A stretch of DNA of 64,000 bases from Tubulanus polymorphus (lineage: Eukaryota > Nemertea > Palaeonemertea > Tubulaniformes > Tubulanidae), in the NCBI RefSeq assembly GCF_964204645.1, contig NC_134028.1, forward strand, positions 20,992,153-21,056,152. The letters run 5' to 3'. The position numbers and the translations under genes were made by a program. This document shows, piece after piece, positions 1 to 64,000 of this stretch; the stretch's first letter is position 1, and each line of letters opens with the position of its first letter. The notes beneath the pieces were generated by a model that was not told where the DNA came from, did no database searches, and was given only the letters and a program-made list of their open reading frames with translations.

Positions 1-1655
1 GCAGGTCCGGGGTTAAACTCCACAGTCGAATATTCGAATCTTCGAAACCGCCGCATAAATAACGTCTGTCGTTCGAAACATTCGAACAACTCAATCTACA
101 GTTTAATAGAATCATTCAGTATCAGTTCAACATGTTAAAAGATATTCCATTATTCAAGGCAGTTAGGGATTGGCACCGCTGAAGGCATTATCAAGAAACT
201 GAATACGCGACATTTTCTGTGAAAACGGTTCCTTTATGAAACGCAGCGTTAACAGGTTCCCTACAGATCAGTCATTCCAGAATTCAAGGACTTTTCAAGG
301 AGTTTTCTAACTAAGAGAAAATTTCAAATTTTTAGGAGTGCATGTTTGTCACTCATATCCCCATTATTGTAAACTCCTCCTAAATCGGTACTGTTTATCT
401 TAGTGAACCATTAATTCAGTGGAATCTGTGCGTATAAAGCCTATGACTACTAACACCTAAATAACCGAAGCCTACTAGAAGGCATAAAACCTAAAAATAT
501 TTTAGTTGCCAATTTCTCTAAATTCAATGAGTTTTAAAGGAGATTAGGGCGCATTGTGCTCCAAGGACATTCAAGGACCTTTTGGAAAAAACATTTTTGG
601 TTTAGAAGGCGTTTTCAAGGAATCAAGGAGTTGCGGGGATCCGGGTTAACAAGGTTCATACCCTTGATACGTGTTGATGAACGTGTAGAAACAAATGGAC
701 GTCAAACACGGAGGAGTTTCGTGAACGCGCTGGATACATTTACGCAACGAAGTCATCGATACGTCGTTCGTGATGACTTTATTCTCGGGCGGCAGCGGAG
801 GCGACGTTTGGGGCGTATCGTTTTTCGTATCGCTCTGTAATTCATCGCTACAAACGCCGACATCTACAAAACATTATTGAAATATAATCTCGACCCTTTT
901 AGAGCTGCCAACCTCTGAAAAGTGCTATCGGTAACGAATTTATACTTTTTCCGTAATAATTCATTTTAAAATGGAAATGTTCAAATTAATCAGTAATCAA
1001 CAGTTATGACCTTCAGTAACATCTTTCACATTTCCATATGCATTGAAATAATCAAATCAGTATTTCTCATCATGGAATAGTAACGAATACTGAAAATCAG
1101 GAACAGTTGGCAGCGCTCGGTGCATAATTTGTGAGGCTAAAACAGCTTGTCCTGGCGGATGTTATTGACTGGTTACAAAGCTTAATCAAGTTGTATTTTT
1201 GGTAAATTAATGAATTTAAACATGACCTGTTTTTGAAACTTGGTCCGACAGTTTGTAATGCACTCTGAATACTAAGGGGTATTCAGTGAATTGTTGCCAA
1301 TCACCTGATGAATTATAGGTTGACTGCCCAGAGTCAGGCATAAACCCCATGGTTTCCACAGTTACATTGACTAAAAATTCCCAGGTTTTTCCCAAGTACT
1401 TCATGAGTGATTTTTCAATTTTCCATAATGGGAAATGGGGACTTCATAAAAATGAACAGATATCGTCATGCTACAGTCAACATTTTAAATGTGAATGAAT
1501 TTCCCAATTATTTCCCTGATTTGAGGAAAACTTCTCAAATTCCCAAATATTTCCAAACTGGGAATTATCATTTCGAAATTTCCCAAGTTTTTCCCAATTT
1601 CACTGTTCTGTGGTGGGAACCACGCAACCCTCATCCAGACACCTCAACTTCTTAC
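1..1655. other. TAF5L intron with dispersed repeats
   Basis: No exon is seen here; this is the inferred TAF5L intron downstream of its exon 4. Bases 225-650 hold a repeat rich in TTCAAGGA motifs, with an inverted relative at 37985-38345. Bases 1480-1625 hold a repeat built of TTCCCA/GGGAA words, with an inverted relative at 37578-37700. The short open frames at 556-840, 1216-1404 and 1407-1661 lie in these repeats and look non-coding. Confidence 0.5.
225..650 (+). repeat. Dispersed repeat, TTCAAGGA-rich, copy 1
   Basis: Shared blocks with 37985-38345 in the opposite orientation include CATTCCAGAATTCAAGGAC, CTCCTCCTAAATCGGTAC and the AGGCxTAxAACCTAAA stretch, in the mirrored order expected of an inverted copy. 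The family is not recognised. Confidence 0.6.
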
Positions 1656-4600
1656 CTTTAACATGAATATACTGATTCAACATTTGTAGAATAACCATAT
1701 TATCGCCGTTTTTCAGCTGACGTAGAAGAAACTGAATCGCGTCGGTCGAGATGTTCACCGTGAATTTGTGTTCGCGGAAACACTGAACCGCGGAACGTTT
1801 CTCGATGTCGTCCTTCGACGAGATTTCTTTCAACAATTCGAGAAATTTCGATTTCTCTTTTTGGTCATCGAAAATTCCGTGATGACGAGTGTAAAATTTG
1901 TGAGCTGAAATTATTAAAATCAATACAATCACAAACTATCACATGTCAGTTTACATAATACATATCATATCATATATCATATGATTTAGTATCATAATAT
2001 ATATCATATAATATCATAGATTATACAATAGACCTTGCATTCGTTGAATCTTTTGGGACCAAGAAAAATCATTTGACTTAGAAAAAGTTTGAATGAATAA
2101 GTCAGATTTCCAGCCATTTCCGAAAGCTACGACTTGAACTTTAATCTAGTTAATATTCCAGAATTGAACATAGTCTCAATAATTTTGAGTTAAGAAGAGG
2201 TTCATATAGAATAATTTGATTTTCAATCGTTCAACTTTGAGTAAAACTATAATTTTCATTCTATAACTAGATTTTCATTCTAAAATTGAAAATGAAAAAT
2301 TTCCTCACCAGGAGTTTTGAAACCGTTGCAGATGAGTTCGAGGTAAATGTGGACAAACAATGGATAAAACAATTCTTTCAGCTCTTTCTGATAAGGACAT
2401 ACATGCAGATCACTTAATATGAATCGCTTCAACCTAAAAACAAACGAACAAATCAAATGACTTACCAGTCTACTAGCAACTCAGTTAACTTGAACTCACT
2501 ACTGCGAGACTGAGGACTTATCTACAGAAGCGATAAAAGGCCTTGAGATGTCGCGTTCCAACTCGACAAGTCGTCATATTCATGTCGATATATCGTGATA
2601 TATCGCGTCAAGTCGACATGAATATGTCGACATATCGTGACGTTTTGACGACATATTTCATTTTCACGACTATTTTCCTCACGACAAGTCGACATATTCA
2701 TGACGACTTCAAACTCAGTCGTCATATTACTGGCGTCCTCATCTTACATTTGGACGTGTCTTCAAATGACGGCTTGTCCAGTGGAAAATGGGCGAAAAAG
2801 TCGACTTGACGCGAGATATTGCGATATGTCAACATAAATATGGCGACTTGTCGAGTTGGAACGCGACTACTCGAGGCCCTTTATCGCTTCCGTACTTATC
2901 TCAGTTCCGCCGTAGTGAGTTTGAGTTGGCTCAATACAGTGGAAGCAGGGTCCGATCGAAGCACTGTCTTGTCCGATCGCCCAGGACAAGTTTATTTTCA
3001 CCAAGGCAAGTAGTACCTATAATCATCACTAGTTCACCGAGCTAGTTCAGTTTTATATCTCAAAGCTTTTTTCCCACTCGATACGACAATGGGTGATTGT
3101 GCCACCATCGGACTGCCTGTATATGGCAAGTTGATTTTTGAGGGGGCAAGTGAAGTTTCAGATATGCTTGCCCCACGAATGGCTTTTATTTCTTAAGCCT
3201 AGCCTACATCGACACTGTGATTGGAGACAACTAGTGAGAGCAACTGGCTGGATGGAGTCAGTTACTCGAACGTGTTGATTTGAGCTAGCTTACGACTGGT
3301 TAGCGTCCATCTATCTCCAGTTCCAGCCTGTTGCCCATGTTCTACTTTTGAGCAACTAGTTGTACTCAGTTGCTGTCATCATATCCGTCGATGTAAGTGC
3401 TCTATAATCAAAAACACATGGTTGCAACTGACTAAAACAAAGCGATTTGTCACGTGATTCGAGGTGCCCAGAGTTGCTGTCGACGTGTGCGCTATGGACC
3501 TAGAGACCAATATGAGCCACCCAGTTGCTGGTTTTTACTAGATTTCCGATGTGCGCGGGGTACACGCTCACTAGCAACTAGTTGTCTCCAGTCGCTTTGT
3601 CGATGTATGCTTAGCTTTAGATCAGACCAGTGGAAGTAGCCCCACATTAGATTTAACAGCAAGTTGAGTTGAGTTCGAGTGATTACCTGGTAAACTGTTG
3701 ATCGCATGCCGTTACATCACCCGATATACTACTATACGAGAACAGATTACTGGCGCCACCTTCGGCTTTAGACATTGAATACAGAGTCGTCTCACCGAGC
3801 GTGTGCAGAATCTTCATATCCTGCTTAAACTGCGGAGGAGTATCATGTGGATCCGGATGCTGAAAAGATTCCTTGACATTTATCGTTTACCAACCATTTA
3901 GGCCTAGTAAATATAGAATCCTGCTAAATAGGGCCTATAGCAACAAAGGACTAGCCTAGTGAGATGGGACGCTGCCATGATTCTTAGGTCGAGAATGGAG
4001 TGGAGGAACACAAGTTTTATTTTGTCAATTGTTTTGTCGACTTAGTTTCCTGTACTAAGTGGTTAATGGGTTGATCACGGCCCGATCAATTCCTGCGAGC
4101 CAGAACCTATAGGGACTTAACTACAGACTATGTTGTCCAACACCGATTGGTTTCAAACAACAGCAAACCTCTCGTCGCCAAAAGATTGAATACAGTACAA
4201 TACCGAAACTCGTTCTTCCCGAGATCAGTCCTTCTCGACAGGAACCAGCCGGACGAACTACCACCGATTAGTTCCAGCGCGATCGTATCCCCCCTCCCCC
4301 AGCAGATCGGCCTGCTCTCAGACTATAGACAAACACTCCTCCCCGTTGCATAGTTAAGTGGGCCATTATAATCAGGACTACTCACAACTATCAATACAGA
4401 TACAGCTATGTCACTGTCATGAATTGTCTGTATCTGTATTGATAGTTGTGAGTAGTCCTGTCCTCTGAGTCCGGCCTGGCCTGGGCAGTCTGGGCGAACT
4501 TCGGTTATCGCAGTTAGTCGACTATAGTTGATCTAAATGAAACCGAATGTCAGTTAGTCGGAACTAAGGTCCGGAAACGGTCAACCACGCAATTGAGTAT

Positions 4601-5592
4601 GGTTGCTATAGTTTGGACCCAAGTTCAAGATGGCCGACACTGTGAAATATACTACAACAAAACTTTAGTGCGTTCAGTTATTAGTTCCGACCACTAGTCG
4701 ACTTGTTATGAAAAACGAAGGTGGCCCTGGGCTGGGGCAGACTTTGGTCTGGATGAATTGAATTGAATCACAGGCACTCGCTGATGGGCTTGGGATACAG
4801 TTGCTGGGGTTTTTGATAGTGTATTTGTGTTTTCATTCGTTATTCTGCAATAAATCCGAGACAAAATGTCTTGGTACTGATACGTTTAAAAAGATAATGG
4901 CCGCTGGCTCCACAACACGGCGACCTCACAAAACACTAACAAACTTCATTTTTCATCTAAAATTAAAACTTTTATTTCATATGACACCGAACGTCGTTCA
5001 ACCGCTGTATTTGAATATAGAAGGGGAATACTTGTAGCAGGTGCCCGTGTGGCCTAGTGTTGCCGTCTCAACGCCTGTAAAGTTTTTCCTATACGCTCAC
5101 GCTTCGTCAACTACCTTTTCTTTTATATTACTAAATACCTTTCACAAATTGACAGTGTCTCACAATTGGATGGAATAATAGGATATATAACTGTCATATC
5201 ACTAGTAAGTGTCGTATAAAATAAAAGTTTTGATTTTAGATTGAAAAACGAAGTTTGTTCAGTATTTTGGGGTATTTTGTGAGGTCGCAGTGTGTGGAGC
5301 CAGCGGCCATTATCTTTTTAAACGTATCTGTACCAAGAAGACATTTTTTCTCGGATTTATTGCAGAATAACGAATGAAAACACAAATACACTATCAAAAA
5401 CCCCAGCAACTGTATCCCAAGCCCATCGGCGAGTGCCTGTGTGATTGAATGGAATGTTGACGTTGTTGACATGAAATAGCAATTTTACTGACTCATAAAT
5501 GAGGTTAAATTACTCACGTAAGTTGTAAAATGGCGTCGTTTTAGATACTGGTTAATTGTTGTTTGTATATGATCGCGTCGGATCCGTTTCAT
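1656..5592 (-). CDS. TAF5L: TAF5L, TAF5-like SAGA/PCAF complex subunit (5' part; 4 exons)
   Basis: Coding exons on the minus strand are 5592-5518, 3859-3687, 2433-2309 and 1904-1656. Phases are continuous, donors are GTGAGT, GTAATC, GTGAGG and GTAAGA, and acceptors are CAG or TAG. They encode about 207 residues. The start MKRIRRDHIQ...YLKRR resembles the vertebrate TAF5L N-terminus and a LisH-like helix. From about residue 80 (RLKRFILSD, then LFYPLFVHIYLELICNG, FYTRHHGIF and a final LNQYIHVK) the sequence follows the TAF5/TAF5L NTD2 fold. Known role: TAF5L is the WD40-containing structural subunit of SAGA/PCAF-type histone acetyltransferase complexes in the nucleus, whereas TAF5 serves TFIID. 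The last exon leaves one base over, so the linker and WD40 propeller must lie left of position 1; I see no further exon in 1-1655. TAF5 itself is the alternative, but the MKR start favours TAF5L. Confidence 0.85.
1945..2010. repeat. ATATC-rich simple repeat
   Basis: Low-complexity run of ATATCAT words in the TAF5L intron between exons 3 and 4. Confidence 0.7.
3095..3205 (+). repeat. Dispersed repeat with GGGGCAAG...CTTGCCCC motifs, copy 1
   Basis: The block running from CATCGGACTGCC through GGGGGCAAGTGAAGTTTCAG to CTTAAGCC recurs inverted at 41218-41325. It lies in TAF5L intron 2. Family not recognised. Confidence 0.55.
4373..4460. repeat. Perfect 33-bp stem hairpin
   Basis: The arms 4373-4405 and 4428-4460 are exact reverse complements over 33 bp (outer end CAGGACTACTC / GAGTAGTCCTG), separated by a 22-nt loop. 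It lies in TAF5L intron 1. It could be a recent foldback insertion or a small-RNA precursor; the sequence alone does not decide. Confidence 0.85.
4763..5449. mobile_element. Foldback/MITE-like element with ~225-240 bp inverted arms
   Basis: The left arm (4763-4987) and right arm (5209-5449) are imperfect reverse complements. Both contain GATACAGTTGCTGGGG/CCCCAGCAACTGTATC and GGCCATTATC words. The spacer is about 220 bp. The open frames at 4801-5037 (plus) and 5236-5472 (minus) encode near-identical peptides only because they are the same arm read in opposite directions. It sits in TAF5L intron 1. No transposase is seen, so it is a non-autonomous element. Confidence 0.75.
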
Positions 5593-7872
5593 TTTCAAAA
5601 TTGATGAAATGATACACACATTACCACCACTTCTCAACTATCTGTCAACGCCATCTTGTCGAATCCGATACCGGACTCGGTCTTAGATGGAGCCACTGTA
5701 CGGTGGATATGCGATGAGTGACTGAGACTCCTCTTTTTTCTCTCTTCCTTCCCCATAGAATCGTGTTTTATAGAACCATTTCTCGAGGTGTAAAGAAGAA
5801 AATGTCGTAATGCTACCGATGGCGATGGTGTAAGTACTTACAGTTTGTGTCAGATTCTAACCGTCTAGTGCTGCCCCTGTATATCGTGGCGAATACATGA
5901 ACTATTCACTACTCATGCCCGGCGATAGAGCCCCCCACCCCCAAATATTCTACATTCCTGGTTCTGCCTCAGTATTATTCACTGTATAAATGTATTTGGA
6001 TTATACGTGGCCTAATACCAAAAACACATAATTTGAACAAGATAATTTTACATATCGCACGGGCTGAATTAAAAACTTAGGTAATTAAATAGAGAATTCA
6101 TAACCTCCAGTTTGCTATTTAAACGTATCAGATAAAACTCCGTGCAGGTTTGAAAATAGTTCGTCATCAAGCCTACACTACCTCGATGGCAAAGCAACGT
6201 CATCGACGCTGATGACGTCATTTGTTTGCCGCGCACTGTTTTGACAACCCGAATAGCGCGCTGTGAATGGACACGCTGTATACTACGATCAACAGTCTAA
6301 AAGGTAGGAGATTGTCTGAATTTCAGAATTTTGGATCCGAGTCACACTGATGCAGCGGGCATAAAAAAATTATCTCTGCTCAACTATGTTGATTTGATTC
6401 AATGCTATTACTTAAAACTTAAGAACATTTTAGGCATGTTTCAATTAAGATATTTTCGGATATAAGAATAGCAATTCCTGGGTACCAATCTACCGACCGC
6501 TAGCGGTTTACAGATTATGCTATTCCCGATGGCCAGAGCGGTGGAAACATAATTCAGGAATTGTAGAGACCAATCGAAACCTTCTTAAAATTGGCTCTGA
6601 TATTAGGCATACAAAGCTAATCAATTGCCAGCGGCATAAACTGAATTGAGATCAAGTTTCAGAAAAGCTAGACAGATAAAGTTGTCCCAATAACCAATAA
6701 CCACAGAAGCGATAACAATAAAAACCTTATTTTCTAATGAGTAATACTAGTTTATTGACACGAACGTTTTTGGAGCATATCCCGTCATCAGATGAAATAC
6801 AAGTGAATTAAATTAGTATAACTATATACACGGACTCATATAAGGAACATAAGTTATCAAAATTGCTGACAATGGTTTCGTGAATAAATTATAAAGGCTA
6901 TAAGTAATAACGCGGTTAAAAGCTGAAATAAAGATATCATAATTTTGGCAAACAGATCTATATGCTTATAACGTACTACATCAAACATCTCAATTCAAAC
7001 AGCTTAATGCTGTAACAATGTTTTGTTTATAAAGGAATTAGAAGGTGACGATTGACTCGAGAATGTGTTGTGTTTGTGACTGGTTAAAAAAGGTTTCTAT
7101 CATATACATTGGTCATTCATTATTCAACTACACATTTCTGTTGTAAACGTTTAGTTGCTAAGGACTACATCCTACATCAATACAAGCGATGTTGTGCCGC
7201 GCAATCCAGTATCGAGTCAATTCGTGAAATTAATGGACCTTCCTGCGTTACTGGTCGGTTGTTTAGTTGGTGAAACAGTTGATAGGTCTATATCACGAAA
7301 AAGTCAGTTCGCAACGATTGAACGATTCAAAAACGTGGAAGGATTCGCTGCTATGTATTTGAACTTTGTATTTAGACATTCCTTTGTATTTGTCACACCT
7401 GTCATCAGTGAAATTATTGTGAAATTTTATTCTCTGATTTCTTTATTGTGCAGGACCCCAGCGGGTCATGTTTGTTTGACCGTTTCCATATTCTGCCTAT
7501 TGTTTCGTCTTGCACTGATGTTTGTACTGATGTCACATCTGTTGTTGGTTCTGCGACTATAGTGACTGTCGCGGTGTTAGTGAATAGCGCTGTTGAGTCA
7601 GTACTAATATTGCTGTTACAATTAGTAGTTCTATGTACGGCAGACGATCGCAGCGTCAGCAGAGTATTAACTAATCAACGATATTTTTCCATGTGAATTC
7701 TACTTTCATACTTAGCGATTCGGAATTATCATTCGAACGGACGGTGATGTTTGGGAATTAACTCTGTATTCGGAACTCCGGAGGCAATTTCTGATTTCTA
7801 GTAGACGAGAAACCATATGAAGAACGGTCGTGAATATCTTTATAAACCTCTGTCTTATTCCTTTATTTACAG
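5593..7872. other. Head-to-head intergenic region, TAF5L and NCX
   Basis: Divergent promoters and 5' UTRs of TAF5L (minus) and the exchanger (plus) should lie here. I can identify no core promoter element with confidence. A dispersed repeat with a hammerhead-like core is at 6700-6835. The open frame at 7155-7562 has no family resemblance and is treated as untranslated or chance sequence. Confidence 0.5.
6700..6835 (-). repeat. Dispersed repeat with hammerhead-like core, copy 1
   Basis: On the minus strand it reads CTGATGA (6791-6785), a GGGATATGCTCC block, then AAAAACG and TTCGTGTCAATAAAC. Its relative at 54340-54465 shares the flanks AGAAGCGATAACA and TTTTCTAATGAGTAA. Family unknown; the CTGATGA-stem-GAAA arrangement recalls ribozymes of Penelope-like and retrozyme elements. 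Confidence 0.55.
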
Positions 7873-7945
7873 GGACGAAATAATGGCGTGAAAGTTTTAT
7901 TCGATGTTCTGTAACGAGAGGGAATTAAACCGGTAATTGAACAAG
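7873..7945 (+). other. NCX 5' UTR, last part
   Basis: A TTTATTTACAG acceptor ends at 7872, so an upstream non-coding exon is likely. The stretch contains a three-codon upstream frame (ATG GCG TGA at 7883-7891) and an in-frame TAA at 7934-7936. That stop fixes the ATG at 7946 as the first usable start. Confidence 0.5.
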
Positions 7946-10900
7946 ATGAGTAGTAATAACGGGACTTGTGACGTGACCACCTATAAGTGTTCAAATGTGG
8001 GATTACTGCTGCCATTTGTGAATGAATACACCTGGCCCGTGGCCGGAAGAGCTGTTATCTATTTACTCGGATTACTTTGGTGCTTTCTCGGTATTTCGAT
8101 CATCGCCGATGTTTTCATGTGCGCAATCGAGAAAATTACCTCGAAAACGAAAACGGTTTTGATCGCGAATTTAGAAGTGCCCGGCGAACACGAGGAAGTC
8201 GAAGTGAAAGTATGGAACGACACGGTGGCTAATTTGACATTGATGGCGCTCGGCTCCAGCGCTCCGGAGATTCTACTCTCGATATTCGAAGTTTGCGTAA
8301 CGAGGGGTTTCAAATCCGGCGAACTCGGTCCGGGCACGATCGTCGGGTCGGCCGCCTTCAATTTACTGGTCATCATCGCGGTCTGTATCGGAGCCATCCC
8401 TTCTCCGGAGGTTCGTCGAATCAAAGCGATTAAAGTGTTCTACGTAACTGCTTTCTTTTCGGTATTCGCTTACATCTGGTTGATAATAATTCTCGTTCTC
8501 ATAACGCCCGATTACGTGGACCTCTGGGAGGGAATTTTGACGTTTTTGTTTTTTCCGATGCTCGTGCTGATCGCGTTCATGTGCGATAAAGATTATCTGG
8601 GACGGAAAGATCGAACTGTCGACGACGAGGAAGAGAGAGGGTATCGTAAGTATGATGGTATGTGTTAGTGTGCAACCGATGATGGTCCTGTGTTGCATGT
8701 TTTTAATACTTTTAACTTATTCAACAACGAAAACTGAGTTCACAAACTGAGTTCACAAACTGAGTTCCCAAACTGAGTTCCCAGAGATGTCGCTAATTGT
8801 CTTCCATGGCACAAATCAAATGATTTCAATTCATACAATTGGATACGTAGTGGCCAATTTATTGTCAGTTGGGAGGCTCCAGGGTCTGACATAACAGTTA
8901 TCAGTTTTTTTTTAAATTCTATTCCACTCAAATTACATACGTTTCGTTTATATGAATATGTTCGATTGAAATCCTCTCACACATGGCTCTAATTGATGCG
9001 GTTTTTACTGCGGCGTCAAATTGCGGCACGAATGTAAATGTAACAGGATACACTGTTTTTCGTTACTGTTACCCAATTTTCTATAAGTGTTACGTATTTT
9101 TGTCGGAGATGTGTGTATGTAATGATAATCTATACCTTCCTATGCGTTAGAGTTAGGTTTTAGCCCACATGATTGTGTGGATTTCGTCCATTCTGCCGGG
9201 GATGTGCGCAGGTGAATATCTAATTATGAATTTAGGTAATAATCCCCCGTTGAAAATCCCACAAGTTGGAATTCCTCCCAGATATAAATCCCCCTGGTAC
9301 TAATCCCCCGAGTTCAGTTTTGTATCAAACTTAAGTATAAAACCTATATGAAAATAGATAATACTTTTTACAATTATATTTAGGGTACATAGATATTTTA
9401 CCTTTAAACTAGATTTCGTCATAGAAATTTTCAAAACTACGATAATATAATTTCGTATGCATGTTCTTGCTAAAAGTCACAGAATTATGTAATTTTCATG
9501 CACGTAGCTTGATAAAAGTCCAAGGTGAATATTGTGAAAAACATCACGGTAAATCTGAAATTTTTTGAAAAGTATTCAAAGTTTTTTTATCATAACAATA
9601 TTGAAGTATATTAATGTGAAATCAAATTGGGGGGGGGGTTCTTACCACGGGGATTTTTACTTCCGGTAATAATGTATACGTTCCTATGGGTTAGACTTAG
9701 TTGATCGTGATATCATTAATCGAATGACGATTCATATCCCTGGGGTAAATGGTCTTTAGGCTGAGGAAGGACATCGTTGTTTGTGAACTCAGTTTTCTGA
9801 CACTAATAGTTTTTTTTTCCAGTTGTAAAGTAATGATTTATCGATTACATATCTTCTGTTTCACCCGTAAATAGATGCCTTTTATCGCTCCCAACATAAC
9901 TATAACATATAATGTAATTTCATTATAACATTTATAACTATTCTTTTCTTCCTCCCAAAAAGGTGTTAGATTTCCGCAACTAATATAATAAGCATTCTTA
10001 ATATCAGATTTATTCGCAGCAGTTCACGGCATGAATTCATTGTGCGCTTTAAGAATTTTATCGTGCATAGAACATGTAATATACAATATCAAGTGACAGT
10101 GATACAAATGTACTATAGTCTTCGCTTAAGTCGGATCTTTTAGGGACGTAAAAATGTATCCGACCTCAGCGATATCCGAGTCGGATGATACGAATTTCTT
10201 GAATAGTGTTACGAGAAATATTTCAACAAACATCCGAGTAATTGAACGGTTATCCGAGTTGATCGGATCCGACGACTCGGGTGGAGTCCCCAACCACTGT
10301 TAGCAGTGTGTCGTCAGTTTGTTGATGACTTGTCCCCAATGCAATGATTTCCCATGACGCAATAACTGTATCACACTACATCAATATGAATAAGAATGTC
10401 TTGTTTTATTGCGTCGTATGTATTTCAAGTGCTTTTAATGCTTCGATTTAATGAAGACTAATCATAATGTAGCTAACACTGTAACGAGGACTCTAAAACG
10501 TAATATCTCACTGTACAGGGTTAATCGACATGTTTTTTTTATCTGCGGCTGTGTAACATAAAGAATTGTAATATTCTAATCTTTGAAAACCGATGCTGCT
10601 ATTATAAAAAGAGACTAACGGTTTTAGGACCATTGAATTGTTGCACCTTACACATATATCTCCAAACGTTGTGTTGAACAAACCAAAATTACAACAAAAA
10701 AAACTTTGAGATTTTCGGCCTGACCTATTCGTCTCAAATTACACTAATGAGCTGTTAATTTCTTAATGCATATTTTACGAAGTTAAATCGATAAGACGTG
10801 ATTCCTGTTTATATACGTGATTTATATTCCCAGGGAAGTTGCGCAAAAGAACAGAAATTAACGAACCGGAAAAAAGTTATAAAATACGCTCGACATCTTG

Positions 10901-13900
10901 ACTTTAAGCGGATTTTTCATGATCTGTCGCGCGTGGTTTTTGTATACCTCAAAGACTCGGTCGCTAACCATAACCTGTAAGAAGTCACCCATACTGAATC
11001 AGTCAATAACCTCGCCTACTATAGTGCGTGCTATACTCTTTTTGCCAGGATTTTTCATTCATATCCGAGCAATGGAAAACTCGATAAACGAGTCGCTATA
11101 GTGACCCCGGTGTTTATCAACAATGTTCGATCGTAAATATTGTAGAAGCTGTTTTGATCTGATCGATCACTGAATCAAATCTGAATAATAATCAAAGCGT
11201 ATTAGAAACACGCGCGTAGTCGGTTGGAGGCCGATCTCGAATCAGCGCCGCCTCTTTTTACTAAATAAATATGTAAAATATAACATTCTATAGATAGTCG
11301 CAATCGACCATGGAAACTATAGCTACCGCAAAACTGTTTTTCTGGTTAGTGAATGGATTCAGTTTCACTTCAACAACCCCCGTCAGGTCTCCCACTCATG
11401 TTTTAAACACAGAACTAAGAAAGATAGCATGAATCGCAGTAGTGAAATTTATCATTTTCTCGCATTGTATGGTAGTTTTTGAATTGTGAACTTATGACTC
11501 TTAGACGGTTTGCTGTGAATTCATTTACTTCAAATTCTTAATGGACAAACAGTTCATCATGTGAGTCCATGATTATAATGCGTTTCGATATACACGATGA
11601 TCATGGCCAGTTTATGTATATACGTTATAACTACCGATTATTAGTGCTAAGTGCATCTAAATTGATATTACATCACGGTCTCTTGATCATGCGATACAAA
11701 ATTAATACCTATAATAAATTCAATGGTAAATCCTTAAGTGCGGAGAATGTAGCGCTTGTGTATAGAACTTAGTAATATAGGCTAAATTCTACTACTACTA
11801 CTACACTACAACCACGTCATGTATCAAGAAACCTGTTTCATGTCGTTCTTTATGTTTTGTTAAATTCATTTCAAATTTTTACGGTTTGGAATTGTCCTAT
11901 TTTGAACGCACACGTATTATACGGTACATTGTGTTCATTCCGGAATAGGTTGCCTCGGATTAGCGCGCCTAACAATATATTACGAATTTTCTCCACCAAA
12001 CTCCAATTTCTCGTCATGTAACGACCCATCCCTGCTCCAACTTGTTCGAATTTATTGGGCCTGCGAGAACTGAGGCAAACGCACAGTCTAAGTTAGGAGT
12101 TACTTGGAGTAATCATTTATCAAATGATTACTCCAAGGTTAGAGTGATTGTTGTTGGATATTTGGAATAGTCATAAATGTGTGCACCGCCCTGTTTTAAT
12201 CTATGGGAATAAGATTTAAATCAAAGTACCACGTTCTGCATTTGCGCATACCTCGCTATCACAAATCATTAGTGAAGTAAATGAACTAGTAATTAACCAA
12301 ATTGATTAATTAATTAATTAGCCGTCTGTGGAACACCGCACGCAGGATATTTAGATCTTCACCGATGTATGATCTCATTATGACGAATTCTCTTATAAGA
12401 TGATATTCGAGTTATCAAATTATTTCTCAGCCTGATTTGATACTTCATACAAAATACGGTTCCACTGCAACTCCCGCTCTAGTTTTTGCCTGTTTTATCT
12501 GACATTTAATGTATCGATCTCTTATTTACACAGATGAACACGGTGTCCCACTCGGAGGAGATGATAGTCCGCATATTAGACAATTATTGAAGGTTGGTTG
12601 ACCAAACACGAGTCTCAATACCTTTTTCTGTAAGGTATCAGCAGAAACGAACAAGAAGCCACTGATTTCGAACTCGAGATTTATATTGCATAATACAGTC
12701 AACCCCGATATACCGCCCTCCCATATTTAACGCCACCCACGCCTGCCGCCAGATTTTCTCAATGTACATCTTTATACAAATACATAGTAAAACACCCCGA
12801 TATACCGCCTTTCTCTCTATACCGCCAAAATCATTCTGCACCGATGTGGCCGGTATATCGGAGGTTGACTGTATACTTATTATGGCCATCACTATGAAAT
12901 GAATAACTGAATCGAACGTTCTCTTGTAGGATATCGGTAAAGGTCAATACATTACTGAAGATGACGTCGCAAAATTGGCCGCAACTTTAAAAACAGAAGA
13001 AGAAAGTCACTCGAAAATGTGGTATAGAATTAACGCCACTCGGAATATAACCGGCGCCAAAAAATTGACTCCGGTTCTCAATGAAGTCATGCAGGAGGTA
13101 CGACCAGAATTGTGAAATATTTGTAGCTTTATATCACTCTAAACAGCAGCAGCTGTGCGGTAGCTTCTCTTTCTTCTCTACCGGGTCGATTTGACAATCG
13201 ATATCATCTCTATAGACTCTATCTATATCAATCAGATAAATCATTACAATGAATATGTTGATTATGATTTCACCGCGTAGATAGCGCTGTTCAGTGGTGT
13301 ATAATACGGTATGTTTTATTTTATGGCAGTGAAACCCCGCGTAGTTGTAGCTATGTGTAATATACATCATCGGCCAGCTTGTTGAATTTTTAATCGCAAT
13401 CATCCTGTAATCCATCAATCATTTACCTTTATTCAACAGTTCACTGCACAGTAACGTGCGTTTAAACATCAAAATTAGTATCCTGGCCGTTTCTCATCTG
13501 CAGCAATTCGCTGATTAAATCAGAGATAAATCGTCAGGACCCGTCACTGAGTATAGTCTTAGTTAAGATTAGTTAATTTTCTCCAGGTTCTATAAATGAA
13601 TTTATCCTTTTAGAATCAATGATCAGATTGTCACCTATTTGAAATGGAGTCCAGTTGATATTGTCCTATGTCCTCCCCTATGCCTGTAGAGCAATAAATA
13701 TGTATCGTGATATGCATCAAAATGGAGTTAATTGGATTTAGCCTTACGTCGGATTTACGTGTGAAGGGTAGCACATGCATTTGATCACATCGGATTAGTT
13801 GGAACCAGAGTTATGATTACTGTCTAGATTTGATTTATGTTGGTATCGCATATGAATCATCGTTTAATACGCCATTCATGATCTGGTTTGTAATTGACTA

Positions 13901-16900
13901 TTTATTTGATGGACACAACAGCTTGAGATGAGTTGAGATGAAGGCTTCAAATCGTTGAGTCTCCTTACATTTTTCTTCTTTCTTAAGGTTTACGATCACT
14001 TGAAAGAGAAGAAAGAACTAGGTTCGGATGTAAGCATCGATCCGCTCGGATCAAACATCGTAGACATGACGAATAATAATATGTTTACAGTAGTAGAGTT
14101 TACCGCTACCTCTTGTGCTGTGCTAGAGAACGAGGGTCGAGTTCGAATCGGAATTCAACGTTATGGGCGAATGAACAATAGAGTTATGGTGAAGTAAGTG
14201 ATTTGTTTTGTTTGTTTGTTTGTTTTTGACTTTACGTCGCTTGGATCTTGGTTTCCAAAGACAAACCCTATTGGATTATTCAACCTCACGACGGGACGGT
14301 TTTTGAATTGTTGCCAGCACACTGATTCTCAATTCCTCCCCCAGCGGGTCAAGCTCCTCCAATGGCCTCTTTGCTCCCCAGAGGGTTTGTTAGCGCCTCC
14401 AATATGGGCCTGTTAGCTCCTCCAGCGGGTCTGTTAACTCCTCCAGCGGGTCTGTTAGCTCATCCAGAGGGTCTGTTAGCACCTCCAACGGGTCTGTTAG
14501 CTCATCCAGCGGGTCTGTTAGCTCATCCAGCGGGTCTGTTAGCTCATCAAGCGAGTCTGTTAGCTCATCCAGCGGGTCTGTTAGCTCATCCAGCGGGTCT
14601 GTTAGCTCATCCAGCGGGTCTGTTAGCTCATCCAGCGGGTCTGTTAGCTCATTCAGCGGGTCTGTTAGCTCATCCAGCCAGTCTGTTAGCTTATCCAGCG
14701 GGTCTGTTAGCTCATCCAGAGGGTCTGTTAGCTCCTCCAACGGGTCTGTTAGCACCTCCAACGGGTCTGTTGCTCCTCCAACGGGTCTGTTAGCTCCTAC
14801 CAGTGGATCTGTCAGCTCATCCATCGAATCTGTTAGCTCATCCAGCGAATCTGTTAGCACCTCCAACCGGTCTGTTTGCTTACTGATATTCAAATCCGAA
14901 TTCTAGGTCCATTATTTGTATCCAGATAACCGTGGAGACTCTATAGGTGGCTCTTGCCTAATGAATTATAGATCTGGCAATTGAAACAGTTCGAGCCTAA
15001 CAATTTCGAGGACATCATTTTGTAGCGAGTTGTTATGACAACCTATGCATTAATTTCCTGCACACATTTCCAATTACTTGAAATATCAAACTAATAGTTT
15101 GCTGTTTGTGAAGCTACTGTCCTCGTGGATCTGTTTTTGAATGGTTTAATTACCACGTACTCCAGTGGATATCGTGGGTATCATCCTCTATTATCATGAT
15201 GTTTTAAACACAAAACTACGAAAGATAGTATGAATCGCAGTAGTGAAATTATCGCATTGTATCGCAGTTTTTGAATTGTGAACTTATGACTCTTAAAACT
15301 GCTGACAAGAATTGATCAAATATATGGGCCAACACCCGGGGCTGGCGGGAAGGAACCAAACCCTGGCAAGCGAGGGTGGTAAACTGTTTTCGTTAATAAG
15401 CGCGTTTGTAATTAAAACCTAATTAAACCTAGTTTGTAATAAAATCTGTGGAGTTAGATGTTCGATATGTCAAGTTGTTGTCAACTCTTCTCAAATTACA
15501 AAAAAATTCTTTCTAAGTTCGACGAATGGTTTGCATTGTAACTCTATAACCGCGTATGCATAGATGTATTGTGTGTGTGTATCATTTTGTATGATCTACG
15601 AGCAATCATCTCAACTTAAGATAATTGCTCGTAGGTATCACCTTACTGGTGCGCTATTTGCTCAAAGTTATCCGGTTGGAAAGATCGTACTTCCTCAAGT
15701 ACCTTGTGCACGTTGATTCGCGTCATCGATATATGCAATTTTTGAACCCGCTAAGCACCATCCTGTATTCGTGTTCTTCTCTAGTTCGTAGTACATCTGA
15801 ACGTATTCGAGAAAATGACTATTGGGATATTGTCGAAACTTTGAATAAGTCAAGGAAACGTTTAAGACTTTATTTTTCATTCGTATCGCATGATTTTATT
15901 GACCTAACGGTTTTTATATGCAGAGTGAATACTGTAAATGGAACCGCTGAAGCCGGATCTGATTATATTCCCGTCAAAGAAACTCTCGTCTTCGAGCCGA
16001 ATGAAAAATCGAAGAATCTCGACATCGAAATAATCGACGACGACGTCTGGGAACCGGATGAGGTGTTCTTCGTCAAACTTGTCGTCGATGAAAATCAAAA
16101 CAAGGGTTGCGTCGCCGGCGCTAAATCGATTTGTCAAGTTACTATTCTCAATGACGATGGTGAGTATAGTTTGTTTTCTACTTTTCATCTGGCGACTAAT
16201 ATCGTTCTGTTCCGCACTGACCTTAGAATGGTATAGTGTCATATGTGTCTAGTAATCGTTAACCAAGGACTGTGTGGAACTGTGGAACTGTGGAGAACTG
16301 GTTCTTGTGTAGGAAATGTTAGAACTTTAGCATACAAGAATGTTTTAGCAACGAAATATCAATTTCTATCGAATTTCCGAGGGACACTACTACGACTTTC
16401 TACTAGATTAGTGGTATTTTGTCCCATGTAGCCGGACCTTACATCGTACACCCCTAGCTATTCGATTATAACAATTTTTGTCACTTGTGTCACTTGTAAC
16501 AGGACCTTAAATCAAACGCCCCTAGCTGTAGTCTAGTACCTAGCCGCTGTTCCTGAAACAACGGCTAGGTTATCAACGGTTGTACCAAAACGTAAACAAA
16601 GACTGGTATTCAGACTACCCTAGCTGTTACATGGTGACGATTAGACCTTAAATCATATACGCCCAGCTCTTCTATACTGTTCCTGGAGACATGAATTGCT
16701 GTATCTATTAATGCCCTAAATGGAAAGTCGTAATCTAGTAAATTATGTCCCCTCTGGAATTCCATAGATTTCAGCGTGAATTACATCTTTTTTTCTTCTC
16801 ATTTCATTCACTCTCCACCTTTGAAATGATCAATATTACAGAACCCGGGAAGATAGAAATCGAGAATCCGACGTATGTATTCAAAGAGAGTGCCGGCAAA

Positions 16901-19900
16901 GCGTTGATACCGATACGCCGTAGCGACGGTTGTGACGGTAAGGTATCAGTGCAGTGGAAGACCGAGGACGTAACGGCTATTGCCGGCAGAGATTACGAGG
17001 CCGGCGAAGGAACGTTAACGTTCGAACACGGAGAAACTAATAAAAATATCGAAATCACTCTGCACGATGATCAGGTAATTGGTTAATCCATTTCCGCCGG
17101 ATGTCGGGTTACTTTCATTCGCATTTCCGGTTCAGGTTGTTATTGGTTACTCGTTGTTATTCTATAAGCGCATCCAACATTCATCGTAGTATTTTTAGGC
17201 TGTAGCTTTTCATTGAAACATTTCTAAAATGCAAATTAGGATTAATTTGAATTGGTAATGTCACTGAAAATAAGCCGGTTCATAAACACCGACTACATTA
17301 TCATAATCATATTGTTTTTTAACTACCCCTGAGAGAAGGGAAACGGCCTGCCCATGTATAAATTCCCAATGCATTCATTTTGAAATTTTGGCAAATCTAT
17401 ATTTGAAATAAAAAACTGTTAGCTCAAGAAATTACGAACGGCTTAAGTGTGATTTATCACATTGTCAATTAGAATATCATCTATCAAGAAAGGAGGTGTC
17501 TTCTTGTTTGGAAGATTCTAAATGACAGTCTCTTCAATCAATATCCTACAATCGAAGTGAAAAGTACGTGATCATGGTAGAAAGAAGATGTCTACGACCT
17601 GTTCATGCAGTGCTGTTGAAGTGCTAACCCCAGCTGCAAACACCAGTTTGCCCTTTCTATGCAAAATATACAGGAACCTACTTACCCTGTGGTCGTGTTA
17701 CGCATTTAAGGGAATATTTTAGTTAGTTAGTTTATTCACCATAATCAAATGACATGATCGGAAAAACAGTATTTGATAATTGAAAAGGCGTCGTAGCAAT
17801 TTAAATGTGTCGTATTTATCACGTAAGCAATGTGAATAGATACATATGGTTGGGGTATTCGTTTTAGAGTCGATGCAGTAATAATTCAGATGAATTACTC
17901 CAAGATACATGTATCGCACTTTCAGTAATAATTCAGATGAATTACTCCAAGATACATGTATCGCACTTTCATCGTCAAACACATGGTCACCGTTTAAACT
18001 GAAATGATTAGTTTTAATCAGCTCACAGCTGTTCATGCTGCCGAGCTATTAAGCGCTGCTATTGAACGATTTATACAATTTCTTATTCAAATTAATAATA
18101 CTATGAATATGTAATTGGCAAACGGCGCAAATGTGGTGAATGTTTTCATTTATGCCAATAAACTAGGTTCTTGTATTGAAGTAACGGCAACCCAATACAC
18201 AATCATACAACCATAATGACACTTTATGAACTTCTAGCTATGCGGTAAACGCTTGTCCAGAATACAGAATGATTTCTAGCGATTTAAACATTGATGTCAG
18301 AAAATGGCACCGCACACGAAAAAAAACGAATGAATTTGAGACACCAAAAACAATGCTTACTTTGAAATGATTATTGGAATAGTGAACGAAGAAACGTTCA
18401 GAAATTTGTCTCACTTTTCGAAGTGTCAATTTCGGTCCTAATGGGTTTTACCTTCAATTCCTGAATTCACCAATTAACACGAGATGGTCGTTATTATTTC
18501 AAGGTAACATAACATAATCTTCGCAAATGAATGATGTCGGTTGCTACTTATTGATATTTTAGGAGGCGGAAAAAGATGAACATTTTAATTTGGTACTTTT
18601 CGAACCGACCGGGGGCGCCACGTTAGGTCGCAGTAAAGCGGCAATTACTATCATAAACGACGACGGTAAAGTATAATGATTTATAGAAGAGAAATGAGCC
18701 TAGTTTCATCGACTGTGTATCATCCATACGATACTCCGAATCATATCGGTCGAATGGATGGTGCCGATTAAGTGGCGATTTCACCTTTGACAATTACCAA
18801 ATCAAAATATTGCCGTGCAAGTGAACGTAGTTAATGGTCGATGGTTGAGATCGCTAAACTTTAAGTAGCCATCATTGGCAAACCTTGTTCCTCGGGCCAA
18901 ATCAAGCGAAATCATCGTAATACATCGTTTTCAACGATATAACGACCCATCCCTGTTCCGACTGGCTCGGAATGTCGCGCACCAAATAATTCATTGGTCA
19001 GGCGAGGCCCAAGACAAGCGCAGTATACGCTACGCCGTTCTTTGAAACTGGTCTATGGAATATTTTCGGATGATCAGTTTATTTCGGTGACATTTTCCTC
19101 ATCTACATCGATTTTGTTCTAGATTTTAACGGATTGGTCGGTCGTCTTGTGTCGGCTACTAATGCCAACATGGATCGCTTGAGGGTCGATACGCAAACCT
19201 GGGGTGAACAGTTTCACAATGCTATGAATGTAAACGGCGGGGATGTTGAAAATGCTACTCATCTTGATTATCTGATGCACTTCTTGACATTCGGATGGAA
19301 GGTAAAATTGAATAGAAGACCGAATAAAAAGTATTGAATTTCTAACTAATCCATTTATTCTATTTCTGTTTTGTAGATCATATTCGCTATAGTACCTCCA
19401 GCGTCTATCTGGGGTGGATGGCTGGCATTTCTGTTCTCGCTAGTGATGATCGGGATTTTAACCGCTATAGTCGGAGATCTGGCCAGTATATTCGGGTGTT
19501 TAGTGGATCTAAAGGACAGTGTTACATCTATCACGCTGGTCGCATTGGGAACTAGTTTACCGGATCTGTTTGCCAGTAGACAGGCGGCGGTCATGGAAAA
19601 ATATGCAGATAATTCTATCGGGAATGTGACGGGTAGTAATTCGGTGAATGTATTTTTAGGACTCGGAATTTCATGGATGTTGGCAGCTTGCTACTGGACA
19701 TATAATGTAAGTTAAAGTTCGCTTGTAGCTTTGTTTATATCTATGATGTTGATTTGAATATTGAGTTAGTTTTTTGGAAATTCAATTTTTCATAAGATTT
19801 TCCTTTTCCTGTAACAAATATTGGATAAAGAATGAGAATTGTTTGACTAAGAAGAGTCAACGAGTCGATGGAAATCATGTATTTTCTTATATAGTAGTGA

Positions 19901-20491
19901 CAAAAGGTGGAATAGCCACACTCCGACGTTGAGTTGATAAGTTGATAAGTTTAAACCTAAACTATATACAAAATTCATAAGATTAATATAGCAAATTTAA
20001 CTATCCAAAAAAATTAAAACCAAAAAATACGACGTGTTTTCTTTTGAATAATCAAATTTGCTTCTGATCTTATTAACTTTGTATATGCTGTTGGTTTTAA
20101 ACTTATTAGTATTGAAAAAAGTTCTTGTGAAAATGATCGTTTTTGCAAGAAAACACGTGCGAATCAAGCTTCTGTTTTATTCTTTAATCGCATGAGAATA
20201 AGATATGCTGGGTTTAATGCGAATTTATTTTTCATATTGTAGAATCAAACATTCAAGGTCAATGCTGGATCGCTAGTGTTCAGCGTTATTATCTACGCGG
20301 TTTTCGCGTGCCTTTGCATTGTACTGATACTGCTGAGACGTTTCGTACCCTTTTTTGGAGGCGGTGAACTGGGCGGTTCTTTACCGTTGAAGATCACGGC
20401 GAGTGTCATCCTAGTTGCATTCTGGCTCATCTATATTCTAGTTTCTTCGTTCCAAGCGTATAGACCCGAGCAATTTGCGTTACCTTTTTAA
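7946..20491 (+). CDS. Na+/Ca2+ exchanger, SLC8 family (10 coding exons, 820 aa)
   Basis: Exons: 7946-8645, 12534-12592, 12930-13097, 13988-14193, 15924-16159, 16842-17074, 18563-18665, 19123-19301, 19377-19706, 20243-20491; every junction keeps phase. Order of domains: N-terminal membrane half with alpha-1 repeat ([15 protein letters not shown], then [12 protein letters not shown]); a cytosolic loop ([18 protein letters not shown], as in NCX loops); Calx-beta 1 (ends DDDVWEPDE and TILNDD); Calx-beta 2 (ends [13 protein letters not shown] and TIINDD); C-terminal half with alpha-2 repeat ([37 protein letters not shown]). Known role: electrogenic 3Na+:1Ca2+ plasma-membrane exchange, with Ca2+ regulation through Calx-beta acidic clusters. 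It is shorter than vertebrate NCX1 (about 970 aa), mainly in the loop. No cleavable signal segment precedes the first membrane helix. Which SLC8 paralogue it matches cannot be told. Confidence 0.95.
8730..8782. repeat. Short tandem repeat of AAACTGAGTTC
   Basis: Four copies of a ~16-bp unit (AAACTGAGTTCACA / AAACTGAGTTCCCA) in NCX intron 1. A single inverted unit, GTGAACTCAGTTTTC, occurs near 9785. Confidence 0.75.
11400..11505 (+). repeat. Direct dispersed repeat in NCX intron 1, copy 1
   Basis: Begins GTTTTAAACACAGAACTA and ends GAACTTATGACTCTTA. A direct copy with a small deletion is at 15202-15299 in intron 4. Family not recognised. Confidence 0.65.
12103..12137. repeat. 16-bp perfect hairpin
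   Basis: CTTGGAGTAATCATTT and its exact reverse complement are separated by three bases, in NCX intron 1. It could be a decayed foldback element or chance. Confidence 0.7.
12694..12873. mobile_element. Tc1/mariner-type MITE in NCX intron 2
   Basis: Terminal inverted repeats CAGTCAACCCCGATATACCG and its near reverse complement (ending GAGGTTGACTG) are each flanked by TA, the target duplication of Tc1/mariner/pogo elements. About 176 bp inside the TA dinucleotides, with an internal GATATACCGCC repeat. It encodes nothing; the overlapping minus-strand frame at 12638-12892 is a by-product. Confidence 0.8.
14355..14880. repeat. 21-bp minisatellite in NCX intron 4
   Basis: Roughly 23 copies of a unit close to GTTAGCTCATCCAGCGGGTCT, with scattered point variants. 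Because 21 is a multiple of 3 and no unit has a stop in some frames, long open frames appear on both strands (LLAHPAG heptads on plus, DPLDELT heptads on minus). It lies between exons 4 and 5, so it is not read as part of the exchanger. Confidence 0.9.
15202..15299 (+). repeat. Direct dispersed repeat in NCX intron 4, copy 2
   Basis: Matches 11400-11505 from GTTTTAAACACAAAACTA to GAACTTATGACTCTTA, lacking a few bases in the middle. Confidence 0.65.
15596..15634. repeat. Hairpin with TACGAGCAAT arms, copy 1
   Basis: CTACGAGCAATCATCT pairs with AGATAATTGCTCGTAG across a short loop, in NCX intron 4. A similar hairpin is at 52559-52590. Confidence 0.7.
17876..17969. repeat. Two tandem copies of a 47-bp unit
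   Basis: Copies at 17876-17922 and 17923-17969 are identical as read. They contain the small palindrome TTCAGATGAA and sit in NCX intron 6. A recent local duplication is likely. Confidence 0.85.
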
Positions 20492-22045
20492 GCCTTTCCA
20501 CTTAAGTAGAAACTAGCTCTAAAATATATGATTTTACTATCGATATGTGATGTATGTAGCAGATGAGAGGAGAGTCTTGTTAACCTGGTAACAGGTAGTA
20601 ATGTGTAGGTTAACTGATTTTATTAGAAATTTACCTCATTTACCCGATGAAGCTATTATACTCTATGCAGTAGAGTAGCGAGATCTCGTGATATCAAACA
20701 AACCCAAGTTAACCTACGCTGTATATATAAACTGCTTATATGTTTTAAAGTAAAACTGCATGTATTTAGAAACTGAAATGTACATATATCTGTAAAATGA
20801 GACTGCTGAAGTCAGTGTACAGCTATCATTATTGTAAGCCCTATTGGGCTAGGGTAATAACCAGCGTTTATTGTTTTGTTGCTTGTCATTTTGTTTGTGC
20901 TTCTCTTCAAGTGCTTTGTTGGGTTCGAATACGAAAAATAGATTATGTCATCGAGTAATCTGTACGGCCGGTATGACGCGGACAAGCAACCAATGCGGAA
21001 CATTGGCGTCATTGTCTACTTGTATCATCTTATTGATAAAGAATAGAATAATATTTTTTTTCAAATAATAGACCCATCATCCTCGATTTAATTTAATTCC
21101 TCAAACACATATCTTCTTTCATATCCCGTTTGATATCAAGTACAGTTTTAAACTTCTCAGCTATTTCTTACGTGTCAAAACATATCGTTGAAAATATTGT
21201 AACGTGTATTTGTTTAATGCTTGTTAAACAAAATGTGCCAACTCTTCGTTATTTCCCGACCGAATGGATTCACAGAGTACTCGTAGTATTTTTGATAGTT
21301 CTTATTTCTTGTAATATAAATGGCGAATGAGAGTAGAGATGTACATGTATATGATAATCTACTTTAAACATTCGATGACCTTTGTCAGATACTGCTGAAT
21401 TATCAATGTTCTGCGTATTTTAAACACTAGTTTTAGTTTTATGAAACCAACTATAATGAAATAGTTCAATATTTTAATGTTTCAAGGTCCCGTCCCGGTA
21501 AAAATCCAAGATTTATCTTCATATACGGAGCTTTCAAAAGCTTCAAGATGACAGCGCGAACACGATATTGATTGCTGCAAAACGTGCTTTGTATATTTGG
21601 AACATTTGGTGAATTGTTAATCTCAATTTCTGCTAGAAGGCTTATGAATTATTCGGGACATCGTGAAATCAATGTCGCTGTATGTCGGTTGTGTAGCTCC
21701 ACTGCCAGGAAGGGCGTCGCGGCGCCTACATGTATTCATGTAGATATACACTCGTGTGAACGCTACCGTATGTCACACGCCCACTTCACGTATGGATATT
21801 TTTTAATTGAAGCATTATGGAAATATTTCGCATCCGAGCAGTGACTAAAACAATTCGGTCGGTTATTGTATAGAGTCAACACATTCCTATCATGCCGCAG
21901 TGATTCCTTCGTGTAAAATGAGATGAATCTATCTATCGATCTATGTACAGAAACGCCGATTAATGAAAATGATGTTTGTTTTGAATATATTTATACCCGC
22001 TTTTATCACTTACTGTGAATAAAATTCTTTAGTAAGCGTGAATGA
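20492..22045 (+). other. Probable NCX 3' UTR
   Basis: The sequence downstream of the stop has no further exon. A GTGAATAAAATTC polyadenylation-type signal at 22016-22028 is a plausible end of the transcript. Short open frames in this stretch have no recognisable features. Confidence 0.4.
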
Positions 22046-22347
22046 TTCCTTGACCTTTTCTTCAGTTTTTTTTCGGTGTTACCTTGTCGATGTGATTTGT
22101 TGATATCATCAACGTAATTTGACACCTTGATATATCGATACCTTGTTTCTCATTCTGTCCAGCTTAAAAGGTCTACCCGGCCAGCCGCGTATCTACCCAG
22201 TACGCTACTTTTTTAAATCATGATCAAGCTAACCATAACAGATCCGGTAGCTATAGAAATGTACTGATTTAGTATTTTCATGTGGTTTACAAAATCACCC
22301 GGCTGATTAGAGAAACAATGTATCATTATCTAGCCTTATCTACGTCA

Positions 22348-22560
22348 TTTGGCATTATCGACGGTATTTGGCATTATCGACGGTGACCTTATCGACGGTA
22401 TGTTTGGCATTGTTGGCGGTATTTTTGGCGTTGTTGGCGGTATTTGGCATTATTGATGGTATTTGGCATTATCGACACTATTCGGCCTTATCGACGGTAT
22501 TTTTGGCATTAGCGGCGGTATTTGGCATTGTTGACGTGATTGGCATTATCGACGTCGGAT
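22348..22560. repeat. Degenerate tandem repeat of ATTATCGACGGTATTTGGC
   Basis: About eleven imperfect units of 16-21 bp containing GGCATTATCGACGGTATTT or the variant GGCATTGTTGGCGGTATTT. Downstream of NCX. The open frame at 22368-22844 follows from the repeat. Confidence 0.75.
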
Positions 22561-22837
22561 TTGATCTTTTAGCTCGGCAATTTTTGAATTGCTGGTTAAT
22601 TATATACCACCATTCAACCATCTATCACAGTTGTCATTACAATGATCCGCTGATCGTTTTAATATTTGTAGTGACGCTCCAACAAAATCCGAAAAGGATA
22701 CTTAGTAAGCGATACCGGTCACTGTTTTATTCAATGATTTATTTATCAATTCTGCTTTACCATTTTCATCATCGAACGCTGTCCCGGCAAGTCCCGGTGA
22801 TTCGAATATTCTCGGAGCGCGCCTTAGTAGCAATAAA

Positions 22838-22857
22838 GTATTGAATTGAATTGTCTG
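22838..22857 (+). repeat. Short (ATTGA)n tail, possible retroelement 3' end
   Basis: GTATTGAATTGAATTG follows a GCAATAAA signal. Comparable short ATTGA runs are at 4752-4772 and 62092-62117. Such tails are typical of non-LTR retrotransposon ends; no reverse transcriptase is visible nearby. Confidence 0.35.
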
Positions 22858-23724
22858 ACGGCCAGTCCGGTATCCGTATAATAGCTGTTTGTCAATAAAA
22901 TTTTTATATAATTGAATTGTTCGGGAAATTTCGTCATCTAATTTCGCAGTTTTTCGAAGTTTGAGGTTGGTTTACAACGAAAATAACAATAAATAGGTTT
23001 GTATGGATGGTTTGACCTTCACCGGGTTTCCAAACAATCTCACAGCGTGGGGCGAACATATGACGAAGTTTTTTTTGGAGGGCCGAAAAAAAGAACGAAA
23101 TTGATCGTTTCAGCATGCCTAATTCAGCATTTTTAAACTATCGATTATGCATCAACGACAACATAATCGTATATATATATTGATGATTGCAAAGCAAAAA
23201 TTTCCCTCGCGTATTACTTGTTGCTGTGTAAGCTAAGCGGCATGATAAAAAAGTCATCTATATTCTGACATTGATTACATAAGCAGGGTCATCCTTATTA
23301 CCGAAATGGCCTATTTTACCGAGATCAACCGAGATGAAATTAAACATAACATATTTATTTATTCCTTATCGTTTTGAACACTCGTAGTCATGTTATATCA
23401 GTAATGAATACCTTCTAGAGTCATATTTTACATATTTTTTATTTTAAAAAATTTTGATTTCAAATACGTTTACTCGGTTAGCAATAAAAATTTCATTGAA
23501 TTTGATTGATCGACGATCTCATCTCGGTAAAGTGAAAAGTTATTTTTCTACAAAAATATCCGACGAAATATGTAAAATATGACTCCAGCAGGCATTTATT
23601 ACTGATATAATATGATTTCAATTGTGAAAATCGATAAGGAATAAATGAATATGTTATATTTAATTTCATCTCGGTTCATCTCGGTAAAATACGCCATCTC
23701 GGTAATAAGGATGACCGCATAAGC

Positions 23725-23870
23725 ACACCCATCCTCACTTGCCAGTGTTTGATTGCCGCCCGCTGAAGCTTATGACAATACAAACCCTGGCCGCAAACCG
23801 TTCGTCTATTACATTGCCCACGCGATTTCTTGGGCGGACAGGTTCCCGCTTAGTTCACATCAGTCTAGTA
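23725..23870 (+). repeat. Dispersed repeat (GCCAGTGTTTG...ACAAACCCTGGCCGC), copy 1
   Basis: Shares CATCCTC...CTTGCCAGTGTTTG, GCCGCCCGCTGAAGCTTA, ACAAACCCTGGCCGCAAACC and TTGGGCGGACAGGTTCCCG with copies at 25437-25665 (inverted) and 28431-28650 (direct). Non-coding and non-autonomous; class unknown. Confidence 0.75.
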
Positions 23871-23938
23871 GCCGGTGTCGGGTGAAAACGTCCTCGCATA
23901 CCCGGTCAAAACGGCCTCGCTTTTGTCGGTCAAAACGT

Positions 23939-24387
23939 CTAATGTCTATTTCAACCTGACTTGAGAGCATTCCGGGTGGCCTAGCTCGCTCATTTTTGGT
24001 AGTACATATCTGATAAAGGTCTTAGTACGACCAGAAAGGACTGGCAGTCGACCTTAAACATCATTTTTTAATCCATTTTAAACTGTATTGAAGGATATCC
24101 AAAAAGTCTTCACTGAAAGGGGTTAAATGAAGAGAAGTGACTCCATGATTTGAAAGTTTAACAATATGCCTACATACCAAACTTCAGTTGGTAGGCATGG
24201 AGACATATTGTTAAACTTTCAAATCATGGAGTCTCTTTTCTCTCATGAACCCCTTTCAATAAAGACTTTTTGGATATTCTTCATTCCGTTTAAAGTGGAT
24301 TAAAAAACGATGTTTAAGGTCGACTGCCTGTTTTTTCTGAGCTAGGCCACTCGGAATGCTCTCAAGTCAGGTTGAAATAGACATTAG
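23939..24387. mobile_element. 449-bp foldback element
   Basis: The two halves are imperfect reverse complements. The outer ends are CTAATGTCTATTTCAACCTG and its complement; the centre (near 24183) has TTTAACAATATG...CATATTGTTAAA. The left arm has about 50 extra bases near 24000. It encodes no protein, and I could not see a clear target duplication. It is a long-palindrome MITE or foldback transposon. Confidence 0.8.
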
Positions 24388-24755
24388 GGCGAACCTGCTC
24401 ATATTAGGTGAATTTTCGTCCCTCATTTTGAGGGACGAGGCTTTGAGTGTCTATTTCACCCCTTAAAACACTTTCAACTTACCTCAAACTGACTGTTCTG
24501 TCTGTAATCGAATGGAAGTTACCGGTAACTATTCTTTGTGCATAAATAATCCTAAGTAGCTTTTGACGATCGTAGTAACTCAAAACTTTTGACTAGTCGC
24601 CTCAAAAAATAGTTGAAGTGAAGCAACATAACAAATATTGCGGCTTTTCGTGTTGCATGCATGATGAGTTAACCTCTATATGGCACTTTCGCGTCAGAAG
24701 TTGTTAGAGGCAACCGTAACAACGACTGGTATTCAGACTAACCTGTCTGTATATC

Positions 24756-24895
24756 TGTGACAGAGTGTCTAACAGCGTTCCTACTAGCTCAGCTAGCGGG
24801 AATATTCCCTTTGGCTCAGCGGTAGAGCGTCTGCTTTGGACGCCAGGCATCGAGAGTTTGAATCTCGGGAGGGACAGAAATTTCTTCCTGTTACA
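24756..24895 (+). repeat. LTR 1 of the TRIM-like array, with tRNA-like core
   Basis: 140 bp. It contains an A box TGGCTCAGCGG (24812-24822) matching the Pol III consensus. Its B-box position reads GTTTGAATC, one base off the consensus found in the other two LTRs. No run of four T occurs. Confidence 0.85.
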
Positions 24896-24897
24896 TT

Positions 24898-24911
24898 TGG
24901 GGGCTCGTCCG
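24898..24911 (+). promoter_or_regulatory. Primer-binding site for tRNA-Pro, internal segment 1
   Basis: TGGGGGCTCGTCCG begins two bases after LTR 1. It is the 14-nt complement expected for the 3' end of eukaryotic tRNA-Pro including CCA, the same primer class as murine leukaemia-type retroviruses. The tRNA end is from general knowledge and was not checked against this genome. Confidence 0.75.
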
Positions 24912-25027
24912 TCTCTGCGATAACCCTGGGTCCAAGTTCATGTCGTCCCACAGTCGTCATGAGTGGTAATGTCAATCACCTTAGGGAATCACGACACGAG
25001 GATGTGTCCTTTCAAGAAGGCGGTGAG

Positions 25028-25167
25028 TGTGACAGAGTGTATAACAGCGTTCCTACTAGCTCAGCTAGCGGGAATATTCCCTTTGGCTCAGCGGTAGAGC
25101 GTCTGCTTTGGACGCCAGGCATCGAGAGTTCGAATCTCGGGAGGGACAGAAATTTCTTCCTGTTACA
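25028..25167 (+). repeat. LTR 2 of the TRIM-like array, with tRNA-like core
   Basis: 140 bp. A box TGGCTCAGCGG at 25084-25094 and B box GTTCGAATC at 25128-25136 both match Pol III consensus. The D-arm GCTC/GAGC is intact. Confidence 0.85.
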
Positions 25168-25169
25168 TT

Positions 25170-25181
25170 TGGGGGCTCGTC
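25170..25181 (+). promoter_or_regulatory. Primer-binding site, internal segment 2 (shortened)
   Basis: TGGGGGCTCGTC follows LTR 2, after which the sequence jumps to TCTGCG. Compared with segment 1, four bases are missing, leaving 12 matching positions. This accounts for the 128 versus 132 bp internal lengths. Confidence 0.7.
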
Positions 25182-25295
25182 TCTGCGATAACCCTGGGTC
25201 CAAGTTCATGTCGTCCCACAGTCGTCATGAGTGGTAATGTCAATCACCTTAGGGAATCACGACACGAGGATGTGTCCTTTCAAGAAGGCGGTGAG

Positions 25296-25435
25296 TGTGA
25301 CAGAGTGTATAACAGCGTTCCTACTAGCTCAGCTAGCAGGAATATTCCCTTTGGCTCAGCGGTAGAGCGTCTGCCTTGGACGCCAGGCATCAAGAGTTCG
25401 AATCTCGGGAAGGACAGAGATTTCTTCCTGTTACA
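25296..25435 (+). repeat. LTR 3 of the TRIM-like array, with tRNA-like core
   Basis: 140 bp, with a few substitutions relative to the others (AGCTAGCAGG, TGCCTTGG, ATCAAGAG, GGAAGGAC, AGAGATTTC). A box 25352-25362 and B box 25396-25404 are intact. It is followed directly by the TATC duplication. Confidence 0.85.
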
Positions 25436-25436
25436 T

Positions 25437-25665
25437 ATCTAACCAATCAGACGCGTGGTATTGAGCAAATGATGCCGGTAAAAATGCGTCTGATTGGCTG
25501 GATATGTAGACTGGTGTGAGCTTAGCGGGAACCTGTCCGCCCAAGAATTCTTAAGCGATGTTGGCATAATAGACCAGTCAAAGGGTTTGCGACCAGGGTT
25601 TGTATTGGCGTAAGCTCCAGAGGGCGGCAATCAAACACTGGCAAGCGAGGATGAAGCACACCACA
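25437..25665 (-). repeat. Dispersed repeat (GCCAGTGTTTG family), copy 2
   Basis: Inverted copy that directly abuts the right end of the LTR array. Its edge, read inward, is TATCTAACCAATCAGACGCG; the related copy at 28431-28650 has ATATCTAGCCAATCAGATGC at the matching place. That suggests the array's TATC target site lay at the edge of this repeat. Confidence 0.7.
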
Positions 25666-25904
25666 AATCATCTATTTCAAGTCGATATATCGTCTGGCAT
25701 TCAGGACCCAGTTCCACATTTGTGAGTTAGAGTTAACTCATGAGTCTTAAATCATAACTCGGAACTGTGGAACTGGACCCAGATTATTAAGGTTGTACCG
25801 GTATTGGATATCGAAATTGTCTGATTGTCAAGCATTCCGCGGTTTCTGTGGACTCGGGTGTGATGTAAGTCGCTTTTTGTGTTTGCAGTTCGGTAAATCA
25901 CACG

Positions 25905-28900
25905 ATGTTAGCGGTGAAACTTTGTCGTTTGCCGACAGTACGGAGCCTCGTCTCACCGCAGCAGGTGAAATTCTTCCAGCAACCGGTCAGAAATGCCGCA
26001 TCTCAGAAAACTCGTATCGGACGCCTGCCTCGCCGCTCGGTGGGGGAAACTATTAAACAAACAGTAGCGACACCTGCTGGTGAATCAGGTAAACACATCT
26101 ACCTTCCCAAGTATTTACCCAAATTGACAGCTTAGTTTTGAATAAAACGTTTGAGAGCCTTCAGTCTTCATTTCGCTTGGCCTGAGAAAATCTTCCGGTC
26201 CCAAAACATCCCGATTCACATATGGGTTTATTGTTGAGTTAACGGCCTTAAACCGATACGTTTGAGTAGAATTACAAAACTCGCAATCATAAGAACAATA
26301 TAGGCATCCTGGCTATGATTAGAACACTTAAAATGTCAGTTTTAGTTAAGGTGATCTAAGCGTTCCTGATTTTCAGTATTTGTTTGCTATTTTATAACAA
26401 AACATAGCCTACTAATTATTTGATATTGTTCGATGCATACAGAAGTATGAAAGAAGTTACTGAGGGTCTTGCCGTTGATTACTGATCTATTTTAACATTT
26501 TCTTTCCTATTTCAAGAAAAATTCAATTTGTTACTGCATTGTTACTAGCACTTTTCATAGTTTGGCAGCCTAATAACTCACTGAATTTCTGAAAATCGAG
26601 ACCTTGGAATTTCGGCCGATTTTCCGACTTAAAGCTGTCCGACTTTCGCCAGCTCTATTGTACATAGGTATATTTATTGTTTCAGCTTTCAGTCTCGGCA
26701 AGGGAGCGATAGCGGGTGCATCTTTAGTTGGGCTCGGAGCGCTATGTTACTACGGAATGGGAATGTCGAGTGAATTGGGTGCAATTGACAGAGCTACGTA
26801 AGTTTAAATACTAACCCTCCCAGTATCTGATGCCCGAAAATATTTTGTTAGCTGGCTTTTTATTTTACACATCAAAATCGTTTAATGCTCAGCACTGCCA
26901 TCAGAACAATCAAACTGAGATTATAGAAGGTAAAGATATTCAGGTCCCCATGTTATTGATATGACTATGGTAAAAATTCATGTGTTTATGCTATGGTTTA
27001 TAATTGGAATTTTCTGTCTTCAGATTATGGCCCCCGATTGTCAAGGAGAGAATAAGAGATACATACATGTATTTTGCTGGTAGTATCGGTATAACCGCCG
27101 CCTCGGCTCTGGCAGTCGTAAAGAGGAGTCCTAAAATTTTGGAATTCATGATGAAAAACTCATTGATTGTAAGTAGTAATGAACAAGATGATTTAACCTC
27201 TTCGCTACCATGCGCGATGTATATTTACGTCGCAAATATATTCATTTACTACAATTGCTGGTGTGGTGAGTCACTACGCCGCTGGTGTATAGACGTACTA
27301 AATGATCGTCTGCTTCAATTTAGTTACACTATTACTCATAGATGGCGAATCAGTGCCTCAAATACTGAACTGAATTGAAACTAAATATGAATATGGGAAA
27401 ATGCTCTGGTGAGGGGCGTTACATTACCTATGGTAGCGAAGATGTTAAGACTGCCAATATTAGTACAATGGAACATTGGAAGCGTTAAATCATGAAAATC
27501 TATTTATCCCATCCCCTTCAACTATTTTACTTGTGGGGCCAGTTGCTGGAAAGATGGTTAAAGATGACCGGTGGATGAACATACTGTAGTAACAATGAAC
27601 TTTCAATTGTCACGATGTCGACTATCGACTGGTTAACTCTAACCAATTTTTGAGCAACTGGCCCCCGAGTACTTGTTCTTTGATTCGAGACCTAATTCTA
27701 TGTCGGGTTGATTTTGTAGGGAATAGGAGCTACGTTTGCATTGATGATCGGCAGTGGAATGGTTTGTCGTTCGTTGCCTTATGAAGAAGGTTTCGGTGCG
27801 AAGCAGATTGCCTGGTTGGTTCACAGCGGCATTATGGGTGCCGTTGTGGCACCTGTATGTTTATTAGGAGGACCGTTACTCGTCCGAGCTGCCTGGTACA
27901 CTGCTGGAGTTGTTGGAGGTAGTATACCTTAATTAAAGCCTATTTTAGCTGCCTGTAGCTCGAACCATCCTCCCACATTTTAACCCATAAGTAATCAGGA
28001 ATTTCACTATGTAGTGTCAATTACTTCTCAGAAAATTCAAGGGAAAATCTAAGTTCATCACGATACCGAATAGCTCATTTGCTGTTTATTTCCATGCATT
28101 ACAGGTTCGTGTAAATCATGTCCTTTTGGCCCCCAGAAATTCATCCAAACTTACTTGGATTTGAAGTGGGCGCTCAGATGTGTCATCTTCATACTCTAAA
28201 TACTTCAGATATTGAAAAAGATGTTGTTTTCTGTACCAAGGAATAATAAATAATAGATTTGATAACTGGCTTGTTGCTAGATAACCATCCAAGCTAATGA
28301 ATACAGGATATGCTTTTCACACAATTTTCTTGCTTATGCTGGTTGAGCCTGTCATCAATCTGCTGGCTGCACCTTTGTACATTCAATACATTATCACCTA
28401 TTCATCCAATGTTTTTTTATCGTCAAGGCTTCACCATCCTCATCCTTGCTTGCCAGTGTTTGTTTGCCGCCCGCTGAAGCTTACGCCAACACAAACCCTG
28501 GCCGCAAACCCTTCATTGGTTTATTACATTGCCCAGGAAGTCTTGGGCGTACGGGTTCCCACCAGTCTATATCTAGCCGATCTGATGTGCGGTATCTATA
28601 AATGCCCACCAGTCAATATATCTAGCCAATCAGATGCGCGGTATCTATAAAGCAAACTTTCCGGTAAAGACAATGCATCTGCCATGCTTGGGGATTGATA
28701 CTGCTCGATACTAACTACATGTTTAATGCCTTCAATCTATTAATGTATTTGCAGGTTTATCAACAGTGGCTATTTGTGCTCCCAGTGAGAAATTCCTGAA
28801 TATGGGAGGACCTTTGGCTATCGGATTGGGAGTTGTATTCGTTTCGTCTCTCGGTAAATGTTTTCTTTTTTATAGAGTTCACATTTATTGTTGATCCGCG

Positions 28901-29894
28901 CATCGCCAGACCTGTAGTATGAAATATTCGACTTTATTATTCTAGGAAGTATGTTTCTGCCACCTACAACTGCTCTAGGAGCCGGTCTGTACTCGATGAG
29001 TATTTACGGCGGTTTGATACTGTTCAGTATGTTCTTGTTATACGATACCCAGAAAATAATCAAATCGGCAGAAATGCATCCGGTTTATGCCATGCAGAAA
29101 TACGATCCCATCAACAGGTAATTTGAATTAGTTAACAGGAAAACCACTGAGCAATGGGGAACCGGCATAACCAGCTGTCCCACCAGTAGAATGAAAGTAT
29201 AATTGTTTATTTAGTGGGTGCTGAGATTACATACAAATTTGGGAGTCAAAAAATCCAGTTCAAAGTACATTGAAAATGAACTAATTTTGACTATGGACAA
29301 CCTACTGACTCAATCAAATTCATCCAGATTGAATATCATATTTTACTACAAACACTTGCGTGTAAGTGGAATGAAAATGATATCTGGATTAGATCAAAAT
29401 CTCGATTAAACGTGCTTTACTTTGCTACACAGTGGAACCTCGTTTTAATGAACTCCAAAACAACAATTCATCGGATATAACAAATATAGAATTTCGTCCC
29501 AAGTAAGACAATTTGACTAGTTTCATACTTGATATAACGAACTATCATTATAACGAACATATTGTCTGGTCCCGTGCACTTCGCTGTAACGAGGTTCCAT
29601 TGTATATCTAATTGATAACTGATCAGGTGACCTGAAGTGCTGAGATCTGAGACACGATGTCCTTTCACCCAGTCCTGGCAGAGTGGTTGTCTCCACAGAG
29701 ATCTCCGTCATCTGTTGTACATCAGACACTAAAGCTCTCGGTGAAGATGTCCTACGAGAGTTAGATTTACATGCCTATGTATGACGTCTATTGTTTTCTA
29801 TTTTAACAGATCAATTGGAATATATTTGGACACGTTGAACATTTTCATGCGAATTGCAACCATCCTCGCGGGAGGTGGTAATCGTAGGAGGTAA
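25905..29894 (+). CDS. GHITM: GHITM/TMBIM5, mitochondrial inner-membrane BAX-inhibitor-1 family protein (7 exons, 331 aa)
   Basis: Exons: 25905-26088, 26686-26797, 27024-27168, 27720-27918, 28755-28853, 28946-29117, 29810-29894; phases are continuous. The N-terminal ~65 residues are Arg/Lys-rich with few acids (MLAVKLCRLPTVRSL..., KTRIGRLPRR), as expected of a mitochondrial targeting sequence. The rest follows human GHITM closely: GALCYYGMGMSSELGAI, TYMYFAGSIGITAASALAV, AWLVHSGIMGAVVAP, GGPLLVRAAWYTAG, CAPSEKFLNMG, SLGSMFLPPTTALGAGLYS, LLYDTQKIIK and KYDPIN, ending in AGGGNRRR. Length matches the ~345-aa human protein. Known role: inner-membrane cristae organiser (MICS1) linked to Ca2+/H+ exchange and AFG3L2 regulation. 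The acceptor TTTGCAG at about 25887 implies an upstream non-coding exon. Confidence 0.95.
27535..27665. mobile_element. Small inverted-repeat element (CCAGTTGCTCAAAAGTTGG family), copy A
   Basis: About 131 bp in GHITM intron 3. The ends GGGGCCAGTTGCTGGAAAG and CAACTGGCCCC form imperfect ~30-bp inverted repeats. The interior has GGATGAACATACTGTAGTAA and the site CTGGTTAACTCTAACC. Related copies: 45394-45795 and 49028-49147. Confidence 0.75.
28431..28650 (+). repeat. Dispersed repeat (GCCAGTGTTTG family), copy 3
   Basis: Direct copy in GHITM intron 4. Within it, a segment ending TCTAGCC(A/G)ATC(A/T)GATG and GCGGTATCTATAAA is itself repeated at about 28570 and 28615. Confidence 0.7.
29430..29602. 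mobile_element. Tc1/mariner or pogo-type MITE in GHITM intron 6
   Basis: The ends CAGTGGAACCTCGTT and AACGAGGTTCCATTG are inverted repeats, with TA close outside both ends (directly at the right end; at the left, TA is followed by CA before the repeat). The interior has further GATATAACGAA words. 173 bp, no coding capacity. Confidence 0.75.
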
Positions 29895-30120
29895 TCGCAG
29901 GAGGAGGTAAATGGTGAAAAGACGCTGAACTCGTGATAATAATCGGATGTTTTCATTTTCATGCTAGCTCTAAACCGCAGAATAAGAATCCTCTATTCGT
30001 TTGTGATAGTTTCTTAAAACGCTGTGTCTTATAAAAAATGTGCTAACATTATTTAGAAATACATAAAGATTAAACTAAACCATGCACTTTTTGTTTGGAA
30101 ATTTCTGTAAATAAATAATT
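29895..30120 (+). other. Probable GHITM 3' UTR
   Basis: Short AT-rich tail after the stop, with an AAATAAATAA polyadenylation-type signal near 30107-30117. Confidence 0.5.
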
Positions 30121-31534
30121 TATGAATTAAACAAGGGGAGTTTTAGTCAATTTGATTATTCGTTCTGCAGCATTCCACAGTTTTGTCTTATTACAAGTCT
30201 CAGCATTACTAATTCATTGGTCCCGTGAGATCGGAAAAAAAGTGCTAACGGAAAAAGTGCTAACTGCCATCTTGGTAGAATATTGGTCTATATGGTCTGG
30301 AAATGTTGGGATAAAATTTAAATTCCTTCAAAAGCACGTGAGTCCGCTGTCTGCTTAAGTACATTGCTGAGCAAAGAGTCTTATTAATAGTGGCAATAGT
30401 AGACCCACCTAGAATAAAATTTTAGAATGATACAAATATTCATTTAAGGCAAACTAGTGTTGCGTTGCACGATGTATGTATGGTATGGAATTAGACCTGC
30501 GCCACGGTAGAATAGTGAGGCTGTAAGGATACGATAGATATTGACCATTCAGAGCTGTCCCTTTTCATATGAAAAGAAAAACTCATCTGCCGCATATACA
30601 TTTCCTTATTACATACATACGTACGGAGGTGACATGTGAAAAAAATTGATATTTATATTTCGAAATAATCTTTAGAATTTCTCAGAAATCTTATCGGCGC
30701 AATTCCCCCTGAATCCATGGAGTGGTCAAGCAAATCATCAAAGCGTTCAGAGCCATGGTAATAAATCGATTCCTTGATTACGTACCTAATATCCAAATTC
30801 TTAGTCTGAATACCAGTCGTTGTTACCGGTTCCCTGTTGTTTGTGGAACGACGGCTAGATACTAGACTACCAAATTCTAATCTACGTCAGGCTAAACAAA
30901 AATGATACCTTGTTTCTCCGCAGCGGCCGGGTCATTTTTGTAAAATATGATAAAATTTATAAACAGTTCATTTCTATAGCGGCCGGGTCTGTTATGGTAA
31001 AATTGATCACGATTTTAAAAAAAAGTCATGTATAGAGTAGATAGGCGGCCGGCCGGGTCAACATTTAAGCTCAGGAGAGCGGAGAAACAAGGTATCATTT
31101 TTTTAGCCTTACTAACCCTAGTTTGTATAGACAGTAGCCGAATTGTTGTATGATTCTCATTTCGTCACATGAAATATAAGTTGATTAAGCCCTCAAACCC
31201 CAGAAGCTCCATGGATCGAGCTTAAAATCATCTGTAAATCAAATTCAAATAACGCAAATAAATGTCATGGTGTATATATGGGTAAATCTTGGGATACTTG
31301 TTCGTCCAAATTTCTATTTTCTAAAAAACAAATCTCTTGAATCGATCCTTCTTGCAGATAACCACTGTACGTACCAGTCGGAATGACTTGAAAAAGCCTA
31401 GCCTCAGTAATCTTGTAGGCCTATGAAATTCAATTGTTTATTCTGAAGCTTTTGTTAAAAGAATCTGAATCTAAGAATACGCGCAACATGGATCTTATAT
31501 GACCAACCTTTTTATTGCTTGTCTTACACGGTCA
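30121..31534. other. Intergenic, GHITM to small secreted-protein gene
   Basis: No gene seen. It contains a TIR-bounded element at 30890-31108. Near 30805-30860 is a block (CTGAATACCAGTCGTTGTTA) related, inverted, to 16600-16620 and 24715-24740. Confidence 0.5.
30890..31108. mobile_element. MITE with GGCTAAA...GTTTCTCCGC ends and GCGGCCGGGTC boxes
   Basis: The ends GGCTAAACAAAAATGATACC and its complement form ~30-bp inverted repeats running into GTTTCTCCGC. Three GCGGCCGGGTC-type boxes lie inside. A half copy with one end is at 33729-33773. Class not determined. Confidence 0.7.
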
Positions 31535-32372
31535 CTATGCGTCTGAATAACAATGTCCATGGTTGTTTTTTACCGAATTACACAGATTTGTACAACTATT
31601 GAGACCACCATTACAATGTTCGGAATCAGCAGCTTTGAAACAAGCGGTCGTCTCTTCATCGAAAGGACATTTAATCGTTTCTCCATCATCTTCTTTCACA
31701 GCACTATCTTTGCAAGTCACAATCTTACTACTGTATGCGTCACAAGCTTCGTCAGCGGAAACCAGACCCAACGACAACAGCAACACGGCTAATATCACGT
31801 GAACCTGAATATGAATGGAATTAAATCAGATCATCTTAAACATCGTCTATCATTAAATCAATTAGATTTTTGAAATAGTAAAGTTTATAGTTTCAAAATA
31901 ACGAGTGAATTACAGAATGAAATTTTTATATATTTCTGAATCGCAGAATCGCACCTTATTCATTTGATTATATACCGTTATATATTTATCGACCAGCTAA
32001 AACTGGAGGTCCGTTCGATTTTAGAACGGGTTGATTAAAAACCAACCAAAAATACTCAGGGTCCGTTATAAAATTTAGAACGGACTATCACTGCAGTCGC
32101 ATTCACGCTAGTTATTTTAGTCTATACGAATCCGGTCCAGTATTTGGATGGTCTAGCTAGCTAGACGCAACACCGCAATCTACAGGGCAATTAAGAGCAG
32201 TTTCTACCTTCACAGAAATGGCCCGTTCTACGTTTAGAATGCGGGTTGGGTAAAATGAAAGTGAAAATGTTCAAAAACGCAGCTTGCAGAAGCACAACTG
32301 AATTGTCTCCGGGTCGAATATGACCGTTCAACCGGTACGTACGTGTCTTCGCCGACTTACCTTTAAATTCAT
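31535..32372 (-). CDS. Small secreted 8-cysteine protein (2 exons, 93 aa)
   Basis: Exon 1 is only 12 coding bases (32372-32361: ATG AAT TTA AAG, then donor GTAAGT). Exon 2 is 31804-31535, entered through a TATTCAG acceptor in phase 0. The joined product starts with MNLK and a hydrophobic run VHVILAVLLLSLGLVSA, a convincing signal peptide. The mature part, about 72 residues, is acidic with eight cysteines; the first four are spaced 9, 14 and 8 apart. Reading exon 2 alone would need a GTG start, so the split start is preferred. I do not recognise the family; it is probably an extracellular disulfide-rich protein of unknown function. A truncated paralogue with the same spacing lies at 60249-62815. 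Confidence 0.7.
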
Positions 32373-32460
32373 TGTTTCTGGAAATATGGTGAATACAAGA
32401 CAAATTGACTTAAGTGTCGATCGAAACTGCTTCACATTCTGAAGCTGAAAGAACTGCCGG

Positions 32461-32480
32461 CTTTTATTACGTGGAGCAAA
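32461..32480 (-). promoter_or_regulatory. TATA-like element of the secreted-protein gene
   Basis: On the minus strand GCTCCACGTAATAAAAG lies ~90 bp upstream of the ATG. The same block is conserved in the paralogue at 62898-62915 amid more diverged DNA. Placement suggests a start of transcription near 32435; this is inference. Confidence 0.4.
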
Positions 32481-32489
32481 TCGATTAAC

Positions 32490-35400
32490 TACGGCGCGCT
32501 GTCAACCTGTCAACATGTCAAAGTCTCGTTTACGTAAAAAGTGGTAAATGTTTTTATCGAATATATGCAATTTTCCTGAATTACCAAAGGCACGCATTAT
32601 CTGATATAGACTATGTATATAAACTAATTTGAAATATACCTCAGGCCGTGTGGGGAGCAATCTAATGCATCTAATAGAAAACTCCATCAATTCTTTTGAG
32701 TGCCCTTTTTCTTGAGAGATTAAAACGAGTTAGATCTAATGTTAAAAACTTATAATCAATTATGAGTCGCGTACATAGGATTCTTTCTCAAGTTCTAGTT
32801 TTATTATAGGCCTACGTCCTTCAAGAAATACGAGGCGGACTTTATGCGGACCTGCAGCGATCTATCATTTCTTTAAAAGGAGTCGACGAGTTGAGTCGAG
32901 ATCGAAATTATTTTAATCAAAATGAAGGCTTTGATTAGTTTTTTTTGTCGTTAGTTAGTTAGTTAGCTGTAAATCGTGAATAATCCTATGCGCAGTATTA
33001 TACAGCCTGTATAGCTGCAGGTGTTTTTGAAACTTCGATACATATGTATTTCATCAGGAAATTCTTATGCCGATGAACAACAACACAACACGGAGAATGA
33101 CGTGGCGTTTAGAATAACCATGTTATTCAGCTACGTAGATATTCAATTCTGTCCTATCGTGATGTTAACTAACCCTGCCAAAATTGCATCTGTCAATGGA
33201 TTGCCCGGAGGTGTAAAAAAGAAACCTCCCTTTCAACCGTAAGTTAAGGTCAAGCAGGGCTAAATACGTACCGTCGTTCTAAACAATTATTTGTCCAGAA
33301 TGATAATCCCCAGGCAACTCATGGAGATGACCGCCCCACCCTTGGAAATTACCCCTTAAGGGGGATTTTTAAGCAGGAATGCTACAGTTTTTCACCCGAA
33401 TGTTATATACATGCATGAACGTTAAGGGCTATGGTCACGTGATTTTCGAGGGAATACTTCATTGGGGTGTTAGACTTAATACCATAATTCCAAATCCGTG
33501 ATCGATCCATAAGTATGCTGGGTATATCATAACCTCTGGCTGGTAGCTGCGGATCCAGGATTCCATGGAGGGGGTGCACAAATCCAAATAGGGGGTATGG
33601 AAAATTTTTAAAATGAGACGTGCGGAGACGCGTTCTGAGCACGACCAGAGTACGATATACTCGCAATCAATTTTACCACAACAGACCCGAGAAATGTATT
33701 GATTGCAAATTTTATTATATTCTACAAAAAAGACCCGGCCGCTGTGGAGAAACAGGTATCATTTTTGTTTAGCCTAAATGAAATAGAAAGTCTTTTTTAG
33801 TAATTTCATGTTTTCATTGACATTGCATTATAATTCATTTTTTTGCAACGGACGAAATAAAGCGGAACCGAGGGGGGAGGGGATTTATCGACCCGGTTCC
33901 TCCGCCCCTGCATTCTCTATTCAGCATCCAGGACCATCAGGACACCTTGGAGCTTATTCCCGATCTACAGCAGTGCGCAGTTTCAGACTAATTTACTTAT
34001 CACTTGATCTGTGATTCAAGATGGAAGTGGATTCGATTTAATTACGTCATCATATACATCAGGATTGTCTATAAGAGAGATTGCATTTTCACGATATGAT
34101 TTCAGGATCTAAAATGACAATTTTTCCACCCTTATCAGCTTTAGATATCTTAACAGTTCATTGAAATCTAATTCAAATAAGTCCCTTCCTTGAGTATGCT
34201 CCCAGCAGAGCTTTCCCAATCTTGATTTGACTTACGGAAATCTGTTTTCGTCTGACGATTAATGGTTGATTAAAGAAAAATAAAATCCGTTTTCGGATAG
34301 ACGTGAAGTCGCAGAGGAAAATAAAAAAAAATAGCGAAAAAGCTATTGTAAGCGCCACTTTTTAGCGGTATCAAAAAAGTCGGTCCCATAACGTGACATG
34401 TAGCCCTGTTCACCCATCTAGTGTGGCAGAGGTTCGTGCCGTGGTATCGAATACTACGGCTCGAGTTGAGTATAACGATTAAGATTTTGATTCACTTCAT
34501 TTCGCATGCGCCATCTATCTGACATATACACTAAAATGTCTAAACAATAAAATGCGCAGGCCTGGTCTTAACCGTTTACTGGCACATATTCGAACTTCTA
34601 GGTTCGAACCAAAACCAGGCGTGCCAGTATAGTCCCAACGCGGAACCAGTCGACCACGAAGCTGTAATCGGGATGACCGACTCCGTTTGTCAGGTTGTCA
34701 GTGTGGTGACGGACCAGCATACCTGCTAGCGTAGCATGCCGAAGGGGTGTTCTTTTCATTAGGTCCGGGATTGTCAGGGATTGTTAAGTTGGGTGATATG
34801 GGATTCTTAAGGGTTTTCAGGATTCGATCCTTCAAGTCTACAGTGATCTTTATCGGTTCGAGTGGTGTGGCAAAAAGATTTTATATGATACATACCTTAT
34901 TCAATCACCATAGTTTACCCGATTCGAATAAAAGCTAAGATTATCAACTCTTCGGAACTTACGGCGGCTGCTGTAGATCGGAGTCCATCATTTTTAACTA
35001 ATTTGATTGACCGATTAAACTCCGCATTTTCAGTACCAGTGGGCCATTAAAGAACCCACAGAAACTCACTATTTAATGCGCAAATAACGATCTTTCGAAT
35101 CTTTCGAAATTCATAAGTAAGGAAAGATTCTCAGGCAACTAAAAGTGCTGTTCTATGTTACATTGTTTCCCGCCATGATATTTTTCATAAAAGTTTATAA
35201 CTTTCATTGGCAATAAAATACATTAAGTGGCCGGCAATATAACGGATAATTATTAATTCAAATAAGTCCCTTCCAGAGTATGCTCCCAGCAGGTTCCCAA
35301 TATTTTTGACTATGCCAATTTTCTAGATTTGTCAAGGCTTTTATTTTTTCTTCCCTATAAGATAAAAATCGATCTGGCGTTATTAAATCATTTTGATCGA

Positions 35401-35990
35401 ATCCCCCCAGTGGCCGCGTTTAAATTGAACACCTGATTTTGTGTGATTAGGCTACCTGTAAAAAAAATTTAGTACGCACAGTTTCGTCTGAACAGTTATG
35501 GATCTTGAACTCGGTCTCGTTGCGATCCGAGGAAAAAGTTTGAAATTTGGGATTAGTCTATAGTGACTTCTTTTGCGCCGGTCTTACGGGGTCGGTCGAA
35601 CTCGGCGACATTTGACCAATAAGCCATATACCGGTAAATAGTTATGATAAATCTGAACTAGAAAAATCGTCTAAGCCCGCGGATTTACTAAAGTTTGTTT
35701 GAACTACGTACCACTTTGAAAAGTTTGGGCACCGATTTATCCCGGCGCTGATTTTCTGAAGGCTTATTCTCTCCTAGGATAAAAACCGATATGTTATCAC
35801 ACCTTTGGTAACGGATACACGATATTTGGAAATCCATTTTATCACGATAATTGTGATTAATGTCGATATTGTGTTTAGGGTCGATAATTTGGTTGTTGTT
35901 TACTTAGATGAATTAATAATAATATTAGTTATTTGTGAGTCACAGGTGTAGAGCAGTGACTGATAGCGGCACGCATGCGCAGTCGTATCA
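32490..35990. other. Intergenic, secreted-protein gene to casein kinase
   Basis: No gene seen. The part up to about 33135 still matches the region upstream of the second secreted-protein copy (for example GCTGCAGGTGTTTTTGAAAC and ATGACGTGGCGTTTAGAA). The rest is anonymous DNA with short decayed repeats; GTTCGAACC-containing fragments lie near 34400-34620. Confidence 0.45.
33729..33773. repeat. Fragment of the GGCTAAA...CTCCGC element
   Basis: GACCCGGCCGCTGTGGAGAA followed by the ACAGGTATCATTTTTGTTTAGCC end; matches the right end of 30890-31108. Confidence 0.6.
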
Positions 35991-36165
35991 AGCAACCGCT
36001 GGGCAGGAGTAAATAAATGGCGGATTGAGAGCTATGGCTGAGATGTCATTAAATCCATTCCATCCTCCTGTCTAGTAATTTCCTGTGATGTGTTCGCGCC
36101 CGTGATCGTATATTTGAACTGTATTCTTTAGCTCGGCGGTAATAGTTTCGACCCAGAAACGTCAA
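35990..36165 (+). other. Probable non-coding first exon of casein kinase 1
   Basis: A CAA/GTGAGT donor at 36165/36166 and the acceptor before 36295 define a 129-bp intron in the 5' UTR. The exon holds short upstream frames, including ATG GCG GAT TGA. Its 5' edge is not resolved. Confidence 0.45.
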
Positions 36166-36296
36166 GTGAGTAGATTAAGCGCCTCGAAAAAATGTTGTCT
36201 CCATTGTTTTGATCGTCTTCGGGATATCGTAACATTCAACTGTCAACTGCTGTGAATTTCTATCAGATCGTTTCTGTCTTTATTCTTTCGACAGAA

Positions 36297-39200
36297 ATGG
36301 AACTTCGCGTCGGTAATAAGTATCGACTAGGTCGAAAGATCGGTAGCGGTTCATTTGGTGATATATATTTAGGTGAGTTGAACTTTGAAGGGTGAAGGTG
36401 GTACCATTCCGGATTCAATCTGTCGCTTTATATATATTCATTCTAAACTGTCTAACTTCGGCATTCGTTGGGATGAAAGATTAATTTAAATAAATCGTCC
36501 AAGGTTTATCAATGTTTTATTGGTGGTAAAATGCAGCAGCGGGCTTGTGATAGGCCCAAAACATATAGGCCTACTGTCTGTCATACCTGCTCTCCGTGCG
36601 ACATTTTGGGCCTTTATTTCTTAAATAATCAATTGATCTGTAAAAACTATCTAGCAATTCGTCCAGTGAGGTATTTGCATTTAGAAATGAATTATGAATT
36701 GGCATAGATTTGTTTGTGTTTTCATCTAACGGCGATTGTTCACCTAGTGTACACTCGTGTAATGCTTTCGCAGCCGGTCACGTAGCGCCACCTACTGTAT
36801 TTTGTTATGCTAATGAATCGGTGATGATGTCATAGCAACGTTTCTGAGCATTCGCGGAGCAGTTTTTTCAGCATTACGTTGGCGGATGCCGAGTAAACTG
36901 TCGCTGATAAATGAAAAAAAAAACAACTTCAGTAAAAATCGCTGTTTATTTCTGGATGCAAATTCCTCGAGGATGCAAATTCTTCGATGAACAAATTGAT
37001 GCGTATAAAGGTAGATAAACCAATTATTAACGAAATTACGGATCAAAAACGTCGCACAGAGAGCAGGTATGACAGATAGTAAATGCTAACTGTTGTCCAG
37101 TCTTATCTGATGGGCTATGTTCAAAATATGCTTGACAAATAAATAGTAGTAGTAGTAGTAGTAGTGATATGAATTCATTCATCACTAGCTTCCTTAACAA
37201 CCGGCCCCAGGGCCTAAGGTTCATGTAACAGCGACCAGGCCACTTGACTGTTCATAAAACCAGGGCCCTCCCGGCCCCGAGGTGCTCCCCATACATTTCA
37301 AGGTTAATTGTCGACGAACTGAACACAGAAATAAGAACCCATCTCCTGTTCACTTAGGAATGCGGTTATTATCATTTTCATTCCAGGAACGGATATAACG
37401 AATGCTGATGAGGTGGCGATTAAATTAGAATGTGTCAAAACGAAGCATCCTCAGTTACATATAGAAAGTAAAATTTACAAGATGATGCAAGGAGGAGGTA
37501 AGTAAGCCTACATGTAATCATTTCCGGTCACATTCATCTCTGAACGATTCAAGTCCCAATTAATATTTACATTACGTGGTTCCCACGGAACATGGAAATT
37601 GGAAAAACTAGAGAATTTCGAAATAATAATTCCCAATTTGGGGATTAGATTTCCTCAAATCTGGAAATATTTGGGAAATTCATTTACATTTCACGTATTG
37701 TAGTTGCCAAGGGCAACTTTCTTCAGCGATCCCCTGTGAAAATCACCTTTATCAACCAGTCACCACTAAGCTGTTGACTGTAGCTTGATGATATCTGCTC
37801 ATATCCATTTGGAGAAATTGAATAATAATTGAAATACTTCATGAAAATAACCTAAGTTATTTTTAATTCATGTAACTGTGGTAACCATGACATGGAATAT
37901 AATACGACTGATTTCCCATGAGTCACAGCGCAGATTTGCTTGGATTTGAATGTGACAATGATCCATTAACACTGTGTCCTGGTAATTGTTTACGCAAAGA
38001 ATCAACAGGGTCCCAAAGACTCCTTGATTCCTGGAAACCTCCTAGACCGAAAATATTTTTCAAGGTCCTTGAATATCCTTGAATTTGAGCAAAATGCCCA
38101 AAAGTGCTTAGAAGCTCCTTGAATTTTGAGAAATTGGCAATTAGAAAATGTTTAGGTTTTAGGCCTAGTTATTATACAAACAGATTCCAACGAAATAAAT
38201 AGTTTACTAAGATACACTGTACTGATTTAGGAGGAGCCGATGGTGATTGGGATATGATAGCGATGCAGACACTCATCGAAATTTTATCCTTCATTAGTCC
38301 TTGAATTCTGGAATGACTGATCTTTAGGAACCCTTGAGTCAACCATTCTTTACGCTAAGAATCGATGTGACCTTTTTTTTCAACTTTCACGTTAAAGACT
38401 TCTGATTTTTAGTTGGTATCCCGACAATCAAATGGTGCGGAGCCGAAGGCGACTACAACGTGATGGTGATGGAATTGCTCGGACCGAGTTTAGAAGATTT
38501 ATTCAACTTTTGCTCGCGGAAATTCAGTCTAAAAACGGTGTTACTGTTAGCTGACCAACTGGTAAGCGAAACGTCAATCCATCATCATCTGAAATATTCT
38601 GAAGTATAGAATTCCTTATAAACCGGAATGCTTCATCAAAATGGGGTACCCGCAGTGCTACTGTGGCAATCGAAGATTCCACGTATGGCAGGCGAGGATC
38701 TGCCAGGTGTTGCTAGTAGTTAGTTGGTAGTGCGATTTCTTCTACATTTCAATAAAATCTGAACGAACATTTCTGATTTCTCTTAAATGATTTGATAATT
38801 AATGAAAACTATACCGATATCCGAGTAGAAGAATGAATTCATATTGTATATTTGGTCGATGCTGTGATGGTACTAATGTATGGATTCGGGCGTCTAAAAA
38901 TCGATTTCAGAGTTCATTGATAATGAACTAATTTTGACAACAAAGGATCCATCGCTCATCACGCCATCTGGTGAGATTGCTAGTAATGCGGTTTCCCCTT
39001 CAATTGAATTAACTATTCTGAAAACGTCTCTGCGTGGGAAAGTTAGACTTGTATCTATTTGGTTTGATTAAAATGTTTGTTTTTGCGAGCGTAAAAATCC
39101 AATTCAAATTCAATTGGAAATTAACTAGTATTTGAAACTTAATTAATCTGACAACCAGCAAGCTGTCTGGCGTGTACCCACAACGGCAACACGGTCCAAC

Positions 39201-42200
39201 GCGGAACACGATCGGGTTCGATAGTTCAGTGAAAACAAACTCAGGAAATAACAGGTTGGCAACGCAGTTACCTGCTGGGAATCGAGGGAAAAGTCGGGGA
39301 ATTTTCTTGAGATTGCTGGATTGACAGTTTTCGTCAATTCGTGTTAATTGATTGGATTCTTAGCAGATCGAGTCAGGAAAAACAGCTTGCACAATACAGG
39401 GAATAGTCGAGGGGATAACAAGTGAAATAGAATTGGTCACTCTGAATGAACTTACGAATGGATTGCGCTAATGATTTCGAAGCGAGTTGATGGAACCGTT
39501 TTAAGTAGTTTGTTGTATTTTTTTTTCAGATAAGTCGAATCGAATATATTCACTCGAAGAATTTCATCCATCGCGACGTTAAACCGGACAATTTCCTCAT
39601 GGGACTCGGTAAAAAGGGAAACCTTGTGTATATAATAGACTTCGGTCTGGCCAAAAAATATCGTGATTCTAGAACACATCAACATATACCGTATCGGGAA
39701 AACAAGAATCTCACCGGAACAGCTCGTTACGCTAGTATTAATACTCATTTAGGCATCGGTGAGTAACGCGTCGAATCATCGACGGTCCTCCGTCATCGTT
39801 TCCGTGCGTGTCGCGCGATATCTTATTTTTCGTTTAATCGCCGTTTTTCAGAGCAAAGTCGTCGCGATGACATGGAATCGTTAGGTTATGTGTTCATGTA
39901 TTTTTTACGAGGAAGTCTTCCCTGGCAGGGGTTGAAGGCTCAAACGAAACGACAGAAATACGAACGAATCAGCGAAAAGAAAATGTCCACCCCTATCGAG
40001 GAATTATGTCGCGGTTTTCCTGGTAAGTCGTTATTTTACATGTGTACATTTTACTGCTGTCAACTATTAGAGAGTCCGTGAATTATTGTTGTAAATATAG
40101 TGTGTATTTTCCCTTTTGACAAGAGGCTGCAATTGATACATTATAAAACTGTCCAATTTTATGCCAAACAAGTCGAATACCGAGTGAGTTTTGATGTATA
40201 GATTGTTTGTTTGATCAGCAGTTTTGTGCCAGAAATTGCGCACGAAACGAGACTTTAAGTCATATATGTGTTGTTTATAAGAGCAGTTACCCATATGTGT
40301 TGGACGTGGCGGCCACTTAACTGGAAATCAGGGGAAAGTTTCTTTTCTCTAAAATAAGTCTGGAATTTTTTTTAAATCGTAGGAGAGGTTGGGAAATTAT
40401 GAGAGTTTATTTTCTTGCTCATAGCGCATCATCTGCATAGTAATCTTTACACTTTACATAAGATAAGAAAATGAAAATAATTAAAAACACAATTCATAAG
40501 GAAAGGAAAATAATTAAAAACACAATTCTCGGTGAAATACATAACATTGAGATTACGAGAATTGTTAATAAGCGGTGGACATTTGTTAACCCTTTCCGTG
40601 CTGACTAATTAATACTCTATAGTGCTTGAGAAAATGTGAAAATTTGGGAAAATTCCACCCTAGTGTGTTGAATAACGGGAATAGCACTATGATGCGTCTA
40701 CACCGCGGCGCGGTGTATCATTAGTTACTAATATTTCACTATGTTTGACAGGTGCTGCCATCTTTCAAGAAAGATAATTACTAATTAAATCCATACACCG
40801 CAGCGCGGTGTACTAGCAAAATTCATCACCGATTTATACACCGCACTGAAAGGGTTAAAAGAGTAAGATCATGTGTATAATAAAACAGTTTCTATTAATG
40901 TTTTTCCCATTTGACTGTACAATTAATTGATTGGATTCTTCAGGGAAAACAACTTACTCGTCGTGACGGAAGTGGTCGCCTTGTTTGATGAATAAACTAG
41001 ATTTTTTTTTTTATTGCAGGTGAATTTGCGACGTATTTAAATTTTTGCCGCTCGTTGAGGTTTGATGATAAACCAGATTACTCTTACTTAAGGCAGCTAT
41101 TTCGTAGTTTATTTCACCGTCAGGGTTACACCTACGACTACGTGTTTGACTGGAATATGCTGAAGTTCGTAAGTTTTTCGCTACATCGCGTGTTTGAGAG
41201 TTCCGTTACAGGGTTTGACCTAAGAAATTAAAGCCACTAATGGGGCAAGCATATCTGAAATTTCACTAGCCCCCCCCCCCTCAAAAATGTACTTGCCCTT
41301 AACGGGCAATCCAACTGTCATTAGGCGCGATCCGGAACAAAATGAATCACACTCATAAGATGCAACAGCACAATAATCTGTTGCATCAATTGGGGAAAAG
41401 CTTTGAAACATGAAAATGTACTAGCCTGGTGGACAAGTGATAATGACTAAACCTTCTTGCCCTAATGAGAATATACTTGTACCGGGCAATCGGACGAGTG
41501 CTTAGATCAGACCCTGCGGTACCGTAATAATTGCCGCCTCGAGGTATCTCATCACAAATCCGGTTAAAAAAAAGATTCAAAGATTAGAATTCAATTGAAA
41601 TAGTCCACTAAGACGTTGAGCTGGTTGGTTGAAATTCAAACTTAAGTAATAATTTGCTCTCTTTTTTTTTTCACTGTCGGATGAGAAATAAGAGGTGGAA
41701 GTTTATCACTAAATATTCGGCAGTATAGTAATATGTCCCTTCAGATAAGTCAGAAGGAAGTCGACCATTTCTGTTCTATTCTCGTATATTTTAGACCTGG
41801 GAAATACTTAAATAAAAAAAAGACGGTCATACAGTGGTATATTTTATCACATACACAGAGTGGTATATTGTATCACTAACCGCTATTTGAGTCATTTATT
41901 ACCATTGAGCCAAAATTATGGGATTCCCACACCACCAGGTTTCGTTATACTTGGTAACCGAGCTTCAATTTTTTCTATATTTCAATCGAAATTTCACCAA
42001 AATTGAACGAAATAATGGCTCATTTTGATCATCAAAATGAGTATTTTACTGGTACTGTTTTATGTATCGGTTAGGTTTTCGTCGTCATGAAAAATGACGC
42101 TCAAATTAGGTGATCAAACCCTCGAAAGCCCCTCAAATTTCATGTCGATGGTCCTGTAGGACCCCTGTGATTAGACATGGATGATTCTTTAATTCCTACC

Positions 42201-45200
42201 TCTAGCTGAAGTCCAATTTGAAATCGACTGAAATTAACGTAATTCTGACTCGGTAATGTTGTCTGCGATGTTGCAATTAAGATATTTCTCGATGCGTCGT
42301 TTTTTTAGGGCGGAAGCCGTTGTCACGAAGACGTCGACCGCGATCGCAGAGACAGACATCACGTGCACAGTTCGACGACTAGAGCGTTGCAAGGTACGGC
42401 CGCTAAAGTGAGAGCGTCTGATCAAGGAGCCGGCGCGATGGTTAGTCCCGGCGATTTCAACGGTAAGAATAATGTAGACGACCCGATACCCCGCACAGTC
42501 ACAACTTAACCCACAGACTATACAAATAACTAGATCCGATTCTACAGAACTCGCGCGCGTTTAATTTGACTTTACAATCAGGGATGAAAATCTTCCGACC
42601 ATAGACGGATTTCCGACCTTTTCTAACATTTTCTTTATTCCTGAGAACAGTGTAAATCATCTCAATCGCTTTAATCGGCTAAATCGCGGCAGCACATCGG
42701 AGCGCTCCGTAGTTAGGAGTGCTCCTTAAGACGGTTGTCAGAGAAACCAATATGGCGTCTAATTCAAAAAGCGGCTCTAATTCAGGCCCAAACTATTAAC
42801 ATTTTGACCAAAAGGAAGTAAGTGTTTTGGCTAAAAGTTACTGATTTTTGTTCCCCAAAAAATTCTTCTTTTTTTTTAAAATATTTTCTGACTTTTTCAA
42901 TATGGGCCATTTTCATCCCTGAACAATTGAGAATGTTAGAGTGCGTTAAATGTGTGGAATGGGATTTTAGTTTAATTCATTTCATATTATAGAAAAACAG
43001 CAATGGAGTGCTATTTTCAATAATAAGGGTTTCTTTTGTAAACAGTCCATAGCTTTCAAAATTGGTTTTTCTAATGTGGAACTACGATCAAATCTCTACA
43101 AATAATGAGCTCTGCTTCTGTAAACTTTGTTTAGAATTTTTCGTTGACATTTGTCTGATTCTTTGCCTGAACTAATAGGCCTACGCTTTATATTCTAAAC
43201 CTCTAACGTCCCTGATGTACACAATAATAAGCCTCATTCATATGTATGTCCTCACGCAATGTGCGGTACCGTTATTTTATAAATGGTCCCTGTAATGCTT
43301 CTTTCACACGTTCAGATTTTAAGAACTTTTGTAATAATTAGACGAGTTTGATAACATTTCTGGTGCTTATCCGATTAGCTTATCGTTGATTTGATTCCGT
43401 GTCGTTTGACTGATAGGCTTTGTGAACTTGTCTCTTGTTGGCTCCTTTCTTACTAATGAATGAATGAATTCAAAAATGGCAGCGCTCTCTATCGCGGCCT
43501 TTTAATCCTTAACTCGCACAACATGCAACAGCTCACTGAATCCCGCTCAGGCACATATGCTAAAAAAAAGTATCAATTTTATGTTTTGATGACATGAAAA
43601 GAACGAAGTAGTCATCCTCCCTTGGCAGAGATTCGAACCTGATGGCATCCATGGCACAAAACCCTGCTACACTAGACCGACATCATCTAAGCTGGGCACC
43701 CGGTCTAGTGTGGCAGGATTTCGTACCGTGACATTCTCGATGCCATCAGGTTCGAATCCCTGCCGGGGGAAGATGGACGTAGTAAGATTGAAGATAATAT
43801 AAGTTACATCAATCAGTTGCGTCTATGATGGTGTTTGCACTATACCCCCCTCCCCTCACATTAAATCACTCGTTATAATCAGTTTGGTCGTAGCAGCTTT
43901 TTGTGGTGTCCGGTTTTCTTCTCAAATTCTCTACTATACTTTATTTCTAATAATGCACGCTTTGTCCGGAAATTCTAAGACATTCTCCGTTCAGCTCGAT
44001 ACTGAATTGGTTCGTACTAAATCCGCTCGATTAATTAAGCGACTTTATCGATCGTAAGCTGCGAAATTTAGAAGAGTACCGACATACCAAGTTATTTACG
44101 AACTAAAAATCAAGGTCTCGTTTGACTCGCAGCTGTGGGAATGATGAGCTAGTGCTGCCGGGTGTGTTGTTTTACGAAGCTAGTGGATGCCTACGAATTT
44201 AAATTTCCACATCCTCGGCAGAAATTTTAACCTGATGACGTTGAGACTCGCCACGACACGGAACCCTGTCTGATCACTGTCTGGCTAAGTGTACATACTT
44301 AGCCAGGATGTCATTGTTGTTATTCTATTCATAGCTATTTTGTGAATTTGCCTCAATGACTATTTACAACGGGCAATCTGTCTGGCACCCGCATGTTCGC
44401 CGGACTGGAGCCAATCAGGCCGGGTTTTGTGTCGTGGTGGTGATGTAAGCCGCGATCACACGCGCGTTATAGGCCCGGAACAACCATTCCGAATGGCATC
44501 GGTAGGAATGATTCCTACGGATGCCAAATGGGCCCGACGCCAAATTTTAGCGCGGTAAAATCAATGCATGTGAATTGAAGGTTCGGGAAGTGACTCATTT
44601 TGCTTTGTTTAAGTGTTGTTTAGTATCGAGTGAGTGGTTTGCGTGTGAACGCGCTCTCTAATTAGGCACGGGCCAAATTTGACTCGCGCCTGATCCGGGC
44701 CAAATTTAACCCGGGCCAAGTCGTCGCCGTGTGATCATGACTATACGTCAAATATGACATTTACAGTTGGGTCTAAATAGTCAAACAGCAGATTATCGTT
44801 ATTTCGTTGAAATTTTTGTTGATAATTGTTCTATTGATCTAAGGAGGCGTGCGCGAAATTTCGAATGAATTCCATTTTGTAATCGGATGTAAATGATTAT
44901 TGAATCTGACCTTCTCTAACGTTCTTAGCTTCATAAATTGCTTGCACTTGTTTCAGATATAGATCTAAACGCGGCGGGCCAGTCTCATCACGGCCGCAAG
45001 TCGGCTAAACTCGGCCTCGTAACGAGAGCCAGTGATAGTCGCGGCGTTAATCGGCACAATACAACGGACAGCGGTGGCGGCAAACCGGACGCTAGACCCG
45101 GCCGTCCTGCTACCGGTGGGACTGGTGCTGGTAAACATACCCTTCCGAGTGCTAGGAAACTAGGAAAAACGCGAGACGACCGACAATAATATTGCATCGG

Positions 45201-46757
45201 TCGATCTCTCGATCTCCTCTGTCTTACTCGAGGTGTGCATTCAGTACTTCTTACGGTGATTGATAAACTTTCTATGCAATGCTATAATTAATATAGGCCT
45301 AATATCATTCTCGCTCGGGTTTCAAACCGGATGGCTTCCTTCTGTCCACGCGATCCGACCTCGTTGTTCTGGTCCTGATCTGAATTTTTCGGTGCCAGTT
45401 GTTCAAAAGTTACTTACCAGCGTAAGATTAAGATAACCAGCGGATAAATACCATAGTAACAATGAACTTTTCGTGTCTCCATATGTCATCTACCCGCTGG
45501 TTAACCCTTTCAGTGCTGACTAAGTAACACCCAAAGTGCTGGAGATAATTTGAAATTTTCTAGAAATTCCGCCCCAGTGTTTGAATAATGGGTATACCGC
45601 TATAATGCGTCTACATTGCAGAGCGGTGTATCGTTAGTTACTAATATTTCACTATGTTTGACAGGTGCTGCCATCTTTCATTAGAAATTAAACTAATTAT
45701 GTCTATTACGTCAGTTGCGGTGTACTAGCAATGTCCATCACCGATTTATACACCGCACTGCAAGGGTTAACTCTTACCAACTTTTGAGCAACTGCAGGCC
45801 GTGGTGTTTTATGGATTGTACAGTAGTTGCCAGTTTGATACCCGAGGTGATAATAGAATTAATGTTGTTTAATTGTTAGATTAAATAGGAGGAATTTATG
45901 ACCAACGTTCCTGTTAATTCGAATTGTTCTAGGATTGAAATGAAAATTTCCTGTTTTGGAGTTGTTTTAGCATTGTACAGTTTTCTTAGCGTTTAGCATG
46001 GAAGCACCCTCCCCCCATCACCCTCTCTTCGCTAGTCCTATCATTGACCCGCATCATCTGTAATCAATTGTATCCTAGCTGCATTATTCCTACCCTACCC
46101 TGCAGTAATCTCCTCACATGCACAATATTATTTGATTTCGGCAGAAATATATATATATATTTATATACATATATTATAGCTTTCTTGTTGCACTTTAATT
46201 TAAGCCATCACGTTTGAGGGGACGTAATATTTCATTCCTGCCTTGAGCTAATCACTGATGAGTACTGAGTAATTTCTAACTAGGATTGTTATTAGGCGCC
46301 TCACCTGTTAGCTAACTCAAATCACTAATATACTATCTTATCACATATTTTACTAATTGTGTAAAGGTTATTCATGAAGTACGCGTGATATTTTGTTAGG
46401 TAGGAATTTCGAAATATCGCTTCGATCTATATCAACGCAATCTCAATGCACGCGTACTTCATGTACGACCCCCCGATTATTTTATTCCTGCGATTTGATA
46501 TTTAATGTAGTATTGTTGTATTTGTTGCAGCGACGTCGCCGAGGCCGATATCGAGAGCCGAACGAGAACGACGGGTTAGCATGCGTTTACACCGAGGAGC
46601 GCCGCCTAACGTAGCGAGCGGCGTGCCGGCGGATCCGCGCGGCGGCGCTGGTGTCGACGCGCGAGGTATGAACTCATCGGGCGGCGTCCGGCGCGGTTCG
46701 AAAGACGACGCGTTAGCCGGCGGTCGTTCGTCGGCGAACAGACATCTTAAAAAGTGA
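36297..46757 (+). CDS. Casein kinase 1 delta/epsilon-type Ser/Thr kinase (9 coding exons, 479 aa)
   Basis: Exons: 36297-36372, 37387-37497, 38413-38561, 39530-39758, 39852-40022, 41020-41168, 42309-42462, 44957-45130, 46531-46757. Start [20 protein letters not shown] is the classic CK1 delta/epsilon opening. Visible kinase parts: Gly loop [17 protein letters not shown] lysine, [14 protein letters not shown] catalytic loop, [32 protein letters not shown], and the [18 protein letters not shown] and [10 protein letters not shown]-lobe ends. The tail keeps [20 protein letters not shown], diagnostic of delta/epsilon rather than alpha or gamma. Known roles: phosphorylation of PERIOD, Wnt and Hippo components, with tail autophosphorylation that inhibits the kinase. 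The tail encoded by exons 7-9 is basic and Gly/Ser-rich. Whether the orthologue is delta or epsilon is not meaningful in invertebrates, which usually have one gene. Confidence 0.95.
37140..37165. repeat. (AGT)n microsatellite
   Basis: Run of AGT triplets in casein kinase intron 1. Confidence 0.85.
37985..38345 (-). repeat. Dispersed repeat, TTCAAGGA-rich, copy 2
   Basis: Inverted relative of 225-650, lying in casein kinase intron 2. Matching blocks are GTCCTTGAATTCTGGAATG and CTGATTTAGGAGGAG. Family not recognised. Confidence 0.6.
40586..40858. mobile_element. piggyBac-type MITE flanked by TTAA, copy 1
   Basis: 273 bp including TTAA at both ends. Inverted ends CCCTTTCCGTGC and GCACTGAAAGGG; interior has CACCGCGGCGCGGTG, GTTAGTTACTAATATTTC and GACAGGTGCTGCCATCTTTC. 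It lies in casein kinase intron 5. A second copy is at 45501-45770. The TTAA duplication is the hallmark of piggyBac-mobilised elements. Confidence 0.85.
41218..41325 (-). repeat. Dispersed repeat with GGGGCAAG motif, copy 2
   Basis: Inverted relative of 3095-3205, starting just after casein kinase exon 6. It carries GGGGCAAGCATATCTGAAAT and a C-run followed by TCAAAAATGTACTTGCCC. Confidence 0.55.
43612..43774. mobile_element. Palindromic repeat with tRNA-like B boxes in both arms
   Basis: The left arm (TTGGCAGAGATTCGAACCTG) and right arm (CAGGTTCGAATCCCTGCC) are reverse complements, as are inner blocks CACTAGACC/GGTCTAGTG. GGTTCGAATCC at 43748-43758 fits a Pol III B box. Fragments with GTGTGGCAGAGGTTCG and GGTTCGAACC occur near 34400-34620. 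In casein kinase intron 7. Possibly a SINE-derived foldback. Confidence 0.65.
44957..45189 (+). CDS. Alternative end of casein kinase exon 8 (read-through terminus)
   Basis: If the GTAAAC donor after 45130 is not used, translation continues for 19 codons ([18 protein letters not shown] end) to a TAA at 45187-45189. That would give an isoform ending here, without the conserved TSPRPISR tail. The main model uses the donor because phase and conservation fit exactly. The exon is 174 bp with phase-1 ends on both sides, so skipping it also keeps frame. Confidence 0.35.
45394..45795. mobile_element. CCAGTTGCTCAAAAGTTGG-family element, copy C, interrupted
   Basis: The outer parts 45394-45500 and 45771-45795 rebuild the short element seen uninterrupted at 27535-27665 and 49028-49147. 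The inserted 270-bp TTAA-flanked MITE accounts for the extra length. Confidence 0.8.
45501..45770. mobile_element. piggyBac-type MITE flanked by TTAA, copy 2, nested
   Basis: 270 bp including TTAA ends; inverted ends CCCTTTCAGTGC and GCACTGCAAGGG. It shares the long central block of copy 1. It sits inside the repeat 45394-45795, splitting that element's CTGG-TTAA-CTCT site. Confidence 0.9.
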
Positions 46758-47020
46758 TCTTTTTACTAAGGATAGCGAAACCGGATACAATAGGAGCTGT
46801 CGGTGGTTTTTTTTCTGAATTCAGCGTACTCGGACTACGATCGATCGGAATACGATCGATCGGACTGTCGTCGGCTTTCCTGAATCGGCGGGACTCGGAC
46901 TACGATCGGTTGTAAATCACACAATCAGAAATATCATCAAATCGAACGTGTGTTCTCATTCTCAAATGATCTATGATAGAAACTATTGATGTTTAATGAA
47001 GATGAAAAAACAATGTTGGC

Positions 47021-47085
47021 AAAATGACTGACTGAATGACTGACCGAATGACTGACCGAATGACTGACTGAATGACTGACTGACT
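47021..47085. repeat. 12-bp tandem repeat (GAATGACTGACC)
   Basis: About five units of GAATGACTGACY in the probable casein kinase 3' UTR. Confidence 0.85.
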
Positions 47086-48367
47086 GATTCAACTACAATG
47101 AATATAAATTTCTAGATTTCCCTGATGTTTTTTTCAGCCGTTGTGAACTGCATGTATTTATAAACGTATTAAAGAGATTCTCTCTGTGATTGTGGACGGC
47201 TTCTCGCTTCGAAACTGTATAAACCCGGTTGTTTCTGGCGCTGCGCTCGATCTGATCTAGTCCGACAATATCGGCGGCTTAATATATCTGAACGGATCGT
47301 AGTAATTTGCTCAATTGTTCGTGAACATGTGGAAGCAAAAAGCAGCCGGGTCCGACTGCCTAGCCTCGTGGAGCATTTCTAGTTTCGACAATCGGTTGAT
47401 AATCTAATCTGTGGAAAAGAAAAGCCATTGTTTACATCTCGTTAACGCGTTACCAGTTACCGGTTAGAAGATACTGTATTGTTATCATTCGTTTATTTTG
47501 TAAACGAGCTCAAGATCTGTGAAATATAAGATTCGCGTCTCCTATGGGTAACTATACGTTTTAGGTCGGTTATCATTGTATGATTTCGTTCACTTCTGAA
47601 ATCATGGATCTGACTCCCTGGAACTTGAAACATGTTTTGGTTTTTCGAGAAAAAAAAAATTAACAGCTTGCTACCACTTGTTTTGCAGTATTGATGAGAT
47701 TACCATGATTAACGAAATCCACTGAATTAGCTGCTAACCATTCTACTATTGACTAATAAAAAAAAAAAGAAAAAACCTAGATATAGTTTTTGTGTTCCAA
47801 ATTTTGCATTCCAAAGTGGACCCGTCGATTGTGTTGTTTATGTAATATACGGATTTTTGAGTCGAAGGGAATAATTATTTCTACTAGTTTTCAATGATTC
47901 GATGGAACTGTGAACTGTCGATTTCACCAGGCGTACTCTACCCAGTTAGTGGGTAATGCCATTATTTTAAGGACGTTAGTTTTCCGTTTGTTTTCCACGT
48001 ATTTATGATAAAAACGCGCGCTCTGTTAGTAATTATTATTATACGCCTCCGTGTTAGTAACCTCTCTAATCATATGCCCGCGCGCGCTGGCAACCGAACC
48101 GCTCCTATGATGATATATAGACATCTAGTCACGATCTATTTATTTATTTGATGTCGTGAGACAACGATTGTCGCACGAATAAACAAACAAGACACGTCTT
48201 TTGTTTTTTCAATTGAGAGTTTTAATGCTGCCGGGCTTGTGTAAGTTAACCAACGTGATCATCTAATTATTGAATCCAAAGCCGATAAAAGACATTCAAA
48301 TAGATTCGATATAGAGTTACCTCAATGAAAGCCTTAGTTCGGTCATTACGTTGTATATAGTATATGT

Positions 48368-48392
48368 ATGATTATTATTATTATTATTATTA
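48368..48392. repeat. (ATT)n microsatellite
   Basis: About eight ATT triplets in the probable casein kinase 3' UTR. Confidence 0.85.
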
Positions 48393-48840
48393 TGATCGTG
48401 GTGATTTATCAGAAGAAATCTTGTAAATAGATATAAAAACCACCGAGGTATTAGAACGTTATTTTACCTTTGTGATCGGAATATTTTCATCTTTTCCTCG
48501 TAAAAAGTGCGTCCGTATTTGAATTCTCGCGCGAACGATTGGAAGCGTCATTAAAAACTTGCCATCGGATTACGTGTATGGAGTTGGGGGTAGGTGGAGA
48601 GGGGTAGTGAATGCAGACAGGTAGGGTCGATACATAGAAGCGTTTCACTTTGCGCGCGCGTGTTTCGTAAAGGCGCGTATAATTTTGCAAATCATAAAAC
48701 AAGGTTTATCGAATAACTGAGATGCACTGACCGGTAGAAACCATTTTGAAGGGCACGCTTCGTATACTGTCCGTAGAGTCTGGAGTCCGTAGTCATTCAT
48801 TGTACATAATGATAAATAAATGAATGTGTGAATCTTGTAT

Positions 48841-50842
48841 TTTATGTAAAGATATGTATGAAAACATTGATATTGTACGTAGTGTTATTGATTGAATTGT
48901 CAGGAGCCGGTGTGTCCACCCGGGCACCCGCACGTGTGTATGACCAAGATCATCATCACGTACTAGTTATTATATGTACTACTAGCTTTCTATGAGGTCT
49001 TGCCTGATCCATGAATTGGGGGGGGGTGCAGTCGCTCAAAAGTTGGTTAAAGAAAACCGGCGGATAAGTACCATAGTATCAATGAATTTTGATTGTCTCT
49101 ATATCAACTATACCCTGGTTAACTCTAAACGACTTTTGAGCGACTGCAGGCGTTAAATCTGCTGAAAGTGAGTTTCACATTCAGCTCAGGGTTGAATTAA
49201 TTGTACTTACACGGAGGTTAAATAAACAATTTGCCGCATGGTTTTTAAGCATAGCACCGCCTCATACGATTAATATCTGATCTAATCTGCTGGCAGAGTT
49301 TTTTTTTGGGTGTGTAAAATAGAAACGTTCTAAATTTTCTCTCAGTTCAGTGTTCGTTTGTTTTGGTTTTTTTTCCGTGTCTAGGTTGTAAGTTGTTAGG
49401 GATGTGTATTTTGTAAATGTGTAATGTAATTCAAATGTTGATTCAACACGGTTTTTTTCGGCGAATGATCTTTAGGAGTGCAGTTAAACCCTCTTAATCC
49501 AGAGGAAATATTGATGAAATCCGTTTTATGAGAATCTCGTATAAAGCCGTGAGTTTCGACCGATGTGGACAGTGTGAACGATAGGTAATGCACGTCCTCT
49601 ATCGGGTGCAGTTTTCGTGAAACGAGTTAAAACTTGAGAACATAGGGAAAAAAATTAAACGGTCTTCGATTCGAACATATTCCGGTTTACCAATAGTGAC
49701 AATTTCCGATTACAAACTCTCTACCGGTCGCTTGTATCAGGTTAGCAGATTATACGCGAAGTTTATTCCGATTGAAACGAAGGCGCCAGAAGAGAATTCC
49801 CGAATCGAAACCTGCCTCAATTCAGATCATTTCCGACTGAAGAAGTTTTATTAGAATTCCGGATAAGTATCATAATTTACATACGTATATAGATGGACGG
49901 TAAATAAATAAATTCCGGATTAGATCTGGATTAAGCTGGTTTGGCTGTATTTTACATCTGGTTTCAGATTAAAGTCTAGATTAGGCAGTTCGACTGATAT
50001 AATTCTGTATTGCCTATCCGTACGTATGACTGTATGGTATGATAATTGATAATTGTATACTGTTACCTTGTCGTATCCCTTTCTCCTCTTGTGTTTATTA
50101 TTATATCGTTGACTCGTCCTTCACAATCAGGGGCGGGTCCAGAAGGCCTAAGCGGCACGCCCCCTCCGCCCTGCCCCCTCCCCCCCTGTTTTTGGCCAAG
50201 ATAACCCGGCTTAACTAAGTAACATGAACAGGCAAATTACTGCCAGTCATTTTGTTCTAGAATCACTCGAGGTGCTCAGAAAATTATCCATTTTTTCAAA
50301 AATTTCTTTAGGACTCCCCAAACCCCCTTAAGGGCTTAGCGTCTACAGCACTTGCGTTCGTGTACCGCTTAGGGCTTCGATTTTTTGCCGCCCCAATTCA
50401 AAATTCCTGTATCCGCCCCTGACTATTGACATGAATTCATTTACACATCAAGTCTTTAATTCCAAAGTTCATGGCTATTTCAGGACCATTGGTATAATTA
50501 TTGGGGAGAGCAGTTTAGATGAATCAAATTTTAGCATCGAGCCCGGGTCAGTTTCTCCTAGGTACAAGTTTAACCGTCGAACCGACGAACATTTTATGAT
50601 ATTAGAATTTAAAAGTGCTGATTGGGTGCAATAAAATTGCTCTCGATCATTTCTCTCGTTTTTGGGAGCTATTTCATATCGTTTAACGCCTTTTTACGGA
50701 GAGGGGCTAGATTCAGTTAAGCCGCGGAGCCAGATATAAATATCAGTGCGTGCGCCGTGCGAGTCGATTAACATTATACATGTCGTGTAGTTCACTTAAC
50801 TTCAGCTGTGTCCAGTGACGTCTAGTGTAAAAATTGCCGGAT
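48841..50842. other. Intergenic downstream of casein kinase
   Basis: No supported gene. It holds element copy B at 49028-49147. The 50130-50420 stretch is C-rich low-complexity DNA. Confidence 0.45.
49028..49147. mobile_element. CCAGTTGCTCAAAAGTTGG-family element, copy B
   Basis: About 120 bp with ends GCAGTCGCTCAAAAG and CTTTTGAGCGACTGC. The interior site CCTGGTTAACTCTAAACG is the uninterrupted form of the locus split in copy C. Confidence 0.8.
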
Positions 50843-51511
50843 TTATTTTCTATTATCAATGGTTGATATAAATGTGTGTATATAATACTGATAATGTACG
50901 TTGTACGATAGTTCATTACAACAAACTATAATGAGATGAATAATTGAATAAACATAATCTGTATGTATTAAATCTTCTCTGCGCTTCAGTCTTATATTTT
51001 TTCTCGGCCTACCGCTTGAGCGGTACTCGTGATCGTAGAATTGCCCTTCTACTCTTCCAAGTTCTGGTAGAAGTAATATAAAATGGCCAATTTGATTAAT
51101 CGAAAATGGGTGAACTTCTAATTTCTTATGGATGATAACTGGTGTGTCATACTTTGTGGATGCGGAGACAAGGATCTGATGCCCCGAATTGCATCTCAGG
51201 AGTCCTAAAAATTTAAGATTTTCTGCGATAATAGGTGCCATTCCACAGCTGAACAGTACCCAAAAACCTAGGCTAGATCCGTTCTGTATGGTTGAAAATT
51301 ATCAATCGTCGCCGTAATGAAATATGTTCTGATTGTTGTGAATTCTTGGATACGACAAGGGCGAGATTTGTTTTAGGTGTTTGAAATGCTCGGTTTTTTC
51401 ACAATCTATTTTTTCACGTTTGTCGATTGCGACATCCCCTGGAGAAAAAGCGTTGTAGACAGACACGAACCAACAACGACTCTCTGGGCCGCGTCTACTT
51501 CTATTTGTCAT
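50843..51511 (-). CDS. Candidate two-exon gene of unknown function (187 aa), tentative
   Basis: Two adjacent minus-strand open frames can be joined by one 105-bp intron. Exon 1 is 51511-51354 (donor TC/GTATCC) and exon 2 is 51248-50843 (acceptor TACTGTTCAG); the phase fits (2 + 1 bases). Exon 1 opens MTNRSRRGPESRCWFVSVYN and has mixed polar composition. Exon 2 has a coding-like stretch (FILLLPELGRVEGQFYDHEY) followed by a hydrophobic, Tyr/Ile-rich tail that looks less protein-like. I recognise no domain, signal peptide or motif. The donor is weak and no homologous copy lies in the window. It could be a chance pairing, a decayed transposon frame or part of a larger gene. Confidence 0.3.
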
Positions 51512-52558
51512 TTCTCGACGTTTTTTAACTCGGCCCCACGAATCGGTTTCTGACTCGTGATTTTGGAAGCTGTCTACACGGTTAACAGATCAGCGACCCG
51601 CAAATAAACAGGCCAATAATTCAACTAAAACTTTTTTGTTGATTATTCTGTGGTTGATTTGTGTCGCCGCGCGGCCGGGACTGGCTGATTGCTCAGAAAG
51701 CACTTCGACGATTTAGTGTCAAACCATCGCAATAACCTTCATGGTCAAGACTCACCCTGTTCATATGATTTATCTTTGTAACCAAAATAAAAAAATTGGA
51801 TGTATACGATTGCGACCATTTCATTAAATTTAAAAGCATTAGCCGATTAAAAGGATATCAGCCTGCCACAGACTAACAATAGCGATCATAACTGTCTAGT
51901 GCTGCCTCTATGTATAGCGATAGTGGGCCGGGAAAGCGTGTACTAATATTACTAGAGGCGAGCAACTCGAATCAACACGGATCGAATCGTCCATTTATTT
52001 AAGCAAAGCGCCTACAACGATTTGCCTACAACGTCCATTTATTTAACCAAATCGCCAACGCGACGAAATCACTCGTCGAAGTGCTTTGATTCGATTTGAT
52101 ACGACAGTGTAGCGTTCGGCTATAGATCAAAAACAAAATGGCGGCTTTTTCAATCGCAGAAAATTCCGGTTCTGGAGAGTAGGGTCATTCTATTTGTACC
52201 ACGTGACAGTAATCGACGGAGCAAAGCGATTTGATACGAGTTGCTTAAATTAAAAACGCCTTTGCTTGCCAACGTCTTAGACGGCAGTAGTGGATGCACT
52301 ATTTACCGATTTGCGGGCCGGATTCCGAGAAAAATCTCAATCTCTGAAACCAGCATTGAAACTACTCAACTCGCAGTTTTTCTTCAACAGGATTAGTTTC
52401 CATGCATGTAGATCTGATAAAAAGTGAATTTTTATCGGCTTATTTCTATTTTACTTGGCGCCAGGATGATTGACGTAAAATGTTTTTCTCGGGGGTAAAG
52501 AGCCTTGAAAGCCACAAATGGCCCTGTGTCTAGATGACTATTTAAAATTCTTGTAACT

Positions 52559-52590
52559 TACGAGCAATTATCTGAACATAATTGCTCGTA
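52559..52590. repeat. Hairpin with TACGAGCAAT arms, copy 2
   Basis: TACGAGCAATTA and TAATTGCTCGTA flank an 8-nt loop. Same arm sequence as 15596-15634 and otherwise unrelated surroundings. Confidence 0.7.
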
Positions 52591-52639
52591 GTTGTAATCG
52601 AAGGCGGTTGTATCGAGGGATGAACATAAAAATTTGTGG

Positions 52640-53030
52640 CGATGCTGGATTTTAGAAATGGCGGTGATGATGGAGATGGTGCCGGGACTGGGGAATGGTG
52701 GAGATGATAGTGGTGATGACCGGTAGCTACAATGCAGATGATGGCAGTGATTGGAGGTGATATTGGTGATGATGATGCAGAGATGTGACGGTGAAGAGGG
52801 GGAGATAGTATGATGGTAGTGATGCTGGTGATGGTATTATAGTGATAGTGTTGATGCTGGAGTACGGTATAGGTAGTGGTTGTGATGATGATGCTAAAGG
52901 TTTTAGCGAAGGTGATGAGACAATGGTGGTGATGATGGTATAGTGATGCTGGAGAATGTTATGTAGATGGCGGTGATGCTGGAGAAGGTGATTGTGGAGA
53001 TGACGGAGATGGGGATGATGCCAACCAGTC
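52640..53030. repeat. GATGGTG-rich low-complexity tract
   Basis: Irregular GRTGATG/GGAGATG words over about 390 bp. The apparent minus-strand frame at 52727-53080 (His/Leu/Ser-rich) is a by-product of this composition. Confidence 0.85.
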
Positions 53031-53906
53031 TCCCAGTGAATCAAACATCCAATCGACCAATCACCCAGATATTCAGTCACCCAGTCATCTGGTTAGCCTG
53101 TTCTCCCGTCGCCCTGTATACCGTTACCTTTGTACAGTCTTTGGGTCACGTCAAGATGAAGAACTAATGTATGTTCCGACACTCTTGCACTATTACCGGC
53201 GTATTACATTGTTAACTACACGCAGGCCCGTAGGCAAAGGGGGTTACTTGGATAACTGGTAACCCCCGATTTGGCTGATAGTGCCTTCTATACCTCTGCC
53301 ACACTTTCCACGAAAGGGCACTTTCGGCACCTCAATCACAAAAAGGGCATATTAGAGGCTACCCTTTCCAGAAAAAGGGCACTTTTATTGAAGCAAAAGG
53401 GCAGTTTCCATGCATAGGATGGAATCAGAAAGCGCCCTTTTATATCCAACAACCCCCACTCTTTAAATCCTGCCTACAGGCCTAACACTTGAGCCGTTCA
53501 CTCAAGCAATTAGACTGATTACTGATGAGCATTCAATGATTATTGGCGTTTGTAAACCAAGATGGGAATTTGAAGTCTACTATGTCCGCTCTTCACCTAT
53601 ATATGTTGCCTCTCGTAAAAGGTAATATCGGTTTGATATTGTACTCATAGTAACGGTTATATTCGTGCCTCATGGGTTCAAAATGCATATGGATTTCTTG
53701 GTATAACACTAAAATAGTCAAACCGCCGAGAATATGAGAACACTGAATAAAACTGCATTCAACGCAAATCAATGAATTTACATGTAGTTTTATAATAAAA
53801 CCTGTCGTGTCAATCTAAATTTTTAATAATTGCCTGGTTTTAAAACCTTTGGAATATTCGCCAAATAAACACCACAATCCGTGTACACTGTAGATAAATG
53901 AGGAAA

Positions 53907-54066
53907 TCTCACACTTCGAATTAAATTATACGATAGAATTTATCATTTTGAAACCACAACGTTTCAGCTGTTGATTAACATCATTCCACCTACTGATGAT
54001 GGCTGTCGAAACTTTTTGGTTTCAAAATAACAATTTCTATCGTATGATTTTAATTCGAAGTGTGCG
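53907..54066. repeat. Palindromic repeat with CTGATGA...GAAAC core
   Basis: Arms CACACTTCGAATTAAA and TTTTAATTCGAAGTGTG enclose paired blocks TACGATAGAA/TTCTATCGTA and TTTTGAAACCA/TGGTTTCAAAA. The right half carries CTGATGA (53993-53999) and GAAAC (54008-54012). The two halves look like head-to-head copies of one unit. Confidence 0.7.
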
Positions 54067-54339
54067 ATTGGGCAATTTGTCACACTTGTGATCAGGAATT
54101 CAGTGTCAACAAATTCAAAATTCTAGACAAAGTTTCATCTGATCTCGACTGTAAAATTAGGGAGGCCCTGTTTATTAAAGCGCAAAGACCCTCTTTAAAT
54201 CAATAATTATTTCAAAACGGCTCATCCTTTATCCTAAATGTATTCAAATAATTAGCTTGTAATTAAATACTTGGTTTGTAATTAGCTTAGAATTTAGCAC
54301 TTGTAATTTTGTAACTTGTTGTATATATAAACCTGTAGT

Positions 54340-54465
54340 TTAATCATTTGATTCACTTGTATTTCACATGATGAGGGGATATGATCCCGAAAACGTTCGT
54401 GTTAATAAATCTTTACTCATTAGAAAATGAGGTTTTTAGTGTTATCGCTTCTATGGTTATTCGGA
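54340..54465 (+). repeat. Dispersed repeat with hammerhead-like core, copy 2
   Basis: Reads ATGATGA (54368-54374), a GGGATATGATCCC stem-loop, GAAAA and CGTTCGTGTTAATAAA. It is the inverted relative of 6700-6835, with shared flanks CTTGTATTTCA and TTTTCTAATGAG-type blocks. Confidence 0.6.
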
Positions 54466-54994
54466 TACTTGAACTCTCTTCCTAAGATATATTTCTTTTT
54501 GATTCGTCAGTCATGTCACGTGACTGTTGACGGTGAGTCTCCCCATTGATTCCCGTTAATAGATTGTTTAACCCTAGTATTCGCCTTCTCTTTTGTTTCT
54601 GTTTTCTTGCGTGCCAGTGTTACGTAGCCCTCTGGCATACTTGGGCTTTGTCGGGCCAGCACCGTCGTGTGGGGAGACTGTGGCCACTTTCGGTGGGTTG
54701 TTCAGCCAGCTCTCTGATTTGTAATGTTAACTTGTTGAAATTAGCAAGTTTGCAAAGTTATATAGCAGCGACTAAGCACCCCGCTGAAAGTGGCCAAATT
54801 CACCCCGTTTTTTGCCACGGTCACCACACGAAGGTAGGTATAATGTTTATGATATTTCTTGCATATGAGAAAAAGGACAGTAGGGGAGCTCGAAAAAACA
54901 TTGACAGCCTATTCACGAATTGGAAGTATTCATAATGAGCCATTTTAGTCAAACCGCTCCGTAAAGAAGATTGAATCAAACTTGAAATCAAAAG

Positions 54995-55936
54995 TTATTT
55001 CAGCGAATTTCTACAGTGGATTTTCATACAGAAATATTCACGAATTTCTCGCCCCAGTAAAAGATATATATAGAAATTGACCACAAAGTTACAAGCCAAG
55101 AATTGTGTGAATATGTCAAGTAGAAAATCTCTCTGTTCCGGTGAGATATGTAAATATACAATAATAGTATTTGGAAGTGTAAACATTGCAAATGCGAGTG
55201 AAACTGTTACAAGCATTATTGTTGTACGTTTTGATTTTGTAGTTTTCTGATCAGATGAAACCATTTTTGAACCTCTGAATAACTGAAATATTATAAAAGA
55301 ATTTGATGTTATGATCAAAGTTAACGGTAAAATGTTAAAGTGGATGACGAATATGTAGAAAACTTTTATTTGATCAATCAACCGGAAGAAGCATCCGAAA
55401 AACTGGTCGGTAAATTGTATCGACAAAGCAGGGCTGAGATATTGAATCAGCGCATTCACTGCCGTAATTATCAATATAGCAAATCTAGCGAATCTCGGTG
55501 TACATATCAAACGAGATGTGAACGGGAAGAGTACAACTGCCGCACGTTCTAGAGTTATCGCTACAATGAACCACGAACTGCTGTTGCTCGCGAGTATCAT
55601 TACAGATTCATAGATTTGACAACTGATCAGTGAGCTCATGATGAATATAGGACCATTAACGTGCAAGAGAACGAATTGTAAAACAGGCATCAGCGTATAG
55701 TTGATACAGTATATAGAATCACTAAGGGACAAAACGATAAGATAGTTAGCGTATGATAAACTTCGGAATCTAGGACTTAACATTATCAGGAAAGTAGCTG
55801 AATTTCCGAAGGCTCCAAACAGGAACACGATATGTAGAATTATCAGTGATACAGTACGGTAGATTCCAGCCTTGTTCACCAAGGACATAAGGACGATGTA
55901 ACTGTTGTATGGTCGACCGATTTTAGTTGAATTCAT
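54995..55936 (-). CDS. Class A (rhodopsin-like) GPCR, intronless (313 aa)
   Basis: Single open frame from ATG at 55936 to stop at 54995, with seven hydrophobic segments. TM1 has GNSATFLIML; TM2 LIVLSLSDSIYCINY (the conserved Asp); TM3 ends LERAAVVLFPF, an ERA variant of the DRY motif. A cysteine before TM3 (ISCQIYES) and one in loop 2 (FFGCFF) could form the usual disulfide. TM6 ends FAMFTLPNTII, keeping the proline but not the CW; TM7 reads CNFVVNFYIYLLLGREIREYF, in place of NPxxY, followed by a helix-8-like segment. No signal peptide; the N-terminus is short, with no obvious glycosylation motif. The pattern fits invertebrate peptide-type orphan receptors (FMRFamide-like or related), but the ligand cannot be inferred. 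Plasma membrane. Confidence 0.8.
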   Translation of the reverse strand: MNSTKIGRPYNSYIVLMSLVNKAGIYRTVSLIILHIVFLFGAFGNSATFLIMLSPRFRSLSYANYLIVLSLSDSIYCINYTLMPVLQFVLLHVNGPIFIMSSLISCQIYESVMILASNSSSWFIVAITLERAAVVLFPFTSRLICTPRFARFAILIITAVNALIQYLSPALSIQFTDQFFGCFFRLIDQIKVFYIFVIHFNILPLTLIITSNSFIIFQLFRGSKMVSSDQKTTKSKRTTIMLVTVSLAFAMFTLPNTIIVYLHISPEQRDFLLDIFTQFLACNFVVNFYIYLLLGREIREYFCMKIHCRNSLK

Positions 55937-57963
55937 GATTCAGAATAGATAACTGATGAACGCATGAATTGAATGTATGAATAGACTGACGCAAAATAAA
56001 TTAAAGCCTTATTGTGTTGTTATTCATTGAAATTCACAGTTTATTGCTCGTATCAAATCGAAAATCAATTCTTAATACAATTTACTCAGATTTTGTGAAA
56101 GTTTCTTACATTGTGTAAAGTGTTGTATTCTCTAAAATACAAATGTTTCTAAATTAAATCATAAATATTCGTTGTATAAGAATTCATTGTAAACGGTGAA
56201 ATATCTTGTAGCAAAACCTGTGAACTGGTTGGAAATTGTTAGCGCACGTTCTAGGCTAGGTTAAAACAATATCACAATTCCCATCTATGAGTAGGACACT
56301 GTCACACCTGACTCGCGGTGCCGGAGGTTCCGAGTACGAACCCAGTGAACCCATCCATGATACTTTTGAAAGTAAAGAAAACACGCAAATACGTTTGGAA
56401 AAGGATGGGAATACAGATAAACCTAACGGAAGATGTTCAGGCTGTATTGTGAAGTTTTAAAACTACCTGTGTTAATAGGTACAGCAGCAGGAATTGGGTA
56501 CATGGTCGGAGCTCCGTTTAGACGGTACCAGGAGCCCGTAAGATAGAACGAAGTAAACTTCCAGTTATCATAAAACACATCGTACTAATGAACGTTTTGG
56601 CATTAAGCGGTCTCTAAAAAACCTCCATATTGGATGGTTTCAATTCTTAGGATTTTGTATTTTCAGGTTGGATATATGACGCGAGCGGCCACATTTCTTC
56701 ATTTGAACTTTTTTTGCTATCAAACTACACTATGTAAAACCTCATTTCATGACACTCACTTGCCAATGTTTGATTGAATTGGCGACAGTTTTAGTAGCGA
56801 TCAGTGTTCTGACAATGATACCATCCGTTCATTATCGAGTGCAAAATCTGGAGAAATTGGTCGTATTTGATAAGGTTTTCTGTACCGGTATCGCAGAGAT
56901 GGGAAGAGTATAGCCGGACGTGAGAATGTATTTTATTTTGTGTTTATGAGAGAATATTTGCTAGTGGCTGAAAAGGACTTTCAAAGAAATTGTACATTGT
57001 GCCAACTTTTTAAAACTTTTCTGTAACTTTCCATCAGTGTCATTCTTTTTGATGTAATGAATCTTGGGCAATGTTTCATACAATGCGTTATACAAGGTAT
57101 ATTTCTAAGGAAATATACTGCGAGAAATATACTGCGACAGGTGGTTTTGCAGTCATTGCAAAAATAAGATTAAGAGCCTCTAGAGATCCGGTAATGGAGG
57201 GAGAAATCACAAAGAATGTTCAATGAAGAGTAAAAGATCAGAAGTATGAAAATAATAAACGAGGAACGCTGTCGCTGTAACGAATTGTAAATCTTCTTAT
57301 ATAGATTTAAACACTGCCATTTGGCGGCGGGAGGATGTGAATACTATAATAGTGAATAATGTAATAATCTGGATTTAACTGAGGCAGTTTGTGATTTACA
57401 CATCATCGAACACATGTATTTATACTGTTGAGACCTGTACTGTGGGTGAGAAATAAACTAGACGTCTTCGAATACAGTCGTTTTGGCGTTCGTAATCTAC
57501 CAGGGAATAGGCGTTTACAACGTCCCAGTAAATGAAAGTTGGCCTACGTGTAAAACCAATGAACATATACCGTATCATACAAATCGCATCGAACCAGCAT
57601 GAAATTTTCAACATAAACTTGAAAAAAAGAATCAAAAATTGAATGAAGTCACGATGAGAGAAGAGCAAACAGATCTAGTCAAGTGCAACATCGGCTCGTA
57701 ATGTCGTATGAAAAAAAAAGAAATAAATTTGAGATTTAGAAACACTGAGTTAAATAACTAGATCTAATTTATCGCTTTCCAATCTAAATTGTCTAATCGT
57801 AGAATAAGAAAACTTCTTAAGATTATAGACAACCGAATTGCAAAATCGAAAGATAAGACGACTTCGCGCAAAACTACGAAATCTCGGAGCGTAGAAAAAC
57901 TAAAAACTAAACTCAAATGTAAGATGGTTTTGCTTTTGAATAATTTGTTAGATACAAGATAAC
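55937..57963. other. Intergenic upstream of the GPCR
   Basis: Anonymous DNA; probable GPCR promoter and 5' UTR on the minus strand near 55937-56100, without recognisable elements. Small open frames such as 57420-57668 show no coding features. Confidence 0.4.
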
Positions 57964-59724
57964 AATAAACCATTTTACAGTTGCTAGCCGCCATTTTGTT
58001 AGGGTACTTTTGCCCCGTATTGTTGGGTCATTTTTTTCCCTTTTTAAAAAACCCTCCGTGATGTGTATTGTATCATATTTCATCTGCCCATGGATGGATT
58101 TTGACAGTTTCAGCAACATTCAAACCGCATAAATCTCTAGTTTTCAGTTATGTAAAAATCATTTCTCAAATTTACAACAATGCGACATGAGAGCGATATA
58201 AAAATCGGTGGTCAGTTTTTGCCGTGCGCATAGAAATCAAGGGTACTGAAATTTGAAGTTCGTTATTTTCAGAAATAATTTTCTAAAAAATCAAAATATT
58301 GTAGCACTGTGCGCATAAACACCCCCTTTCAGGTGAACTTTGAAATTTTAAGATATCTTTCCTAGTTTTTTTTCCTATGGCACTTTAACTGCAGCGCGTG
58401 TATTGTCATTCCGAGATTCGGCGCTGTTTTCTTTGCGTGTATTTCAGTATATGGGTGTTATTTCTTCATTTTCACTACACTTGTCTCTACGGAAAATGGT
58501 TTTAATTGTTGGTACGAGTATCAGGTTTAAATATCACGTCGTTTATGCAATATAATAGGTCGAAGACATTAGAGATGTTGGGGTTTAAGGGATTTTTCTG
58601 ACCAGTTTTAGCAGCGAGACTGAGCGGCATTTTGATCACGCATTCGAAGTTGCGCGCGGGAAGAGAATATATGGGCCTATATTGAGATGGAAGAAGAAAA
58701 GAAATATATCACTCAAAATCGAGTATGATGACCATTTAAATCAGTAGTCTATCAATAAATTTACATTAAAATCTACTGAAATTAGATGGATGGAGAAGTG
58801 GTCAAAAAGCTGGACAAATGGGGTGGGGCAAATATTCAGCTACTTTCTATGAATACTTTGTATTAAGTACACACAAGATTGATTAGATTGGGAAGAAAAT
58901 ATAGGAAAATGTTTTCTTGTTTTGGTGGTGAAATATCAAGTATCAAGTTCGAATGTCAGACGCACGTGATAAAAAGTAAAAAGTGACATCTACCATCACA
59001 AAAACGCAAGAAGTGTGTGGATTGCATTTACAACAAAAGAGTGATATTTTTGGGTTTTCTTGGGTGCATGTACGTAAGCCTCTGCCTGCCGTAAAAGCGG
59101 CTACCATTACAGCCATTACGAACTAGCGCCGGAGAACGGAATACAGTATTAATGCCGTAATATTTAAACCTGATACTCGTACCAACAATTAAAACCATTT
59201 TCCGTAGAGACAAGTGTAGTGAAAATGAAGAAATAACACCCATATACTGAAATACACGCAAAGAAAACAGCGCCGAATCTCGGAATGACAATACACGCGC
59301 TGCAGTTAAATTGCCATACGAAAAAAACTAGGAAAGATATCTTAAAATTTCAAAGTTCACCTGAAAGGGGGCGTTTATGCGCACAGTGCTTGAAATGTTT
59401 GGATTTTTTAGAAAATTATTTCTGAAAATAACGAAATTTCAGTACCCTGGATTTCTATGCGCACGGCAAAAACTGACCACCGATTTTTATATCGCTCTCA
59501 TGTCGCATTGTTGTAAATTTGAGAAATGATTTTTACATAACTGAAAACTAAAGATTTGTGCGGTTTGAATGTTGCTGAAGTTGTCAAAATCCATCCATGG
59601 GCAGATGAAATATGATACAATACACATCACGGATAGTTTAAAAAAAAACGAAAAAAATGACCCAACAATACGGGACAAAAGTACCCTAACAAAATGGCGG
59701 CTAGCAACTGTAAAATGGTTTATT
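57964..59724. mobile_element. Large inverted repeat, arms ~570 bp, spacer ~620 bp
   Basis: The left arm 57964-58537 and right arm 59157-59724 are reverse complements with only scattered substitutions and small indels. Outer edge AATAAACCATTTTACAGTTG and its complement; inner edge GTATCAGGTTTAAATAT and its complement. The arms encode no recognisable protein; near-identical short frames in the two arms (57913-58119 and 59569-59751) just reflect the duplication. The spacer shows no transposase. It could be a foldback transposon, a non-autonomous DNA element with very long inverted ends, or an inverted duplication. Confidence 0.85.
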
Positions 59725-60201
59725 CATATCAATCTATATATCCAGTATTGAGGTTTTTGTAATCGGGGATCTAAAAATAGCATTATTCGCGGAACGTCGA
59801 TTCAGCAATTAATTTTTCCAAATTAGAAATTCCAAATTAAATTCCATTGAAATTCAAAGTTGATAGGCCTAAATGAAAAATAAGATACGTTGATTTCTAA
59901 ATAAAGATTCGTAATTCTCTTTGCTTGTGTTTGCATTACTGGGAACAATAAAGTATATTTGAACTTGAATAGAGCCCATCAGGTGATGGTTTTGGAAGAC
60001 ACCAGTAGGTTGGGTCATCTTAATATGATATGTTCCTGTGCTGTTGCAAAAAACCGATAATTGGACATATGGTCTATTTCTACCTGCTGTCTGCACCCTC
60101 TGTATACACCAACATTCTTCTAGTAGATCGATTGGATTTTTCACATTTCGTGTGACAGATCCGTGTGAGCATTTTGCAAGTACGTACCACGTTCTTCCTT
60201 A

Positions 60202-60376
60202 GGGTGTACTCTTTTATCAGATCGGAGAATCCGTTTGCCTCCAATTGGTCACGTGACTTTTTGGAGTGTCCAAAACCTCCTTTCTGTCGAGGTGGTGTGA
60301 TTCGGATATTTTGTGTGCAGCCAACCGGAGATTTTGTTTGGAGACTTCGGTTCGGAGGTCATAAAAGAGTACGCCC
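60202..60376. mobile_element. Small TIR element in the secreted-protein paralogue
   Basis: Ends GGGTGTACTCTTTTAT and ATAAAAGAGTACGCCC are inverted repeats of about 16 bp with one mismatch. About 175 bp, no coding capacity. No clear target duplication was found. It falls where the paralogue stops resembling its intact relative. Confidence 0.65.
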
Positions 60377-60829
60377 CAAGAAAAAGATGAGATACACTCG
60401 GTATCGCCCCTACGATATTGGCTTTCTTGAAACATTTTGTCGTCACTTCAGCAAAAGGACATAAAAGTGTTTCTCCGTCATCTTCTTTTGCAGCACTTTC
60501 TTTGCAATCCACAATCTTACGATCATAAGATTTACAACCACTGGTCATGTCAGCGGAAACCAGACCCACCGACAACACCAACACGGCTAATATCACAAGA
60601 ACCTGAATATGAATGGAATTAAATCAGATCATCTTAAACATCGTCTTTCATTAAATCAATTAGATTTTTGAAAGAGTCAACTTGAAGGTTTCAAAATAAC
60701 GAGTTAATTACAGAATGATCAATATCTATTTCTGAATCGTGCCTATGTTCATTTGTTAATACATCGTGTTTATCAGTGCTTAAAGATTAGCTGTAGGATA
60801 TCTGACACGTAACAGTATTCCCTCAACCG

Positions 60830-60944
60830 CACCCTCAAATACCCCTCAGCTGCGCTCTCAAATACCTATCAGCCGCGCTCTCAAATACCCCTCAGCCGCG
60901 CCCTCAAATACCCATCAGCCGCGCTCTCAAATACCCCTCAGCGA
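60830..60944. repeat. 23-bp minisatellite (CTCTCAAATACCCCTCAGCCGCG)
   Basis: Five imperfect units in the long intron of the truncated paralogue. Confidence 0.9.
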
Positions 60945-61599
60945 TGCGTGTCATTGAGAACAGTCTTCATCCTATACAAACTGTGTGTCAGATATGATAA
61001 ATCATACTTCTATCAAAAGTGGCTTTAAAGTTAAGAGAACAATTTCATTGAATAAAGCATAAGCGTTAATGGAATCGGCGTTTGAACTGATATTAGCCCA
61101 CCGCAGTAAAAAACTTTGTTTTTAGATTGGATTAAGATTTCATTCTCCTGACTAATAATGGTATATCTACATGATATTAGGACTTTTGTGCTAAAGCCAC
61201 TCTGAGGCGAGCTCAGAGACACGCTAGGATTTAAACTGAACTCTCTGCGGCGCTGTTTATCCATGGTCGAAAGACTGAAGGAGCCAATGAATGAACATGA
61301 TATATGTATAAATGTTTATGAAATATCAAAAAATACAAAAAGAAACAAATAGATAGAAATCATATCGCGGTGTTGATTTTCATTTACCGATTATAGGTTG
61401 TTAAGATAGTCAGTAATTAATTGATAGTTACGATGATCAGCGAAAAGAAATAACATCGACAATTTCCTGTAATGAAGCATAGATCATCAGTGATATTCAC
61501 TGTTGTGGGACTACAAGCTCCACCAATTGTTATGTCACTGCGTTTCTCTAACAGTTGGTGTGTGACTACTTTCACCAATGTTGTTGACCGGCTGGTTTA

Positions 61600-62117
61600 T
61601 TTGTCCTCAGCTTTCTCCTTTCTCAAGTGAATATAAGTTGAAACTAGTCTTCTTTACGACCACACTACTTCCTTATTTTCTTCTTCTTGGTGTTACATAT
61701 CGTTCTGCTTTATCTCCCCAACTCCCTTAACTTCAAACACCTTAGACTTATATACTATTTGGTACATTCTTTACATTCCTATACCCTGACCTCGCCCGCT
61801 TGTATCCTTACCCTATTTGGTATTATCAATCCTGGCTACTTCCATTCTACTCCCTCCTGTACTACAATAACCATCCCTTAAAAGTCCTTACATATTAATT
61901 ATAGTAACTAAATGCTGTTCTTTCTTTTCAAATAACTCCCTCCTCGTAACCCGAGCCATTTGCATTCAGTGTGCGCATCAGCGCACGATCTAATGTGCGC
62001 TATTGTGCACACGGCACACATAAACACACACACGCACGCTCGCTCGCACGTACGCACGCACGCACGCACGCACGCACACTATCTACTCCTATACAATATG
62101 GAATTGAATTGAATTGA
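61600..62117 (+). repeat. Possible non-LTR retrotransposon 3' end with (GAATT)n tail
   Basis: A C/T-rich, A-rich segment ends in a CACG/CACACA microsatellite (62000-62082), then GGAATTGAATTGAATTGAAC (62098-62117). The short tandem tail is typical of LINE 3' ends. No reverse transcriptase is present, so this is a weak call. Confidence 0.3.
62000..62082. repeat. (CACG/CA)n microsatellite
   Basis: Alternating CACACA and GCACGCAC words within the long intron of the truncated secreted-protein paralogue. Confidence 0.9.
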
Positions 62118-62739
62118 ACATATACACACATAACCCTAATAACTATTCGCCCTATATTACTAAAGCTTTGTATTTCACGACATTTGCTGAACGCCAGAAA
62201 AGAAGATGGAATTTGTAACTTAGTAATTAATGAATTGCGAACAAAAAAGACGATTAATATGAACAGGGAGGGGGACCTGATACCTCCCTAATATGAGCAA
62301 AGACCCGAAAAACGATTTGTGCAATAACCGATTTCAAAGAAATGCGCCTCCGGTAAAGCGGCAGTTTAGTGATGACTCGCATGCCACAGAGAGAAGAATT
62401 TCAATCAAATTACATTTCATTCCGATCCAAAGGAAATGAATGTTCTATTAACACATCTCACGGCACCAATAAATTTCATTACGTCATTCATAAGTTGTCA
62501 AAGTTGCTCGGCTTGTTTCAACAAAGTACGAATACATACCACAAATAACGTCTTGACAGTTCATATAACTTGTGTGAGTCAAGAAAGCACTCTTCGGAAC
62601 TTTTTTGTAGTAAGGAAGCCCGGATCAGCTTCAGTGCCTTAACTAAGTTTTTCTAAAGATTAGCACTAACTAACTTAGGCTAAGCATGACTTGCTACAAG
62701 CCATGGGTAAGGTAAAGTCAAAAAGCGGCTTAAGCTATC

Positions 62740-63015
62740 AGAATGGCAATTGTCTCCGGGTCGAATATGACAATATTCTACGTACGTGTCTTCACTGACC
62801 TACCTTTATATTCATTGTTTCTGCAAATGAAGTGAATCTGCGACAAATTGACAACGTGTTGAAACTGCTTCACGTTCTGAAGCTGAAAGAACCGCGGCTT
62901 TTATTACGTGGAGCAAATCGATTCACTGCGGCACCTGCAGCTCTCAACCTGTCAAAGTCTTACGTAAAAGTGGTAAATCCTTTTTATCGAATTTATGCAA
63001 TTTTCCTGAATTACC
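62740..63015 (-). repeat. Duplicated upstream segment of the secreted-protein gene
   Basis: Clear direct homology with 32285-32585: ATTGTCTCCGGGTCGAATATG, exon 1, CACxTTCTGAAGCTGAAAGAA, CTTTTATTACGTGGAGCAAA and ATGCAATTTTCCTGAATTACC occur in the same order. With 63540-63675 versus 33000-33120, it shows that the duplication covered at least ~1.5 kb. Confidence 0.75.
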
Positions 63016-64000
63016 ATAGAAAATATCTCATTAGTTCATTTTAAATTAACTTTGAACTGGATTCTTAATCCATATCAGGACCAACATGAAAAAAACTCAT
63101 TCTTCTTATCAGATTTGGATAATAGTTCTCATAAATGATTGATTCATTAAGAGAAAATTTCATTCAGATTTAATTGAAATGTAGAAGGAAATTGAACCTG
63201 GACGACCAACTATCTACTAACGAACCTGGCGGATCCTCACCTGCCATACACCAGAAATCAAACCCGGAAGTAGCTCCACAGCGACCTTGGCATTTGACAT
63301 AGGCATTGGCATTGGGGACGACCAATAGTCGACATTTTGAATGTCCCAAGTTCTGCATTGGGACCATCACATCATTATTGTTCAAATGTAAAATTGCAAT
63401 GATCGAGTTGAAAAGGACTTGAGTCAAAATGTTCCGGTTTCGTAGACGGAGCTTTAACACAGGGGCCAACTCATTTATCAATTGAGATTAAAAGTTCATA
63501 ATATTCTATGAAAGAAGCCCCTCAATATTTTGCTGTAAATCATCATTGCCCTATACGCAGTATTACGCGGCTGTAGCTGCAGGTGTTTTTGAAACGTCGA
63601 TATTTCATCAGAAAACTTTTATGCGAATGAACGACACTACGATGGATGACGTGGCGTTTAGAACAACCATGTAATGTAATTCATAGAGATATTGAATCAT
63701 ACATAATGTTGAGACATATATAACCGATTGTACCTAGTGTTTCAGGCACCTATAATTAATTCACTAAATCTATCATGTTCCGTGTATTGTAATTGATGAT
63801 CATTAACCCTTTTAAGTTCAAGTTTTTACACTGCGACTATCCTAGAAATTCAATTAAATTATTTTTAGCAATTGTTGCGCTTTTCGACAACACATATTTT
63901 AAGCCATATAATACACGTATTTCAAGAACTATCAGTCCTATAGCAGTATAATAAAAGTTTGCAAACAATATAATGACATTTCATATGATACCAGGTTTGA
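63016..64000. other. Region upstream of the truncated paralogue
   Basis: No gene seen. Bases 63540-63675 match 33000-33120 (shared GCTGCAGGTGTTTTTGAAAC and GATGACGTGGCGTTTAGAA). The minus frame at 63170-63481 has no recognisable features. Confidence 0.45.

Follow-up and report, generated by a model that had tools for sequence, protein, structure and literature searches.

The array at positions 24756-25435 of the window (the whole 64,000-nucleotide stretch of Tubulanus polymorphus DNA that was analyzed) is a new Helenus-type family in a palaeonemertean, of a kind that is already known. Helenus elements (TRIMp3) are TRIMs with tRNA-derived sequence in their LTRs (Kojima, 2024; PMC10886601). We are highly confident in a reading in which a TRIM of this type, putatively transcribed by Pol III and mobilized by a Gypsy-type element, inserted as LTR-internal-LTR and was then tandemly duplicated. 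What is new is the palaeonemertean family and a candidate helper that matches it at the LTR ends as well as at the primer site.

The initial annotation had described three 140-bp TG...CA repeats within this interval. Its outer coordinates are exact, with TATC abutting both ends, and the repeats are present at 24756-24895, 25028-25167, and 25296-25435. All three start with TGTGACAG and end with CTGTTACA. Together with two internal regions they form a 680-bp array in the order LTR-internal-LTR-internal-LTR, which as a whole is bounded by TATC on both sides. No ORF of at least 150 amino acids was found in the window element. The features are as follows:

24752..24755, no strand: 5' target-site duplication TATC, identical to 25436-25439
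24756..24895, + strand: LTR 1, 140 bp, TG...CA, direct repeat
24805..24876, + strand: tRNA-like segment of LTR 1, RF00005 21.9 bits, below gathering
24812-24822 and 24856-24864, + strand: A box and B box (one change) of LTR 1, read from the sequence
24896..25027, + strand: internal region 1, 132 bp, between LTR 1 and LTR 2
24898..24911, + strand: primer-binding site, 14 nt, complement of the tRNA-Pro 3' end (genome tRNA-Pro genes), 2 bases past LTR 1
25014..25027, + strand: purine-rich tract preceding LTR 2, read from the sequence and aligned with other copies
25028..25167, + strand: LTR 2, 140 bp, 2 differences from LTR 1 and 5 from LTR 3
25077..25148, + strand: tRNA-like segment of LTR 2, RF00005 24.5 bits, below gathering
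25084-25094 and 25128-25136, + strand: A box and B box of LTR 2
25168..25295, + strand: internal region 2, 128 bp, like internal region 1 minus 4 bp within the primer-binding site
25170-25181, + strand: primer-binding site remnant of internal region 2, 12 nt
25282..25295, + strand: purine-rich tract preceding LTR 3, read from the sequence and aligned
25296..25435, + strand: LTR 3, 140 bp, direct repeat, the original 3' LTR
25345..25416, + strand: tRNA-like segment of LTR 3, RF00005 21.2 bits, below gathering
25352-25362 and 25396-25404, + strand: A box and B box of LTR 3
25436..25439, no strand: 3' target-site duplication TATC; single TATC in a paralogous host repeat

The host repeat into which the window element inserted has another copy (~80% identity) with a single TATC at the corresponding junction; this copy is a paralogue and not an empty allele. 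The element lies within nested foldback repeats (window 23730-25653), with arms near 23730-23867 and 25507-25653 and inner arms at 23939-24387, and its flanks have at least 59 and at least 73 genome matches. Elsewhere in the window are a minisatellite (14326-14906) that is open in several frames on both strands, with repeats such as PAGLLAH, and a receptor gene (54995-55939, - strand) with four T. polymorphus paralogues that are 42-63% identical.

A search of the 268-Mb genome with the LTR sequence gave 36 matches at 34 places, and the 140-bp repeat therefore cannot be due to chance. The proposal of an LTR element called for LTR-internal-LTR copies elsewhere. Such copies occur at four of the 34 places: the window, L009, L010, and L011, the last counted with one LTR (the 5' one) split by an insertion. 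L009 measures 412 bp and L010 406 bp, both below ~1 kb and inside the 311-1263 bp given for Helenus (PMC10886601). Solo LTRs, intact or damaged, make up most of the remaining places; L012 and L036 still carry a primer-site stub. The insertion in L011 (C2:8920611-8922168) is ~350 bp long and splits the 5' LTR at the A box. It has inverted-repeat ends and B-box-like stretches, with TTTGGCTCA (9 bp) on both sides, features that would be expected if it were a DNA element of the foldback or Mutator-like kind.

Target-site duplications, the other check proposed for the genome copies, are 4 bp long. Among the 25 of 34 places at which both ends could be set, the duplication is perfect at 17 and missing in that form at eight; control flank pairs taken from different places matched in 7 of 600 cases. 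Exact matches of 3, 5, or 6 bp numbered zero among the 23 places first counted. The count omits L028 and L029 (duplicates of L027), as well as L034 and L036-L041 (end unrecognized). It takes in L030 and L033, whose LTRs are whole with inner deletions, and scores L012, which has a damaged 5' end and the primer-site stub, as a miss. The ends of L022, L025, and L031 were set by hand, and L031 scores as a match on the condition that its LTR terminates in CG, not CA. L027, L028, and L029 (C6:18675733, 18710486, and 18790618) have identical LTR sequences and flanks in common and are therefore most likely segmental duplications rather than separate insertions.

Absence of a primer-binding site would also have counted against an LTR element. 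Two bases past the LTR lies TGGGGGCTCGTCCG, whose complementarity to the 3' end of the genome's tRNA-Pro plus CCA extends over 14 nt. The genome contains five internal copies at four places, and all five have this site: the tRNA-Pro match is 14 nt long in three copies, 13 nt in L009, and 12 nt in window internal region 2. At the other end, the internal region finishes with AAGAAGG.GGTGAG in the five copies, one of them gapped; this purine-rich tract is interrupted by a T, to which two copies add a C. The primer site and the purine-rich tract are signals of tRNA-primed LTR replication. A cluster of tRNA-Pro matches at C4:9296799-9363993, several of them confirmed by ARAGORN, is a possible source of the primer. 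The internal region has no relatives outside the element in the genome at E≤10. In four copies (window, L009, L010, and L011), 56 consecutive internal columns are invariant, with 16 of 132 columns variable overall. The run, spotted post hoc, has p = 0.00099 as the longest gap under random placement and is perhaps a packaging or dimer signal.

Each LTR also carries a tRNA-like segment, for which the initial annotation had reported an A box in every repeat and a B box in two of three. The sequence bears this out: TGGCTCAGCGG is present in all three window LTRs and GTTCGAATC in LTRs 2 and 3, while LTR 1 reads GTTTGAATC. Infernal, one of the checks suggested for the LTR, placed the Rfam tRNA model RF00005 at one common offset in every window LTR: 21.9 bits in LTR 1 (E = 0.07), 24.5 bits in LTR 2 (E = 0.013), and 21.2 bits in LTR 3 (E = 0.1), with E computed over 801 bases. 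Every score is under the gathering score of 29 bits. ARAGORN called no tRNA anywhere in the window, nor at five further element loci, and Rfam at the gathering threshold gave zero matches across the whole window, so a functional tRNA gene is unsupported by any tool. In a joint Rfam scan of 18 loci, E≤1 was reached by one of the 16 element loci. The tRNA-like part folds no better than shuffled sequences (z = -0.54). This part of the LTR is degenerate. With regard to its source, an 88-bp tRNA-like query detected no tRNA gene or SINE; its 36 matches, compared by eye with known element places from their coordinates, all fell at these places.

To compare copies, we used a 31-row LTR alignment that omits L028 and L029 (identical to L027), the fragments L037-L041, and the split 5' LTR of L011. 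The majority LTR keeps both boxes, TGGCTCAGCGG and GTTCGAATC; an exact A box occurs in 20 of the 31 LTRs and an exact B box in 12. Changed positions make up 4.1% of the A box, 9.0% of the B box, and 5.4% of the remaining LTR. Neither box is thus clearly more conserved among copies than the remaining LTR, as expected of dead copies, and no sign of selection on the boxes is seen. TTTT (a T4 terminator) is absent from 30 of 31 LTRs and from window internal region 1. Past the 3' end of the element, it occurs at a distance of 9 to 302 bases in 13 of the 15 places examined, with none at L023 or, in the 400 bases inspected, at the window. A TATA-like stretch, GTGTATAAC, occupies LTR positions 10-18, and AATAAA is found in none of the 31 LTRs.

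Four Gypsy-type elements in the genome, so labeled from their domain make-up, have a tRNA-Pro site (L059, L060, L091, and L092). PNMA-like gag and integrase domains are above the cut-off in L059 and L092; for L059, zinc-knuckle, protease, and RNase H domains exceed it as well, and for L092, matches to reverse transcriptase and RNase H fall short of it. The LTRs of L060, L091, and L092 start with TGTCACAGG and end with CCGTGACA, followed by a similar spacer and primer site; the LTR of L059 starts alike and ends with CTGTCATA. At the LTR start, the candidate helper has TGTCACAGGGTG and the majority miniature element TGTGACAGGGTG; at the LTR end, they have GTGACA and GTTACA, respectively, and they share the primer site. 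Thus, all four Gypsy-type elements have nearly the same LTR start as the miniature element and a spacer and primer site of the same type, and the LTR end is similar in L060, L091, and L092. They differ in being longer, with coding domains in L059 and L092, and their internal regions show no likeness to that of the miniature element at E≤10. L060, the closest in LTR start and primer site, contains no ORF of at least 140 amino acids, and its LTR carries TATAAA and AATAAA. A 4-bp duplication at L091 was not confirmed (ATGA versus ATCA). The comparison of LTR starts covers these four elements, and different ends, such as GCGACA or GTAACAGAA, precede the site in some of the remaining tRNA-Pro elements of the genome (which include L063-L070). 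From the similar termini and the shared primer site, we regard the Gypsy group as a candidate for mobilizing the miniature element.

A and B boxes recruit TFIIIC and Pol III. Given both boxes in the LTR, the miniature element is likely to be transcribed by Pol III. The polymerase would start near LTR position 45-50, and the transcript would cover what follows in the 5' LTR, then the internal region, and finally the 3' LTR. As the promoter is downstream of the start, it would be included in the RNA and copied to both LTRs. tRNA-Pro would prime reverse transcription using the machinery of a Gypsy element, whose integrase would insert the copy. Since 30 of 31 LTRs and window internal region 1 lack TTTT, the RNA may extend into host DNA. 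Strand transfer requires that a sequence be repeated close to either end of the RNA, for which the copied stretch from the start to the LTR end would suffice. A more specific version, in which the element has no Pol III stop of its own, reads through into host DNA, uses the start-to-LTR-end stretch as the transfer repeat, and is recognized by a Gypsy helper solely through its LTR ends and primer site, is one that we put forward tentatively, with more doubt than confidence.

Two other accounts of the element were considered. Clustered tRNA pseudogenes in tandem, or a SINE derived from a tRNA, would fit the tandem layout and the tRNA-like segment. Neither accounts for the 4-bp duplications at 17 of 25 places, the single LTRs, the primer site and purine-rich tract, or the LTR-internal-LTR copies on three other contigs. 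The termini are TG...CA rather than a SINE tail, and where a SINE would have a tail, long variable duplications, and no LTRs, we find LTRs and duplications of 4 bp. In our view, the duplications, along with the copies at other places, refute this account, and we give it almost no probability; the LTR-element anatomy of the initial annotation is upheld against it. In the other account, the TRIM is a Pol II element that uses the TATA-like GTGTATAAC, and its tRNA-like part is a relic of a SINE insertion that has no role. In the majority LTR this stretch is ~30 bp upstream of the tRNA-like start, and both the weak Rfam score and the absence of TTTT from 30 of 31 LTRs favor this account. Against it stand the lack of AATAAA in all 31 LTRs and the retention of both boxes by the majority LTR, and boxes are conserved across Helenus families according to Kojima (PMC10886601). 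We therefore consider Pol II transcription unlikely.

The third LTR of the array also calls for an explanation. LTRs 1 and 2 differ at 2 of 140 positions, LTRs 2 and 3 at 5, and LTRs 1 and 3 at 7; LTRs 1 and 2 have states in common that are absent from both LTR 3 and the majority LTR; and the sole difference between internal regions 1 and 2 is the 4-bp gap in the primer site. This divergence, the shared states, and the near-identical internal regions point to insertion with two LTRs, ageing, and then duplication of one unit. In this order of events, the window copy arrived as a simple LTR-internal-LTR element, and the third LTR came from a later tandem duplication of the LTR-internal unit, making LTR 1 and LTR 2 duplicates that post-date insertion. 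A three-LTR form could instead have been inserted as such, from a dimeric or recombined reverse-transcription template, and a single 4-bp duplication does enclose the entire array. But LTRs made in one round are expected to be about equally diverged, in contrast to the 2 and 5 differences observed, and neither the states found only in LTRs 1 and 2 nor internal regions that differ just by a 4-bp gap fit this origin, which we judge to be quite improbable.

The initial annotation presented a tRNA-bearing TRIM in an animal as if it were without precedent. This does not hold: Kojima (PMC10886601) described Helenus from six animal phyla, nemerteans (two Lineidae) included, as well as from fungi and a lycophyte. 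The same article reports 4-bp duplications and a likely Gypsy helper for Helenus in animals, primer sites that match tRNA 3' ends (tRNA-Pro in some bivalve families), solo LTRs, and tandem arrays in one family; it terms Pol III transcription of Helenus unproven. The Tubulanus family resembles Helenus, as far as that account goes, in the tRNA-like LTR part (a putative Pol III promoter), tRNA primer-binding site, polypurine tract, 4-bp duplications, likely Gypsy helper, solo LTRs, tandem arrays, and nemertean host. Within the family itself we see tRNA-derived boxes (sub-threshold), a primer-binding site, a polypurine tract, 4-bp duplications, and no coding capacity. It differs in its palaeonemertean host, and its likeness to the Lineus and Notospermus families is judged from their published description. 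The main text of PMC10886601 contains no occurrence of "Tubulanus" or "Palaeonemert", and Tubulanus is not in its Table 1. Among the titles found in the literature on Helenus (since 2024), TRIMp3, the T. polymorphus genome (since 2022), nemertean miniature LTR elements, and Cassandra with tRNA-derived Pol III promoters, none reports this family.

Plant Cassandra elements are likewise TRIMs with a small-RNA-derived Pol III promoter in their LTRs, and their tandem arrays are known (PMC7215508). In contrast to the tRNA-like part of the Tubulanus LTR, an LTR without TTTT in 30 of 31 copies, Cassandra carries a 5S rRNA part that, as described in PMC10886601, includes terminators. Ajax, from lineid nemerteans, is also a TRIM with a small-RNA promoter but is described as having a 5S rRNA part, 5-bp duplications, and a tRNA-Leu primer; the Tubulanus element has neither the 5S rRNA part nor 5-bp duplications. 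No 5S rRNA was detected in 24700-25500; apart from tRNA, the Rfam families gave a single match there up to E = 10, to RsmV (10.8 bits versus a gathering score of 100).

These observations place a tRNA-promoter LTR family in a second nemertean class. The family is small, its duplications are clear, and the assembly that contains it also contains a candidate Gypsy helper. Similar LTR termini and a common primer site, together with no detected internal sharing, narrow the basis on which a helper would recognize the element. If read-through is true, the family would represent a stripped-down LTR cycle, unlike the defined 5S start and stop of Cassandra, in which an LTR would need no more than a transcribed part and a part upstream of it, with the promoter carried along in the RNA.
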